A DNA stretch of 64,000 bases from positions 1,178,001 through 1,242,000 of the forward strand of contig NZ_JADPQF010000001.1 in NCBI RefSeq assembly GCF_015687155.1, written 5' to 3'. The notes under the pieces were generated by a model. That model was not told where the DNA came from. It saw only the letters and a program-made list of their open reading frames with translations, and ran no database searches. A program made the translations under genes and the position numbers. The stretch comes from Aliikangiella sp. G2MR2-5. GTDB lineage: Bacteria; Pseudomonadota; Gammaproteobacteria; Enterobacterales; Kangiellaceae. Positions 1-64,000 of the stretch are shown here, one piece after another (positions within the stretch are counted from its first letter, which is position 1; the number at the start of each line of letters is the position of its first letter).

Positions 1-438
1 AATTAGCAAACGACCGTCTATTAGATAAAACGCAAAGGGGTTTTCGTAGAAATCCTTCGGGATTAACTTAATCTTGGCAAAACTTGTATAGTTTTGTGAA
101 AGTGAAACCAACCTGTGATCCTGACCTTGTACCGCTTTTTCATCACGAATGAGAATCTCTACCCGGAAATTTCTATTGTTTCTTATCGCCAAATTTAACC
201 GACGCTCTATATCTCTATTATTTAGTACCCTTGGATCCAGCAGAGGCGAATAAATTTGAAGCGAGTATTTTGCATTTGCAATTAACGATAGGCAAATCTT
301 TTGTAAGTCGCTCAGAGATTCAACTTTTAATGTTTCCTTGGAAGCTTCCTGGGATAGCTCAAACTGGTGTTCATCAGTCTCGGAATTATGATTTTCTAAT
401 TCGGATTCTTCAGGCATCATTCTATACTCGTTGTTCAT
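1..438 (-). CDS. DUF7931-like (phospholipase-D-like fold) protein, 3' end cut off by window edge
   Basis: The reverse strand reads open from an ATG at 438 to the left edge, giving 146 residues of a partial protein. An acidic N-terminal stretch is followed by a segment (about residues 47-146) resembling the small PLD-like domain called DUF7931: a run ending IYSPLLDPRVL, then an RRLN helix and a strand with VEILIRD. Its biochemical role is unknown to me. The frame stays open upstream to a TAG at 556-558 without another ATG, and the ATG at 438 has no clear ribosome-binding site, so the start is provisional. As I recall, proteins of this kind are often encoded beside a GNAT acetyltransferase; here a GNAT gene lies 1.2 kb away on the same strand with two plus-strand genes between. 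The family assignment is from memory. Confidence 0.6.
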   Translation of the reverse strand, partial: MNNEYRMMPEESELENHNSETDEHQFELSQEASKETLKVESLSDLQKICLSLIANAKYSLQIYSPLLDPRVLNNRDIERRLNLAIRNNRNFRVEILIRDEKAVQGQDHRLVSLSQNYTSFAKIKLIPKDFYENPFAFYLIDGRLLI

Positions 439-596
439 TCTGGAAAGAGGTACTAATGCGCAAAGAGATGGCAAGTCTGTTTCAGTCAACTCTCGCAATT
501 TAAAGGGTCGATCTTTGCTTGTTTTAACAACATAACCTGTGCCAAACTGTGGCCTCTATTGATAATCCTACATCTGTTTAGAAAAGATAACAAATA

Positions 597-1106
597 ATGG
601 TAGAAAAATATTTTGAACAATTAATGTACGCCAGTCGTTGGGTGTTGGCACCTATTTATTTGGGCCTCAGCCTGGGCCTATTGATGCTAGGTGTAAAGTT
701 TTTTCAGGAGGTCATTCATACACTGCCTGTTTTACTATCGGTAGGTGAAGCTGAATTGATATTGATTATTCTTTCACTGGTAGATATGGCTCTGGTTGGC
801 GGTTTGATCGTCATGGTTATGTTTTCAGGTTATGAGAATTTTGTGTCTCAACTTGATATCCATGATAATAGTGAAAAACTTTCCTGGTTAGGCAAGCTTG
901 ACTCAGGATCATTGAAGCAAAAAGTGGCTGCTTCAATCGTTGCCATATCATCAATCCACCTGCTGCAAAAGTTTATGAATGTTGCCGGGGAGAAAGCGCC
1001 AACCGAGAATCAATTGATGTGGTATGTAATTATCCATTTGACATTTGTCCTGTCTGCCCTCGGTATGGCTTGGGTTGATAAGATTAATAGTCAATCTAAA
1101 AACTAA
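597..1106 (+). CDS. YqhA/UPF0114 family inner-membrane protein
   Basis: A 169-residue polytopic membrane protein. Hydrophobic segments are visible at about residues 16-36, 50-78, 106-126 and 141-160. The opening ([19 protein letters not shown]) and the central NFVSQLDIH stretch are typical of the UPF0114/YqhA family, whose function is not established. Length fits the family (about 165 residues). The gene ends 36 bases before the thioesterase and may be co-transcribed with it; it is divergent from the DUF7931-like gene on its left. Family membership is secure; the function is not. Confidence 0.85.
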
Positions 1107-1142
1107 TCTATTAAAATACCTGATTCATTGAGGAAGTCGTTA

Positions 1143-1562
1143 ATGCCTATCTGGAAAAAGCCCGTATCACTAGAGCATTTGCAAGAACGTCGACGTAATA
1201 CTATGGTTGAACATCTTGGGATAGAGCTTGTTGAAGTCGGCGATGATTATATGACAGCCTCTATGCCAGTAGACAATAGGACGCATCAACCAATGGGGAT
1301 TTTACATGGCGGTGCTTCCATAGCCCTTGCTGAAACAGTGGGAAGCATGGCCGCAAATATGGCCGTTGACGAGGAGCATTACTGCGTTGGTCTCGAAGTT
1401 AATGGCAACCATTTGCGTTCGGTTAAATCGGGTAGGGTATTCGCAACCGCGAGTCCGCTCCATTTAGGACGTACAACCCAAGTGTGGGATATTCGAATAA
1501 GGGATGAACAAGGTCGAAAAGTATGTATATCCAGATTAACGATGGCTGTGTTGAAGAGGTAG
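1143..1562 (+). CDS. Hotdog-fold acyl-CoA thioesterase (YdiI/MenI-PaaI type)
   Basis: A 139-residue single hotdog-domain protein. It carries the family signature GILHGGASIALAETVGS (about residues 54-70), with the HGG turn and the Glu that acts as general base in YdiI-type thioesterases. It probably hydrolyses a cytosolic acyl-CoA or aroyl-CoA thioester; the substrate cannot be read from sequence, and no menaquinone genes are nearby to support a MenI role. The start was placed at the ATG at 1143 because AGGAAG lies six bases upstream (1131-1136) and the resulting N-terminus (MPIWKK) matches the family; an upstream TTG at 1128 would put the ribosome-binding site inside the gene. Confidence 0.85.
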   Translation: MPIWKKPVSLEHLQERRRNTMVEHLGIELVEVGDDYMTASMPVDNRTHQPMGILHGGASIALAETVGSMAANMAVDEEHYCVGLEVNGNHLRSVKSGRVFATASPLHLGRTTQVWDIRIRDEQGRKVCISRLTMAVLKR

Positions 1563-1587
1563 TGGGCTTAAATAAACATCGCTTTCT

Positions 1588-2025
1588 TCAGGCTAGTCTC
1601 TTAGTCATTCTCTGGTAAGGGACACCCTGTTTCATATAGACAGGACCATCGGCGGAAAAATTCTGTTGGTCATAAAAGTGGCTAAGGTCTGTTTCTGCGT
1701 TGAGTGAAAGCCTGGGGATATGGCTTTGTTGTGCTATCTTGATGAGTTCTGACAAAATCCGAGTACCAACCCCTAGTCCGCGATAATTCATTAAAACTGC
1801 TATCCGTCCGATTCTTCCATCCTGATTAAGCCTGCCTGAACCTATTGCTTCGCCTTGCTGATTTGACACGAGGATATGGTGGCAGTAGGGATCGTGTCTG
1901 TCTTTCAACATCTTATGATTAAATCGTTGCTCGATAATGAACACTTTATGTCGTACAGCCATAATGCTGTGGGCTGAAGTTGACCAGTCAACTTCGTAAA
2001 AATGCAAATTGTCTATCCGATCCAT
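1588..2025 (-). CDS. GNAT family N-acetyltransferase
   Basis: A 145-residue single-domain GCN5-related acetyltransferase. The acetyl-CoA-binding motif A is visible as RIAVLMNYRGLGVGTRIL (about residues 74-91), and an ElaA-like opening (VRHKVFIIEQRF) precedes it. The acceptor is unknown. It lies 7 bases downstream of roxA on the same strand and probably shares its transcript. The adjacency of purB, a cupin oxygenase and a GNAT gene recurs in gammaproteobacteria as far as I recall, but no shared function is established. Confidence 0.8.
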   Translation of the reverse strand: MDRIDNLHFYEVDWSTSAHSIMAVRHKVFIIEQRFNHKMLKDRHDPYCHHILVSNQQGEAIGSGRLNQDGRIGRIAVLMNYRGLGVGTRILSELIKIAQQSHIPRLSLNAETDLSHFYDQQNFSADGPVYMKQGVPYQRMTKRLA

Positions 2026-2032
2026 AAAATCG

Positions 2033-3214
2033 CTATGCTGTTACAATTAAGTACCCCTTATTAACTAGACTAGCTAATAGATCAGAAAAAGCAAATTTTT
2101 CCTTGACAGCTTCAATGTCAGTTACTTCGAGGCTTTCGCCACTAAAAAGCCGCTCGATTGGCTCTTTGAATGTCGCAGGACAACTAAAAGTTTCTCCATC
2201 AATACTAAAGATAAGTCTGCCTTCTGACATGACCCAGTTAAAATATGAACCAGGGTTTAATGTCAGCTTCTGATCAGGAAGGAGAGTTTCTTTTAAAAAT
2301 TTTGGGAAGGGGAGCTCTGGTGGTCGCGCACAAGATTCTAGTTTCGGCTGACTCAGATGGTTACTCAAAATTTGTTTGATAACCTCTTGATTTTTAGATA
2401 AATTATTAATCTTATCCTGTGCCCACTTGATTAGCTCTGGCTCTAGACATGACGAGTTATTAGTCTTTTTTCTATATACATCTTCGAAAAACTCATTACT
2501 TTCAGTTTCTTCCAGATAATTAGCTATCATCGCAAACAAGTCTCGGGATTGAGGGGCTCTGAAACCAACAGAGTATCCTAAGGATTCCCCTACGGATACT
2601 CCCCAATGTGCCGTTTCGGGTGGAATGTAGAGAATGTCACCAGGCTGCATAATTACATCTATTTCGGGTTTAAAGGCTTTGAGGTGTTTAAGCCCGTCAA
2701 TGTATTTTTGCTCTTCAGGTATTTTTCCTTTGGCACCAACTTGCCACCTTCTTTCTCCTGCGCCCTGAACTAGAAACACATCATAATTATCGTAATGCGG
2801 GCCAACGCCGCCTCCTTGAGTAGCGTAACTGACCATAAGGTCATCAAAGCGCCATCGAGGAATAAAATTGAACAGATCCACTAATTGCTGTGTTTCAGGA
2901 ATCCAGAAATCGATGGTTTGCACAAGGAGAGTCCAGTTTCTTTCGGGCAGTTTAGCGAATGTATTTTCGTCAAAAGGACCATGCTGCAACTTCCAGCCAT
3001 CTTGTGTTTTACCATGTTCGGCGCTGTTATCCGTAGGGCTACATATTATTCTGGACTCAACTTCTTCTTCAAGAGAGAGTCCAGCGAGCTCGTCTGCACA
3101 TATAAACTCGGGTATTTCAGAAAGACCAGCTTTGATAAGGCACGGTGCTTTTTGCCAATAATTAGATAAAAAACTGTCCTTATCGAAATGTCTTAGAACA
3201 AGTGGCTTTGTCAT
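2033..3214 (-). CDS. roxA: JmjC/cupin 2-oxoglutarate oxygenase, ribosomal protein uL16 arginine 3-hydroxylase (RoxA/YcfD)
   Basis: A 393-residue Fe(II)/2-oxoglutarate oxygenase of the YcfD/RoxA family, which hydroxylates an arginine of ribosomal protein L16. The JmjC core is visible: GPHYDNYDVFLVQ holds the HxD metal ligands (about residues 138-140) and ETAHWGVSVGE supplies the distal His. The C-terminal half is the dimerisation and winged-helix region expected for the family. Length matches E. coli YcfD (about 373) with a modest extension. It lies downstream of purB on the same strand, but a terminator hairpin separates the two; the GNAT gene follows by 7 bases. No strong ribosome-binding site is seen at the chosen ATG. 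Confidence 0.88.
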   Translation of the reverse strand: MTKPLVLRHFDKDSFLSNYWQKAPCLIKAGLSEIPEFICADELAGLSLEEEVESRIICSPTDNSAEHGKTQDGWKLQHGPFDENTFAKLPERNWTLLVQTIDFWIPETQQLVDLFNFIPRWRFDDLMVSYATQGGGVGPHYDNYDVFLVQGAGERRWQVGAKGKIPEEQKYIDGLKHLKAFKPEIDVIMQPGDILYIPPETAHWGVSVGESLGYSVGFRAPQSRDLFAMIANYLEETESNEFFEDVYRKKTNNSSCLEPELIKWAQDKINNLSKNQEVIKQILSNHLSQPKLESCARPPELPFPKFLKETLLPDQKLTLNPGSYFNWVMSEGRLIFSIDGETFSCPATFKEPIERLFSGESLEVTDIEAVKEKFAFSDLLASLVNKGYLIVTA

Positions 3215-3255
3215 GTTAATCAGGCAGTAGTAAGCAGGTTAGTTGAGTAAGTACT

Positions 3256-3281
3256 AAAAAGAAGCCCGGGTATACCGGGCT
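3256..3281 (-). terminator. Rho-independent terminator after purB
   Basis: On the minus strand a 7-bp GC-rich stem (AGCCCGG with CCGGGCT, 3263-3281) is followed by TCTTTTT. It sits between the purB stop (3291) and the roxA start (3214), so it should end the purB transcript. Confidence 0.75.
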
Positions 3282-3290
3282 CTTTAGTAA

Positions 3291-4999
<1,709 letters not shown>

Positions 5000-5181
5000 A
5001 CTTGGATGATTCGATACTTTTAATTAATTGAAATCTAACAACAATCATATAATATGCTAAGAGCTGATATTCTTGGGGGGAGCCGCAGAGATTAAGTATC
5101 TCACGGCAGGAATTAACTTTTTAATTCTTGAAGTTGATTTTCGCGTAAGGCTCAAAACGACAATTTGTTCAGGATAAACAA

Positions 5182-6486
5182 ATGAAATATACAACTTTTC
5201 CAAATGCCGACCATTACCAGATTCCTCGAGGATTATTTATAGGGGCATGGAAGGTATGGTTTAAGCGATTTGCCGACCATGAATCATGGCGAGATGGTGT
5301 TATGCCAGCTGCGCCAAGTGAGCTTAAGCTATATCAATTAATTGAAGAAAAACAAAGATTCAGTTTAGAAGTGGTAAACCGATTGATGGTGCCATGGTCT
5401 TATCGAGATTCTAGCCAGGTTTGCTCAGCATTTTTAAAATTGAACAGAGATGAAGTTCATGAGGTGAATGATGATCAAGGTGAATCTTTCGTCAGGCTTA
5501 CTGACAGAGCACTAGACTATTGGGATAGTTTAACCTTCCTTGAACAAGATATGTTTACAGCGTACGCCGAAGCCAGGATTCAGGCTGACATTGAAACACC
5601 TAGCCCTCAACCAGTAGTTATTGATGATCATGGGTTGGAGCTAATTGGTGAGGATATATACCCACCAATAGTCCCAGAAAAGGATGCCTCTGACCTTGAT
5701 TTTGCCCGAGCAATGGTTGCCTGGATAGAAGAAGATCCGTTTACGCCAATGTACCAAAGGCAGGCCGTTGGCGAAGCTGTCAGTAGCTGGCATGACAGGT
5801 TGGAAAGGTTTTTCTGGCCAAAACCAAGAAACGGTTTGATGCAGGTATCTCACACAGCGGACGCTTTGATGTATCGTTCTGAGCTTTTGGCTCGCGGAAT
5901 AGAGAGGGGAGTCGAATGGAACCAGGAGGATCGAGAACTTGCCGTTAAAACTGCAAATGAAATATTCCTGCAAGCGGGTGTACCTCAACGTGATGTGACC
6001 TGGGAGAATGTTTATGCAGTGATGAAATCAGCGATTCAAGCTGATGAAAACTCAACAGCAAAAATGAATAGCGGCTGGAGTCTCCTGGCATCATTCGCTT
6101 CTCATTGGTTAAATAATTGTGAAGATCGCTTGCCTATGGTTTGTTGGAACAGCAGGGTATCTAATGCAGTTATCTCCAGGCTTGATTTCTTATTGGTCGA
6201 AGCGGGTTATGCAACGCTGGAAGACCGTTTTACCAACATAGGAACTGTTCCAGGCGTTGGGGGGACCAGACCTCGAGAAACAACCCTGAAGTGGCCAGAT
6301 GGCTATCGCAGCTGGAAAACTCAGATCGCAGCGTCAAGATTTGTCAATTTGATGGTTGAAGTGTTAAATAACGAGAGAAACGGAGATGGCAGTCTAAAAT
6401 ATGAGCCAATGCCGATACCAACTGGTGGCCGCGCTCCATGGTCAATACAGGGTGTACAGCTTGTACTATTTTCAGACGGTTATTGA
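5182..6486 (+). CDS. Uncharacterised 434-residue protein
   Basis: I do not recognise this protein with confidence. It appears soluble: no signal peptide or membrane segment is seen. The N-terminal part (about 1-130) is rich in Trp and charged residues; the middle (about 170-300) looks helical. The most distinctive part is C-terminal: CWNSRVSNAVISRLDFLLVEAG, then a glycine hairpin VPGVGGTRPRE, and a conserved-looking end PWSIQGVQLVLFSDGY. The RVS and VPGVGG elements faintly recall helix-hairpin-helix or OGG-fold glycosylase-like proteins sometimes found near defence genes, but I see no catalytic Lys/Asp arrangement that proves it. It is a lone gene with its own spacer and a terminator; there is no mobile-element context. 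Confidence 0.75.
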   Translation: MKYTTFPNADHYQIPRGLFIGAWKVWFKRFADHESWRDGVMPAAPSELKLYQLIEEKQRFSLEVVNRLMVPWSYRDSSQVCSAFLKLNRDEVHEVNDDQGESFVRLTDRALDYWDSLTFLEQDMFTAYAEARIQADIETPSPQPVVIDDHGLELIGEDIYPPIVPEKDASDLDFARAMVAWIEEDPFTPMYQRQAVGEAVSSWHDRLERFFWPKPRNGLMQVSHTADALMYRSELLARGIERGVEWNQEDRELAVKTANEIFLQAGVPQRDVTWENVYAVMKSAIQADENSTAKMNSGWSLLASFASHWLNNCEDRLPMVCWNSRVSNAVISRLDFLLVEAGYATLEDRFTNIGTVPGVGGTRPRETTLKWPDGYRSWKTQIAASRFVNLMVEVLNNERNGDGSLKYEPMPIPTGGRAPWSIQGVQLVLFSDGY

Positions 6487-6518
6487 GCCTGTAGTAAAAT
6501 TAGCAATATTATTGAAAA

Positions 6519-6544
6519 AGGACGCAAAAGCGTCCTTTTTATTT
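6519..6544. terminator. Bidirectional terminator between the 434-residue orphan and the M2 peptidase
   Basis: AAAAAGGACGC-AAAA-GCGTCCTTTTT forms a perfect GC-rich stem with A and T tracts on both sides. It lies between two convergent genes and can serve both strands. Confidence 0.85.
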
Positions 6545-6564
6545 GAGAGTAAGCATCTGAACAA

Positions 6565-8400
6565 TTACCAGCCGCATTGTCGGCCTTTGTTTTGCTCATC
6601 TAACCATGCTTTGAGTGGGGCAAAATAGTCAATGATTGCGGAAGCATCCATTTGCTCCTGACCAGTCATGGTTTTCAGAGCTTCCTGCCATGGACGGCTT
6701 GAGCCCATTTCTAACATCGCTTTAAGTTTGGCACCGGCTTCCTTATTACCGTAAATAGAACATCGGTGCAGCGGACCTGTGTTGCCAGCGACCTTACAAA
6801 GCTCTCTATGGAACTGGAACTGCAGGATATGTGCAAGGAAGTAACGAGAATAAGGAACGCTAGCAGGCACATGGTATTTGGCACCCGGATCGAAATCGTT
6901 TTCAGTTCTTGCTACCGGAGCTTTAACGCCCTGATACTTTTCGCGCAGATCCCACCAGGCTTTGTTATATTGAGTTGCCGGGATTTCGCCGTTAAACACA
7001 CCCCAACGCCACTTGTCTACCATCAATCCGAAAGGCAAGAATGCAACTTTATCAAGTGCCATGCGCATCAAATAAGGCAGGTCTCCAGACTCGTCGGAAA
7101 CTTCGTCAATTAACCCGATTTCTTTAAGATAATTATCATTTATTGATAATGCGACAGTATCGCCAATGGCTTCATGAAAGCCATCGTTAGCACTTTCACG
7201 ATATAACTTGGGCTGTTTCAAGTTATAGGCTCGTTGGTAAAAATTGTGTCCAAGCTCATGATGAATTACGACAAAATCTTCTGTATTAACCTTAATACAC
7301 ATTTTAATTCGATAGTCATCGAGACTTAAATCCCATGCGCTCGCGTGACATTGAACAGTACGGTCGCGCGGTTCAATAAATAGCGAACGAGTCCAGAAAG
7401 TATCGGGAAGCGGCTCAAATCCAAGCGAAGTAAAGAAGTTCTCGGCGGTTCTGACCATTTCTTTTTCGCTGTAATCCTTAGCTTTTAACCGTTCACCTAT
7501 ATTAGTAGAGGAGGCGGTTGACTTAGGCGCAACATCTTCAAAAACATTACCCCAGCTTTGCGCCCACATATTGCCAAGCAGGTGAGCAGGTATTGGACCG
7601 GAGCTTGCAACCACTTGATCGCCATATTTTTCGTTGAGTTTCGCTCTTACATGACACTGGAGAGAATCATAAAGCGGTTTTACCTGTCCCCAAACTCGAT
7701 CCATTTCTTTTGCGAAATCGTCTGCTGGCATATCGTATTTAGAGCGCCACAATGCTCCAGTATCGTTAAAGCCAAGTTCTTTTGAACCCTGGTTGGCGAT
7801 TTCGACCATTCGCTGATAGTCTTTTCTCATCTGTGGACTGACTTTACGCCAATTAACCCAGGCATTCAGCTTTTCCTCATGGCTTGCGGTATTGTCGCCC
7901 AAGGTCGCATTTAGTTCGCCTAAATTAAAGCATTCTTTGTCAGCGCTGCATCCCGTCGCATATGTAGCGTCAAGATTGGAAGATATGGTCGCAAGTTCTT
8001 TAGTCAACTTGTCATCTTCGGGTGCAGGTAGAACAAGACCAGCCTTGAGAATTTCAAGTTTGCGACGAGTGTCATAATCAACTTCAACACCATTGAACTT
8101 CTTGGCTTGCATAGCAAGAGATACACCCATCTTGGTCGCTTCTTCTGCGGCTTTTGCGGCGAGCTCATTAGTATCAGAAGTTACAAAGTTTGCTTGTACC
8201 CAGGCAGTTTTCGCTTGATATTCGTAATCCTGTTCAAGCATGGATTCCGCTTTAGCAATGAAAGCTCGAGCTTCTTCTGCAGTTGGCGCTTTTGGCTTTT
8301 CTGCTTCTTGAGCGACTTTTTGCTCGGGTTGGCAAGCCAGTATTGTTGCCGTTAAGGCAATTGCTGCCGATAGCTTGGATAGCTTATGGATTTTATTCAT
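6565..8400 (-). CDS. M2-family zinc dipeptidyl-carboxypeptidase, lipoprotein
   Basis: A 611-residue peptidase of family M2, the angiotensin-converting-enzyme family. These enzymes remove C-terminal dipeptides from oligopeptides using a zinc held by HExxH and a downstream Glu. The HExxH motif is visible as HELGH at residues 381-385. The N-terminus is a lipoprotein signal peptide with a lipobox ending LAC (Cys 23), followed by a charged linker, so the enzyme is probably anchored in the envelope facing the periplasm. Length fits single-domain bacterial M2 peptidases. AAGGA precedes the ATG. It is a single-gene unit ended by the terminator at 6519-6544. Confidence 0.9.
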   Translation of the reverse strand: MNKIHKLSKLSAAIALTATILACQPEQKVAQEAEKPKAPTAEEARAFIAKAESMLEQDYEYQAKTAWVQANFVTSDTNELAAKAAEEATKMGVSLAMQAKKFNGVEVDYDTRRKLEILKAGLVLPAPEDDKLTKELATISSNLDATYATGCSADKECFNLGELNATLGDNTASHEEKLNAWVNWRKVSPQMRKDYQRMVEIANQGSKELGFNDTGALWRSKYDMPADDFAKEMDRVWGQVKPLYDSLQCHVRAKLNEKYGDQVVASSGPIPAHLLGNMWAQSWGNVFEDVAPKSTASSTNIGERLKAKDYSEKEMVRTAENFFTSLGFEPLPDTFWTRSLFIEPRDRTVQCHASAWDLSLDDYRIKMCIKVNTEDFVVIHHELGHNFYQRAYNLKQPKLYRESANDGFHEAIGDTVALSINDNYLKEIGLIDEVSDESGDLPYLMRMALDKVAFLPFGLMVDKWRWGVFNGEIPATQYNKAWWDLREKYQGVKAPVARTENDFDPGAKYHVPASVPYSRYFLAHILQFQFHRELCKVAGNTGPLHRCSIYGNKEAGAKLKAMLEMGSSRPWQEALKTMTGQEQMDASAIIDYFAPLKAWLDEQNKGRQCGW

Positions 8401-8760
8401 TATAAAGTCCTTGTTTAATATCGAATTATTCTAAACAAAACAGCCTAGTCTAGAAAGTTATTGGTTTTCTTGGTATCGCTTTTTGTAGTCGACAGCAGAA
8501 TATACTTGATAGGCGCCCCCATCAAGTGATGATAATCAATTTCAGCGAAGAAATAGAAGATATTGGCCTAATCGATATTATTGAATATTAAAGGACTTAC
8601 ATTTTTGTGACAGGCATTCCATTAATTGGTTATAAAATACGCTAACATGTTTGCATATGGATCTTTCTTACTGTAGTCTCAGCAAGCTAAGCTTGAGGGA
8701 AGATAAGAAAAAGGGTCGCAAGGATTGGCTTTTTGAGTAGTGCAATTTCTGGGGTAGGCC
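8401..8760. other. Divergent promoter region between the M2 peptidase and the chalcone-isomerase-like gene
   Basis: This 360-bp AT-rich spacer should hold promoters for both flanking genes. A possible plus-strand promoter has TTATAA around 8631-8636 with GTGACA 17 bases upstream. An FNR-like palindrome, GTGATGATAATCAA, lies at 8526-8539, but its distance from either gene is not diagnostic. Confidence 0.35.
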
Positions 8761-9348
8761 GTGAAAAGTACAAAATCCATACTAATATCTGTAGTAGCTC
8801 TTCTGGGTGTAAGCAGTCTATGCTGCGCAAAAGAGCTTGCAGGCGTAACGATTGAAGAGGTTGTTACCGTTTCTCCAGGTGGCGAGCCATTACGTCTAAA
8901 GGGAGCCGCCATTAAAAGTAATGCAAGACAGGCTATTTACGTTGGAGGCCTATACTTGCAGGATGAAGCGCAAAAAGCAAAAACCGTTGAAGATATCGTT
9001 TCAAGCGAAGGCGCCAAGCGCTTTGTTCTATATTGCCAAAATTCGACTATTAAGCCAGAAGCTCTGATCAGAGCACTTAACCTTGGGATCACCGCCAATC
9101 ATACGGAAGAGGAACTTAATGAGCTCGAACCAATGGTAAAACAATTTAATCAAATCTGGAGCGAAGAGATCCACCAGGGTGATAAAGTCTGGATTGATTT
9201 TCTACCAGGAGAGGGGACCCAGATTTCAATAAATGGTGAAGCGAAAGGTTTGATTCCAGGAAAAACTTTCTATGATGCGTTTCTTAAAACATGGCTGGGC
9301 AGCAAGCCGCTAAATGCCTCAATGAAGAAACAAATTCTTGGTAGTTAA
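8761..9348 (+). CDS. Chalcone-isomerase-like secreted protein
   Basis: A 195-residue protein with a Sec signal peptide (hydrophobic core about residues 7-21, likely cleaved before KELAGV). The mature part matches the bacterial chalcone-isomerase-like family: an early strand pair, the AIYVGGLYL motif around residues 60-68, the long helical middle, and the VWIDFLPGEGTQISINGE strand turn. Most bacterial members are not thought to isomerise flavonoids and may bind fatty acids or other hydrophobic ligands; the role here is unknown. The start is a GTG with a GGGGTAGG sequence just upstream. It is a single gene followed by a clear terminator. Confidence 0.82.
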   Translation: MKSTKSILISVVALLGVSSLCCAKELAGVTIEEVVTVSPGGEPLRLKGAAIKSNARQAIYVGGLYLQDEAQKAKTVEDIVSSEGAKRFVLYCQNSTIKPEALIRALNLGITANHTEEELNELEPMVKQFNQIWSEEIHQGDKVWIDFLPGEGTQISINGEAKGLIPGKTFYDAFLKTWLGSKPLNASMKKQILGS

Positions 9349-9369
9349 ACATTCTTTAATATGACGAAA

Positions 9370-9398
9370 AAATCCTGCATATGCAGGATTTTTTTTTG
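9370..9398 (+). terminator. Rho-independent terminator
   Basis: AATCCTGCATATGCAGGATT is a perfect palindromic stem followed by a run of T, just after the chalcone-isomerase-like gene. Confidence 0.85.
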
Positions 9399-9560
9399 GT
9401 TTTGCCTAATTTTGGTTAATAATTTCTTAAACTAAGCAAAATATAAACAAATTTGTTTTATCTACTCTGATTGAAAGAGTAAAATGGCCCGCCAAACCGA
9501 TACGTTCGGTTCTTGTTATTCTAAATTCACAATTCCAAAAATAAGCAGAGTAGTAAAACT

Positions 9561-10592
9561 ATGGGACAAATTGGTCCGGTAATGCTGGATATTGATTCAA
9601 CTCACCTTACCGAAACTGATCGCAATCGAATTTCTAACCCTTTAGTGGGTGGTTTAATACTGTTTAGTAGAAACTTCGTCGACGCAGATCAGATTTTGGC
9701 TTTAACCAGCGAAATTCGTAGCATCAATCCCGAAATAATAATCGCAGTTGATCAAGAAGGTGGGCGCGTCCAACGTTTTATTGGTGAGTTCTCAACATTG
9801 CCTGCACTCGGCGAACTCGGAAAGCTTGCCGAAAAAGATCTTTCATTAGCAAAAGTCTATGCTCGTGATATTGGAAAGCTGATGGCCCTGGAAGTTCAGT
9901 CAGTCGGTTGTGATATTAGTTTCGCCCCGGTTCTTGATTTAGGTTTATCCTCAAGTAGAGTCATCGGAAATCGAGCTTTTTCTACAAACCTTGAACACAT
10001 TATTCAATTGGGTGGTGCTTATATTAGCGGTATGAAAGAAGCTGGAATGGCTGCGACTGGAAAACACTACCCGGGGCATGGAAGCATTGAAGCCGATTCA
10101 CACTTTGAAATTCCGCTCGATGAGAGAGAGCTTGATGAAATTAAGCAGTCAGACATAAAGCCATTTTGTGCACTAGCTGGAGAGCTAGGAGCGATAATGC
10201 CTGCACATATAATATTTCCCAAAGTTGACGAAAAGCCTGCTGGATTTTCCAAGATTTGGTTAGACATGTTACGACAGGAACTAAACTTTGACGGGGTTAT
10301 ATTTTCAGATGATCTTTCAATGAAGGGCGCTGAAACCGCAGGCGACTTTAAGCAACGAGCAGATGCTGCATTAGCTGCTGGGTGCGATATGGTATTGGTT
10401 TGCAACAACCTTTCGGCAGCAGATGAAGTGCTTCTCCACCTGGCTAATCAAAGTGTTTGTGATAGCTCGTCTAACCGTTTGAAAAAATTAAAGATGGCGA
10501 CTAAGCCCAAAGGTCTAAATAGTTTGAAAGAATCACAAGAGTGGATGAGGCTAAGTAATCAATTAGAGTCTTTTAAGAGACTAAAACTATAA
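9561..10592 (+). CDS. nagZ: Beta-N-acetylhexosaminidase
   Basis: A 343-residue family 3 glycoside hydrolase. NagZ is a cytosolic enzyme of peptidoglycan recycling that removes N-acetylglucosamine from GlcNAc-anhydromuropeptides. The substrate-binding DQEGGRVQR (residues 64-72) and the catalytic-loop signature KHYPGHG (168-174, with the His that acts as general acid/base) are visible; the nucleophile Asp lies in SDDLSMKGA around residue 250. Length matches the E. coli enzyme (341). It begins 36 bases upstream of the MscS channel gene on the same strand. Confidence 0.95.
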   Translation: MGQIGPVMLDIDSTHLTETDRNRISNPLVGGLILFSRNFVDADQILALTSEIRSINPEIIIAVDQEGGRVQRFIGEFSTLPALGELGKLAEKDLSLAKVYARDIGKLMALEVQSVGCDISFAPVLDLGLSSSRVIGNRAFSTNLEHIIQLGGAYISGMKEAGMAATGKHYPGHGSIEADSHFEIPLDERELDEIKQSDIKPFCALAGELGAIMPAHIIFPKVDEKPAGFSKIWLDMLRQELNFDGVIFSDDLSMKGAETAGDFKQRADAALAAGCDMVLVCNNLSAADEVLLHLANQSVCDSSSNRLKKLKMATKPKGLNSLKESQEWMRLSNQLESFKRLKL

Positions 10593-10627
10593 TAATCCGA
10601 CTTGTAATTTATTAAACGGAGGAATCG

Positions 10628-11719
10628 ATGGATCTGGCACAGATCGACATTTGGTTTAAAGATAACTTTGGCGATTCAACTTTATATGTCAAAGTGTTCG
10701 CAGTGGTATTTCTAACACTAATCGCGAATTATATCTGGAAAAAAATTTACGAAAAGCTGCATCGCCAATTAATAAAAACGAAAAACAATTGGGATGACGC
10801 ACTCCTTATTTCCGCATCATCACCATTTAATGTTTTGCTTTGGGTCATTGGCTCCTGGATTATCATTCGTTACCTTTTTAAATACCAAATTAATGAAGAA
10901 TTTAAAGATATCATTCTGGTTGTATTGGTAAGTTGGTTTGCTATTCGTTTCATTAGAGAAGCAGAAAGCAATCTTCTCGCTTCAAACAAAAATAAAAAGG
11001 GCGAAGACAGGATTGATCAATCAACAATTGAGGCGATTAGTAAATTACTCAGAGTCTCTGTCAGTATCACCACCAGTTTGGTTATTTTGCAGACTCTTGG
11101 TGTAAGCATCAGTGCGGTTTTGGCATTTGGGGGAATAGGTGGTATCGCGGTAGGTTTTGCAGCAAAAGATCTACTCGCCAACTTTTTTGGTGGCTTAATG
11201 ATTTATCTTGATAGACCTTTTTCTGTTGGAGACTGGATTCGATCTTCGGATAGAAATATTGAGGGTACGGTAGAATACATTGGTTGGCGGCAAACTCGAA
11301 TACGTACATTTGACAAACGTCCGTTATATGTACCCAACGCAATATTTAATAGTATTACTGTAGAAAACCCTTCTCGTATGTTGAACCGCAGGATCTATGA
11401 GACCATCGGCATACGTTATGATGATATTGGGGTAATGGAAACAATAGTCGAGCAAGTAAAGGAAATGCTTAAATCACACCCTGAAATTGCCAATAATCAA
11501 ACTATGATTGTGAATTTTAATGAGTTTTCGGCTTCTTCAATCGATTTCTTTGTTTATACCTTCACTCATACAACTGACTGGATAAAGTTTCACGAAATAA
11601 AACAAGATGTGTTGCTTAAGATTTCAAATATTATAACTGCCAACGGCGCTGAAATAGCTTATCCTACTCAGAGACTACAAATTGACGAATTGATTACTTT
11701 GTCAGAAGCCAAAGCCTGA
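10628..11719 (+). CDS. MscS-family mechanosensitive ion channel
   Basis: A 363-residue small-conductance mechanosensitive channel subunit. Four to five hydrophobic segments occupy residues 18-180. The pore-lining TM3 is recognisable by its Gly/Ala pattern (AVLAFGGIGGIAVGFAAKDLL) and is followed by the NFFGGLMIYLDRPFSVGDWI beta-domain entry that defines the family. The cytosolic C-terminal domain ends about residue 350. Family members release solutes on osmotic down-shock. The ATG has a strong GGAGG eight bases upstream. It may be co-transcribed with nagZ (35-bp gap). Confidence 0.9.
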   Translation: MDLAQIDIWFKDNFGDSTLYVKVFAVVFLTLIANYIWKKIYEKLHRQLIKTKNNWDDALLISASSPFNVLLWVIGSWIIIRYLFKYQINEEFKDIILVVLVSWFAIRFIREAESNLLASNKNKKGEDRIDQSTIEAISKLLRVSVSITTSLVILQTLGVSISAVLAFGGIGGIAVGFAAKDLLANFFGGLMIYLDRPFSVGDWIRSSDRNIEGTVEYIGWRQTRIRTFDKRPLYVPNAIFNSITVENPSRMLNRRIYETIGIRYDDIGVMETIVEQVKEMLKSHPEIANNQTMIVNFNEFSASSIDFFVYTFTHTTDWIKFHEIKQDVLLKISNIITANGAEIAYPTQRLQIDELITLSEAKA

Positions 11720-11735
11720 TTAACAGATCACAAAA

Positions 11736-11765
11736 CAAAAAAGGGAGCATTGCTCCCTTTTTTAA
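11736..11765. terminator. Bidirectional terminator
   Basis: AAAAAAGGGAGCA-TTGCTCCCTTTTTT is a GC-rich stem flanked by A and T tracts, between the convergent MscS gene and the small secreted-protein gene. Confidence 0.85.
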
Positions 11766-11778
11766 TAGGCTTTTGAAT

Positions 11779-12072
11779 CTAACTTTGATGCACTACAGCA
11801 TGTATAACCTTGTCATGTTCAAAATAGACGGTAAACTCACTATATCTCCAGCGTATAATCGGAGGCTCTCCCACAGGAGCGAACTTTTCAAGCGGCTCCC
11901 CAAACTGAGCTTCCACTTGCTCCATGGACTGACCGTGACCTGGCTTTGATACCGATTTTTGCGACTGTTGTGTCACTTTCACTGGTTGAGTTTGTGCATG
12001 GGCTCCCAAACTTAACCAGGATAGCAAAGCAATCAGACCTAGTCGGCTTAAACTCAGTCTTGGTTTTTTCAT
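11779..12072 (-). CDS. Small secreted protein, uncharacterised
   Basis: A 97-residue protein with a Sec signal peptide (Arg/Lys-rich start, hydrophobic core residues 10-24, likely cut after AHA). The mature protein of about 70 residues contains GQSMEQVEAQFGEPLEKFAPVG and a strand pair RWRYSEFTVYFEHDKVIHAVV. This resembles the SmpA/OmlA-like small-fold pattern (helix with xFGxP, then short strands) seen in many short gammaproteobacterial periplasmic proteins. Function unknown. It is convergent with the MscS channel gene. Confidence 0.75.
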   Translation of the reverse strand: MKKPRLSLSRLGLIALLSWLSLGAHAQTQPVKVTQQSQKSVSKPGHGQSMEQVEAQFGEPLEKFAPVGEPPIIRWRYSEFTVYFEHDKVIHAVVHQS

Positions 12073-12153
12073 TATTAACTCTCCAATGTAGAATTAGTAT
12101 TAATATACTCTCCTAACTTACTGATTTAAAGTCATAATCAATAAAATCGGGAA

Positions 12154-12741
12154 CTAATTATCAGAATCGATTGTTTTTTCGGCCTTTGTTCTTAATTGGG
12201 ATGATTGAACCTGAAACACATGTTTGACAATCGCATCTCTGTCTGTTTCCTTGAGTTTTACGAAAACCAGAGCAATTTCGTATTTGTTCTGCTCAAGCTC
12301 CTTCCTGTCAACGACTCGACCATATGCAATAATTCCAGCGCATTCAGGGACTAATATCAGCTCGATTCTGATTAGCTGATCAATTTTGAGAGGCTTATTA
12401 GACTGGAATCTCAACCCCCCACCAGAGATATCCACTTCTAGCAACTCTTGTGATTTGTTTGTCATTGACTGTATAACGAACTGTGTTAGCAACTCGAATT
12501 TCCTGTTCATATTCAGCAGGTAATCACCTAATTGGCTATGCTTTTCATTCAAGCTATTTAGATATTTTCGGTTGTCAGTATCAAGCTTATTAATACTTTG
12601 CAGCAATGCAATATGGGAATGACTAGCGGTCTTTGACTCTTCATCTTCGTCAATCGATTCTACGAGATCGTAATGTAGAAAGATCCAGTTCTTGATTCTG
12701 AAATATTGCCTGCGGTCATCTGTATCACTTGGATCCGCCAT
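12154..12741 (-). CDS. PilZ-domain protein
   Basis: A 195-residue protein with a C-terminal PilZ domain. The start carries DDRRQYFRIKNWIFLHY, with the Arg-rich lead and the FRI element. After a helical linker (about residues 40-100) comes the second part of the fold, LLEVDISGGGLRFQS, the D/NxSxxG element that with the Arg residues binds cyclic di-GMP in authentic PilZ proteins. Whether it binds c-di-GMP is inference. The start was placed at the ATG at 12741 because GGAG lies five bases upstream; the GTG at 12747 overlaps that sequence. Confidence 0.8.
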   Translation of the reverse strand: MADPSDTDDRRQYFRIKNWIFLHYDLVESIDEDEESKTASHSHIALLQSINKLDTDNRKYLNSLNEKHSQLGDYLLNMNRKFELLTQFVIQSMTNKSQELLEVDISGGGLRFQSNKPLKIDQLIRIELILVPECAGIIAYGRVVDRKELEQNKYEIALVFVKLKETDRDAIVKHVFQVQSSQLRTKAEKTIDSDN

Positions 12742-13018
12742 AAACACTCCTGTTAACTATGTTTTCACTAATAATTGAATTCCTGTATTAGACTATCTTC
12801 GCTCAAATCATACTAGTGAACCAATCAAGATTTTGCTGTCAAATAATTACAGTATTCCCTTTTTCTAATACAAATAGGTTGTTAGAATCGCGATGGGTAT
12901 TAAATAGATAGTAGCAGAAATCAGCCAACTTTCTTGTTCATCCAATCCCAACTCCATAATAGGCAGTGCAAATACAAAAATATGTCTGCCCCAATAATTC
13001 AAGGAACATAAGGCCACT

Positions 13019-14266
13019 ATGAAAAAATCTTTCGCTTTTATGGTCGGGCTAAGGTACACCCGGGCAAAAAAGAGCAACTTGTTTATTTCGATTGTCGCTT
13101 TTTTTGCGATGATTGGCATTGCTATGGGAACGATTGTATTAATCACCGTAATGTCTGTAATGAACGGTTTTCAATCTGAGCTACAGGATAGAATATTAGG
13201 GATGGTGCCGCATGTGGTTGTTGGAGAGCGAGGAGGCGGATTAGCCAATTGGCCCAAGATTGAAAAAGAGATTATTAAACATAAAGACGTTATTGCTACC
13301 GCTCCGTTAATCGATTCACAAGCAATGTTTAAAGCACGAGGGAATACTCGTTTCGGTCTTGTTCAGGGAGTTTTGCCTTCCAAGGAAAAAGAAGTATCAA
13401 TTATTGACGATTACTTCGTTTCTGGTTCTCTCGAAAGCTTAAAACCCAAGGCTTATGGAATAATTCTGGGAATAGGGGTTGCGAGGAATTTGGGAGTAGG
13501 CATGGGTGACAAGGTAACCTTACTTATCGCAGACGGCGGAACAGTTTCTCCTGCGGGATTTGCGCCGCGTCAAAAGCGTTTTACGGTAGTCGGCATTTTT
13601 GAGACTAAAGCTGAAGCAGATAGTATGATTTCCATGATACATATTGATGATGCCTCAGTATTCACCCGAAAAGGGGACAAGGTTTCGGCTATCAGAGTTA
13701 CGACCAATGATGTTCTCAACGCTCAGTGGACTGCCTATGAGCTTCGAAGCATGCTCCCGGATGATTATTTTGTAAGTGACTGGAACTACACCCATGGCAC
13801 TTTATTCAAGGCGATTAAAATGGAAAAAACCATGATGGGAGTGTTACTAACATTTATTGTAGTAATTGCGGCTTTTAATATTATTTCGACCTTAGTTATG
13901 GTCGTTAATGATAAACAGTCCGATATTGCAATTTTAAGAACCCTCGGGGCTAGCCCAGCAAGAATTATGAAGATATTCATCATACAGGGATGTCTATATG
14001 GGGTGTTTGGAACATTAATCGGCGTAGTATTAGGCGTATCACTGGCGGTTAACCTGGCTGATGTGGTTGCCTTTGTAGAAGGGCTTTTCGGAGTAAATGT
14101 GATACCGGGAGACGTATATTTTATCGGCTTTTTACCATCCGAGCTTCATTGGGATGATGTATTTCTGGTAACTAGTCTTGCACTTGCTTTAACTGTTCTA
14201 GCAACACTTTATCCTGCCTGGAAGGCATCAAGAGTAAACCCAGCAGAGGCCCTAAGATATGAGTAG
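13019..14266 (+). CDS. lolC: Lipoprotein-releasing ABC transporter permease (LolC/E type)
   Basis: A 415-residue MacB/FtsX-like permease. One transmembrane helix lies near the N-terminus (about residues 21-47), a large periplasmic domain follows, and three helices lie at about 272-298, 316-345 and 375-400. LolCDE extracts lipoproteins from the inner membrane and hands them to the chaperone LolA. The N-terminus (GLRYTRAKKSN) and the C-terminal [21 protein letters not shown] are typical of LolC/LolE. It overlaps lolD by 8 bases. Only one permease gene is present here, so the complex may use a homodimer (LolF-like) unless lolE lies elsewhere. AAGG precedes the ATG. Confidence 0.93.
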   Translation: MKKSFAFMVGLRYTRAKKSNLFISIVAFFAMIGIAMGTIVLITVMSVMNGFQSELQDRILGMVPHVVVGERGGGLANWPKIEKEIIKHKDVIATAPLIDSQAMFKARGNTRFGLVQGVLPSKEKEVSIIDDYFVSGSLESLKPKAYGIILGIGVARNLGVGMGDKVTLLIADGGTVSPAGFAPRQKRFTVVGIFETKAEADSMISMIHIDDASVFTRKGDKVSAIRVTTNDVLNAQWTAYELRSMLPDDYFVSDWNYTHGTLFKAIKMEKTMMGVLLTFIVVIAAFNIISTLVMVVNDKQSDIAILRTLGASPARIMKIFIIQGCLYGVFGTLIGVVLGVSLAVNLADVVAFVEGLFGVNVIPGDVYFIGFLPSELHWDDVFLVTSLALALTVLATLYPAWKASRVNPAEALRYE

Positions 14267-14945
14267 TACGATTATTTCGGGTAAAAATATCTATAAATCT
14301 TTTAGAGATGGTAAAAACAAAGTTGAAGTATTAAAAGGTGTTGATCTCAGCATCGGCGAAGCCGAGATGGTCGCCATTATAGGTGCTTCAGGATCAGGCA
14401 AGAGCACCTTGCTTCATGTCCTCGGAGGACTAGACTCTTTAGATGAAGGGATAGTTGAAATTGCTGGCCAGAATATACATACGGCTAGCGCTAAACGTCA
14501 GGGAGACATTAGAAACAAATATTTGGGTTTCGTGTATCAGTTTCATCATTTGTTAGCGGAGTTTGATGCAAAGGAAAATGTCGCGATGCCCCTGATTATT
14601 GGAGGAATGGGTTATAAAGAAGCGCTGAGATTGGCGGAAGAAATGATAGTCAAAGTTGGACTCAAAGACCGTATCACACATAAGCCATCCGAACTCAGCG
14701 GCGGAGAGAGACAGAGAATAGCTATTGCCCGTGCAATGGTAACAAAGCCAGCTTGTATATTGGCAGATGAACCTACCGGTAATCTGGATACTTTGACAGC
14801 AAACTCGATTAACGAATTAATGTTTGAACTAAATCGCTCAGAGAAAACCAGCTTCTTAATTGTCTCTCACGACCTAAAACTGGCGGAAAGCATGCAGAAA
14901 ACTTACCAGATGACGGATGGGGAAATAGAATTGATTAAATCTTAA
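14259..14945 (+). CDS. lolD: Lipoprotein-releasing ABC transporter ATPase
   Basis: A 228-residue ABC ATPase. Walker A is GASGSGKST (about residues 42-50), the Q-loop is FVYQFHHLL, the ABC signature is LSGGERQ and Walker B is [12 protein letters not shown]. The Q-loop sequence and the short length are typical of LolD. It drives lipoprotein release with the permease encoded immediately upstream (8-base overlap, translational coupling likely). A weak terminator follows. Confidence 0.95.
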
Positions 14946-14976
14946 GCTTAATTGGTTGATTAGTAAGCTATTTTTT
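14945..14976 (+). terminator. Weak terminator after lolD
   Basis: AGCTTA and TAAGCT form a six-base-pair stem followed closely by six T residues. The stem is short and AT-containing, so efficiency is uncertain. Confidence 0.45.
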
Positions 14977-15026
14977 ACCCATAGAGTCCTTTTGACAAAA
15001 AAAGTTAAAAAAATCGAAAATAGACT

Positions 15027-15055
15027 TTGACAACCTAAATAAGCCTCTATAGAAT
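15027..15055 (+). promoter_or_regulatory. Sigma-70 promoter for tRNA-Glu
   Basis: TTGACA (15027-15032), a 17-base spacer and TAGAAT (15050-15055), followed by a GC-rich GCGCGC discriminator typical of stringently controlled stable-RNA promoters. Confidence 0.8.
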
Positions 15056-15105
15056 AGCGCGCTCTTGAGGGAGCACTTCAAAAAATGCTACTCAAGTGGT
15101 CCTGC

Positions 15106-15181
15106 GTCCCCTTCGTCTAGTGGCCTAGGACCCCGCCCTTTCACGGCGGTAACAGGGGTTCGAACCCCCTAGGGGACGCCA
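15106..15181 (+). tRNA. tRNA-Glu (anticodon TTC)
   Basis: A complete cloverleaf: acceptor stem GTCCCCT with AGGGGAC, anticodon stem-loop with loop CTTTCAC (anticodon TTC), and a T-arm with GGTTCGAACC. The discriminator G is at 15178 and the CCA end is encoded at 15179-15181. Confidence 0.97.
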
Positions 15182-15186
15182 TATTT

Positions 15187-15214
15187 AAAAAGCCGGCTTA
15201 AAGCCGGCTTTTTT
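15187..15214 (+). terminator. Rho-independent terminator after tRNA-Glu
   Basis: AAAAGCCGGCTTAAAGCCGGCTTTTTT: a 7-bp GC-rich stem followed by six T residues. Confidence 0.85.
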
Positions 15215-15340
15215 GTGCCTATAAGTTTTAATCATTAATGATGAAAACTTATTAAATAAAGTCAATAACCTGTCACTCTAATTGTTGTCACTGATAAATA
15301 TTGATAGCATTAAACTCACTTTTCACTAACGGTATAACGA

Positions 15341-15910
15341 ATGAATACTTCTGACTGTCTAGAGTTGTTGCATAGCAGGCAATCGCATAACAAGCTTGTT
15401 GCTCCGGCGCCAACCAAAGAACAGCTTAGTAATATGTTTAAGGCTGCATTAAGAGCTCCCGATCATGCCTTACTGAAGCCTTGGCGTTTTAGGGTATTTG
15501 AAGGAAAATCACTTGATAGACTTGGTGAGTTATTTGTTAAAGCTTCATTAGAGGAAAACTCTGAACTTAGCGAAGCGAAACTTGAAAAAATTAAAAATAA
15601 GCCACATCGCGCACCAATGGTAATTATTGCCTCCGCAGTACTGAAAGAGCATCCAAAAGTTCCTCACGTTGAGCAAATCCTGTCCACTGGAGCGAGTGTC
15701 CAAAACCTGTTGATGGCAGCTCACTTTCAAGGGATAGGGGCAATGTGGAGAACAGGGGGATTAGCTTTCAATCATTGTTTAATGGACTTACTTGGACTCG
15801 ATCAAGATGAAGTTATTGTCGGTTTTGTTTACCTGGGAAAAGAAGAAGGGGACAAGAGAAAATTGAAACCAACACCTCATGAAGAGCATATTTTTTATAT
15901 AACAGAATAA
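15341..15910 (+). CDS. Nitroreductase family protein, YdjA type
   Basis: A 189-residue flavin-dependent nitroreductase-fold protein. The N-terminal RQSHNKL and LRAPDHALLKPWRF segments and the later GASVQNLLMAAHFQGIGAMWRTG are the FMN-contact regions of the small YdjA-like subgroup (E. coli YdjA is 183 residues). It probably works as a cytosolic NAD(P)H-dependent FMN oxidoreductase; the substrate is unknown. Single gene, with a shared terminator between it and asnS. Confidence 0.87.
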   Translation: MNTSDCLELLHSRQSHNKLVAPAPTKEQLSNMFKAALRAPDHALLKPWRFRVFEGKSLDRLGELFVKASLEENSELSEAKLEKIKNKPHRAPMVIIASAVLKEHPKVPHVEQILSTGASVQNLLMAAHFQGIGAMWRTGGLAFNHCLMDLLGLDQDEVIVGFVYLGKEEGDKRKLKPTPHEEHIFYITE

Positions 15911-15937
15911 GCATTGCCTCAATTTCGCTGATAAAAA

Positions 15938-15965
15938 AAAGTAGCGCTAGAAAGCGCTACTTTAA
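15938..15965. terminator. Bidirectional terminator
   Basis: AAAGTAGCGCT-AGAA-AGCGCTACTTT is a perfect stem with A and T tracts, between the convergent nitroreductase and asnS genes. Confidence 0.8.
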
Positions 15966-15988
15966 TTTTTGCCCAGTTTAATAAGTAA

Positions 15989-17392
15989 CTAAAATTCTGC
16001 ACTACCAGGCGTTCGTGGGAACGGAATTACGTCTCGGATATTTTGCATACCAGTCGCATAAGCTACCATTCTTTCAAAGCCCAAACCAAAACCTGCGTGA
16101 GGAACAGTGCCGTAGCGTCGCAAATCGCGATACCACCAGTAGTTTTCTTTGGGTAACCCCATCTCATCAATACGGCGATCAAGTACATCCAGTCGTTCTT
16201 CTCGCTGACTACCGCCAATAATTTCACCGATGCCTGGCGCTAGTACGTCCATCGCAGCTACTGTTTTTTCATCGTCATTGAGGCGCATATAAAAAGCTTT
16301 GATATCTTTAGGGTAGTTCATCAGAATCACCGGCCTGCCTACTTTTTCTTCAGCAAGGTAGCGTTCATGTTCAGATTGCAGATCAACACCCCATTCGACA
16401 GGGAATTCAAACTTTTTGCCACTTTCCTTTAGAATTCTAATTGCGTCAGTATAGTCCATTCGTTCGAACTGGTTATTCACAATACTTTCAAGGCGATCGA
16501 TCACAGTCTTATCAATCCGTTGATTGAAGAAAGCTAAATCATCACCGCGTTCATCGAGTACGGCCCTGCATATATACTGAAGCATTTCTTCGGCCAGATC
16601 TGAGTCATCTTTGAGATCAGCAAATGCAATTTCCGGCTCTACCATCCAGAACTCAGCAAGGTGACGACTTGTATTTGAGTTCTCCGCACGGAAAGTCGGG
16701 CCAAAAGTGTAGACGCGTGATAGAGCGCTACAATAAGTTTCGACATTTAATTGTCCGGAAACGGTCAGGAAGGCTTCTTTTCCAAAGAAGTCCTGAGAGT
16801 AATCGACCTCACCCTTATCTGTTAGTGGTAAGTTGGCCTGATCCAGCGTACTCACTCTGAACATTTCACCGGCACCTTCACAATCACTGGCGGTAATTAT
16901 TGGGGTGTGAATCCAGTTAAACTGTTTTTCATGCATAAAGCGGTGGATTGCCTGTGCCAGGCAGTTTCGTACGCGAGTCACTGCGCCTATCGCATTAGTT
17001 CTAGGACGCAGGTGAGCTACTGAGCGTAAAAATTCCATAGTGTGTGGCTTAGGCTGGATAGGGTAGCTGGATGGATCCTCAACCAGTCCTGTTACTTCAA
17101 TTTCGCCGGCCTGAATTTCAAAAGACTGGCCTTGTCCCTGACTTTCAACTAACTTCCCTGTAACTATCATCGAAGCGCCAGTAGTGGCCTTTAAAATATC
17201 AGATTCGTAATTTTCGAGTTCAGCAGGAGCAATAACCTGAATGGGATTAAAGCAAGAACCGTCATGCAAATTTATAAATGAAAAGCCGGCTTTAGAATCC
17301 TTACGAGTTCTTACCCAACCTTTTACGGTCACCTGTGAGTCGGCGGCAACTTTTCCGCCTAAAAGGTCTGAAATTGACCAATGTGTGCTCAT
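15989..17392 (-). CDS. asnS: Asparaginyl-tRNA synthetase
   Basis: A 467-residue class IIb aminoacyl-tRNA synthetase that charges tRNA-Asn. The N-terminal OB-fold anticodon-binding domain (about residues 17-105) includes [24 protein letters not shown]. The catalytic domain carries motif 2 ([25 protein letters not shown]) and motif 3 near the C-terminus ([15 protein letters not shown]). Length is that of E. coli AsnRS (466). GGAG lies seven bases before the ATG. It stands alone. Confidence 0.97.
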
Positions 17393-17648
17393 TTGCTAAC
17401 TCCAATCACATATTTAGTGTTTATTGTATTGTTTCCTGTCTTCCAGCAGGTCCGGATACCAGGCAAGTCGGCAATGTTAACCTTGAATAAGCTTAACTTC
17501 CAGCCTAATAACACCAATAAGTCACACTACCTATAAAAAAGGGTTATACGGGCTAATATTTGACACCTTTTTATTCTCTAAAAGCTTTTAAAGGCTCTGT
17601 CATTCATTTATTCTTGCCGCATTCATTAATTAAGGAGTAGTTGATCTG

Positions 17649-18128
17649 ATGTCCGCAAATACTAGTGAGTTTTACCGTTCACTTTGCCTTCAACTCGAGG
17701 GGTTGCTAGAAAATGAAAGGAATTGGATAACCAATTTGAGTCAATTTTCGGCTCTATTAAATATGAATCTGGATAGAATCAACTGGGTCGGGTTCTATTT
17801 AGCGAACTCTTCCGGAGATTTAAAGCTTGGGCCTTTCCAGGGAAATGTTGCATGTATCAATATTCCCCTAGGTAAAGGTGTTTGCGGTTCCGCGGCTGAG
17901 TCCAGAAAGACTATAGTCGTTGAAGACGTAGATAAGTTTGATGGTCACATTGCATGCGATGCAAGATCAAGAAGCGAAGTAGTTTGTCCGCTTGTTAAAG
18001 AGGGACAGCTTATCGGTGTTTTGGATATCGATAGCCCGGAAATAGGCCGGTTTAATGATGAAGATGCCAGAGGCCTGGAAACTTTAGTAAGTTTGCTGAT
18101 AGAAATGACTGATTGGCCAGCTAACTGA
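17649..18128 (+). CDS. msrC: Free methionine-(R)-sulfoxide reductase (GAF domain)
   Basis: A 159-residue GAF-domain protein of the fRMsr (YebR) family, which reduces free methionine-R-sulfoxide. The three cysteines of the family are at positions 69 (GNVACI), 79 (GKGVCG) and 103 (HIACDA), with the same 10- and 24-residue spacing as in E. coli; a fourth Cys is at 113. The LDIDSPEIGRF segment is also characteristic. AAGGAG precedes the ATG. It is a cytosolic oxidative-damage repair enzyme. Confidence 0.92.
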   Translation: MSANTSEFYRSLCLQLEGLLENERNWITNLSQFSALLNMNLDRINWVGFYLANSSGDLKLGPFQGNVACINIPLGKGVCGSAAESRKTIVVEDVDKFDGHIACDARSRSEVVCPLVKEGQLIGVLDIDSPEIGRFNDEDARGLETLVSLLIEMTDWPAN

Positions 18129-18144
18129 GAAAATTGTTTTCTCA

Positions 18145-18180
18145 CAGGTATCGTATAACTCTACACAGAAACGATACCTG
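18145..18180. repeat. Perfect 10-bp inverted repeat between msrC and kynA
   Basis: CAGGTATCGT at 18145-18154 is exactly the reverse complement of ACGATACCTG at 18171-18180, with 16 bases between. It lies between two convergent genes. There is no T tract, so it is not a standard intrinsic terminator, though it may stop or protect transcripts. Confidence 0.6.
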
Positions 18181-18247
18181 CACAAATCTAAACCTTAGCC
18201 CGATTCAACCATGCTAATCAGTGGGATAATGCTTATACAACTCCTGA

Positions 18248-19348
18248 TTACTCTGATCTTAGCCCCATCGATTTCACCATGTCTTTAGGTAGTTCCGGCA
18301 AAGAAGAGCGAGGAATTAGAAAGGTAGAAAGATTAAACAAGTCTTTAAAAAATCGGTTGTTTTGTGTTGTTTGCCTAAGATAGTCATGCCCAGAGCTACC
18401 ACCAGTACCTATTTTTGAACCTAACATACGGTGTACCATAATCGTATGACGATATCGCCATTGAGTAAACTCTTCATCTACATCAACAAGCTTTGCAAGT
18501 AATTGAAAGGGCTGCTGGAATGCTGGCTCGTCTCGATAGAGGTTGATAAATACAGCACCTAAAACCGCTTTTTGGCTCATTCTCACATGCCCATCCTGTT
18601 TAAGCTGATTAAATTTCTTTTCATCGAAAAGAGCTTCAAATTGCTCTTTAGTCTTATTTAAATCTTTACGCTGAAATTCACGGTCAGAGTCGCTCAGGTA
18701 GTCCACGCTTTCAATAATTTCAAGATCACTTTCCAGCATCTTACTCACGGCGTCCTGATAAGCGTTAACAAAGGAAAAGCTATCTTTTTCCAGAAAAGGC
18801 ATTCTTTCCAGCCAGGCTTCTACCTGATCAAATAAACTTGGCTCTGCCTCCATTTGCATTAAGTGGGCACGGTCCTTCTCATTTAAACGATTGTAAAATG
18901 ATTTTATATCGAAATTGATCCGGTATTTCATTTTCAGGCCAAGCAAAATTTCTATTTCTTTAAACTGAATGCTTTGAAAGCCGCTTGCAGGTACCAGGTA
19001 GTCACGAAAATCGAGGAAATCCAGAGGAGTCATAGTCTCCAGTATGTTAATCTGTTGATTTAGCAATCTCTGAATTTGAATAACGCGGTCAAGGCGTTGA
19101 ACAATACGACCATATTTATGACTATTTAACAGCGGTTGGTTAAAGGTCCGGTGTATCCATCTTAATTCGTGAAGAATCTGCTTAAACCAGAGCTCATAGG
19201 CTTGGTGTACGATGATAAACAACATTTCGTCGTGAGCTTCTTTTTCCTGATAATTTCCACTCACAGGTTGTTGTGTGTCGAGGAATTTGTCGAGTTGAAG
19301 ATATTCACCGTAATAGCAGGGTTCTTGGTTCTTTTGCATCGCACACAT
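18248..19348 (-). CDS. kynA: Tryptophan 2,3-dioxygenase
   Basis: A 366-residue haem dioxygenase that opens the indole ring of tryptophan to give N-formylkynurenine, the first step of the kynurenine route. Visible family features are YGEYLQLDKFLD near the start, HDEMLFIIVHQAYELWFKQILHE (distal active-site His and substrate-binding residues), the haem-ligand region HTIMVHRMLG, and KIGTGGSSGHDYLRQT. It is longer than the typical bacterial enzyme (about 280-300) and closer to the animal type. The ATG has GAGGAAG upstream. No kynurenine formamidase or kynureninase gene lies nearby. Confidence 0.93.
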   Translation of the reverse strand: MCAMQKNQEPCYYGEYLQLDKFLDTQQPVSGNYQEKEAHDEMLFIIVHQAYELWFKQILHELRWIHRTFNQPLLNSHKYGRIVQRLDRVIQIQRLLNQQINILETMTPLDFLDFRDYLVPASGFQSIQFKEIEILLGLKMKYRINFDIKSFYNRLNEKDRAHLMQMEAEPSLFDQVEAWLERMPFLEKDSFSFVNAYQDAVSKMLESDLEIIESVDYLSDSDREFQRKDLNKTKEQFEALFDEKKFNQLKQDGHVRMSQKAVLGAVFINLYRDEPAFQQPFQLLAKLVDVDEEFTQWRYRHTIMVHRMLGSKIGTGGSSGHDYLRQTTQNNRFFKDLFNLSTFLIPRSSLPELPKDMVKSMGLRSE

Positions 19349-19773
19349 CTGTTCTTCCTCATGAGCTCCCCCTGTTTAAACCGGGGATAAAATAATCGTA
19401 ATATTCAGATAATCTAATATATTGGGTACCCTAGTCAAATTAAAAAAAGAATCAGGATTTAATGCTTAAATGAGTAGTAGTTCAATCTGTAAAATTCTGC
19501 CACTAACAAGACTGTTTATAAGTAACGATAATTTAACATATTGATTTGAAATAACTTTATTATTTTCTTCGGTAATTTTTAAGTTTGTAAATTCTTGCCA
19601 AGAAGTGCATGAATTTGAACTGAATCTCGCGTATAATCGGCGCCTCAAAAATTACTGAACATTAACCACCGGGATTTAATTGTAACAGCAGCAGAAAAAT
19701 TCGCTAATCAGCAGTTACTTGTGAGCGAATTCACCTGGTGGTGGGGTTAAAGGGAAAACAAGGAAGAGCTTTA
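19349..19773. other. Upstream region of kynA and the sugar transferase
   Basis: A 425-bp divergent spacer. A TATAAT followed by a GC-rich discriminator (CGGCGCC) occurs near 19633-19638 on the plus strand and could be the -10 of the sugar-transferase promoter, but no matching -35 is evident. I see no further structure. Confidence 0.35.
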
Positions 19774-21165
19774 ATGAGTCGTATTTTTGGTCACTATGTA
19801 CCGCGCAGCTTAACAACTTTAGCATTCATCGAGTTTATTGTTGTCGTACTTGCATTTTATGCCGGTGTAGCACTTAGATTTTCCAATGATGAAATCACAC
19901 CTGAGTTTCAGGATCTTCTTCATACCAAAGCGATAGTGTTCGCTGCAGCTGTCTTTCTATCTATGGTAGCGGTTGGGCTATATTCGAGAAGTATGCGCGA
20001 AGGCTTTATTCAGGTAGTTATAAAACTACTCATTTGTGTGTTTCTTGCCTTTTTCGCGTTAGTTACGCTTTATTACATCGCGCCCAGTTGGTTTGTTGGA
20101 CGTGGCGTTTTTATGCTGTCACTGTCAATCACGTTTGTCGCACTAATCACTGTGCGCTCTATTTATGATTCATTAATAGATGCAAGGTTAATGAATTCCA
20201 GAATCCTGGTAATTGGTACAGGCGCTATGGCAAATCAGTTATCGTTTCTTCGCAGGAGAAGTGACTGGAGGGGAATGACGCTAGTTGGCTACTTGCATAT
20301 CAAAGGAGACAAGGATGAAGTTGACGAAGCGAAAATTATTCGCTCCGAGCTCCCCTTAACAAAAATTGTAGCAGACTATGGAATTGATGAATTGATTGTT
20401 GCAGTTGATGAACATCGTAAGAACTACCCGGTAGATGAAATTATCAATTGCAAGATGAAAGGGATTCAGGTTACCGAGATTAGTGATTTCTTCGAAAAAC
20501 GTTCTGGTAGATTACAAATTGATACTCTTCATCCTGGACGTTTTATTTTTATCGAAGGATTCAATCAGGACTACTCACGAATAGTTGTTAAACGCATTGT
20601 CGATATTGTGATGAGTATCTTTATGCTGATCATAACCGCACCAATTTATCCAATTCTAATATTTCTGATTAAGAAAGAGTCCGGATGGAAAGAACCCGTT
20701 TTTTACAGTCAAATCCGGGTGGGCCAGGATGAGCAAAATTTTACAATCTTTAAGTTTCGTAGCATGGTTGTCGACGCAGAAAAGTCAGGCGCACAATGGG
20801 CATCTAAAAATGACGCACGGGTAACCAAAGTCGGCGCAATCATGCGTAAAACCAGATTAGATGAATTGCCTCAGCTGTGGAATGTACTAAAAGGGGACAT
20901 GAGCTTTGTCGGTCCAAGGCCAGAGCGTCCGGAGTTTGTCGAAAAACTTGCAGAAAATATTCCCTACTATCGAATGAGACACAGAGTTAAACCCGGAATC
21001 ACGGGCTGGGCACAAGTCTGCTATCCTTATGGGGATGATGAGAAAGATGCCAAAGAAAAATTACAATACGATCTATACTACATTAAAAACTATAGTGTAT
21101 TTTTGGATTTGACCATTCTTGCTCAAACCGCTCAGGTTATAATGTGGCAGAAAGGCGCAAGGTAG
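19774..21165 (+). CDS. Undecaprenyl-phosphate sugar transferase, XrtA/PEP-CTERM-associated (EpsB2 type)
   Basis: A 463-residue polyprenol-phosphate hexose-1-phosphate transferase, the enzyme type that loads the first sugar onto the lipid carrier for exopolysaccharide assembly. N-terminal membrane helices (about residues 14-135) precede a Rossmann-like domain (RILVIGTGAMANQL). A further helix (about 275-300) leads into the catalytic bacterial sugar-transferase domain with KFRSMVVDAE, KTRLDELPQLWNVLKGDMSFVGPRPERPEF and KPGITGWAQV. The overall form and start (MSRIFGHYVPRS) fit the TIGR03013 group, associated with exosortase XrtA loci. ATG 19774 was chosen over GTG 19738 because GGAAG precedes it and the start matches relatives. 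Confidence 0.88.
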   Translation: MSRIFGHYVPRSLTTLAFIEFIVVVLAFYAGVALRFSNDEITPEFQDLLHTKAIVFAAAVFLSMVAVGLYSRSMREGFIQVVIKLLICVFLAFFALVTLYYIAPSWFVGRGVFMLSLSITFVALITVRSIYDSLIDARLMNSRILVIGTGAMANQLSFLRRRSDWRGMTLVGYLHIKGDKDEVDEAKIIRSELPLTKIVADYGIDELIVAVDEHRKNYPVDEIINCKMKGIQVTEISDFFEKRSGRLQIDTLHPGRFIFIEGFNQDYSRIVVKRIVDIVMSIFMLIITAPIYPILIFLIKKESGWKEPVFYSQIRVGQDEQNFTIFKFRSMVVDAEKSGAQWASKNDARVTKVGAIMRKTRLDELPQLWNVLKGDMSFVGPRPERPEFVEKLAENIPYYRMRHRVKPGITGWAQVCYPYGDDEKDAKEKLQYDLYYIKNYSVFLDLTILAQTAQVIMWQKGAR

Positions 21166-21261
21166 AAATTTTGGTTTAAGAGGCTTGAAGATTCAAGGCT
21201 TTGAAAGTGTTCTCAGGTAAGAGACATACAAATAATACGGAAATAACACACAAGGATAAAT

Positions 21262-22275
21262 ATGTACGAGTCATACTATAAGTTAACAGGCAAACCTTTC
21301 CAATTAGCGCCAGATCCCTTCTTTTTCTTCGGTAGTAGTACTCATAAGCGAGCATTAGCCTATTTAAAATATGGGTTGTCGCAGGGAGAAGGGTTCATTG
21401 TAGTTACCGGTGACGTTGGAACAGGAAAAAGTACGCTTGTAAGAACATTGTTCGGCTCGCTTGAAGGAAAGGACGATGTTGTTGCTGCGGAACTTATCAA
21501 TACTCAGCTCGACTCTACTGATATATTACGAATGGTCGCGGCAACCTTTGGATTGGCGCACAAAGAAGTAGAAAAAGCCTCTCTGCTGAAAAATCTGGAA
21601 AACTTTTTTATCGCACGCTGCCGAGAAGGCAAGCGGTGCATGCTGGTTATTGATGAGGCCCAAAATCTTCCTTTTGAAACACTAGAAGAGTTACGAATGC
21701 TGTCCAATTTATATTACGATGGCAAAACGTTACTTCAAATTTTCCTGTTAGGGCAATCGGAGTTTAGAGAGCACCTAAGGGACCCAGGTCTTGAACAAGT
21801 ACGCCAAAGAGTAACAGCCTCCTATCATCTCGCTCACCTGGATGTCGAGGAAACTCAGGCCTATATCGAGCATCGACTTAAAAAAGTTGGCTGGACTGAT
21901 ATGCCAACTTTTACCGCTGAGTCGTTTCAGTTGATATACGAATTTACCGAAGGTGTTCCTAGAAAAATAAATACCACCTGTGATCGATTATTACTCTACG
22001 GATTCCTCGAAGAAAAAACCAGAATCGATGGTGAAGTAGTAAAAATTGTTACAACTGAAATTACTGAAGAAAACGATGCAGGTAAGGATGCCGCTTCTAA
22101 ATCCAAAACGCCACTTAGACGAGCGAGTGATACTGCTTTACCGGCCGATGCATCTTCTTTGGAAGTACGAGTGCATCACCTGGAAAAAGAGCTCGAAGAT
22201 ATGCGTACTCAATTTAGAAAAGAACGAGAATTTATGCGTAAAGTGGTTCAGATATCACTTAATTTCGACGATTAA
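21262..22275 (+). CDS. XrtA/PEP-CTERM-associated AAA ATPase (ExeA-like)
   Basis: A 337-residue AAA+ ATPase of the ExeA/GspA-like type. The N-terminus YYKLTGKPFQLAPDPFFFFGS and Walker A GDVGTGKST (about residues 52-60) with Walker B MLVIDEAQNL match the TIGR03015 group found with XrtA exosortase and polysaccharide genes. A Lys/Arg-rich linker and a C-terminal coiled-coil segment (about 295-330) follow. Its probable role is in assembly or length control of exopolysaccharide export; this is inference from genomic context of the family. It is 96 bases downstream of the sugar transferase and probably in one transcript with it. Confidence 0.88.
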   Translation: MYESYYKLTGKPFQLAPDPFFFFGSSTHKRALAYLKYGLSQGEGFIVVTGDVGTGKSTLVRTLFGSLEGKDDVVAAELINTQLDSTDILRMVAATFGLAHKEVEKASLLKNLENFFIARCREGKRCMLVIDEAQNLPFETLEELRMLSNLYYDGKTLLQIFLLGQSEFREHLRDPGLEQVRQRVTASYHLAHLDVEETQAYIEHRLKKVGWTDMPTFTAESFQLIYEFTEGVPRKINTTCDRLLLYGFLEEKTRIDGEVVKIVTTEITEENDAGKDAASKSKTPLRRASDTALPADASSLEVRVHHLEKELEDMRTQFRKEREFMRKVVQISLNFDD

Positions 22276-22290
22276 CATTAATTGGCGGCA

Positions 22291-22320
22291 AAAAAAAGGC
22301 TCCTATTGGAGCCTTTTTTA
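22291..22320. terminator. Bidirectional terminator
   Basis: AAAAAAAGGCTCC-TATT-GGAGCCTTTTTT lies between the convergent ATPase gene and gltA and is flanked by A and T tracts. Confidence 0.85.
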
Positions 22321-22335
22321 TTTTTGAATTGCTAT

Positions 22336-23625
22336 TTAGCGCTTTTCGATAGGCTGAACATCACGCTGGGAGCTACCCGTATACAACTGTCGCGGACGAC
22401 CGATTTTTTGCGTTGGCTCTGCGATCATTTCACTCCATTGAGACACCCATCCAACTGTTCGAGCTAGTGCAAAAATTACAGTAAACATATTGGTTGGTAT
22501 GCCTATTGCCTGCAAAATAATACCTGAATAGAAATCAACATTTGGATAAAGTTTTTTCTCAACAAAATATTGGTCTTCAAGAGCGATTCTTTCAAGCTCC
22601 ATTGCTACTTTTAAGATAGGATCGTCCTTTTTACCAGTAGCCTCTAAAACTTCATGAGCACTTTCGCGCATGACCTTAGCTCTTGGATCGAAGTTCTTAT
22701 AAACACGATGACCAAATCCCATTAATCGGAAAGGATCACTTTTATCTTTTGCTCGCGCTATGAACTCCGGAATACGACTTACATCACCAATTTCCTTAAG
22801 CATTGTGAGACAAGCCTCATTTGCGCCACCGTGAGCAGGCCCCCAAAGTGATGCGATACCCGCTGCAATACAGGCGAATGGGTTAGCGCCAGAAGAGCCT
22901 GCAAGTCTAACCGTCGAAGTAGAACAATTCTGTTCATGATCGGCGTGCAGTGTAAAAATTCTGTCCATTGCTTTAACAAGTACGGGATTTGGACGCTCGT
23001 CATGCGATGGCATGCTAAACATCTGGTTTAAGAAATTTTCTGCATAGGACATTTCGTTACGCGGATAAACAAAAGGGTGTCCCATTGAATAGCGGTAACA
23101 CATTGCAGCTATAGTCGGTACCTTAGCTATCAAGCGGAAGGCACTTTTAACCCGGTGTTCCGGATTATTGATGTCTAGAGAATCGTGATAAAAAGCCGAC
23201 AAGGCACCAACAACTCCAACCATGATAGCCATAGGGTGTGCATCTCGACGGAATCCGCGGAAGAACATAGCCAATTGCTCATGCACCATGGTGTGATTGT
23301 TTATTCTATCAACGAACTCTTCTTTTTCAGATTCGTTTGGAAGCTCACCGTTAAGCAATAAATACGCAACTTCCATGAAGTCACACTTTTCGGCTAACTG
23401 GTCAATAGGATAGCCTCGATATAGAAGTATTCCTTTCCCACCATCGATATAGGTGATTCGCGACTCACAGGAAGCCGTTGACATGAAACCTGGGTCGTAA
23501 GTGAAAACTCCGCTTTTTACTAGACCGGAGACGTCGATAACGTCATTACCTTCACTGGGAGAATACATTGGCAGGGTTAATTCTTCTCCCCCTGGAAGGG
23601 TGAGTTTGGCGGACTTATCCGTCAT
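22336..23625 (-). CDS. gltA: Citrate synthase (type II)
   Basis: A 429-residue hexameric-type citrate synthase joining oxaloacetate and acetyl-CoA, the entry step of the TCA cycle. Catalytic elements are visible: [20 protein letters not shown] with the first active-site His, [15 protein letters not shown] with the second His, and VDFYSG with the catalytic Asp. Length agrees with the E. coli enzyme (427). The start was set at ATG 23625, with AGGAG upstream; the TTG at 23649 lies before that site. It is divergent from sdhCDAB. A strong sigma-70 promoter precedes it at 23728-23755. Confidence 0.97.
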
Positions 23626-23727
23626 AATTGTTAGCTCCTGTTTATTCAATTTGCCTGTACTTTGCGGCGACTTAATGACAAATAGTCGCTATTTCACGTT
23701 CAATTTTTATTTTTCTACGAGCGCGCT

Positions 23728-23755
23728 ACTATAATGCGAGAAAGATTTTTGTCAA
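23728..23755 (-). promoter_or_regulatory. gltA sigma-70 promoter
   Basis: On the minus strand, TTGACA (23755-23750), a 16-base spacer and TATAGT (23733-23728). The predicted start is near 23721, about 95 bases before the gltA ATG. Confidence 0.78.
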
Positions 23756-23804
23756 TGAAATTTGGCCTAGCCTTTAGTCTATATGTGTATAACGATAGTT
23801 TATT

Positions 23805-23818
23805 TTGATATAAATCAG
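23805..23818. promoter_or_regulatory. FNR/Anr-like box between gltA and sdhC
   Basis: TTGATATAAATCAG differs in one base from the TTGAT-N4-ATCAA consensus. Its centre is about 60 bases upstream of the predicted sdhC start and 90 upstream of the gltA start. Aerobic/anaerobic control of these genes is known in other gammaproteobacteria; binding here is inference. Confidence 0.45.
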
Positions 23819-23835
23819 TAAAAGTCAGCGATTCG

Positions 23836-23864
23836 TTGTAATCAGTGGCTCAGGCTTATATAAT
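23836..23864 (+). promoter_or_regulatory. sdhCDAB sigma-70 promoter
   Basis: TTGTAA (23836-23841), a 17-base spacer and TATAAT (23859-23864). The predicted start is near 23871, giving a leader of about 110 bases before sdhC. Confidence 0.75.
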
Positions 23865-23980
23865 TCGCATCCGACGGGCTTCGGCTCGTAACAACAAAAG
23901 TTTAGCAGACTCAATTAATTCTGCTTAAAATAACAATCACTCAGACTCTTTATTTTCACAAATCGAGAAGAATAGATATC

Positions 23981-24352
23981 GTGAACAAAAATAGACCGGT
24001 TAACCTCAACCTTGGGGCGTTCAAATGGCCGATAACGGCTATATCGTCTGGGCTGCACCGTATTACGGGCATCCTGTTATTTCTATCAATCCCTTTCTGG
24101 CTTTGGGCTTTACAAGAAAGCTTTACCGCTGACGGATTTGTCTATGTAAAAGGCTTATTAAGCGGAATTATTGCCAAAGCTATCGCGTGGCTGCTGCTTT
24201 CAATGCTGGCTTACCACATCGTAGCGGGTGTACGCCATTTATTAATGGATGCAGGAATTGGTGAAACATTAGAAGGTGGTCGCCGCGGTTCTTATACCGT
24301 ATTAGTACTTGGCGTACTTTCTGCAGCATTGATAGGAGTTTGGCTATGGTAA
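23981..24352 (+). CDS. sdhC: Succinate dehydrogenase cytochrome b556 subunit
   Basis: A 123-residue membrane anchor of complex II with three transmembrane helices (about residues 24-44, 62-84, 103-122). The motif SSGLHRITGILLF and the haem-ligand region LAYHIVAGVRHLLMD are characteristic; the His in the latter ligates haem b. The start is a GTG with GAGAAG upstream. It is the first gene of sdhCDAB and overlaps sdhD by 7 bases. Confidence 0.95.
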   Translation: MNKNRPVNLNLGAFKWPITAISSGLHRITGILLFLSIPFWLWALQESFTADGFVYVKGLLSGIIAKAIAWLLLSMLAYHIVAGVRHLLMDAGIGETLEGGRRGSYTVLVLGVLSAALIGVWLW

Positions 24353-24693
24353 CTTCAGCAACAAGTTTGGGCAGAAGTGGGCTGCACGACTGGATAATCC
24401 AAAGAATTACCGCGGTTGTTTTGGCTGCCTATGTCATTTATTTCCTTGGCTTCATATTCTCAGCAGAAGTTATTGAGTTTTCTGTCTGGAAGCATTTGTT
24501 TTCGCAAGTTTGGTTTAAGGTATTCTCGTTACTGGCTCTAGCGTCAATTGTATTTCACGCCTGGATTGGAATGTGGATCGTTTCGACAGATTACATTAAG
24601 CCGACAGGAATCCGCTTGGTATTTCAAGCCTTCGTTATTCTATTTTGTTTTGCGTGCCTGATTTGGGGCGCTCAGATTCTTTGGGGTGTATAA
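24346..24693 (+). CDS. sdhD: Succinate dehydrogenase hydrophobic anchor subunit
   Basis: A 115-residue three-helix membrane subunit that with SdhC binds haem b and ubiquinone. HDWIIQRITAVVLAAYVIYF and the FHAWIGMWIVSTDYIKP segment are family hallmarks, the latter with the quinone-site Asp-Tyr pair. The start is ATG 24346, with AGGAG seven bases upstream, overlapping the sdhC end; the TTG at 24340 is less likely. Confidence 0.94.
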   Translation: MVTSATSLGRSGLHDWIIQRITAVVLAAYVIYFLGFIFSAEVIEFSVWKHLFSQVWFKVFSLLALASIVFHAWIGMWIVSTDYIKPTGIRLVFQAFVILFCFACLIWGAQILWGV

Positions 24694-26457
24694 ATGGGTG
24701 TTCCAGTTTACACTTTTGATGCGGTAATCGTTGGCGGCGGCGGAGCAGGAATGCGTGCCTCGCTTCAGTTAGCCAAATCCGGTCAAAAAGTAGCATTAAT
24801 TTCAAAAGTATTTCCAACTCGATCTCATACCGTATCTGCACAGGGTGGTATTACGGTAGCGCTTGGCAACTCTCATGATGACGACTGGCGCTGGCATATG
24901 TTTGATACTGTAAAAGGTTCAGACTATATCGGCGATCAAGATGCTATCGAGTACATGTGTCAAAACGGTCCTGATGCCATATTAGAGCTAGATCATATGG
25001 GCCTTCCTTTCTCGCGCCTGGATAATGGCAAAATTTACCAAAGACCATTCGGCGGTCAGTCTAAAGAGTTTGGTGGTGAGCAAGCTGCTCGTACCGCCGC
25101 TGCAGCAGACCGTACCGGACACGCGCTTTTACATACGCTTTATCAGCAGAATTTGGCAGCAAAAACCCAGTTCTTCAATGAATGGTATGCGATTGATCTG
25201 CTAATGAACGACGAAGGCCAGTGTTGCGGTGTTTTCGCCATGTCTATCGAATCGGGCGAAGTTGCGCTATTCAAGTCACGCGCTACAGTATTTGCAACAG
25301 GTGGTGCAGGGCGTATTTTCCAATCGACTACTAATGCATTAATCAATACTGGTGACGGTGTTGGTATGGCTCTTCGAGCTGGTATTCCTGTTCAAGACAT
25401 TGAAATGTGGCAATTCCACCCAACCGGTATCGCCGGCGCCGGTGTACTTGTTACTGAAGGTTGTCGTGGTGAAGGTGGTTACCTGATCAATAAAGACGGT
25501 GAGCGCTTCATGGAGCGTTACGCGCCAAATGCTAAAGATTTGGCAAGTCGTGACGTGGTTGCACGCTCCATGACCAAAGAAATTCTTGAAGGTCGCGGCT
25601 GCGGTGCAAATGGTGATCACGTATTCCTTAAGCTCGATCATCTGGGAGCTGACACTCTGGAGTCAAAATTGCCAGGTATATGCGAATTGTCTCGAACTTT
25701 CGCTCACGCAGATCCAGTAAAAGAGCCGATTCCGGTAGTACCAACTTGTCACTATATGATGGGTGGTATTCCAACTAATAAATATGGTCAGGTAATCGGT
25801 AAGAAATCTGGTCAGGAAGAATATGTTGTCGACGGTTTATACGCTGTCGGCGAAATTGCCTGTGTATCGGTTCACGGAGCAAATCGTCTGGGTGGAAACT
25901 CTTTACTTGATCTGGTTGTATTCGGTCGCGCTGCAGGTATGCATCTTGAGACAGCACTGGCTGAGGGTATGCCGCAAAGTGACTTTACCGACGAAAATGT
26001 TGACGCGACTATGGCGCGCTACAACCGTTGGGAATCTTCTGAAGGTGGTGAGGACCCAGTTGCAATCCGTAAGGAAATGCAACAAATCATGCAAAATCAC
26101 TTTGGCGTATTCCGTACTGGAGAGCTTATGGCTAAAGGTATGGTTGAGCTGGAAAAAGTCGCAGATAGACTAAAATCAGCCGGCTTGTCAGACAAATCCA
26201 AAGCCTTCAATACCATGCGTATCGAATGCCTTGAATTGGATAACTTGATGGCGACAGCCAGAGCAACCGCAAAAGCAGCTAACTATCGTGAAGAAAGCCG
26301 TGGCGCACATAGCCGTGAAGATTACCCGGATCGTGATGACGAGAATTGGTTAACTCACACTATCTACTATCCGGAAACTCATGAAATGGACCGACGTCCT
26401 GTTAATATGAGCCCGGTGACAGTAGAAGCTTTCCCACCAAAAGCAAGAACATACTAG
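24694..26457 (+). CDS. sdhA: Succinate dehydrogenase flavoprotein subunit
   Basis: A 587-residue FAD-binding catalytic subunit that oxidises succinate to fumarate. The Rossmann motif [12 protein letters not shown] is near residue 11, [10 protein letters not shown] contains the His that bonds FAD covalently, and the active-site [11 protein letters not shown] and [11 protein letters not shown] stretches and [18 protein letters not shown] follow. The length matches E. coli SdhA (588). It starts directly after the sdhD stop. Confidence 0.97.
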
Positions 26458-26470
26458 GGGATGTATTGAG

Positions 26471-27178
26471 ATGAAGATGAAATTTTCAATTTATCGTTAT
26501 AATCCTGATACCGATACAAAACCTCGTATGCAGGACTATGAGCTTGAAGTAGAAGAAGGCTCGGACATGATGGTGCTTGACGCACTATTGGCATTGAAAG
26601 AGCAAGATTCGACTCTGGCTTTCCGTCGTAGTTGCCGTGAAGGTGTTTGCGGGTCGGATGGTCTGAATATGAATGGCAAGAATGGACTGGCATGTATTAC
26701 TCCTTTGAGCGCGCTTAAAGGCAACACTGTTGTCATTCGTCCATTACCGGGTCTTCCTGTAATTCGTGACCTGGTTGTTGATATGGCTCAGTTCTACCGT
26801 CAATACGAGAAGGTAAGACCTTATCTTATTAACAATGACGAGCCACCGGCTCGAGAGCATCTGCAGTCTCCTGAAGACAGATCGAAACTGGACGGCCTCT
26901 ATGAATGTATTCTTTGTGCTTGTTGTAGCACATCTTGTCCTTCGTTCTGGTGGAATCCTGACAAATTTGTCGGACCATCCGGTTTGTTGCAAGCCTACCG
27001 CTTCCTGATCGATAGCCGTGACACTGAAACTCAGTCTCGTCTGGCTGATTTGGACGATGCTTATAGCGTTTTCCGTTGTCGTGGAATCATGAACTGTGTT
27101 GATGTTTGTCCAAAAGGCTTAAATCCAACTCAAGCCATTGGCCATATTCGCTCAATGCTATTGAAGCAAGGGGTATAA
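26471..27178 (+). CDS. sdhB: Succinate dehydrogenase iron-sulfur subunit
   Basis: A 235-residue subunit carrying electrons from FAD to quinone through three clusters. The [2Fe-2S] domain has SCREGVCGSDGLNMNG; the ferredoxin-like domain has CILCACCSTSCPSFWW and CRGIMNCVDVCPKGLNP for the [4Fe-4S] and [3Fe-4S] clusters. Length equals the usual 230-240. It is the last gene of sdhCDAB, 13 bases after sdhA. Confidence 0.97.
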   Translation: MKMKFSIYRYNPDTDTKPRMQDYELEVEEGSDMMVLDALLALKEQDSTLAFRRSCREGVCGSDGLNMNGKNGLACITPLSALKGNTVVIRPLPGLPVIRDLVVDMAQFYRQYEKVRPYLINNDEPPAREHLQSPEDRSKLDGLYECILCACCSTSCPSFWWNPDKFVGPSGLLQAYRFLIDSRDTETQSRLADLDDAYSVFRCRGIMNCVDVCPKGLNPTQAIGHIRSMLLKQGV

Positions 27179-27609
27179 TTAATCAAAGCAGAGCCCCGTT
27201 TTTAGCTGATTCTCTTTAGGTAATCGGCTGGAGAATAATCGATTTTAGACTAAAATTGCTTATACAGGGCTTTGCGGAAATATAAGATGGTAGCTTTGAA
27301 GGAGCTTGGGCTTAACGGACTGTCATCTTGAATAGTGGTTAATTTAGATAAAAAAAGCCTTTAGTTTTATGCTGGAGGCTTTTTTATTTTAATCTGTTTG
27401 GCTAATTAGGCTGGTTATTTGGACTGATCCAGGCAAATAACACCCTCAAATTAGAATTCGGTATATACAATCGTCTAAAGATTGATCCAGGCGGGTAGTC
27501 TTTTATCTATTAAGTCACTATAATACGCGCAAATTTTTAGGGCATTTGATTATCTTAATCCATGCCTTCGATGATCTCTTTAATTTCAACCAAAAGTGGA
27601 AAGTAAATC
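27179..27609 (+). other. sdhB-sucC spacer without sucAB
   Basis: A 431-bp non-coding stretch. It holds a terminator hairpin (27350-27386) and, further on, a TATAAT-type -10 at 27519-27524 with no good -35, which may start sucCD transcription. In E. coli this position holds sucA and sucB; no remnant of either is visible here. Confidence 0.6.
27350..27386 (+). terminator. Terminator after sdhCDAB
   Basis: AAAAAAGCCT pairs with AGGCTTTTTT around a 15-base loop and is followed by T-rich sequence, ending the sdh operon. Confidence 0.65.
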
Positions 27610-28776
27610 ATGAACTTACACGAGTATCAGGGTAAGCTTTTATTCAAAGAATATGGCTTGCCGGTATCAAATGGTATTGCTGTTGATTCTCCAAAGGCGG
27701 CTTTTGAAGCAGCTGGACAAATCGGCGGTGATAAGTGGGTAGTAAAAGCACAGGTTCACGCAGGTGGACGCGGAAAGGCTGGCGGTGTAAAGCTGGTTGA
27801 CACCAAAGAAGAAGTTAAAGAGTTTGCAAAGCAGTGGCTTGGTAAAAACCTGGTTACATACCAAACAGACGAAAAAGGACAGCCAGTTACTAAAATTCTG
27901 GTTGAAGATTGCACTGACATTGACCAGGAATTATATCTTGGTGCGGTTGTTGATCGTTCGACTCGTCGAATCGTTTTCATGGCATCTACTGAAGGTGGTG
28001 TTGAAATCGAGAAGGTAGCAGAAGAAACCCCGGAAAAAATTCACAAAGCTATCATTGATCCTTTAGTTGGTGCACAACCATATCAGGGCCGTGAGTTAGC
28101 TTTCAAAATGGGGCTGGAAGGCAAAAATGTTAAACAGTTTACTCATATTTTCATGCAATTGGCCAAATTGTTTGATGATATGGATCTGGCACTCCTGGAA
28201 GTGAATCCATTGGTTATTACTACTGGCGGAGATCTTCACTGTCTGGATGCAAAAATCAATATTGATGGCAACGCAGTTTACCGTCACCCGCGTCTTCGCG
28301 ATATGCACGATCCAAGTCAGGAAGATGAGCGCGAAGCACACGCAGCTTCTTTCGACCTTAACTATGTTGCACTAGACGGTAACATCGGTTGTATGGTTAA
28401 TGGTGCCGGTCTTGCTATGGGAACCATGGACATTGTTAACTTGCACGGTGGCTCTCCTGCAAACTTCCTTGACGTAGGCGGTGGCGCGACAAAAGAACGC
28501 GTTGTTGAAGCATTCAAAATCATTTTGACTGACGACAATGTCAAAGCCGTTCTTGTTAATATTTTTGGTGGTATTGTTCGTTGTGACCTTATCGCTGAAG
28601 GTATCATCGGTGCAGTAGAAGAAGTAGGCGTTGAAGTTCCTGTTGTTGTTCGACTTGAAGGTAATAACGCAGAACTGGGTCAAAAAGTATTAGCTGACAG
28701 TGGATTAAATATTATCGCTGCGACCAGTTTAAGAGATGCAGCAGAAAAAGTTGTTGCAGCAGCGGAGGGTAAATAA
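27610..28776 (+). CDS. sucC: Succinyl-CoA synthetase (ADP-forming) beta subunit
   Basis: A 388-residue ATP-grasp subunit. With SucD it converts succinyl-CoA to succinate while making ATP. The N-terminal [19 protein letters not shown], the [18 protein letters not shown] nucleotide loop and the C-terminal [13 protein letters not shown] segment are diagnostic. Length 388 equals the E. coli protein. Its stop codon is immediately followed by the sucD ATG. Confidence 0.97.
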
Positions 28777-29649
28777 ATGAGCGTTTTAATCGACAAAAAT
28801 ACTAAAGTAATTTGTCAGGGTTTCACTGGCTCACAAGGTACCTTCCACTCAGAACAAGCGATCGAGTACGGTACGCAAATGGTTGGTGGCGTGACTCCTG
28901 GTAAAGGTGGTCAAAAACATCTGGGTCTTCCTGTATTCAACACAGTGAAAGAAGCTGTAGAAGAAACCGGTGCTGAAGCATCTGTAATCTATGTTCCAGC
29001 GCCTTTCTGTAAGGACTCTATTCTGGAAGCGGCCAATGCCGGTATTAAGCTTATCGTTTGTATCACTGAAGGTATTCCTACGCTAGATATGCTGGATGCA
29101 AAAGTTAAGTGTGACGAGTTGGGTGTTCGTTTGATCGGACCTAACTGCCCGGGCGTTATCACTCCGGGAGAATGTAAAATTGGTATTATGCCAGGCCACA
29201 TTCATAAGCCTGGTAAAGTAGGTATCGTTTCTCGCTCTGGTACTTTGACTTATGAAGCAGTTAAGCAAACGACTGACGCTGGTTTTGGTCAATCTACTTG
29301 TGTTGGTATCGGTGGCGACCCGATTCCCGGTACTAACTTTATTGACGTATTGGAAATGTTCCAAAACGATCCTAAAACCGAAGCAATTGTTATGATTGGT
29401 GAAATCGGTGGTACAGCTGAAGAAGAAGCGGCGGCTTACATTAAAGCTAATGTAACTAAGCCTGTTGTTTCTTACATCGCTGGTGTTACTGCTCCTCCAG
29501 GAAAGCGTATGGGCCATGCCGGTGCGATCATTTCAGGCGGCAAAGGTACAGCGGATGAAAAGTTTGCAGCACTGGAAGATGCCGGTGTTAAAACAGTTCG
29601 AAGCCTGGCCGATATCGGCGATGCGCTAAAAGAAATTACCGGTTGGTAA
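28777..29649 (+). CDS. sucD: Succinyl-CoA synthetase alpha subunit
   Basis: A 290-residue subunit that binds CoA and carries the phosphohistidine. [15 protein letters not shown] is the CoA-binding N-terminal Rossmann motif, [20 protein letters not shown] lies in the middle, and [14 protein letters not shown] holds the phosphorylated His (about residue 248). Translation is coupled to sucC (no gap). A strong terminator follows. Confidence 0.97.
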
Positions 29650-29661
29650 TCAGCTTTTAAT

Positions 29662-29689
29662 AAAAAAACCAGCTTCGGCTGGTTTTTTT
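29662..29689 (+). terminator. Terminator after sucCD
   Basis: AAAAAACCAGC-TTCG-GCTGGTTTTTTT: a stable UUCG-capped stem with a T tract. Confidence 0.9.
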
Positions 29690-29772
29690 ATGTTTGAAAT
29701 TCTAAGGCATAAAGATTAAGTTAATATATTGCCTGGAAAATATTCAAATTCATATTCAGATTTATCACCTTT

Positions 29773-31041
29773 ATGCACAAGCTGCTCATTTTCGTATACG
29801 CTTTATTTTCCTTTACAGCAGTAGCTGAGGAAGCCGGTTTGGAGTCTTTAATCGAAAATTTTTACCAAGCAAATGATGTAAAAGAATCTCTGAATATAGC
29901 AGACTCAATCATCGCTGAAGCTCACGGGTTAGAGCAAATTTATCCGCTGTTGAGAGCTTACAAACCCAAAGCTTTTCCTATTTCAAAGCACTTTTATAAA
30001 AAGGCCAGCAAACGGAATGACGGATTGAGCTATCTTTACGCAATTGAAATACCTGAAAATTACGATGCAAAAAAAAACTACCCGGTAGTTTTTCTACTCC
30101 ATGGCGGCGTTAGACGTCAAAAGTGGAAAATGAGTCAAACCTGGTGGCCCCGTGACGTATCTAATGGATTGGATGACTATATAAAAATTTACCCGACAGG
30201 GTGGCACAAGTCTTTGTGGTGGTCTCCTCAGCAGGTAGACAATATTCTGGAGATTCTCGCCGAAGTCAAAAGAAGCTACAACGTTGATACAAGTCGGGTT
30301 TATTTAAGCGGCTTATCTGATGGCGCGTCGGGAAGTTATTTTATCGCATCCAGATTACCTGACTTGTTTGCAGCTGTGGCGCCGGTAATTGGTTCACCGT
30401 CTGTCTTAGCTGACAAAAAAAACGGAATTAGTGAAGAGACATATCCGGTAAACCTGACTAACACGCCATTTTTATCTATTTCAGCGGACAAGGATACGCT
30501 TTATAAACCAAAAGACGTTGAACCCTACATCAGGTACTTTCAACATATTGGAGTAAATATCCAGTTCGTGGTAACCAGCGGGTATCATAATTTCAAACCT
30601 TTCAAGAATGAGCTAAATAGAATACTCGAATTTTTTAGTAAAAATATTAGACAAACAACCGAAAAACATCTGGTGTTGCAAGTCGACGAAAGTTTTAACA
30701 GAAAGCGCTCAGGATGGGTAGTTGTGAACTCTTTGTCACAGAAAGAAAAAGGTAGTCCCGTAAAAGGTCTTTTAGAAAGTAAGAAAAAAAGTGGCTTGAT
30801 CGAAGTAAGAGCAGAAAATAATGATATTTATACTTACACAAAAGGGATCGGCTCGTTCACGCTTCTTTTTTCAAAAGAGCAGTTTAATTTTGATAAACCC
30901 GTTCGTATTTTCCACAATGATCACTTGATAGTTTCCAGAAATCTAACCCCGGATATCAAGACGCTTCTAAACTGGGCTGCTAAAGATAAAGACCCTCAAA
31001 GGCTATTTGTTGCACAAATGGAGTTTAAAGTGAGCAGTTAG
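29773..31041 (+). CDS. Secreted alpha/beta-hydrolase (esterase-like) with C-terminal extension
   Basis: A 422-residue protein with a Sec signal peptide (residues 1-18, likely cut after AVA). After a helical lead comes an alpha/beta-hydrolase domain of the esterase/prolyl-oligopeptidase-like type: oxyanion turn LLHGG (108-112), nucleophile elbow GLSDGA with Ser 182, an acidic residue in SADKD (Asp 239 or 241) and catalytic His 272 in GYHNF. A further beta-rich region of about 120 residues follows (about 300-422). The substrate is unknown; location should be periplasm or outside. It stands alone between sucCD and the chorismate mutase operon. Confidence 0.8.
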   Translation: MHKLLIFVYALFSFTAVAEEAGLESLIENFYQANDVKESLNIADSIIAEAHGLEQIYPLLRAYKPKAFPISKHFYKKASKRNDGLSYLYAIEIPENYDAKKNYPVVFLLHGGVRRQKWKMSQTWWPRDVSNGLDDYIKIYPTGWHKSLWWSPQQVDNILEILAEVKRSYNVDTSRVYLSGLSDGASGSYFIASRLPDLFAAVAPVIGSPSVLADKKNGISEETYPVNLTNTPFLSISADKDTLYKPKDVEPYIRYFQHIGVNIQFVVTSGYHNFKPFKNELNRILEFFSKNIRQTTEKHLVLQVDESFNRKRSGWVVVNSLSQKEKGSPVKGLLESKKKSGLIEVRAENNDIYTYTKGIGSFTLLFSKEQFNFDKPVRIFHNDHLIVSRNLTPDIKTLLNWAAKDKDPQRLFVAQMEFKVSS

Positions 31042-31072
31042 CCGGCTCAGAGTAATGATAATGTATGGTATA

Positions 31073-31086
31073 TTGATTTATATCAA
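31073..31086 (+). promoter_or_regulatory. Perfect FNR/Anr box upstream of the chorismate mutase-ubiUV operon
   Basis: TTGAT-TTAT-ATCAA matches the FNR consensus at all ten defined positions. A TACAAT -10 lies at 31109-31114, putting the predicted start at about 31121 and the box centre at -41.5. This is the class II activator position for FNR. Confidence 0.8.
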
Positions 31087-31108
31087 CTTGTATTCCGGGT
31101 TCAATTTC

Positions 31109-31114
31109 TACAAT
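31109..31114 (+). promoter_or_regulatory. -10 element of the ubiUV operon promoter
   Basis: TACAAT, one mismatch from consensus, with no recognisable -35 hexamer, as expected when an activator covers that region. Confidence 0.65.
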
Positions 31115-31141
31115 GTTGTCCACCTTTAACATAGGTTTAGT

Positions 31142-31444
31142 ATGACTGATTTAAACACCTCAAAACAATCTCTAGCTCTAGTCCGCGAAGAGATAGACAA
31201 AATTGACCAGGCTTTGATTGACTTGTTGCGACAGCGGTCAGAGTGTGTTGAAAAAATTGCAAAAATAAAGTGTGAAGGCAAACTATCGATATACGATAGT
31301 GAAAGAGAAAATAAGATTCTGGAAGAGAAAACACAGAATAATCCCACACTTTATCAGTCAGTTGATTTGGCTAATATTTTCCACGCGATTTTGCGAGCAG
31401 GTTTAAACCAACAGTTACTATACCGATCTGAACATGAGGATTAG
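31142..31444 (+). CDS. Chorismate mutase (AroQ type)
   Basis: A 100-residue all-helical AroQ-class chorismate mutase. It converts chorismate to prephenate for phenylalanine and tyrosine. The pattern VREEIDKIDQALIDLLRQRSECVEKIAKIK holds the first-helix Arg and the Lys of the active site, and a later ERENKIL helix supplies the remaining residues. No prephenate dehydratase or dehydrogenase domain is attached and no signal peptide is present, so it is a monofunctional cytosolic enzyme. Its TAG ends two bases before ubiU, so it is the first gene of an operon with ubiUV. The short AroQ fold is also used by isochorismate-pyruvate lyases; a mutase is more likely. Confidence 0.82.
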   Translation: MTDLNTSKQSLALVREEIDKIDQALIDLLRQRSECVEKIAKIKCEGKLSIYDSERENKILEEKTQNNPTLYQSVDLANIFHAILRAGLNQQLLYRSEHED

Positions 31445-31446
31445 CT

Positions 31447-32436
31447 GTGGAGCTGGTGTGTCCGGCAGGTAACTATCAATCCCTGATTAAAGCAGTCGAT
31501 AATGGCGCAAACGCCGTCTATATTGGCTTAAAAAACGAAACCAATGCTCGTCATTTTGCGGGCCTGAACTTCACTGAAGCACAGATCTCACAGGCGATAG
31601 ATTATGCCCATCAAAAAGGCAGTAAGGTCTATTGCGCGATCAATACCTATCCCAGAGAAAACTCATGGCATAAGTGGGCCTATTCGGTTGACCAGGCAAT
31701 GGACCTGGGCATAGATACACTAATCGTCGCAGACATAGGCGTGATGGATTACATTCGCTCGCGTTCAGACAGTTTCCCTATCCATTTATCAGTCCAGGCA
31801 TCAGCCACCAACCCTGAAAGCCTGAACTTTTATCATCGGCAATTCGCTATTCGTCGGGCAGTTCTACCCAGAGTCCTGTCTCTGGCTCAAGTATCAAAGC
31901 TTGCACAAACTGCGCCGGTTGAAATCGAAGTGTTCGGCTTTGGCAGTCTTTGTATTATGGCTGAAGGACGTTGCTATTTATCCTCCTATATGACTGGCGA
32001 ATCCCCAAACACGCAAGGAGTTTGCTCTCCGGCATCCCACGTTCGATGGGAAGACAGAGGCGATGTGTTAGAGTCACGTTTGAACGGTCTTTTGATTGAT
32101 CGCTTTGGCGAAAATGAAAACGCTGGTTACCCAACCTTATGTAAAGGTCGTTTTGACGTCGGAGGAAAAATTCAGCACGCACTGGAAGAACCTACCAGCC
32201 TGAACACCATGGACATTCTCCCTGAACTCTACCAGGCCAATGTTGCGGCGATTAAAGTGGAAGGACGACAAAGAAGTCCCGCCTACGTCGCATCGGTCAC
32301 CAAAGCCTGGCGCCAGGCAATTGATCAGGTAGTCAAACAAAACCAGAAGGTAGGGCAAGAAACTATCCACAAGCTCGCCGAGTTTGCCGAAGGAAAACAA
32401 ACAACCATTGGCGCTTACGAGCGAAGCTGGCAATAG
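31447..32436 (+). CDS. ubiU: UbiU, U32-family protein of oxygen-independent ubiquinone synthesis
   Basis: A 329-residue U32-family [4Fe-4S] protein. With UbiV it hydroxylates ubiquinone precursors without oxygen, using prephenate as hydroxyl donor in E. coli. Four cluster cysteines are visible at 169, 176, 193 and 232, the positions I recall for E. coli UbiU. The start MELVCPAGN and the ARHFAGLNF motif are diagnostic. It begins with GTG two bases after the chorismate mutase stop and lies 38 bases before ubiV. The perfect FNR box upstream implies anaerobic induction. Confidence 0.93.
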   Translation: MELVCPAGNYQSLIKAVDNGANAVYIGLKNETNARHFAGLNFTEAQISQAIDYAHQKGSKVYCAINTYPRENSWHKWAYSVDQAMDLGIDTLIVADIGVMDYIRSRSDSFPIHLSVQASATNPESLNFYHRQFAIRRAVLPRVLSLAQVSKLAQTAPVEIEVFGFGSLCIMAEGRCYLSSYMTGESPNTQGVCSPASHVRWEDRGDVLESRLNGLLIDRFGENENAGYPTLCKGRFDVGGKIQHALEEPTSLNTMDILPELYQANVAAIKVEGRQRSPAYVASVTKAWRQAIDQVVKQNQKVGQETIHKLAEFAEGKQTTIGAYERSWQ

Positions 32437-32474
32437 GCCTTTACTAAACCAAGAATTAAAAATAACGAATTAAC

Positions 32475-33374
32475 ATGAAACTATCATTAGCAGCCGTTCC
32501 TTACTTTTGGTCAAAAGAAGCCTATTTCGATTTTTATCAAAAAGTCGTAAACTCACCTGTCGACATCGTATATCTAGGTGAAACAGTCTGTTCAAAAAGA
32601 AGAAGTATGAAGCTGGCTGACTGGATTAAAATTGCCGAGGAACTAGTAATTGCGGGCAAAGAAGTTGTGCTTTCGACTATGACCTTACTAGAAGCCGAGT
32701 CGGAATTGAAGTATTTAAGCAACATTTCCAAACAGAAAGATTTCTTAATTGAATCAAACGATATGTCTTCTATTCAGATAGCAAGTGAAAACCAAAATTC
32801 ATTTGTTGCCGGATGTGCGATTAATCTTTATAACAGTCGTACCATGAATCGACTATATAGATTAGGGATGAGGCGTTGGTCGGTACCTGTTGAATTAGGT
32901 AAAGATGATTTAGCCCCTTTAGTTTCAGTAGCAAAGGAAAAGGGCATCGAAGTAGAATATCAGGTTTTTGGACGTATGCCGCTAGCTTATTCAGCGCGTT
33001 GTTTTACAGCCAGACATCACGAGCTTCCTAAAGATGATTGCCAATTTATGTGTAAGGAGTACGAAGATGGAATCTTGGTTAAAACACAGGAAGGTGACAG
33101 CTTTGCTCAGATAAATGGCATTCAAACACAGTCTTCCAAAGTTACCAACCTTATCGATCGTTTAAAAGATCTCAAAGAAACAGGGGTTGATATAGCTCGC
33201 ATTGTTCCTGTCAGAGCAGAAGATACGCTCAAGGTCATTGAGTTATTTGCAAATGTGATCAATGTTCATGATGATGTAAGCGATAAACAGGATCTGGATA
33301 GCCTAACTGGAAACTATGAATACTGTAATGGTTACTGGTTACAAATAGAAGGGATGAAGCTGGTTGCTCCGTAA
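32475..33374 (+). CDS. ubiV: UbiV, U32-family partner of UbiU
   Basis: A 299-residue U32-family [4Fe-4S] protein forming a heterodimer with UbiU in anaerobic ubiquinone hydroxylation. Cluster cysteines appear at 39 (ETVCSKRR), 176, 189 and 193 (RCFTARHHELPKDDCQFMC), with the same Cys-x12-Cys-x3-Cys spacing as E. coli UbiV. It is last in the operon. Confidence 0.92.
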   Translation: MKLSLAAVPYFWSKEAYFDFYQKVVNSPVDIVYLGETVCSKRRSMKLADWIKIAEELVIAGKEVVLSTMTLLEAESELKYLSNISKQKDFLIESNDMSSIQIASENQNSFVAGCAINLYNSRTMNRLYRLGMRRWSVPVELGKDDLAPLVSVAKEKGIEVEYQVFGRMPLAYSARCFTARHHELPKDDCQFMCKEYEDGILVKTQEGDSFAQINGIQTQSSKVTNLIDRLKDLKETGVDIARIVPVRAEDTLKVIELFANVINVHDDVSDKQDLDSLTGNYEYCNGYWLQIEGMKLVAP

Positions 33375-34153
33375 TTTTTTGTCCAATAATTCGAAGAACC
33401 TTATTTACATCAACAATGCTTTAATTAGCTGTTTAGGATTAGACTAAAAGTCTTAAAAAAATAAATCAAGTTTCCGAACTTTTAAGAAGTTTAGATTTAA
33501 GAATAATTGCTGATAGTTTTTTTGTTTAATCTCATCATTTTGTAGAAACGAATATTCAGCTTTACTTGTATATTTTCTTGACCAGAATAATTGTTTCTCT
33601 CATTGGTCATTGGCTATTTCTATATATATGCTTTAAAAAAATGGTCTTCCATAGAAAATATTTTCTGTATTCAATCTCCTAGATAAAGTATCTGAGAGCC
33701 TGCAAAGAAAATCGACATATCCAACAGAAGACGACATTCTCAACAAGAGAACATTAACAGGGAATAGAAAAAAATCTGATGACGAATAATAAGTAGAATA
33801 GAGTTTCGGCTTGGTAGTATTCTTTTACGAAGTAAATAACAGCTGGTATTTTTCTCAGAATGAATACCTTTCGCCCATGAAAAATGTGTCTATTGGATTT
33901 TCTGAGTTACTCCCCCAAAAGCAGAAAAATCCTGTAGTGAGATTTCTTAGAGCTTGAAATTATTTTTGATAATAACCGCATTTGTTGTTATAACTATTTT
34001 TAATAAAAAAGTTCGGCATATCGGGGCTACTACCAGCTCGAGCATTAAGTATTGATTACTTTTGTGATGAAGTTGTCATAATAAAATCACTTTGACTGCT
34101 AGTTATCGCAACTGGAGAAGTTTACAAGTAGAATAAAATCTAGTCGCTACTCT
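33375..34153. other. Long AT-rich spacer after ubiV
   Basis: About 780 bp with no open frame worth reporting, no terminator and no repeat that I can see. It is distinctly AT-rich, and starts an accessory-looking segment that runs to about 36886. Confidence 0.5.
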
Positions 34154-34969
34154 ATGTTTTGTATGTTTAATACTAATCGATTAATTCAGATATTCTTGTT
34201 TATTACCCAGCTTCCGCTCGCCGGAGATAAGGTTGCGCCTGTACAACTTAGCTCAATTCAAGAATTGTCTGAACAAAAAGATTGTCATTTATCTTTGGGA
34301 ATTTCGGATTGGATGCCTTATCAAGGTTTAACAAAAAACGGACAGCCAACAGGTAAACAAGTAGAGCTGATACAGCAAATAGTCAAAGAAGTAGGTTGTT
34401 CACTTTCCTATAAGTCCATGTCCTTCCCTCAAGGTTTAATAGAACTTCAAAATGGAACGGTAGATTTTCAGATGAATGCTTCAGTTTCAGAAGAAAGAAA
34501 GAGCTATAGCTATTTTTCGATCCCTTATCGTAAAGAGTTTCTATTACTTTACTCCACGTCTAAATATCTTGATAAATGCCAGACGATGAATTTGGAAGCT
34601 TTGATTAAAGATGGCTTTAAGCTGGGTTTACAGAAGGGACTGGTTTATGGTCCCGAGTTGACTCGTATTCAAAAAAATAGAGAATTAAATAGTAAGATTT
34701 ATTACGTCGATACCAATATTCAACATGTTCAACTAGTTCAGCAGAAAAATCTTGACGGTGTAGTTGACGATCCTATAGTTGTTTCGTATCGTTCAACTAA
34801 AAATGTAACAGGAGACACTTTAAGCGCTTGTTCTATTGTGGTTTCCGAGTCTCCTATTTCACTAATATTTAGTAAAAAAACAGTATCAAGAGAACTTGTT
34901 GATAAATTCAATCGAGCAATTAGAAAAATTCAAAATACCAGAGCTTATCAAAAAGAATGGGTTTGGTAG
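34154..34969 (+). CDS. Periplasmic solute-binding protein (SBP family 3-like)
   Basis: A 271-residue protein with an N-terminal signal segment (about residues 8-23) and a periplasmic binding fold of family 3, the type that binds amino acids and similar small molecules. Typical elements are SLGISDWMPYQG, GKQVELIQQIVKEVGCSLSY, LQNGTVDFQMNASVSEERKSYSYFSIPYRKE and the closing FNRAIRKIQNTRAYQKEW. No ABC permease or ATPase gene is adjacent, so it may be an orphan receptor or sensor-type binding protein. No ribosome-binding site is evident; a second ATG lies at 34163. Confidence 0.8.
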   Translation: MFCMFNTNRLIQIFLFITQLPLAGDKVAPVQLSSIQELSEQKDCHLSLGISDWMPYQGLTKNGQPTGKQVELIQQIVKEVGCSLSYKSMSFPQGLIELQNGTVDFQMNASVSEERKSYSYFSIPYRKEFLLLYSTSKYLDKCQTMNLEALIKDGFKLGLQKGLVYGPELTRIQKNRELNSKIYYVDTNIQHVQLVQQKNLDGVVDDPIVVSYRSTKNVTGDTLSACSIVVSESPISLIFSKKTVSRELVDKFNRAIRKIQNTRAYQKEWVW

Positions 34970-35374
34970 AAACATTGTCTTTTATAAACCTGTTTACGTT
35001 ATCAGTCATTAATAATCTTAAGCTGCCCAAGTGTTCAGATGGTCTAGTAAAGATTATAGGCGGCATTGATTCTCCTGTATAACAGAAAACGACTTTCGTT
35101 ATCTCGTGAATTAATTTCTTCTTTCTAACAAATAACAAGTAAAAGCTCACTTGATAAGATATCTAGTCTAACTAGTTGAGCTACAATATTTTAAGAAAGC
35201 CTAGCCATTTCGGCCTCCATTTTAATAGTCAGTTTAAAATGGTGATTTTTACAAAAAATTACAGGATTTTTGCTTGTTCAATGAAGATTAGGTACGTATT
35301 CTCTGTAAATTCCAAAAGGCGGAAACTTTATTAAGATTTACAGCTGAACATCAACACCAACAAAGACTAAAATT
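34970..35374. other. AT-rich spacer before the cyclophilin gene
   Basis: A 405-bp non-coding stretch; I see no clear terminator, RNA or repeat. Minus-strand frames here lack support. Confidence 0.4.
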
Positions 35375-36187
35375 ATGGACGCACTAAAAAATACTATTTT
35401 AAGCATCGCTATTATTGGTGCTGTCGCTTTTTCATCTAACCCTGTTAACGCGACTATCGTACAATTTGAAACTTCTTTAGGTAATTTTGAGGTGAATTTA
35501 TATGATGAAGAAACACCGCAAACAGTAGCTAATTTCCTTGATTATGTAAACTCGGGAGCTTATGAAAACGTTATTATTCACCGTTCAGTTCCCGGTTTTG
35601 TGATTCAAGGTGGAGGTTTTAAGTACAACAGCGAGTGGCCTGTTACGGCAGTACCCGCTGATTCACCAGTAAATAATGAGCCTGTCTATTCCAACGTCAA
35701 AGGTTCTATTGCTATGGCAAAGGTTGCAGGACAGGCTGATAGTGCAACTAATCAATGGTTTTTTAACCTCATAGATAACAGTACAACAGGAGCTGCATTA
35801 GATATTCAGAATTCTGGCTTTACAGTTTTTGGAGAAACTACTAACGATGGAATTGCTATTCTCGAACAGATCGCGGCTCTGCCACGTTATGATTTTAGTG
35901 GAACGATTTCTGCTTTAGGAGAGTTACCATTGCAGAACTTTGATGAAGGTCAAACGCCGGATGATACTCAGTTAATAATAATCCAAAGGATTTCTATTAT
36001 CGACGCTGCAATTGATACGGCTGCAGGATTAAATCCTGTTCGTAATACAAGCCTTAAAGTAGATGCTCCATCAGCAGAATCTTCTGGTGGTGGCGTATTT
36101 GGAACCTCGATACTCTCATTAATCGGTCTTTGGAGCTTGGTGCTCACTAAAAGAAAGCGACTCGATAGGTCAGGCAACTTAAAATAA
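35375..36187 (+). CDS. Cyclophilin-type peptidyl-prolyl isomerase with GlyGly-CTERM-like tail
   Basis: A 270-residue exported cyclophilin. A signal peptide (about residues 1-26) is followed by the isomerase domain: FETSLGNFEVNLYDEETPQTVANFL, IIHRSVPGFVIQGGG (catalytic Arg), SIAMAKVAGQADSATNQWFFNL (active-site Gln and Phe), and FTVFGETTNDG. The C-terminal tail has SGGG (237-240), a hydrophobic helix (about 243-257) and the basic cluster KRKR (259-262). That order fits the GlyGly-CTERM sorting signal processed by rhombosortase. Eight more residues follow the basic cluster, a little more than usual. It would be surface- or outer-membrane-displayed if sorted. Confidence 0.85.
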   Translation: MDALKNTILSIAIIGAVAFSSNPVNATIVQFETSLGNFEVNLYDEETPQTVANFLDYVNSGAYENVIIHRSVPGFVIQGGGFKYNSEWPVTAVPADSPVNNEPVYSNVKGSIAMAKVAGQADSATNQWFFNLIDNSTTGAALDIQNSGFTVFGETTNDGIAILEQIAALPRYDFSGTISALGELPLQNFDEGQTPDDTQLIIIQRISIIDAAIDTAAGLNPVRNTSLKVDAPSAESSGGGVFGTSILSLIGLWSLVLTKRKRLDRSGNLK

Positions 36188-36886
36188 ATTGGCAAGAATA
36201 TTTTGATCTAGTACTAATTTATTTTAACTAAAGGAGTTTCTGCAATAAAAGGCATTGCTGTTAATAGCAATAGCAGGGACTCCCTTCTGAATTATTTTAT
36301 ACGACGGCAATTATTTATCAACCGAAATGCATGGCAATACCATTCAGAAATCGCCAGAATAAAAGGCTGGATGATCTTCAACCTGTATTCTACATCGACT
36401 ACGAGATAAATGAGGCTAAAATCTAATTTTTCAGTTGATACGTATTTTATTAGTTGAATCAGACACTGTATACAAATAGCCACGATTTCACTGCACAATA
36501 TAAAACCTTTCACCCAAGAACTTGTTCATTTATTGATTGACCTGACGCTATGTTGATAGAAGTTAACAATATCTATCTCGATTTGTAATCAAAAAGCTAA
36601 ATACTCAAATTTGGTTATTCCTTTATATTCTTTTCAGATGATAACCTCCGCACATTATGCGTGCGCAAGGAAAAGCAAGGGTAACTATTATCTGATCTAA
36701 TACCAATTTATGATCCTGGTTAATGGTTTATCCTAGATTAAAATTGATTGTTGCATTCAAGTATTGTGTGCGATTTGGTAAGTGTTGCTCAGCTAGTCTT
36801 ATGTTCCGCTTTAGTAAAAGGGGCTAGCTGTAATATAGAAATGAAAGTAAGAACATAATTTACGATTACTCAAACAAGGAAAAGGA
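36188..36886. other. AT-rich spacer with one imperfect palindrome
   Basis: About 700 bp without a credible gene. The only structure seen is the hairpin at 36233-36283. A 73-residue minus-strand frame here shows no coding character. Confidence 0.45.
36233..36283. repeat. 51-base interrupted palindrome (hairpin)
   Basis: Three nested complementary blocks: GGAGT with ACTCC, CTGC with GCAG, and ATTGCT with AGCAAT, around a GTTAAT loop, with bulges between. It lies 46 bases after the cyclophilin gene and may act as a terminator or mRNA-stabilising hairpin; no T tract follows. Confidence 0.5.
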
Positions 36887-37639
36887 ATGACAACATATAC
36901 AGTTAAGCGTGGTGAGATCTCGCGTACCAAGCAGGATATTATTGATGCCGGTGGTTTGGTTCCGAAACTCGGATTAAACGCTCATAAAGGTCGATTTCGA
37001 GGCTTCCTGGCCTGTGATAAGAAAAAGAAAGGGGTCATGGGTTGTCAATGTCCCAATATGAATGAAAACTGGTTTTACTACAGAGGCGTGGCAATGATGC
37101 GAGGGTTTGCACTGGAACCAGGCTTAATCAGAACCCATACAGGCTCCAATACCGCAGGCTTATTGTCGTGGGCGATGCCTGGAAATTCTACCTACTGCGG
37201 CCAGCAAACACAATTCACAACTCCCTCAATGGATGTATATAGCTATAAGGACGGAATAGACGCGCTCGATGAGTTGCGTGATCGGCTTAATTTAAAGCAA
37301 AAAGCTACCGACAGGGATCAGAATATGATGAAAATGTGTAAAGCCGAATTTGTTATCAGCAAAGACAATAAAGTTTTGGGTATGATTAGCGGCGACGCGG
37401 CTGAATTGAGTTTGTTCACACCGGTAGCAACTAAGCATATTACCTTCGGAGCAGTTGAACAAGGACAGCCGCCCAAAGACCCCATCGCAAGATCTATGCA
37501 AATGATGGGTTTCAAGCCAAACACTGAAAGGTACGAAAAAGAATATCTGAGGAGAGAAGAAATAGCGATGTTTAAAGCCAAGCCATTTCTAAAGTTTGTC
37601 GATACGGCTTCTCCTGTTGCACTTCCATTCTGGGTATAA
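36887..37639 (+). CDS. Uncharacterised 250-residue protein
   Basis: I do not recognise this protein. It has no signal peptide or membrane helix and looks soluble. The first half holds a Cys-rich element (LACDKKKKGVMGCQC, about residues 42-56), then SNTAGLLSWAMPGNSTYCGQQTQ and aromatic residues. The second half is charged and ends with APLPFWV-like hydrophobic residues (PVALPFWV). The cysteines might bind metal, but their spacing matches no motif I know. A good AAGGA lies just before the ATG, so expression is likely. It ends an AT-rich segment between ubiV and ubiT. Confidence 0.7.
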   Translation: MTTYTVKRGEISRTKQDIIDAGGLVPKLGLNAHKGRFRGFLACDKKKKGVMGCQCPNMNENWFYYRGVAMMRGFALEPGLIRTHTGSNTAGLLSWAMPGNSTYCGQQTQFTTPSMDVYSYKDGIDALDELRDRLNLKQKATDRDQNMMKMCKAEFVISKDNKVLGMISGDAAELSLFTPVATKHITFGAVEQGQPPKDPIARSMQMMGFKPNTERYEKEYLRREEIAMFKAKPFLKFVDTASPVALPFWV

Positions 37640-37792
37640 ATCGAATCCAAAGGGTAGAGCGGACAATCTAGGCAAGTAGTATTGACAAGATATACCGGAC
37701 ACTTTTAATAAGAGCTTTAGTAGTCTTTAAAGGTGTCCAAATGTTAAAAAGCGTAATTCCTACAAACCAGCCTAGGCAAATCTAAGCTTGTT

Positions 37793-38311
37793 CTAGCCTA
37801 AAACTTTACTGTCGTATTTCGCAAGAAGACTAGTTAAAATATCAGGAAGCAAGTCAGGACTAAGATTATCAATCGTATTTTTAACATGGTGGGCGAGTTC
37901 TGTATCTCCACTTATTTTTAGCTTTCTTTGAAAGAAAAGTGTGTCTGGATCAACTTTCTGTTGAATCAATTTGATTGCATTGGAAGTATCAATTGAAAGC
38001 GTTGCATCCGCTGCTTCTTTATCAACTTTCCGGAAAAATGTGCATCGAATTTTTTGCTGACTAGTGGTTAGTCCTATTTGCAGATCTGCATCCAGAATAA
38101 CGATTTTTAAAAGACGATTATCCAGAAAATCAAAATCCCCTTGTGTCAGATTGTCCCTGAGCGCGAAGTTGGCCGCTTGTTCTACTGCGAATCGATTCAG
38201 TCTAGCCGGGGCTGTCAACACAAATTTGCCAATTGCACTGGGTGCTAAAAGTGACTTTAAAATTGATAATGTTTTTTGTTCAATTTTCAATGCAGAAATC
38301 GGCGCGTTCAT
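37793..38311 (-). CDS. ubiT: UbiT, SCP2-domain protein of oxygen-independent ubiquinone synthesis
   Basis: A 172-residue SCP2-domain lipid-binding protein. UbiT binds isoprenoid quinone intermediates and works with UbiU and UbiV when oxygen is absent. The SCP2 core covers about residues 50-160 (FDFLDNRLLKIVI, ADATLSIDTSNAIKLI and KLKISGDTELAHHVKNTID). The start has a weak ribosome-binding site. Its promoter carries an FNR-type box. In E. coli ubiT is divergent from ubiUV; here they lie 4.4 kb apart. Confidence 0.9.
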   Translation of the reverse strand: MNAPISALKIEQKTLSILKSLLAPSAIGKFVLTAPARLNRFAVEQAANFALRDNLTQGDFDFLDNRLLKIVILDADLQIGLTTSQQKIRCTFFRKVDKEAADATLSIDTSNAIKLIQQKVDPDTLFFQRKLKISGDTELAHHVKNTIDNLSPDLLPDILTSLLAKYDSKVLG

Positions 38312-38353
38312 GTTTCGCTTTAATTATAATCAGTACTCTATATAGGGGAGTTT

Positions 38354-38359
38354 ATTATA
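38354..38359 (-). promoter_or_regulatory. -10 element of the ubiT promoter
   Basis: On the minus strand a consensus TATAAT; the predicted start is near 38347, 36 bases before the ubiT ATG. Confidence 0.65.
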
Positions 38360-38380
38360 ATTAACGCTTTAAGGAGAGCG

Positions 38381-38394
38381 GTGATTTAGATCAA
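38381..38394 (-). promoter_or_regulatory. FNR/Anr box upstream of ubiT
   Basis: On the minus strand TTGAT-CTAA-ATCAC, nine of ten consensus positions. Its centre is about 41 bases upstream of the predicted ubiT start, the class II activator position, the same arrangement as in the ubiUV operon. Confidence 0.75.
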
Positions 38395-38437
38395 ATAATA
38401 AGGCGGTTATCATTACTTAGCAAACAGGAAGTGCAAT

Positions 38438-38465
38438 ACAAAAAATGCCGCTATATAGCGGCAAT
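38438..38465 (-). terminator. Terminator after fdxA
   Basis: On the minus strand the perfect palindrome TGCCGCTATATAGCGGCA (38446-38463) is followed by a run of T. It isolates fdxA from the ubiT promoter. Confidence 0.8.
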
Positions 38466-38501
38466 TTCGTACAAGTAGCAATTAGTATGTTTCGTTAATT
38501 A

Positions 38502-38825
38502 TTATTTTTCCAGGTGTTTGATTTTATCCTTAACACCATCCCACTTAGCTGCTTCAGGTAGTGGGTCTTTCTTATCGACAATATTGTCCCATTTTTGTGC
38601 TAGCTCAGCGTTAAGTTCGATGAAATGCTTTTGGTCTGCAGGCACGTCATCTTCTTCAAAAATTGCTTCAGCAGGGCATTCAGGCTCGCACAGAGCGCAA
38701 TCTATGCACTCATCAGGATCGATTACAAGAAAGTTAGGACCTTCGTAGAAACAATCTACCGGACAAACTTCTACACAGTCAGTATATTTGCAAAGAATAC
38801 AGTTATCAGTGACTACAAATGCCAT
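38502..38825 (-). CDS. fdxA: 7Fe ferredoxin
   Basis: A 107-residue ferredoxin with a [3Fe-4S] and a [4Fe-4S] cluster. The cysteines are at 9, 12 (spare or cluster), 17, 21, 25 and 40, 43, 46, 50, in [17 protein letters not shown] and [12 protein letters not shown]. Length 107 is the family's usual value. The start was moved to ATG 38825, with GGGAG upstream; the longer frame adds 19 unrelated residues. The gene follows mutS on the same side, a linkage common in gammaproteobacteria, but here fdxA lies downstream of mutS by 105 bases. It is a cytosolic electron carrier with unknown partner. Confidence 0.95.
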
Positions 38826-38930
38826 TGTTGGTCTCCCGAGTACATAATTGTCGATATTTATACTATCGACTAACTCTCTCATATTAATCTAACTGGACTG
38901 ATTCGCCAGTTTTTCACATTGGGCGCTATT

Positions 38931-41507
38931 TTACTCAGTTAAGATAGAATGTCGAGTCAATTTATAAACCAGATCCAGGGCCTGTTTTGGGGTAAGTTCA
39001 TCAGCGTTCAACGAGTCCAGCAGTGCGATTCTTGGATCTTGAGTTTGTACCTCTCTTGTAGAGTTTACAGAAGGTTGAGGCACCGTTTCGCTATCCTGAT
39101 GGTGTTTACCTTGCTCAAGATGCATTTGGTAGTCCTGTGCCAGTTTAAGCACGCCATCAGGTACACCGGCCAGTTTGGCGACATGAATACCATAGCTTTT
39201 GCTCGTCGGTCCCGGATGAATTCGGTGATCCAGTATGAGTTTCTCTCCATGTTGAATGGCTCCGAAATGCATATTTTTGATACTCTGGTTTTTTTGCGTT
39301 ATTTGCGTTAACTCGAAGTAATGAGTGGCAAACAGCACCAAAGGATTAATTCGTTGATTAAGATAGTCAAGCGTCGCCCAGGCCAGAGCCATACCGTCAT
39401 AGGTACTGGTTCCTCGACCTATTTCATCGAGAATTACCAGACTCTTTTCTCCTGCATTGTTAAGGATATTAGCAGCTTCACTCATTTCCACCATAAAAGT
39501 AGAACGGCCACCGGATAAATCATCCGACGCACCAATTCGAGTGTAGATAGCATCAAGCAAACCTATTTCGGCAGATTCTGCCGGTACAAAGCAACCTGCG
39601 TGAGCGAGTAGGGCAATAATCGCGGTCATTCTCATATAAGTTGACTTACCCCCCATATTAGGACCGGTGATAATTAAAGACTTTTGCTGTTCACCGATAA
39701 CTACATCATTCGGAATAAAAGGGTCATTTTGATAAGCTTCAACTACCGGGTGACGACCACAGGTGATGTTAATTCCGGTAGTTTCCATAAGCACCGGGCG
39801 AACATAGTTTTCCTGTTCGGCTATTTCAGCAAAAGATTGCAGTACATCAAGGATTGCAATTTGTTCTGCAGTAAATTGGAGCGCAGGAACTGATGGCAAT
39901 AATGACTCAATTAATGACTGGTACAGTTGTTTTTCAAGTGCTAAGGCTTTTGCCTGGCTGGAGAGCACTTTCTCCTCCAGCTCTTTAAGTTCGGGGGTAA
40001 TAAATCGCTCTGCATTTTTCAGAGTTTGGCGTCGTGTATAATGTATAGGTGCTTTGTCGGACTGCGCTTTAGAAATCTCGATAAAAAACCCATGAACCTT
40101 GTTATAGCCGACTTTTAAGGTATTTATCCCGGTCGCTTCCTTTTCTCTTTCTTCCATATCAGCCAGAAGATCGCTAGCGTTTGTTGAGAGATAACGAAGC
40201 TGATCAAGCTCTTCATTGAAGCCATCACGAATTACATTACCGTCACGAATAACCACTGGCGGATTGTCAAAAATAGCCCGTTCCAGTAATTCGAAGATCT
40301 CTCGATGTTCGCTTAAGCTTTCAGCATGTTCATAAAGACGCTGATCATCTTGCTTTTTGAGCCAGCCAATAAGTGATGGTAAAACACCAAGGCTTTCGCG
40401 CAAACCTGTTAAGTCTCTTGGTCGGCTGGATAATAAAGCAATACGTGTCAAGATGCGCTGCATATCGCGAACTGGAGCCAGCAGAGCGCGTAGTTCTTCC
40501 AGGTTACCGCTATGTTGAAGTGACTCAACCTTATTATAACGTCTCTCAATCGAAGTTTTATCGACAAGCGGCGCATGTAACCAGTTTTTAAGAAGTCGAC
40601 AGCCCATCGCTGTTTTTGTCCGGTTGATTACATTAAATAGAGATTTATCGGATTCTCCGTATAAATTCTCAGTAATTTCCAGATGCTTTCGCGTATGAGC
40701 ATTTAAGAACAAAATTCCGCGATTATCAAAAGGTTTAATTTGATTTAAGTGACCGAGTAAACTTTGCTGGGTTAGCTTGGCGTAATTGAGGGTAGCACCT
40801 GCGGCACAAATCGCAGACTGCATTTCATCACACCCAAAGCCATCGAGATTTTTAACCCCGAAGTGTTTAAGCAAAGACTGATAATTCTGTCCGTAGTCAA
40901 ACTGCCAGTCATCGAGCAATTTGACTGTATGACCCATATTACACAGGCTTTCATAAAAACTGGACTCAGCCAGGATTTCTGCTGGCTTTAAACGAGCGAT
41001 CTCGCTAAATAATTCAGTCTCTGTTCGAAATTCGTTACAGTAAAACTGCCCACCGGCCAGGTCTAGCCAGGCTAATCCGTATGGAAATCCATTTTTACAC
41101 GATTTTAGAAAGTATACGCCTGTAAGAAGATTTTCTTTGTCTGCTTCAAGTAGACTATCTTCGCTAAGTGTTCCCGGAGTTATGACTCTCACTACCTTTC
41201 GCTCTACCGGACCTTTACTTGTGGCCGGATCTCCTATTTGCTCACAAATAGCGACCGAACGCCCTTGCTTAACTAATCGAGAAAGATAATTGTCAACCGC
41301 ATGGAAGGGTACACCTGCCATAGGGATTGGTTCACCATTAGACTTTCCTCTATGAGTTAATGTAATCCCTAGCCATTCAGCAGCATTTTTTGCATCTTCG
41401 TAAAAGAGTTCATAAAAATCGCCCATTCTATAAAAAAGAAGAATATCCGGATATTCGGTCTTAATATCCAGATATTGACGCATCATTGGAGTATGGTTGT
41501 TGCTCAT
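38931..41507 (-). CDS. mutS: DNA mismatch repair protein MutS
   Basis: An 858-residue mismatch recognition ATPase. The N-terminal mismatch-binding domain holds [15 protein letters not shown] with the Phe-x-Glu element that stacks on the mispaired base. The ATPase domain has Walker [13 protein letters not shown] (about residues 616-627), [14 protein letters not shown], Walker [14 protein letters not shown] and the ATHYFELT switch. A C-terminal helical tail (about 800-858) completes the clamp. Length matches E. coli MutS (853). It starts divergently from pncC. Confidence 0.97.
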
Positions 41508-41674
41508 GGACTTTATGTTTTTATTTGTTAATTAATTGGATTAATAGATAAATTCGTTTTCTGTGGATTAGTTTGATAAAAAACTAAATGAAAATGATCT
41601 TATATGAGTCGAATTCTACTAGAATTATCAACCAAACCAAACTGATTAATTTCAAACTCAAGGTCTAATTTAAG

Positions 41675-42151
41675 ATGCAAAAACTGGTTTCTCAATTATC
41701 TGTCAGGCTGCTATTTAAACAGCTTAGAGTAGTAACAGTCGAATCCTGCACAGGTGGCTGGATAGGTAAGGCATTAACCGACCAGGCCGGTTCTTCCAAT
41801 TGGTTTGCCGGGGGACTCATCACTTACAGTAATGAAAGCAAAACGCGTTTAGCCGGTGTTCCTGCAGAACTAATAGACCAGCATGGTGCAGTATCTCTTG
41901 AAGTGGTAGAGGCAATGGCAAGAGGTGCTCATCAACATTTCGATAAAGTTATAACAGTAGCCGTTAGTGGAATTGCTGGTCCAGATGGGGGAAGTAGAGA
42001 GAAGCCGGTAGGCACAGTATGTATCGCCACCTGTGTTAACGACAAGGTTATTGCTAAACAATATCTGTTTGAGGGAAACCGTAATCAAGTTAGAGAACAA
42101 ACTGTGGAAAAAGCGTTAGAAATGGTATTGTCGGCGATAGAAAACCAATAA
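41675..42151 (+). CDS. pncC: Nicotinamide-nucleotide amidase (CinA C-terminal type)
   Basis: A 158-residue stand-alone CinA C-terminal domain that hydrolyses NMN to nicotinate mononucleotide in the pyridine nucleotide cycle. Signature segments are VTVESCTGGWIGKALTDQAGSSNWFAGG, GAVSLEVVEAMARGA and AVSGIAGPDGG. Next to mutS, as in many gammaproteobacteria, although recA, the common third neighbour, is not here. Confidence 0.93.
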   Translation: MQKLVSQLSVRLLFKQLRVVTVESCTGGWIGKALTDQAGSSNWFAGGLITYSNESKTRLAGVPAELIDQHGAVSLEVVEAMARGAHQHFDKVITVAVSGIAGPDGGSREKPVGTVCIATCVNDKVIAKQYLFEGNRNQVREQTVEKALEMVLSAIENQ

Positions 42152-42219
42152 TTGCTTTCAAGCAGGCAAATGACTGATATGAAAAGCACATAAACTCTAA
42201 AAGTTCGTGGAGATTTTTA

Positions 42220-42783
42220 ATGGGATATAGAACTCTGATTGTTGCACTGTTTAGTATTTTTATTCTTTCAAGCTGTGCAACGATGAATGGAACAACTCCG
42301 GCGCAAAAGCGTCAGTCCGTGCAAAATATGAAAAACGAAGTACTTACCGAATTATTTAATCTAAAACCAGATACTCGCCACCAGGTGAGTGGCGCGCCGG
42401 GCTATGCAGTCTTTAGCAATGTTAATGTAAATATTATATTCGCCAGCTTTGGCGGAGGGTATGGCATGGCTAAGAACAATAATACTGGCAAGGTTACTTA
42501 TATGAAAATGGGGGAAATAGGTGTCGGATTAGGTGCCGGATTAAAAGATTTCAGAGCAGTATTCGTATTTCACACAGATAATGCATATAACCGCTTTATA
42601 GAACATGGTTGGGCATTTGGTGGTCAGGCAGATGCAGCGGCAAAAGCAAGCGATAAAGGGGCAGCTGTTGCGGGAGAGGCGATCATTGATAACGTAACAA
42701 TTTATCAGCTAACTCAAAGTGGCCTGGCATTACAAGCAACCTTAAAGGGTACTAAATACTGGAAGGATAGTGAACTCAATTAG
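42220..42783 (+). CDS. SYLF-domain (YSC84-like) lipoprotein
   Basis: A 187-residue predicted lipoprotein: the signal peptide ends with lipobox LSSC at about residue 19. The mature part is a SYLF/YSC84-like domain with GAPGYAVFSNVNVNIIFASFGGGYGMA and MGEIGVGLGAGLKDFRAVFVF. Family members bind phosphoinositides or other lipids in eukaryotes; the bacterial role is unknown. GGAG precedes the ATG. A strong terminator follows. Confidence 0.87.
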   Translation: MGYRTLIVALFSIFILSSCATMNGTTPAQKRQSVQNMKNEVLTELFNLKPDTRHQVSGAPGYAVFSNVNVNIIFASFGGGYGMAKNNNTGKVTYMKMGEIGVGLGAGLKDFRAVFVFHTDNAYNRFIEHGWAFGGQADAAAKASDKGAAVAGEAIIDNVTIYQLTQSGLALQATLKGTKYWKDSELN

Positions 42784-42797
42784 ACTTTTTGGAGAAC

Positions 42798-42827
42798 AAA
42801 AAAGGCGAGTTTATGGCTCGCCTTTTT
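42798..42827. terminator. Bidirectional terminator
   Basis: AAAAAAGGCGAG-TTTATGG-CTCGCCTTTTT lies between the convergent SYLF and leucine dehydrogenase genes, with A and T tracts. Confidence 0.85.
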
Positions 42828-42849
42828 CATTTCAGCGTATCTTTTTTTA

Positions 42850-43893
42850 TTATGCTTTTGCAGCAGCTATACGCTTTCTGGCAAGCTCGTCAGCTACAAC
42901 ATTTGTTGTTTTACCTTCAGCTTCAGCAGCGCCAAAGATTTCAAGGAGTGTGCCATAGATTTCGTCGACCTTATTCAACGCATCTTGCTTTTTGTATTCA
43001 CCACCTTCCATTTCGAAAGAAACGTTAATGATACCGCCAGCATTGATTACATAGTCTGGAGTGTAAAGAATACCTTTTTGTTTTAATACATCTCCATGGC
43101 GATCTTCTGCCAGCTGGTTGTTAGCTGCACCAGCAACAACAGAGCATTTAAGCTGCTTGATAGTAGTATCATTGATGGTTGCGCCTAAAGCACACGGCGC
43201 ATAAACATCAACATCCTGAGAGTAGATATCATCTTTATCAACTGCAGTAGCGCCCAGATTATCAACAACTCGATCAATAGATTCTTTGTTGATGTCGGTA
43301 ACGAAAAGCTCAGCGCCTTCATTACGTAAATGTTCACACAGATAGTAGCCAACGTGGCCCAGACCTTGAACTGCGACTTTAACGCCTTCCAGAGTATCTC
43401 GTCCTAATCGGTGCTTAACTGCAGCCTTCATACCTTTATAGACACCATAAGCAGTAACTGGTGATGGATCGCCACTACGACCTTCGAGACCTAAAACATA
43501 CTCGGTTTTGCGGTGTACAATCGCCATATCATCTGGGTTTATACCAACATCTTCTGCGGTGTAATATTGTCCATTCAAGTTGTTTACAAACTTACCGAAT
43601 GCTTCAAAAAGCGCTTCAGATTTCATTGTTTTAGAGTTACCAATGATTACTGATTTACCACCACCCATTTTCAGACCGGCTAATGCATTCTTGTAACTCA
43701 TACCACGAGATAAACGAAGTGCGTCGATAAGCGCTCCTTCATCTGAGTTATATTCCCACATACGGCATCCGCCAACTGCAGGACCTAAAGCAGTAGAGTG
43801 AACACAAATAATAGCGCTTAGGCCTGATTCAGGATCACGGCAGAAGACTACTTTTTCGTGGTCATCATAAGCGCGTAAGTTAAATACAGCCAT
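42850..43893 (-). CDS. Leucine dehydrogenase (Glu/Leu/Phe/Val dehydrogenase family)
   Basis: A 347-residue NAD-dependent amino acid dehydrogenase, probably deaminating leucine, valine and isoleucine to 2-oxo acids. The catalytic stretch GLKMGGGKSVIIG (active-site Lys) and the NAD-binding VAVQGLGHVGYYLCEHL are visible, and PCALGATINDTTI and VVAGAANNQL match leucine dehydrogenases. Length is typical (about 350). It lies downstream of the antiquitin-type dehydrogenase on the same strand with a hairpin between. The specificity is inferred from overall likeness. Confidence 0.87.
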   Translation of the reverse strand: MAVFNLRAYDDHEKVVFCRDPESGLSAIICVHSTALGPAVGGCRMWEYNSDEGALIDALRLSRGMSYKNALAGLKMGGGKSVIIGNSKTMKSEALFEAFGKFVNNLNGQYYTAEDVGINPDDMAIVHRKTEYVLGLEGRSGDPSPVTAYGVYKGMKAAVKHRLGRDTLEGVKVAVQGLGHVGYYLCEHLRNEGAELFVTDINKESIDRVVDNLGATAVDKDDIYSQDVDVYAPCALGATINDTTIKQLKCSVVAGAANNQLAEDRHGDVLKQKGILYTPDYVINAGGIINVSFEMEGGEYKKQDALNKVDEIYGTLLEIFGAAEAEGKTTNVVADELARKRIAAAKA

Positions 43894-43923
43894 GTTATTC
43901 TCCTAATGAGATTGAACTGAAAG

Positions 43924-43953
43924 AAGCAGCCAGCGATTCTGCCAGCTGCTTTG
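43924..43953 (-). terminator. Hairpin between the aldehyde dehydrogenase and leucine dehydrogenase genes
   Basis: AAGCAGC (43925-43931) pairs with GCTGCTT (43946-43952) around a partly pairable loop; on the minus strand a pyrimidine-rich TTCTTTC follows. It may be a terminator or partial attenuator. Confidence 0.5.
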
Positions 43954-43998
43954 ACATAGTTGTCGTAAAGATTAGTCTCAAGGCAATAGCCTTAACCA

Positions 43999-45519
43999 TT
44001 AACCAATGTTAAAGGTGATACCTTGAGCCAGAGTTGGGGTATCACCCCAGAAAATGGTATTGGTTTGACGGCGCATGTATGCTTTCCAGGAGTCAGAGCC
44101 TGCTTCACGGCCTCCACCTGTATCTTTTTCACCGCCAAATGCACCACCAATTTCAGCACCAGAGGTACCGATATTGATGTTTGCAATTCCACAGTCAGAG
44201 CCGGCATAGGAAAGGAACTTTTCCGCATTGCTGATATTTTGGGTAAACATCGCAGATGACAATCCTTGGCGTACGCCGTTGTTGAGTGCTATCGCTTCCT
44301 CGATTGTTTTATAGGTCATAACATAAAGGATCGGAGCGAATGTTTCATTTTGAACTACTTCCCAATCATTTTCGGCGCGAATAATCGTAGGTTCCACATA
44401 ATGACCAGGGCGATCGATACGATTCCCACCAAATAACACTTCGCCACCTTGCTCTTTTGCTCTTGCTACAGCATCTTCGAAGTTTTTAACGGCCGTCTCG
44501 TCTATCAGAGGCCCCATCAGGTTAGCGGTGTCAAGTGGGTCACCAATAGTTACTTGTTTATATGCATCTACCAGAATATTAGTTACTTTTTCAGCAATCG
44601 ACTCATGAACAATCAAGCGGCGGGTGGTTGTACATCTTTGCCCTGCAGTTCCAACAGCTCCGAAAGCAATTGCAGGAATTGCATGCTCAAGATTTGCTGT
44701 CTCATCAACAATTAACGCATTGTTTCCTGCAAGTTCAAGTAGACATTTACCCATTCGTTCAGCAACTTTAACACCAACCATTTTTCCTACAACGGAAGAG
44801 CCGGTGAAAGACATCTTCTTGACTTTTTTATCTTCAATAAATTTCTGGGCTAGCTTGTTAGATTCGCCATCTACAAACATGTAAAAAATAGGGGAGTATC
44901 CTGACGCCTTAAGAACATCATTACAGATATGCTGTACAGCGACAGCGGTAAGTGGAGTTTTAGGGCTAGGCTTCCAAATAGTTACATTACCGCAAATTGC
45001 TGCGATAAATGCGTTCCATGACCAGACTGCTACAGGGAAGTTAAATGCCGAGATTACTCCAACAAGGCCAAGTGGCTGCCATTGTTCATACATTCTGTGT
45101 TGAGGACGCTCAGAATGCATCATTTTGCCGTACAGCATTCTTGACTGACCAACTGCAAAATCTGCCATGTCAATCATTTCCTGTACTTCACCGTCTCCCT
45201 CGGCCTTGCTCTTTCCCATTTCTAGTGATACCAGACTGCCAAGAGCGTCCTTTTTTTCACGAAGAGCGTCACCCATCTTTCGAACTAGTTCTCCACGCAC
45301 TGGAGCAGGGATAGCACGCCACTCTTCAAACGCTTTTTCCGCTTTCTCAATAATGGTGTCATAGTCTGATTCAGACGCAGCATAAACTTTGGCTATTTCC
45401 TCACCGTTGGCAGGACTAAAAGAAGTAATAACTTCTTCTTGTGCAGTAGACCACTGGTCGACACCCCAGCAAGCACCGGAGTTGATTGACTTAATACCTA
45501 GATCGTCTAAGAGTTTCAT
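43999..45519 (-). CDS. L-aminoadipate-semialdehyde dehydrogenase, antiquitin/AmaB type
   Basis: A 506-residue NAD-dependent aldehyde dehydrogenase of the ALDH7 (antiquitin) branch. It oxidises 2-aminoadipate 6-semialdehyde to 2-aminoadipate in lysine breakdown. [12 protein letters not shown] with the general-base Glu, and [16 protein letters not shown] with the catalytic Cys, carry the ALDH7 form of these motifs, and the C-terminal LAQGITFNI is also ALDH7-like. The start was placed at ATG 45519, with GAGGAAT upstream; the longer frame adds 13 residues. A saccharopine/lysine dehydrogenase family gene lies 1.5 kb away, consistent with lysine use. Confidence 0.88.
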
Positions 45520-46227
45520 TGGATTCCTCAAAAATAAATTGTCGTGCCTAGTGCCCAAGTTACTTGTTCATATGAAATTGAAACAACCACTTGGTGTCGT
45601 AAGTATAGCGATTTAGACCGCTCTTATTATGATTAGAATCATCAGATTCCTTATTAAGTTCCTCCCCATTTTCAGCAAGTGGACCTGTTCTAACTTGCTG
45701 TCAGGCAAAGCAGACAATAAAAACCGGCTCTGTTGCCAGCTAAAAAGCTGCCCGGGCTGCCTGAAAATTTGGCGCAAAGATACCATTGAAGGGAGAGAAT
45801 AGCCAGTTTAATCGTGCATTTTGCAAGTGATTTAGCGGAAGTAACCTTCATATTCGGCGCATTTCGTGGTGTAAAAGCACATCTGACCAGTTCAGCCAAC
45901 TATTATTAACAGGACTAGCAAAATAAGAAACAGGGGCAATGCGCTTTTGCGATGGCCGTAAATGGCTTAAAAATTAAGCAGTTATGGGGATAATTTAAAC
46001 GTTTGTATAGTAGAAAATTGTAAAATATTTACATTTTTGGTGGCGAATTTGCTTGAACTATCCCTTTAAATCACTTAGTTTTAGCGCCTTCGTTGCATTT
46101 CCGGTCAAAGCAATGTTGTTATTTTGCTTGGTTTAGGACTCTTTTATGTCTTTAACTGCACGACATTAGTAAATATCCACGTAAAACTACCGGAAACGCT
46201 GTTGTAGATACATTAAGAGGGAGTCAT
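45520..46227. other. Divergent spacer upstream of the aldehyde dehydrogenase and the DUF4826 gene
   Basis: A 708-bp stretch with no supported gene. It is unusually long for a promoter region. Short GC-rich complementary patches near 45706-45765 could form hairpins, but I find no known riboswitch or RNA motif. Confidence 0.4.
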
Positions 46228-46701
46228 ATGACAGAGCAAGTCCAACAGGAACCAATGAGCGCACAAGAAAAAGAAGAACAAATCAAGCGTTGGAATCAGG
46301 AAGAATTTGTAAAGGTTCAAAAGTTTTGCGTATCAAAAGGTGTTCAACCGAAGAAAATAGAGCAAAGTAGAACACAGTGTTTACCGCCAGTTTTAGGCGT
46401 TTGGTATGTAAATTCAACGACTAAAGGTGAAGACTACTGGGTGCTCAGTGGACAACTGCCTACCGACCTCGCGCCAGCTAAAGTTGCAAACCATGCCAGA
46501 GAAGCTCTTCGTTATTTCTCTATGAACTGGCAACTCAAAGCTGCGAACATAGAAGATGCAATCGCTGAAGGAAAATTTACTGGCGAAAACAAAAACACAC
46601 AAGAAGCATTTGCAAAAGAACTGGTTTCAAAAGCCGAAGCACTTTATCAAATATATAGTGATGAAAAGCTTTGGGCTCAAACAGGGCTAAAAGCCAGTTA
46701 A
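46228..46701 (+). CDS. DUF4826 family protein
   Basis: A 157-residue soluble protein. The core LPPVLGVWYVNS, YWVLSGQLPTDLAPAKVANHAREALRYFSMNWQLKAANI is the conserved part of DUF4826, a gammaproteobacterial family with no known activity. The N-terminal 35 residues are charged and probably helical. GGGAG lies just before the ATG. It is a single gene followed by a clear terminator. Confidence 0.8.
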   Translation: MTEQVQQEPMSAQEKEEQIKRWNQEEFVKVQKFCVSKGVQPKKIEQSRTQCLPPVLGVWYVNSTTKGEDYWVLSGQLPTDLAPAKVANHAREALRYFSMNWQLKAANIEDAIAEGKFTGENKNTQEAFAKELVSKAEALYQIYSDEKLWAQTGLKAS

Positions 46702-46719
46702 AGTGAAGAATTATCGGTA

Positions 46720-46749
46720 AAAAAAAGCCTGCGATGCAGGCTTTTTTTT
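46720..46749. terminator. Bidirectional terminator
   Basis: AAAAAAGCCTGC-GAT-GCAGGCTTTTTT lies between the convergent DUF4826 and EF-hand genes. Confidence 0.88.
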
Positions 46750-46759
46750 GCATAAAGAA

Positions 46760-47005
46760 CTAGTATTCCCACCAACAGGCTTGCCACCAGTCGATAAACT
46801 CTTCAAAATCTATATGGCCATCATTATTTTCATCGACCATAGCAAAGCCTGACTCTGCTTGTTCTTTTGTCGTTTTGGGCGAAATGACTCTCAGTAACTG
46901 CAGAAATTCATCCTTATCTATTTCGTTGTTATTATCGCTATCAAAAAATGCGAAGTTTTCTTTGATTTCGCTCAACTTCTCTTGAGAGAGTGATTTATCA
47001 GTCAT
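46760..47005 (-). CDS. EF-hand calcium-binding protein
   Basis: An 81-residue protein made of two canonical EF-hands: loops DSDNNNEIDKDE (about residues 22-33) and DENNDGHIDFEE (about 58-69), each with Asp/Asn at positions 1, 3, 5 and Glu at 12. The C-terminus is Trp-rich (WWQACWWEY). No signal peptide, so it is probably a cytosolic calcium sensor or buffer. AAGGAAT precedes the ATG. It follows the saccharopine dehydrogenase-like gene by 52 bases on the same strand and may be co-transcribed with it. Confidence 0.87.
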   Translation of the reverse strand: MTDKSLSQEKLSEIKENFAFFDSDNNNEIDKDEFLQLLRVISPKTTKEQAESGFAMVDENNDGHIDFEEFIDWWQACWWEY

Positions 47006-47057
47006 TAGTATTCCTTAAATTACTTATAAAAATTATATATTTCAACACGTTGTATAC

Positions 47058-48194
47058 TTAATCTAAAGTGAATTCTTCAATTCTATAATCAACACCACGG
47101 CTTTTTAGATAGTCCAGAACATAAGCATATGCACCTTCTTGCGCGCCAATTGTTTCGGGGGCAAGCACCCCGGACTCCGGTTTATTTTGTAACACATAGT
47201 TGGCAATAGCCGTAGCAGTATAACCTGTTGTTCTTGCCATGGAAGATGTTTTACTTTGCTGACAGCCATGATCAAGCATTCGGTAGATATATCTTTTCTG
47301 TTTACCATTTCTATCACCTTCAATGGTAATTCTCAAAACAGTGAACTCTTCATCTGACTGTTTTAACTTCCAGTTATCTTTTAGAATGCGAGCTGTTACA
47401 TCTATCGGTCTGAACGCCATGCCCTCAACTTCCATTTCCTGAGTTGAGAAAAATCCCGACTTTAGCAAAACGCCAATATATTCCGCGTGTCCAGGATATC
47501 TAAGAGTCTTTTCCTTCATATTAGGTATATGATCCATTGTGTGGATCAGTGTTCTCAAGCCATCAGTATTAAAGGCTTCAAGTGTACCTACCCGTTTGAT
47601 TTCCATAAGCTCGCAGTCTGATAAAGCCGCGCGAACAACGAGCTCACCATTTTCTACATATCGAGCAGGGCGAGTATATTCCTCAATAACATCAATTGGT
47701 GAAAAAGGCGCTTTATAATTGAAAGGCCACTCCCGTTTTATCGGCAGACCACCAACCAGACATTCATATTTTTTTACTTCCATGGTGCTGTCAATATGTC
47801 CCAGTATCACATTGGACATTCCAGGAGCTACCCCACAGTCAGCTATAGCAAAGACATCATTCTTTTTTGCTAGATAATCAAGATCAAAGCAATTCTCCGG
47901 AAAGAAAGAAATGTCAACAACAGGCTTTTTCGCGTTTAAAATCTTTTTTAACGTTTCAAAACCCATAAAGCCGGGTACTGCGCAAACTACTAAGTCAAAT
48001 TCAGAAAGTAAGTCATTGTAGTCGTCATTTTCTTTAAGATTGAACAGTTCAGTTTCTACAGACGAGTTTGCTTTTCTTATACGTTCTAGAGATCGTTTGT
48101 TTATGTCGACGGCGGTAACCTGGTGCTCACCAGCGAGATCAAGTGCCATGGCATTCCCAATCATCCCTGCACCTAATACTACAATCTTTGCCAT
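47058..48194 (-). CDS. Saccharopine dehydrogenase / lysine 6-dehydrogenase family protein
   Basis: A 378-residue NAD(P)-dependent oxidoreductase. The Rossmann motif VVLGAGMIGNAMALDL is at the N-terminus; DCGVAPGMSNVILGH and the GGLPIKREWPFNYKAPFSP region belong to the saccharopine dehydrogenase fold. It probably yields 2-aminoadipate 6-semialdehyde from saccharopine or lysine, which the nearby ALDH7 enzyme would oxidise; the exact substrate is not readable. The start was set at ATG 48194, with GGAG upstream. It lies downstream of csiV. Confidence 0.82.
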   Translation of the reverse strand: MAKIVVLGAGMIGNAMALDLAGEHQVTAVDINKRSLERIRKANSSVETELFNLKENDDYNDLLSEFDLVVCAVPGFMGFETLKKILNAKKPVVDISFFPENCFDLDYLAKKNDVFAIADCGVAPGMSNVILGHIDSTMEVKKYECLVGGLPIKREWPFNYKAPFSPIDVIEEYTRPARYVENGELVVRAALSDCELMEIKRVGTLEAFNTDGLRTLIHTMDHIPNMKEKTLRYPGHAEYIGVLLKSGFFSTQEMEVEGMAFRPIDVTARILKDNWKLKQSDEEFTVLRITIEGDRNGKQKRYIYRMLDHGCQQSKTSSMARTTGYTATAIANYVLQNKPESGVLAPETIGAQEGAYAYVLDYLKSRGVDYRIEEFTLD

Positions 48195-48283
48195 ATAACA
48201 CTCCAATTATAATTGCGTACTTTACGCCATAAACCTGCGCTTGATTTTAAAACTTGAGCCTAAACTAAAGTCCACTTTTATTT

Positions 48284-49555
48284 TTAAAAGGAAGGGGGAA
48301 CCGATGGTTCTTCTTCATTTAATTCTATCGGCGTAATTAATATCAACATACCAAATAACGGATGGTCAAAATAGTGGAGTTCTCCGCTTCTCATTCGCCG
48401 CGCCTGTTTCATTGAATAATTAAAAAGGCGCTCTTTGTACAGCTTTTGAGACTCGCTGTTTAAAAAGTCGTCGTCAATTTCCCAAGAAAACTTGTGGTTT
48501 TGGTTAATATCAGACATTACTCCCTGTTTTTCCGCCTGGCTTTGTAGTAAAGCTAAATTGTCGCTAACCGTTTTAGTTTTGTCTAACTGACTTGCTTCGT
48601 TAAACGTGTCGGAAGTAAAGACAGACTGATTATCACTCAGAGAAGTACTGACAGGATTGCTCTCCTTTAAAACATTGAACTCATCATTTTTGAAGAGGTC
48701 CAGATCAATCGCTTCAATTTCGAACTTATCCGGACGTCTCAGATAAAGGTTAGTTTTAACATGTAAATATCTGGCAACATATATCTTAATATCACCATCA
48801 ATTTCTGGAACCCATAAGGTCGGTTCAATTGTGTCCATACTTGGAAGAACTTCTTCCTCTTTGCTCTCATTATTCGAAGAAAACTCGTTGAAATCTGAGC
48901 CGGAATTATTTGTCAAAAAGTTTTCATCTGATGCAGTAAAATCGTCAGAGTCCGTTGGGGATGAGAACAGGTTCAAACCCGCTTGCCTTTTTTCTCCATC
49001 GTACAAATAATCTAAGCTATAGTCGCGCCCGCCAGCTATTCGGATAGAACGAGCTTCATTTGAGGACAAGACAGGCTGTTTCCATCCGATGTGAAATAAA
49101 ACGTTATACTCGGGATTTTTCTGTAAGCTCTTAACTTCATTATTTAGAGACAGCTGTGATTCAGGCAACAATTGAAAAGGAACTTCAAGCTCCCCGGCGT
49201 CAGCGTCGAAAGCTAAATTATTGTCGGTATTTGTTGCAATAGAAGAGTCACTTGAAACTGGCTGACTCACAATTTCTTGCTCTATCAGATCTTCGAACTC
49301 GGCAGAAGGCTGACCGTTGATCACACGGTAGGGTTGGAGAAAATCACGAAAATCAGTAGACAATTCCAGTTTGGTTTCCGGGTCCCACGACTCATCACTT
49401 AAAGCGTTCAAGCTTTCTGATTTGAATAAGACAACCTCTACCTGATACCACTTAGGGCCATCCTGAACTGGGTCACTTTCTTCAGCGGAAATAGCACTAG
49501 AGGCAATTCCTGCTAGAACTAAACTAATATACTTGGCTTTTTTAAATAAAATCAT
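48284..49555 (-). CDS. csiV: CsiV family exported protein
   Basis: A 423-residue protein with a Sec signal peptide (cut about residue 23, ISA). After it comes WYQVEVVLFKSESL, the typical CsiV opening, and near the end RRMRSGELHYFDHPLFGMLILITPIE, the other conserved part. The middle (about 100-350) is low-complexity, rich in Ser, Asp, Glu and Asn. CsiV binds peptidoglycan and cooperates with LpoA-type activators of PBP1a in some bacteria. Its place 48 bases downstream of mfd is the usual one. Confidence 0.82.
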   Translation of the reverse strand: MILFKKAKYISLVLAGIASSAISAEESDPVQDGPKWYQVEVVLFKSESLNALSDESWDPETKLELSTDFRDFLQPYRVINGQPSAEFEDLIEQEIVSQPVSSDSSIATNTDNNLAFDADAGELEVPFQLLPESQLSLNNEVKSLQKNPEYNVLFHIGWKQPVLSSNEARSIRIAGGRDYSLDYLYDGEKRQAGLNLFSSPTDSDDFTASDENFLTNNSGSDFNEFSSNNESKEEEVLPSMDTIEPTLWVPEIDGDIKIYVARYLHVKTNLYLRRPDKFEIEAIDLDLFKNDEFNVLKESNPVSTSLSDNQSVFTSDTFNEASQLDKTKTVSDNLALLQSQAEKQGVMSDINQNHKFSWEIDDDFLNSESQKLYKERLFNYSMKQARRMRSGELHYFDHPLFGMLILITPIELNEEEPSVPPSF

Positions 49556-49603
49556 CGGGTTGAGATACAGCTAATTGTTATATTTTCACTTGAATACTAA
49601 CCT

Positions 49604-52600
49604 TTACAAGCTAATCGTTTCAATCAAAGAATCAATTTGTTGTCTACGGTGTTCCAGACTTTCATTTGGACACTTGACTTTAAGAACTGTTCCTTTAACG
49701 AGTTGGTAGCCGGTAGGGTTTGTTTGTATGAGCTCTATCAGCTTGTGGGTGTTTATATTGGGTTCAGCGCTAAATTCAACGGTTAGTCCTTTTTCATCAG
49801 CTTCTAGCTTGGTAATACCCATCGGGATTAGTTTTAACTTAAGTTCGGCAGCTACAAAGAGTGACTTGGTTGCTTCAGGAAGTAATCCGAATCTGTCGAT
49901 CAACTCAATTTGCAGCTGTTTCAAGGTCTCCCTGTCTTTGGCATTAGCAATTCTCTTATAAAGAGATAGTCTTAGCCCAACATCAGGTACATAATTGTCT
50001 GGTAACAGTGCGGACTGGCCAAGATTAACTTCTGTTTGTTCTTCCTGAGCTACCTTTAGAGAGGGTTCTTTGCCTGATTTCAACGCTTCGACAGCTTTTT
50101 CCAGTAACTCTATGTAAAGACTGAAACCAATGGTCTGCATATGACCACTTTGCTCTTCACCTAGTAACTCTCCAGCCCCTCGAATCTCAAGGTCGTGGGT
50201 TGCTAATATGAAGCCTGCACCTAGATCATCCAGGTTTTCAATAGCCTCCAAACGTTTTTTAGCATCCTTGGTCATGGATTTTGGACCTGGTGTTAACAAG
50301 TAGGCATACGCCTGATGGTGCGACCGACCGACTCGCCCCCTTAATTGGTGCAGCTGTGCAAGTCCGAGCTTGTCAGCCCGATCCATGATAATGGTATTAG
50401 CGGTTGGTACATCAATACCGGTTTCAATAATAGTAGTGCAAACCAGTACATGAAAACGCTGATGATAAAACTGTTTCATTACGTCTTCGAGTTGACGTTC
50501 GCGCATTTGGCCGTGGGCAACACCGATTTCCAGCTCTGGGAGCATATCCTTTAATTCTCGTGCCACTCGTTCGATCGATTCTACTGAATTGTGCAGAAAA
50601 TAGACCTGGCCTCCACGTCTGATCTCCCTTTGGATTGCCTCTTTAATAAGTGGAGCATTATGCTGACGAACAAAAGTCTTAATGGCTAATCTTTTTGCTG
50701 GTGGAGTAGCAATAATTGATAGGTCTCGCATTCCGGACATTGACATGTTTAATGTCCGCGGAATTGGGGTAGCAGTGAGGGTCAGGATATCAACTTTCGC
50801 CCGGTAAGATTTGAGAATTTCCTTTTGACGCACTCCAAACCGGTGTTCTTCATCAATGAGCAATAAACCCAGATTTTTAAACTTAGGATTACCGGACAGA
50901 AGACGGTGAGTTCCAATAACAATATCGATTTTTCCGTTTTCCAATTGCTCCAGTACCTGTAATTGCTCAGATTTGGTCTGAAACCTGGATAATGAGCCGA
51001 CATTAACCGGCCACTGTGAGAATCGATCCTGGAAAGAGTTTGTATGTTGCTGCGCTAACAGTGTCGTAGGAACTAGCATTGCCACTTGCATGCCATTTTG
51101 GATAGCAATGAAGGCTGCGCGCATAGCTACTTCTGTTTTTCCAAACCCGACATCGCCACAAACTAATCGATCCATAGGAGTGCTCGATTTCATATCTTTG
51201 ATAACAGCATCAATAGCGTCTTGCTGGTCAGGAGTTGTTTCAAATTCAAATTCGCTAGCAAATTTAACGTAATCTAACTGATCAAGCTTATGGCTAACGC
51301 CTTTTTCTGCAGCTCTTCTTGCGTAAAGGTCTAGAAGTTCTGCCGCAGTGTCACGCGCTTTTTCGATCGCTTTGTGCTTGGCTTTAGTCCATGATTCGCT
51401 TCCTAGTTTATGCCAAGGAGCTGTTTCCGGACTACTACCGCTATAGCGATGAATAAGGTGTAAACTTTGTACAGGTACATAGAGTTTATCACCGCCGTTA
51501 TATTCGAGAGTCAAAAACTCTGTTGTTACACCGCCTGCATTTAATGTCTGAAGCCCAAGATACCTGCCAACCCCCTGATCAATGTGGACAACAGGATCGC
51601 CGTGTTTTAGCTCTGCCAGACTATGAATTAACTGATCGGGAGAAACTTCTTTATTTTGACGCCTTCTGGATTGCAACACCTGGCTACCAAAAAGATCACT
51701 TTCGCATACAACAAGATACTCATCACAACTAAAACCATGCTGAAGTGGAGCCGTCGTTAAGTTGACTGAATCGGTGGATTCCAGGAACTGTTGCCACGTT
51801 TCAATAATAACAGGTGAAGTCTTGTGTTTAGTGAGAAGTTCCCGCAATACTTCCTGTCGTCCTGACGACTCCGAACATATCAGTATCTTGGAGTAGTTCT
51901 TGGCCGTATTTTTGAGCTTTTCGGTTGGGTCGGATAGTTTGTGTTCGACAGTTACTTGTGGACAGCGCCCAAAGTTCAGGCTGGTCGATTTCTCTGCTCT
52001 TGATACATCCTGCTCAAGCGATAAGTGAGGTAACCCTTTTAAAAATGAATTGAATTCGCTCTCTTCAATGAAAAGGCTTTGCGGAGGCATAATCGGCCTC
52101 TCGATATCATGCCGGTACTGTTCGTACCGATCTTTTAAATCAATCCAGAAACTTCTGGTTGCTTGCGAAAGATCTTCTCCTCTGACAACAAGAGATTGTT
52201 CAAGGTTAATAAAATCAAAAATTGTTGACAGCTGATCGAAGAACAAAGGCAAATAATATTCAATCCCGGCAGGGAAAACTCCATTACTAACGTCTCGATA
52301 AATCGATGACTCACTGATATCAAATAGTGCTCGCCATTTTTGTCTGAAAGTTGCTATCCCAGTCTCATTGGTCGGGTATTCCTTAGCCGCTAACAGGTCT
52401 ATTGAATCTACTTTTACTTTGGTTAACTGTGTTTCTGGATCAAAAAAGCGTAAGGACTCAATTTCATCATCAAACAGCTCTATCCTTATTGGTTCGTCAG
52501 ATCCCATTGGGAAGAGATCTATAATTGACCCTCTTACCGCAAACTCACCATGCTCCATAACAGTGGCAACAAAAGCGTAACCATTGTCGTCCAGCTCTTT

Positions 52601-53068
52601 ACGTAACGCTTTGAGATCTATTTTTTGTCCAACTGACAAAGACAGGCACTGTTGCTCAATAAACTGTCGATAGGGAAGTCTCTGAAGCGCAGAACTAACC
52701 GGCAATAATAAAACACCTTTATTAATTCCTGGTAATTGGTTTAGCGTTTTTAAACGCTCCGAAATTATGTCCTGATGGGGTGAAAAATAGTCATAAGGCA
52801 GTGTTTCCCAGTCCGGCAAAGTAAACACTGGTATCTGTTTGCTTGAACCAGCGCTAACTGGTCCAGCAGGTTGTTGATCGTGCAGAAAAAACTCTACTTC
52901 TCGTTTGAGGCTAAGATAGCTTAACGCATTGGGAAGTAGAACTATAATTAGCCCATTATGTAGCTTGGCAGTCTCTGCAATCGTCAGAGCAAAAGAGCTT
53001 CCATAGACATTATGGCAGTGATTTTGGAAACCAGGCTTTAAACGTAGAAGTTTTGATAGATCTTTCAA
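49604..53068 (-). CDS. mfd: Transcription-repair coupling factor
   Basis: An 1154-residue SF2 translocase that removes RNA polymerase stalled at DNA lesions and recruits UvrA. The UvrB-like N-terminal part is followed by the RNA polymerase-binding domain (LKHGDPVVHIDQGVGRYLGL, about residues 490-509). The helicase core has Walker A GDVGFGKTEVAM (about 643), DEEH and LRGRVGRSHHQAYAYLL, and a TRG region and C-terminal regulatory domain follow. Length agrees with E. coli Mfd (1148). The reading frame has no ATG near its beginning, so a TTG start at 53068 is used. Confidence 0.96.
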   Translation of the reverse strand: MKDLSKLLRLKPGFQNHCHNVYGSSFALTIAETAKLHNGLIIVLLPNALSYLSLKREVEFFLHDQQPAGPVSAGSSKQIPVFTLPDWETLPYDYFSPHQDIISERLKTLNQLPGINKGVLLLPVSSALQRLPYRQFIEQQCLSLSVGQKIDLKALRKELDDNGYAFVATVMEHGEFAVRGSIIDLFPMGSDEPIRIELFDDEIESLRFFDPETQLTKVKVDSIDLLAAKEYPTNETGIATFRQKWRALFDISESSIYRDVSNGVFPAGIEYYLPLFFDQLSTIFDFINLEQSLVVRGEDLSQATRSFWIDLKDRYEQYRHDIERPIMPPQSLFIEESEFNSFLKGLPHLSLEQDVSRAEKSTSLNFGRCPQVTVEHKLSDPTEKLKNTAKNYSKILICSESSGRQEVLRELLTKHKTSPVIIETWQQFLESTDSVNLTTAPLQHGFSCDEYLVVCESDLFGSQVLQSRRRQNKEVSPDQLIHSLAELKHGDPVVHIDQGVGRYLGLQTLNAGGVTTEFLTLEYNGGDKLYVPVQSLHLIHRYSGSSPETAPWHKLGSESWTKAKHKAIEKARDTAAELLDLYARRAAEKGVSHKLDQLDYVKFASEFEFETTPDQQDAIDAVIKDMKSSTPMDRLVCGDVGFGKTEVAMRAAFIAIQNGMQVAMLVPTTLLAQQHTNSFQDRFSQWPVNVGSLSRFQTKSEQLQVLEQLENGKIDIVIGTHRLLSGNPKFKNLGLLLIDEEHRFGVRQKEILKSYRAKVDILTLTATPIPRTLNMSMSGMRDLSIIATPPAKRLAIKTFVRQHNAPLIKEAIQREIRRGGQVYFLHNSVESIERVARELKDMLPELEIGVAHGQMRERQLEDVMKQFYHQRFHVLVCTTIIETGIDVPTANTIIMDRADKLGLAQLHQLRGRVGRSHHQAYAYLLTPGPKSMTKDAKKRLEAIENLDDLGAGFILATHDLEIRGAGELLGEEQSGHMQTIGFSLYIELLEKAVEALKSGKEPSLKVAQEEQTEVNLGQSALLPDNYVPDVGLRLSLYKRIANAKDRETLKQLQIELIDRFGLLPEATKSLFVAAELKLKLIPMGITKLEADEKGLTVEFSAEPNINTHKLIELIQTNPTGYQLVKGTVLKVKCPNESLEHRRQQIDSLIETISL

Positions 53069-53188
53069 AGGTCTGTCGCAGATAGGTAGTTAAGTTACAT
53101 TTTCAGGCGCAAGATTATACCTTAGCCTGCTCATAAGGTGGAGGGGGAATAAGCGTGAAATCTATATTTTCACAAGTGGATGTTTCTA

Positions 53189-53265
<77 letters not shown>

Positions 53266-53590
53266 TAAATATGAGAGAGGGGATTTTAACAAGAACTGAG
53301 AAAAAAAATAAATAGTCCTGCAGGATAAAAGTCTCTATTTTAAAATTATTCTTTAACCAATAAGCAAGATAGTTTATTTATCGGTTAATTATTAGCCAAA
53401 ATCAGATTGAAAGTGTCTTAATCTTAACAGCGACAAACATACTTCTTGGATAAATCTATTTAGTTGCCAGTTTTTGTGATCTAGATAAGGCGAAAAAACA
53501 CCCAATCTGCTAGTCTGGATAATGAAGGTTAGCACAAAAAGAGAAGAAAAAATAACCCGGTATACAGGGAAATCATCGGAGGAGGTTGAT
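53266..53590. other. Divergent spacer between tRNA-Arg and a secreted-protein gene
   Basis: A 325-bp AT-rich stretch. On the minus strand a TAAAAT near 53291-53296 could be the tRNA promoter -10. I see no att site or integrase remnant beside the tRNA. Confidence 0.35.
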
Positions 53591-54370
53591 ATGAACGCAA
53601 ATCTGTCGAAGGGCCTAAAAACAAAGGCACTTTATTCTACATTTCTGGGCACCGCCATTTTGTATCTCTTTAGTAGTCTTTCACTGGCGGCAGAATTAAA
53701 AAAGGAAACCATTTCGAAAGAAATATCACGCGTTCAGGATAAGAATACAATTAGAGTTGATCCAAAGAAGTTAAAACAAGTGATTCAAAGCCGCTCACCA
53801 GGTGAGAATCAGACAAACGAAGAAGTACACGGCGGAACAGGTGTTTATGTACTCGATAACGTTGATTTTAACCCTGTGGGCGGAGCCAGAATAGAAGGGC
53901 TCAAATGGAATAATCAAACACCATTTGAAGGTTATTATGAGTTTGAACAGAACTCCTACGTTGTTGTAAGCGGTACTGTACATGGAGAAGGTTTAATAAC
54001 TGGAACAGGAAGAGACGGCTGGACTTTTCATGTTACTCTTGATACTGGCGACTTACTAAAAAACAAGCCAGCTTCCTGCTCTTTTTCAAAAAGCATTCGT
54101 CCGCAAACGACACCAGAGCAAACAGGTTGGAAGTATCAAGTGCTAGTTATTTTTCTCGATACGGCTACCAAACCTGAATGTTTTGAGTTTTTCGAATCGA
54201 TAGGTAAAAAGCCGCTAAAAATTCGGAGAGCAAGAATAGTTGGGCCGGGCTGGCCGGGTAAAAGCGGATTCAAGGAACCACAGGAAAGGCTTTATAATCC
54301 AGGACCGATGTTGCCATTAAGCACGGATATTACTTCGGGTCATGATGCTACGCTTTGGCAATCAAACTAG
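53591..54370 (+). CDS. Uncharacterised exported protein
   Basis: A 259-residue protein with a Sec signal peptide (about residues 1-34, hydrophobic core LYSTFLGTAILYLFSSLSL, likely cut after LAA). The mature part begins with a charged helical region, then appears beta-rich (GVYVLDNVDFNPVGG, YYEFEQNSYVVVSGTVHGEG, WTFHVTLDTGD), with two Cys (in SCSF and ECFE) that could form a disulfide in the periplasm. I recognise no family. The start at 53591 is favoured over 53522 because GGAGGAGG lies just upstream and it exposes the signal peptide. Confidence 0.72.
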   Translation: MNANLSKGLKTKALYSTFLGTAILYLFSSLSLAAELKKETISKEISRVQDKNTIRVDPKKLKQVIQSRSPGENQTNEEVHGGTGVYVLDNVDFNPVGGARIEGLKWNNQTPFEGYYEFEQNSYVVVSGTVHGEGLITGTGRDGWTFHVTLDTGDLLKNKPASCSFSKSIRPQTTPEQTGWKYQVLVIFLDTATKPECFEFFESIGKKPLKIRRARIVGPGWPGKSGFKEPQERLYNPGPMLPLSTDITSGHDATLWQSN

Positions 54371-54506
54371 AAACCAGGCAACCAGCTTCAAAACAGTTGA
54401 CCAGATAGGATTGACATATTTCATATAGTAGGAGAATTTGTACATTTGCAAAGCCTCCTATATAAAGCCTCATACAAAATGAAAGATGGCCAAGCTTTGA
54501 GTAAAA

Positions 54507-56057
54507 TTAGTTTGGGAATCGATTTTGTATAGCGATGATATCATCGATTTTGTCTAGTACTATATCTACTAATTCAGGGTCAAACTGTTTACCTTTTTCA
54601 GCTTTTAGCAGGTCGAGAATCTTATCCAATGGCCAAGCTGGTTTGTAACACCTTTCGTTGTACAAAGCATCAATTACATCTGCCAGAGCTGCAATTCTTG
54701 CATAAACGGAAATGTCTTTTCCGGACTTTCCATTGGGATAACCGTTACCATCCCATCGTTCGTGATGTTCGCCTGCGATCAATGATCCGACCTGAATCAC
54801 TTCAAGTTTAGAGCCCGCAAGAATATCCCTGCCGATGGCTGCATGATTCTTCATAATTTCCCATTCTTCAGGGTCTAACTTTCCGGGCTTGTTAAGTATC
54901 GCATCGGGAATCGCTACTTTGCCTATATCGTGCAGTGGAGCCGCCATATAGAGAACTTCCTGTTGCCTTTCACCAAGTCCTATGGCTTTGCCTAGCAGCA
55001 AACAGATCTCGGCCATTCTTTTTACATGATGACTAGTTTCCTTTGAGCGGTTCTCAACAGCTTCACTCATCCGATAAACAATTTCCTTTTGAGTAACTTC
55101 AAGTTCCTCAAACATTGAAGTGTTATCAAAAGCAATACCAATGTGATTACAAAATATCTGGATAAGATGTTTATCAAGCTGACTTAATGGAGGAAGCCCT
55201 TCAAGATAAAGAATATTCTTTTTCTTTAGATGAGACTCATAAAAGCCTATGAAGTAATCTTCTTCAAACTGATTACGCCCCAGCCTTAAATTATCAAGTA
55301 AATTAGGTTTGGGAAAATCTTTGACCGCGACTTCAAGATTATTAGAAATGTAATTGCTGTATTTACCTGTAGCGGCGACTACCTGGCTTTCGTTACCGCT
55401 TTGTGTCGCAGTTAACCCTTCTAACTCCCCATAAATTGCACCTTCGCTGATTTGGAGCAGGGCGGTTAGCTGTTCCAGAGCGCCTTGAGTTAACTCTTTA
55501 AGTGAATGTTGCGCGAAAACCTTCGCAGTCCCTTTGATAATAGTCTCGAGCCCCTTTTTATTTCGGTGCAGGCTGATGATGTCTCTATATGACCTTAATC
55601 CTGAGTACATCAAAGTAAAAAGGCGGTTAGAGGTAAGTTCGGTTTTTTCTTTGTAGTCATTAATATCGTAGTCCCGGATGACTTCTCTTTCAGGCGCTTG
55701 CCCCGGCTGTCCTGTTCGAAGAATAATTCTCACATGCTGATCTCGATGTACCTCTCGGATCCATTTTACCAATTCAAGTCCTGCATGGTCTGTCTCCATA
55801 ACAACATCCAATAAAATGATTGCATAATCATTCTCTTCAAGTACTTGCTTGGCATGTTTTGCAGAAAAAGCGGAGTCTATTTCAAGCGGAAGATCCTGAA
55901 ATGTAAAGTTCTTGAGTGCAAGTCGAGTAACCTGATGGACTTCAGGCTCATCGTCGACAACTAGCAAATGCCAGTGCTTTTCGCTTCGAGGGGGCTGACT
56001 GACCTCTTCTAAGCCGTCGTCTTCGTCCGCAAAAATTAATTCGTCATTATCACTCAT
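54507..56057 (-). CDS. Response regulator with DUF3369 and HD-GYP domains
   Basis: A 516-residue cytosolic response regulator. The receiver domain (about residues 29-165) has the acidic pair at 35-36 and the phospho-acceptor Asp 84 in ILLDVVMETD. A GAF-like DUF3369 domain follows (about 170-320). The C-terminal HD-GYP domain (about 325-516) has HDIGKVAIPD and HHERWDGNGYPNG, the metal-binding HD and GYP motifs, so it probably hydrolyses cyclic di-GMP when phosphorylated. It is divergent from the YfiR-domain kinase gene, probably its partner. Confidence 0.9.
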   Translation of the reverse strand: MSDNDELIFADEDDGLEEVSQPPRSEKHWHLLVVDDEPEVHQVTRLALKNFTFQDLPLEIDSAFSAKHAKQVLEENDYAIILLDVVMETDHAGLELVKWIREVHRDQHVRIILRTGQPGQAPEREVIRDYDINDYKEKTELTSNRLFTLMYSGLRSYRDIISLHRNKKGLETIIKGTAKVFAQHSLKELTQGALEQLTALLQISEGAIYGELEGLTATQSGNESQVVAATGKYSNYISNNLEVAVKDFPKPNLLDNLRLGRNQFEEDYFIGFYESHLKKKNILYLEGLPPLSQLDKHLIQIFCNHIGIAFDNTSMFEELEVTQKEIVYRMSEAVENRSKETSHHVKRMAEICLLLGKAIGLGERQQEVLYMAAPLHDIGKVAIPDAILNKPGKLDPEEWEIMKNHAAIGRDILAGSKLEVIQVGSLIAGEHHERWDGNGYPNGKSGKDISVYARIAALADVIDALYNERCYKPAWPLDKILDLLKAEKGKQFDPELVDIVLDKIDDIIAIQNRFPN

Positions 56058-56204
56058 AAGCTAATAGTAATCTCTGATACCTATCTTTAAGTTATAGTAA
56101 TAATTTTGCAAAACAGCCATTTTTTACTCAACTTTTATGCGAGTTATCAATAGTTTTTCTATAATTAACCTATTGATTTTATGTAACTTCACAGGCGTTA
56201 CCTG

Positions 56205-58178
56205 ATGTTTGATGTACAAAAAGGTACTCATTCTGCATTCAAAATGGCATTAGCCACTGTTTTCCTTTGCTGCTTTTACTTATCACCGGTGTTGCAGGCA
56301 GCAGAGTCAACAGCAGAAGACCTCAAAGCAGCCTTTATAGTTAATTTCATACGCTATATCGAATGGCCTGACGAAAAAAGTATGCAATCAATCAAGGTTG
56401 TTTATTTAGGAGATAATCGCAAGCAACTGGAAGCATTGGAAAAGCTCAAAAAAGTAAAAGTTCGTAACCTGTCAATTACCATTCGATATGCTAAAAGCCA
56501 TGCAGATCTACTACCTGCTGATTTGATATTTCTGGAAAAATCCTCCGCCGATCAGCTCCGCCAGCTAAATGGGCTAATTAAGGATAAGCCAGTGCTACTG
56601 GTAACTCAGGAAATTGATGAAAAACAACTATTTGGAATTAACTTTCTTTACGAGTCCAGAAACCGAATCGGGTTTGAGTTAAACCGCTATAACCTGATAT
56701 ATCAAGGCCTTAAAGTCTCTTCTGATTTCGTAATCCTTGGTGGTACTGAAATTGATATTGCCAGTTTAGTAAAGGATTTAGAAGCGGATATGGTCAAAAG
56801 TCAATCAATGCTAAGAGCGCTTCAAAAAGAAGTTGACCGTAAACAGGGGCTGCTTGATAAGCAAAGTGAAGTCCTGGCATCACAATCGCAGAAAATTGGC
56901 GCTCAGGAAAAACGACTGCAAACTTTGGATACTACGATAAAGGCGCAAAAAGACTCATACGACAAACTAAAAGATGAATATTCGCGATTAAACGCATCCC
57001 TCAATCTTTCTAGAAAAGAGCTAGTTGAAAACAATCAGCTCCTTGGAACTAAACAACAAGAGCTGGAACAAAAGTCAGCGGCAATTGATGACCTGGCAAC
57101 ACTGATCGAAAGAAATAAGCAACTCTTACTTGAACAATCGAAAGAGATCAATAAACAAAAGGAAGAGCTGAAAGACTCGTTATTACAACTGGAAACTCAA
57201 AAAGAAACACTCCTGGAGCAAAGCTCAATAATTAAGAACCAAACTATCGCGCTATATGGCTCAATATTATTGATTGTCTCAGTGGCTTTCAGTGTAGTCG
57301 TTATCTATCGAAGCTACCGGCTAAAAAAACGCTCACATAGCCAGCTTGAGGAAAAGCATCGTCAACTGGAAGAAATTCATGCCCAGTTAACAGAAACCCA
57401 GGACCAGTTAGTTGAATCTGAAAAAATGGCCGCGTTGGGTGGACTGGTGGCTGGTGTAGCACATGAAATCAATACTCCTATAGGGGTTGGTGTAACTTCA
57501 GTATCTCACCTTTTGGAATCGATTAAGAACTTCAAAAGAAAGTACGAGAAGGGCCAGCTCAAAAAGTCAGAGCTCGAACTACTTCTCGAAGACTTAAATG
57601 AATCCGGTGAAATACTCGACCGAAATCTTCTCCGCGCTAGTCAGCTAATTCGAAGTTTTAAACAGGTGTCTACTGACCAGACGACAGAGGAAGTCCGTAC
57701 CTTTGGGTTAGAGCAATACCTCGGCGAGATATGTCAGAATTTGCGTCACAAACTTAAGCAGGGGAATCATCGGGTTAAAATAGATTGCGACGAAGCAATA
57801 AAAATAACTTCCTATGCAGGAGCTTTCGCTCAAATTATAACCAATCTGATAGTAAATTCCTTATTACATGGTTTTGGAAATGCAATTAGCGACGGGGAAA
57901 TATCAATTTGCTGCCGGGTCGAAGGTGACAATATTACTATAGAATACAGAGACAACGGAAAAGGCATTCCGGATCAACAGGTCGAAAAAGTTTTTGACCC
58001 TTTTTTTACTACTAATAGAGCTCACGGAGGCACAGGGCTAGGACTAAACATCTGCTTCAACCTGATGCATCAAAAGCTTAAAGGAAAAATACGCTGCCTG
58101 CACAGTGATAGTGGCGCACATTTTAGCCTACAAATGCCCATAGATATAAAAAAGCTGCAACCATCAGAAGTAGAGTAA
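56205..58178 (+). CDS. Sensor histidine kinase with periplasmic YfiR domain
   Basis: A 657-residue membrane kinase. A signal peptide or signal anchor (about 14-32) leads to a YfiR-like (DUF4154) domain (about 34-187: DLKAAFIVNFIRYIEWP near its start). A long periplasmic coiled coil (about 188-345) runs to one transmembrane helix (about 349-368). The cytosolic part has HisKA with phospho-acceptor His 420 in GVAHEINTPIG and an HATPase domain with NLIVNSLLHGF, DNGKGIP and GGTGLGLNI. YfiR in Pseudomonas is a periplasmic redox-sensitive repressor of a cyclase; here the domain is probably the signal input. Divergent partner: the HD-GYP regulator. Confidence 0.88.
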   Translation: MFDVQKGTHSAFKMALATVFLCCFYLSPVLQAAESTAEDLKAAFIVNFIRYIEWPDEKSMQSIKVVYLGDNRKQLEALEKLKKVKVRNLSITIRYAKSHADLLPADLIFLEKSSADQLRQLNGLIKDKPVLLVTQEIDEKQLFGINFLYESRNRIGFELNRYNLIYQGLKVSSDFVILGGTEIDIASLVKDLEADMVKSQSMLRALQKEVDRKQGLLDKQSEVLASQSQKIGAQEKRLQTLDTTIKAQKDSYDKLKDEYSRLNASLNLSRKELVENNQLLGTKQQELEQKSAAIDDLATLIERNKQLLLEQSKEINKQKEELKDSLLQLETQKETLLEQSSIIKNQTIALYGSILLIVSVAFSVVVIYRSYRLKKRSHSQLEEKHRQLEEIHAQLTETQDQLVESEKMAALGGLVAGVAHEINTPIGVGVTSVSHLLESIKNFKRKYEKGQLKKSELELLLEDLNESGEILDRNLLRASQLIRSFKQVSTDQTTEEVRTFGLEQYLGEICQNLRHKLKQGNHRVKIDCDEAIKITSYAGAFAQIITNLIVNSLLHGFGNAISDGEISICCRVEGDNITIEYRDNGKGIPDQQVEKVFDPFFTTNRAHGGTGLGLNICFNLMHQKLKGKIRCLHSDSGAHFSLQMPIDIKKLQPSEVE

Positions 58179-58320
58179 ACTGAGCAAGTGCACCAATGCA
58201 GTAAGATTCTCATCTCTAGCTCTATAGCAAGGTTAATATTTGGTTAATTAGCGCCAAATAGTGAGGTTTCTACTTTCATCAAAATTAGGTTTGCACTAAA
58301 TAACCAGCTGTCTATAATGA

Positions 58321-59016
<696 letters not shown>

Positions 59017-59025
59017 CTAAAATGT

Positions 59026-59051
59026 TAAGTCCTGCCGCAGAGCAGGGCTTA
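59026..59051. terminator. Hairpin between adk and hemH, no T tract
   Basis: TAAGTCCTGC (59026-59035) pairs with GCAGGGCTTA (59042-59051), ten pairs with one G-T, around a six-base loop. No T run follows, so it may slow or partly end transcription, or stabilise mRNA. Confidence 0.45.
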
Positions 59052-59093
59052 GCAAATGGCGAGTTCTCTTCTTAAACAAATCATCTCTAAGAT

Positions 59094-60065
59094 ATGAAAA
59101 ATCAAAAACGCGGTATTTTACTCGTTAATCTGGGCACGCCTTCAGAACCAACGCCCGAGGCAGTTCGTCGATTTTTAAAGGCTTTTCTGAGTGACCGGCG
59201 GGTAGTAGATTTGCCTCGTCTGATATGGCTCCCAATATTGTATGGGATTATTCTAAACTTTCGCCCAGCCAAAGTCGCAAAAAACTATCGCAAAATCTGG
59301 ACTGAAAATGGTTCTCCGCTTCTAGTGCTAACTAAACGGCAACAGGAAAAATTACAAACCGCATTGAATTCACTAGTTGGTAGTACTGAATTTAAGGTCG
59401 TTGTAGGAATGACCTATCTTGAGCCAAGTATCAAACAAGGTCTAGACAAGCTCGCGGAGTGGGGCGCTGATGAGGTTACTATTTTGCCTCTTTATCCGCA
59501 ATATTCAACAACCACAACGGCTCCGGTAACAGACCAGCTCGAATTACTTGAGAAAGACTATTCTTTTCAAATGAATGTTATTCAGGAATATCACTCCCAC
59601 CGCTCATATATAAAGGCATTGGCCGCCTCGGCCAGAGATTCGATAAAAGGTAAAGATAAACTGGTCATGTCATTTCACGGACTCCCCAAGCGATATGTAA
59701 CTAGCGGAGATCCCTACCAGGAGCAGTGTGAAAAGACCGCAGAATTACTTGCTAAGGAACTAGGGTTAGCCGAAAATCAGTGGGAAGTAGCGTATCAATC
59801 AAGAGTAGGTAAAGAAGAGTGGTTGAAGCCTTATCTGGATGAGCGTTTGCCAGAAATTGCTGCGGAAGGAACAAGTAAAATTGCGGTTATATGTCCCGGG
59901 TTTTCGGTAGATTGTCTTGAGACACTAGAGGAAATCGCCATGGAAAATAAAGCTCTGTTTTTAGAGAATGGCGGAGAAAAATTTGATTATATCCCTGCGC
60001 TCAATGATCGGGAGAGACACATCGAGATGATGTTGTCTCTGATCACAAAAATGGAAACGGTATAG
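59094..60065 (+). CDS. hemH: Ferrochelatase
   Basis: A 323-residue ferrochelatase that inserts ferrous iron into protoporphyrin IX, the last step of haem synthesis. GILLVNLGTPSEPTPEAVRRFLKAFLSD starts the protein; MSFHGLPKRYV holds the conserved active-site His (about residue 196), and CPGFSVDCLETLEEIAMENK has the proton-accepting Glu. Length is typical (about 320). It converges on the Lon-family gene, leaving 7 bases between stops. Confidence 0.96.
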   Translation: MKNQKRGILLVNLGTPSEPTPEAVRRFLKAFLSDRRVVDLPRLIWLPILYGIILNFRPAKVAKNYRKIWTENGSPLLVLTKRQQEKLQTALNSLVGSTEFKVVVGMTYLEPSIKQGLDKLAEWGADEVTILPLYPQYSTTTTAPVTDQLELLEKDYSFQMNVIQEYHSHRSYIKALAASARDSIKGKDKLVMSFHGLPKRYVTSGDPYQEQCEKTAELLAKELGLAENQWEVAYQSRVGKEEWLKPYLDERLPEIAAEGTSKIAVICPGFSVDCLETLEEIAMENKALFLENGGEKFDYIPALNDRERHIEMMLSLITKMETV

Positions 60066-60072
60066 TTTACGA

Positions 60073-62439
60073 CTAAAAAAGTAGTCCAAACACCTCGTTG
60101 TAATGACTGACAAAATAAATATTTAACCCATCCCGGATATGTTTTGGGAAACGGTTGAACCGACCCTCTACAGACTTGGGAAGTATGATATTGTTGATTC
60201 CTTCCCTTTTAGCTGCGATCACTTTTTCTCTAATACCTCCTACCGCTAAAACACTTCCACTAAGAGTCAATTCTCCCGTCATCGCGAATTTGGGCCGAAT
60301 TTTTCGATTAAGTACTAATGAGAGCAGGGCGCTAGCCATAGTTATACCTGCACTAGGGCCATCTTTTGGTGTAGCGCCCTCTGGTACGTGCAAGTGAATG
60401 TACTTTCTGTCCAGAGAATCTTTAGTAGCGCCATATTTCTCAAGGTTAGCAGCGATGTAGCTATAAGCGATATCGGCTGACTCCTTCATTACGTTCCCTA
60501 GCTGACCGGTTAACTTGAATCCGCGCGAGCCTCCATGAATCATTGCAGCTTCGACACTGAGTGTTACTCCTCCTAAGGATGTCCATGCCAATCCGGTACA
60601 AATTCCAACGCCACTCATCAGAGATTCTTTGGAGAAGTGAGGCATTCCCAAAAAATCTACCAAATTCTTCTGAGTGACGGATATTTTGGCCTTACTGTCG
60701 GCAACTAGTTTAACTGCAGACTTTCGGATTATTTTTGCGAGTAGTTTATTCAGGCTTCTGACACCAGCCTCTCGAGCATAACCGTCAATCAGACATTTCA
60801 GTGCTGAATCAGACAGTTTTATTCGGGACGATTTAATTCCCGCGTTTTCCAGTAGTTTTGGCCATAAATGCTTTTGTGCAATGGCAACTTTTTCTTCCAG
60901 AATGTATCCGCTTAAACGGATCATCTCCATACGATCCAGCAAAGGGCGAGGTATGGTATCAAGTTGGTTGGCGGTACAGATGAAGAGCACCTTCGATAAA
61001 TCAACCCTGGCATCTAGGTAGTGATCCAGAAACTGATTATTTTGCTCCGGATCGAGGACTTCGAGAAGCGCTGATGACGGATCGCCTTGATAGCTACTAC
61101 CTATTTTATCGATCTCATCCAGCATAATGACCGGGTTGGCAGAGCCAGTCTCAATCAAACCCTGAACAATTTTTCCTGGCATCGCTCCAATGTAAGTGCG
61201 CCTGTGACCTTTGATTTCCGCTTCATCTCTCATTCCCCCAACAGAAAATCGAAAGAACTCTCTTTTTAATGCTCCAGCGATAGAGCGCCCAATCGAAGTT
61301 TTGCCGACACCTGGAGGGCCCACTAGAAGCAATATAGAACCTGAAATTTCTCCTTTCATCGCTCCGAGTGCCAGAAACTCGATTATTCGCTGTTTAACAT
61401 CATTAAGACCGGCATGCTCTTTATCTAGCGAGCGCTTTGCAGAGCTAAGTTTTAAATTGTCTTTAGTGTAAATTCCCCAGGGTAGTTTTGAAAATACATC
61501 CAGATAGTTTCTTGTCACTGCATATTCAGGTGAGCCCGATTCCAGAATTGAAAGCTTGCGGAGCTCATCATAAAACTTTTCCTGAGCAGAAAGAGGCAGA
61601 GTTTTATTTAAAACATTTTGTTCGAAGCGCTCCATATCTGCTGTTTTGTCATCTTTAGCTATACCCAGCTCTTTTTGAATGGCTTTTAATTGTTCCCTTA
61701 AAAAAAATCGTCTCTGATGCTCACTCAGGGTTTCTTCTACCTGATCATGGATATCTTTTTGAAGCAATGCCACTTCGAGCTCTTTTTTAATCAATACAAG
61801 AACCTTTTCCATTCTCCTTCTGAGATGAACAGTTTCCAATACTTCCTGAAGATTTTCTCTGGTTGCTGTAGTAACACTTGCAGCAAAGTCGGCTAGTTGA
61901 GAAGGTTCATTCGGATCAAAACGATTTAAGAAAAACTTTAATTCTTCGTTGTAAAGAGGGTTTAGCGGTACCAGCTCTTTCAGAGTATTGATAATTGCTA
62001 TTGCGTAAGCCTTAAGCTCATCACTCTCTTTGTAGGCAGGCTCTTTCGGGTATTCGACTTCAACAACAAAGGGTGGCTGTTTACTAATCCACTTTTTAAT
62101 TCTGAAGCGTTGCAATCCTTCCGCGATGAACTGAATTTTACCTGAAGACAAAACAGGATGATGTATTTTAACCAAGGTGCCAACTTTGAAGAACTCTTCC
62201 GGTTTTGCGTCTTCAGCAGAGGGGTTTCTTACCAGCACCAACCCCGTTGTATCCTTATAATCATCACTAATAACATCTATCGTCTCCCGCCAGTTATCCT
62301 CATTCATTAGTATCGGTAGCGTCTGAGGAGGGAAAAATGGTCTCTCGCTAATTGGAAGTAAGCAAATTCTGGTGGGCAAATAGTCAGCTTTTTTATCACT
62401 GTTACGTATCTTCGAAATCTGTTTTTCGTGGTTTTCCAT
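60073..62439 (-). CDS. Lon-family ATP-dependent protease
   Basis: A 788-residue LonA-type protease. The N-terminal substrate-binding domain covers about residues 20-215, and a coiled helical segment precedes the AAA+ module with Walker A GPPGVGKTS (about 367) and Walker B VIMLDEIDKI. The C-terminal protease domain has the catalytic Ser in PKDGPSAGITMA (about 692) and Lys in GIREKVIAAKR (about 735). It degrades damaged or regulatory proteins. It is not beside clpX or hupB, the usual setting of the main lon gene, so it could be a second Lon (AsrA-like). AGGAAA precedes the ATG. Confidence 0.92.
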   Translation of the reverse strand: MENHEKQISKIRNSDKKADYLPTRICLLPISERPFFPPQTLPILMNEDNWRETIDVISDDYKDTTGLVLVRNPSAEDAKPEEFFKVGTLVKIHHPVLSSGKIQFIAEGLQRFRIKKWISKQPPFVVEVEYPKEPAYKESDELKAYAIAIINTLKELVPLNPLYNEELKFFLNRFDPNEPSQLADFAASVTTATRENLQEVLETVHLRRRMEKVLVLIKKELEVALLQKDIHDQVEETLSEHQRRFFLREQLKAIQKELGIAKDDKTADMERFEQNVLNKTLPLSAQEKFYDELRKLSILESGSPEYAVTRNYLDVFSKLPWGIYTKDNLKLSSAKRSLDKEHAGLNDVKQRIIEFLALGAMKGEISGSILLLVGPPGVGKTSIGRSIAGALKREFFRFSVGGMRDEAEIKGHRRTYIGAMPGKIVQGLIETGSANPVIMLDEIDKIGSSYQGDPSSALLEVLDPEQNNQFLDHYLDARVDLSKVLFICTANQLDTIPRPLLDRMEMIRLSGYILEEKVAIAQKHLWPKLLENAGIKSSRIKLSDSALKCLIDGYAREAGVRSLNKLLAKIIRKSAVKLVADSKAKISVTQKNLVDFLGMPHFSKESLMSGVGICTGLAWTSLGGVTLSVEAAMIHGGSRGFKLTGQLGNVMKESADIAYSYIAANLEKYGATKDSLDRKYIHLHVPEGATPKDGPSAGITMASALLSLVLNRKIRPKFAMTGELTLSGSVLAVGGIREKVIAAKREGINNIILPKSVEGRFNRFPKHIRDGLNIYFVSHYNEVFGLLF

Positions 62440-62768
62440 AGAGTTATTTCCTGTCGGAAGATTCAGCTTTATTATAGCAATTAAGATGCCGTTTCCGTTA
62501 ATTCAAGCAGCGGTTACCTTATAAACTTGTTAAATAGATAGCATGCTGTTTATATTGATTATTTTAATAATAAGTTTAATTTAATTATAAAAATGCCGAT
62601 ATATTAACTAGAGATGATCGAATTTATATTGCTGTATATCAAGTTCGATTTTCCGCCAAACAAAACTCAGGAGCAAGACAAGCCCTTTAATTTGGCAGCT
62701 TGTGGAACAATTAAGATTTCAGCGGAGTAGTTTCAGGAAATTTATAAACTTTAAAAGGGAGCTATTAA
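62440..62768. other. AT-rich divergent spacer
   Basis: A 329-bp non-coding stretch that should hold the Lon-family promoter and that of the small plus-strand gene. I see no clear sigma-70 or heat-shock promoter and no repeat. Confidence 0.35.
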
Positions 62769-63041
62769 ATGATCAATATCGCCGATATATCAAAACCGAG
62801 CGTCAGCACAAAAGGCGGGAGTCCATCTCGCAAGGCTGATGCTTCAAATAAGTTAGAAAAGACAGAGCCGATTGATGCAACGCGGAAAGTTAATGAGTCA
62901 ACCAGACGCTCCAGGAAAGAAAATAAGCAGGAAGCCGTTAAAAAGAAATCCGATGCCCAAGGTGTTGAAGGGGGAAAACGAACAACTTCAAATGGTAATG
63001 ATAATGATGACTTTGATGGCCACATTGATGTCAAGGTATAG
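62769..63041 (+). CDS. Small hydrophilic, probably disordered protein
   Basis: A 90-residue protein without hydrophobic segments, rich in Lys, Ser, Asn, Asp and Arg, and likely unstructured apart from a short lead (MINIADISKP). GGGAG lies eight bases before the ATG, which supports its being expressed. I recognise no domain. The similarly sized minus-strand frame overlaps it and is a shadow. Confidence 0.55.
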   Translation: MINIADISKPSVSTKGGSPSRKADASNKLEKTEPIDATRKVNESTRRSRKENKQEAVKKKSDAQGVEGGKRTTSNGNDNDDFDGHIDVKV

Positions 63042-63096
63042 ATATAAGATGTTGTCAGCATACCTTCAAACGCACAATCAAAGTGTCTACTAGCCA

Positions 63097-63498
63097 ATGA
63101 AATCAGGCCCGCAAACAGTCTATTTACTAAAGCTTGTAGCCAGGACCTTAGGAGGGCTTGTCATCGCTTTATTTTTATTTTTAGGGAGCGCAACACTGCT
63201 ATCTCAAGATATCCCAGAAAGCAAATCATTAGAAAATACAGCGGTTGTAGTCGTATTACTATCTACTGCATTCAATATTGTTTATGCTTTTTATCATCCT
63301 TTAAAAGGCGGAGTATTATTGTGTATTCTAACGATACCTTGTGCCATAGTGTTTAATGCATTCTACCTGTCTCATCTGGTTTTAACCGCCAGGGAAGTTG
63401 GCTATCACTCTTTTTGGTCTGTAATAACTGCAATGGTTCTCGTTCTAGGCATTGTTTTCATTATAATCAGTCAGCTTGAAACCGACAAACACACCTAA
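63097..63498 (+). CDS. Small integral membrane protein, uncharacterised
   Basis: A 133-residue protein with four hydrophobic helices (about residues 15-35, 46-66, 70-92, 104-126) and a short polar tail. No domain or functional motif is recognised. It lies 55 bases after the small hydrophilic protein on the same strand; no ribosome-binding site is evident. Confidence 0.65.
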   Translation: MKSGPQTVYLLKLVARTLGGLVIALFLFLGSATLLSQDIPESKSLENTAVVVVLLSTAFNIVYAFYHPLKGGVLLCILTIPCAIVFNAFYLSHLVLTAREVGYHSFWSVITAMVLVLGIVFIIISQLETDKHT

Positions 63499-63646
63499 GC
63501 GCAAATCATTAACTAATGCGACCTCGCCTGGATAAGCAAGGGCTCTGATATAATTTGGATTTTTTATAAAGGAAATTTGAGCCTTTACACTGTAATCGTT
63601 AGAATGCGTAAATCAATTAACTCATAGCCATCAGACAAATAACTTC

Positions 63647-64000
63647 ATGAGCTCCCAAAACGATCAGGCTGACGTTACTCAAACTAAACAGTCAAAAGCT
63701 CCTACATCAGCATATAAAATCGGGCTGATAATGGAACAGACCAGGCTGGTGGCAGCAGATTATCGTAATACGACTGGTAACGCTCTCCCGGTGACAGCTG
63801 AGTTAGCACGATTTGATGCGGTTGATAAACTGCATTTAAAGAAGGTAAGTCAGGACGAAGGGGTTGACGCGCTTGATCCTGAAGATGCCAATGTGCGCTA
63901 TCAAATTAAAGGAAGAGTGATTTTTAAAGGCGGCAAGGCGCGGCAAAAATTAGGACAACTAAATCTTGAGTCGGATTGGAACCAATTACTAATGGTCATC
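63647..64000 (+). CDS. Hypothetical protein, 3' end cut off by window edge
   Basis: A plus-strand frame that begins at an ATG at 63647 and stays open to the window's end (118 codons). The N-terminal 20 residues are polar; then KIGLIMEQTRLVAADYRNTTGNALPVTAELARFDAVDKLHL and RYQIKGRVIFKGGKARQKLGQLNLE look like an ordered soluble domain. I do not recognise the family. The even codon usage and unbroken frame support a real gene. Confidence 0.6.
   Translation, partial: MSSQNDQADVTQTKQSKAPTSAYKIGLIMEQTRLVAADYRNTTGNALPVTAELARFDAVDKLHLKKVSQDEGVDALDPEDANVRYQIKGRVIFKGGKARQKLGQLNLESDWNQLLMVI

Follow-up and report, generated by a model that had tools for sequence, protein, structure and literature searches.

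The locus analysed here, from a marine bacterium of the family Kangiellaceae, raises the question of why a gene for a chorismate mutase (CM) should lead an operon whose two further genes, ubiU and ubiV, belong to the oxygen-independent pathway of ubiquinone synthesis. The product of chorismate mutase is prephenate. According to a review which cites a study published in PNAS in 2024, prephenate is the oxygen donor of anaerobic ubiquinone hydroxylation, with the qualification, made in the same review, that direct proof of U32 enzymes catalysing this reaction is still to come (PMC11574389). Since prephenate is the reported oxygen donor of UbiUV, a single promoter ahead of the three genes would induce the hydroxylase together with its oxygen source. 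We put the probability at roughly three in four that the locus is an oxygen-switched class II FNR operon that provides not only the UbiUV hydroxylase but also its prephenate donor, as judged from sequence comparison. A pathway that runs short of its oxygen donor would be expected to acquire a CM in its ubiUV operon. The features concerned are compiled in Table 1; “the window” denotes the whole stretch of 64,000 nucleotides that was analysed.

Table 1. Features of the CM-ubiU-ubiV operon and of the ubiT unit (positions refer to the window).
Feature	Position	Strand	Remarks
FNR box TTGATTTATATCAA	31073..31086	+	perfect palindromic consensus; centre 31079.5
-10 hexamer TACAAT	31109..31114	+	22-nt gap to the box; fits class II; start predicted at ~31121
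CM (monofunctional AroQ-type, 100 aa)	31142..31444	+	PF01817 (CM_2), 62.6 bits (cut-off 27); presumed to produce prephenate
ubiU	31447..32436	+	GTG start; NF047963, 535.7 bits (cut-off 440)
ubiV	32475..33374	+	NF047965, 365.8 bits (cut-off 275)
ubiT	37793..38311	-	separate transcription unit ~4.4 kb downstream; NF047962, 106.7 bits (cut-off 46.9); PF02036
ubiT FNR-like box TTGATCTAAATCAC	38381..38394	-	one mismatch
ubiT -10 TATAAT	38354..38359	-	perfect; 21 nt past the ubiT box

The first-pass annotation had described the box as bearing every consensus base and as centred 41.5 bases upstream of the predicted transcription start. Both statements hold, the latter by virtue of the gap between box and TACAAT and on the assumption that transcription starts 7 nt past the -10 hexamer. 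The promoter thus has a TTGAT-N4-ATCAA-like box near the predicted position -41.5 and a -10 spaced accordingly, as befits class II. Within the window the exact motif TTGATNNNNATCAA (TTGATN4ATCAA) occurs a single time, namely as the box of the CM operon, which starts 69 nt before the CM start codon (ATG), while sites with at most one mismatch number 12 against 5.2 expected, a count reached in one of 100 shuffles. The operon promoter is squeezed directly behind an esterase gene (29773-31041), as this gene, whose product is related to PHB depolymerases and looks secreted by eye, ends 31 nt upstream of the box.

The predicted gene order chorismate mutase-ubiU-ubiV is borne out by the profile scores given in Table 1, with intergenic gaps of 2 nt between CM and ubiU and 38 nt between ubiU and ubiV. 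Together with ubiT, which the first-pass annotation does not list and whose promoter shows the same layout as that of the CM operon (box, then -10), the gene set of the O2-independent ubiquinone pathway is complete, all three ubi genes scoring above the curated cut-offs. Downstream of ubiV lies an A+T-rich stretch of 779 nt (33375-34153, 31% G+C) without any open reading frame of at least 80 aa, which is followed by a gene for a family 3 solute-binding protein.

As to the first gene, alignment to E. coli PheA reveals that its product possesses R11, R28, K39, R51 and E52, which we take to be the catalytic residues of that enzyme. Among 11 aligned CMs, PheA included, R11, D18, R28, K39 and R51 (PheA numbering) are invariant, and an equivalent of E52 is missing from two ubi-linked CMs described below (G441 and G527). 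The protein stays under the cut-off of all 23 CM-type NCBIfam models it matches, the best score being 52.6 bits against a cut-off of 106.35 (TIGR01801); for this reason we assign no subtype name, while the assignment to the Pfam family is unaffected. The AroQ fold also includes isochorismate lyases, and a weak match to NF005475 (32 bits, cut-off 126) might be taken to indicate that the protein feeds the quinone ring as an isochorismate lyase or as a stand-in for the chorismate lyase UbiC, rather than acting as a mutase. We consider this extremely improbable given that several CM models outscore the lyase model, that the mutase active-site residues are conserved and that 34 of 37 genomes examined for UbiC encode it, the source genome among them. 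Its presence there also led us to reject a replacement of UbiC by the CM. The only other CM found in the source genome is part of a 716-aa frame on the minus strand (G000 C1:425587-427734; L353:588-2735), which comprises CM, prephenate dehydratase, ACT-like (just below cut-off) and DAHP synthase regions and is apparently a fusion of the first and the branch steps of the aromatic pathway.

Conservation in close relatives had been named beforehand as a check on the promoter, and the promoter passes it. UbiU is encoded in 14 of the 37 Kangiellaceae genomes (E up to 1e-60), and in 11 of these 14 a CM gene ends 1 to 8 nt upstream of ubiU; the remaining three are G002, with no CM by ubiU, G004, with its CM on another contig, and G019. 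Upstream of the CM gene all 11 CM-ubiU loci carry TTGA[TC]N4[AG]TCAA, in five cases as the perfect TTGATN4ATCAA. A -10-like hexamer is located 21 or 22 nt past the box in all 14 box-bearing CM or ubiU promoters of the family that were compared, a set picked for the relaxed box and hence open to bias, although the -10 played no part in box choice. This set comprises the 11 CM-ubiU loci, the CM and the ubiU promoters of G004 (its CM box has a G at the end instead) and the ubiU promoter of G002; the ubiU of G019 and the CM of G005, with no such box near, and more distant loci were left out. Besides the boxes chosen, one of which (G001) departs from the strict consensus at two positions, another one-mismatch site in G003 and other two-mismatch sites in G018 were set aside. 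The hexamer agrees with TATAAT at five of six positions in 13 promoters and at four in the CM promoter of G004. Averaged over the 14 promoters, the best hexamer score amounts to 4.93 out of 6 at gaps of 21-22 nt, compared to 1.8-3.0 at non-overlapping gap pairs and to 3.36 and 4.0 at the overlapping ones. As box and -10 are separated by variable sequence, the spacing is conserved and not merely copied. The metagenome-assembled genome HyVt-500, which was read separately, displays the same arrangement: TTGATACAGATCAA is followed by TATAAT at a gap of 21 nt (counted by hand), and the CM gene ends 2 nt upstream of ubiU. In G019, whose UbiU is distant (57% identical), no good box is found near ubiU, the only sites being one with two mismatches at -31 and one with a single mismatch at -629.

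A regulator fitting the box is present, as the genome encodes a true FNR (NF008365, 344.6 bits, cut-off 228) which matches solved chains designated “FNR type regulator” at E=1.6e-86 with the Fe-S cysteines aligned. Genome-wide, 27 distinct perfect boxes are found against five for a reversed-pattern control. A perfect box by itself proves little, since 14 of the 27 fall within open frames of at least 100 aa and since only three, namely those of the CM operon and of moaA and one in L189, are accompanied by a hexamer matching at five or more positions at 20-23 nt and by an ORF start within 250 nt. Perfect boxes also precede ccoN, moaA and hemA, which fits an FNR regulon. The TTGAT-N4-ATCAA motif is common to FNR and DNR-type regulators, so that the box might be read by another member of the Crp/Fnr family such as the NO-sensing DNR. 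We regard this as very improbable: of the three Crp-family genes found in the genome only one combines the cysteines with the recognition helix of FNR, whereas the other two encode proteins with a CRP-like helix, as judged by eye. FNR control of the operon, as proposed in the first-pass annotation, is thus supported by the conserved box and spacing, by the true FNR in the genome and by the FNR-controlled ubiTUV systems in the literature. The gene for TrhP, a prephenate-dependent U32 tRNA hydroxylase, is found on the minus strand at G000 C1:1138683-1140017 (L196:10684-12018), about 7 kb from fnr and near mobA and moaA with their perfect FNR boxes.

How closely the CM is tied to UbiUV can be assessed from genomes in which the genes are arranged differently. 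In G004, where CM and ubiU reside on separate contigs, the CM gene has a box of its own, TTGATTTATATCAG, which starts 67 nt before the ATG and is nearly the same in sequence and position as that of the window. The genus-mate G005 keeps its CM near sucD (L201, G005 C1, CM frame 4907-5233); neither ubiU nor ubiT was found in searches of this genome, and no box within two mismatches is present in the 1.47 kb upstream of the gene. The CM can therefore have another use, being kept in a genome in which neither of these ubi genes was detected. Elsewhere in the class, ubiT-CM of G207 is divergent from ubiUV with the perfect box TTGATATTTATCAA in between, the hexamers at 22 nt matching at only four of six positions on either side. 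In a family outside the class, UbiU is found in eight of 80 genomes; in four of the eight (G441, G527, G695 and G802) a CM gene lies behind ubiV and overlaps it by 4 nt, and no linked CM occurs in the other four. This family probably belongs to the Alphaproteobacteria, as inferred from the plasmid records listed nearest to its UbiV, which are alphaproteobacterial except for one from Acidithiobacillus. In G441 and G695 ubiU is preceded by ubiT, which scores above the NF047962 cut-off; the same order is seen in G527, where ubiT scores 46.4 bits against the cut-off of 46.9, while the locus of G802 is cut at the position of ubiT. Within 600 nt before ubiT or ubiU of G441, G527 and G695 there is no FNR box within two mismatches.

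Gene number also speaks for a tie between CM and UbiUV. G441, G527 and G695 have three CM genes each, while four genus-mates without ubiU have two each (the genus-mates G861 and G866 were left out of this count). In Kangiella (G026-G036), the CM numbers are 3, 2, 3, 3, 2, 3 and 3 with UbiU and 2, 2, 2, 1, 2 and 1 without; four further genomes lacking UbiU (G010, G014, G017 and G020) have one CM each. A tree of 63 CM domains requires five changes of the label “ubi-linked”, which here took in the unlinked protein of G004 and that of G005 (no ubiU/ubiT) as kin, and none of 500 shuffles came as low. The starred branches of this tree, which is based on few columns and includes several long branches and an unsure placement of G207, force at least two separate changes of linkage label.

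Linkage is nonetheless far from general. In neighbourhood scans around ubiU extending 1.5 kb or 2.5 kb to each side, or up to 4 kb at the named loci considered below, and less at contig ends, a linked CM was found at three of 91 ubiUV places in the class sample (91 of 94 places, leaving out G180 contig 120, G164 and G093; own genome and the doubtful G097 included) and at four of 78 in the phylum sample (78 of 122 places covered; own genome included). Among 80 named loci there are five with linked CM, four of which are genomes already counted. The close relatives G002 and L204 have ubiUV without linked CM as well; taken together with the majority of ubiUV loci, this makes the CM an accessory. 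The CM-like ORF of G097 (L351:5561-6073) is convergent with ubiV, and its match to the CM_2 profile begins only at position 12. No other CM was found in this small genome, and the gene carries a long extension at its C-terminus. Its adjacency to ubiV may be a chance linkage, and we give it no weight in the argument. No annotated CM is present at three plasmid-borne ubiUV loci inspected, of 172 records matched (Mesorhizobium, Acidiphilium and Azospirillum), the CM of G695 has no match in plasmids, and a small ORF overlapping ubiV at a Roseibium plasmid locus shows no CM match. The latter, on the Roseibium aggregatum plasmid NZ_CP045623.1 (L400:4873-5259), encodes an unknown 128-aa protein overlapping the end of ubiV, and the ubiTUV cluster of this plasmid is neighboured by ubiD, ubiX, nnrU, nnrS and nosR-like genes. 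Nine further plasmid hits (Roseibium, Labrenzia) among the 30 listed also have an annotated hypothetical protein at the site of the match.

From these distributions a wider reading emerges, which we hold to be moderately probable: to UbiT, UbiU and UbiV, CM may add an optional fourth member of the pathway that makes ubiquinone anaerobically. It would act there as a dedicated source of prephenate, would have entered ubiTUV loci on several independent occasions, would be under FNR induction in Kangiellaceae and would perhaps hand the donor directly to UbiUV. In mechanistic terms, falling oxygen would cause FNR to bind the class II box and to turn on CM-ubiU-ubiV, ubiT being induced separately by an FNR promoter of its own. 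The stand-alone CM would then convert chorismate to prephenate, which UbiUV would use for the O2-independent hydroxylations of the ring. Being devoid of dehydratase, ACT and DAHP synthase domains, this CM would presumably supply prephenate that is neither subject to feedback nor immediately used for phenylalanine.

The genes could also be neighbours without any functional need, the CM being a housekeeping or spare mutase that is merely co-transcribed with ubiUV. This we consider unlikely. While the absence of a linked CM at most ubiUV loci examined, with ubiUV standing alone in G002, L204 and others, is what such a passenger would lead one to expect, it would hardly have become linked in at least two, perhaps three, separately derived CM groups. 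A functional tie between CM and UbiUV is suggested by four lines of support, namely the FNR box that the CM of G004 carries in spite of being unlinked, the boxless CM of G005 where ubiU and ubiT are likewise not found, the recurrence of linkage in other lineages and the extra CM of the ubiU-bearing genomes G441, G527 and G695 relative to their four genus-mates.

G005 bears on a further explanation, too, according to which the prephenate made by the CM is destined at low oxygen mainly for other users, such as the U32 hydroxylase TrhP or CmoA, and the placement with ubiUV is a matter of regulatory convenience. The source genome does encode TrhP, an enzyme for which prephenate is needed in E. coli (PMC6599085), and the retention of CM in G005 without detectable ubiU or ubiT agrees with such users. 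Yet it is ubiUV or ubiT to which the CM is joined, while trhP is located about 69 kb away in the source genome, and the CM of G005 has no FNR box. Supply of mainly these other users thus appears distinctly unlikely. Dedicated supply of UbiUV, the preferred reading, would in turn be of some consequence. As prephenate is a recent idea as an organic oxygen donor, linkage and co-regulation of a prephenate-making enzyme with UbiUV in separate lineages would constitute independent genomic support for it. With its single small enzyme, the CM-ubiUV operon would moreover lend itself as a natural system to tests of donor supply, feedback and possible channelling.

FNR control of the pathway is the well-supported ordinary case and the new part is the CM as lead gene. 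Such control is to be expected as it has been shown in E. coli, where Fnr governs the ubiUV and ubiT promoters and the sites F1 and F2 are described (Arias-Cartin et al. 2023, PMC10470549), and as FNR motifs have been predicted for 1362 of 1566 ubiTUV sets (ISME J 2024, PMC11707229). A search of the literature, mostly of papers accessible without subscription, yielded no report tying chorismate mutase to ubiUV or UbiU, and neither “chorismate mutase” nor “prephenate” appears in the main text of PMC11707229. The locus shares with the architectures reported there the position of ubiV after ubiU, the FNR motif before the first gene and the separate ubiT (architecture 4). With E. coli it shares the pathway, an FNR-type site ahead of the start of ubiUV and a separate FNR-driven promoter of ubiT. 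It differs in that F1 and F2 are imperfect (TTGATTTAAGGCAG and TTGATTTATACCGC), whereas the box in the window is perfect, and in that the E. coli operon is described, in the portions of PMC10470549 drawn upon here, without a chorismate mutase, the gene that comes first in the window. E. coli copes without a linked CM, having PheA and TyrA. The window CM resembles monofunctional AroQ chorismate mutases in Pfam family, length and catalytic residues, but differs from them in scoring below every matched NCBIfam cut-off and in being located in an anaerobic quinone operon. Finally, UbiUV resemble TrhP and RlhA, which according to PMC6599085 are likewise U32 proteins with a prephenate-requiring hydroxylation; for TrhP of E. 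coli, the same source reports that a PheA variant with CM activity alone restores the reaction. In contrast to TrhP and RlhA, whose prephenate comes from the housekeeping enzymes PheA and TyrA (PMC6599085), UbiUV would, as proposed here, receive it from a dedicated and co-regulated CM.
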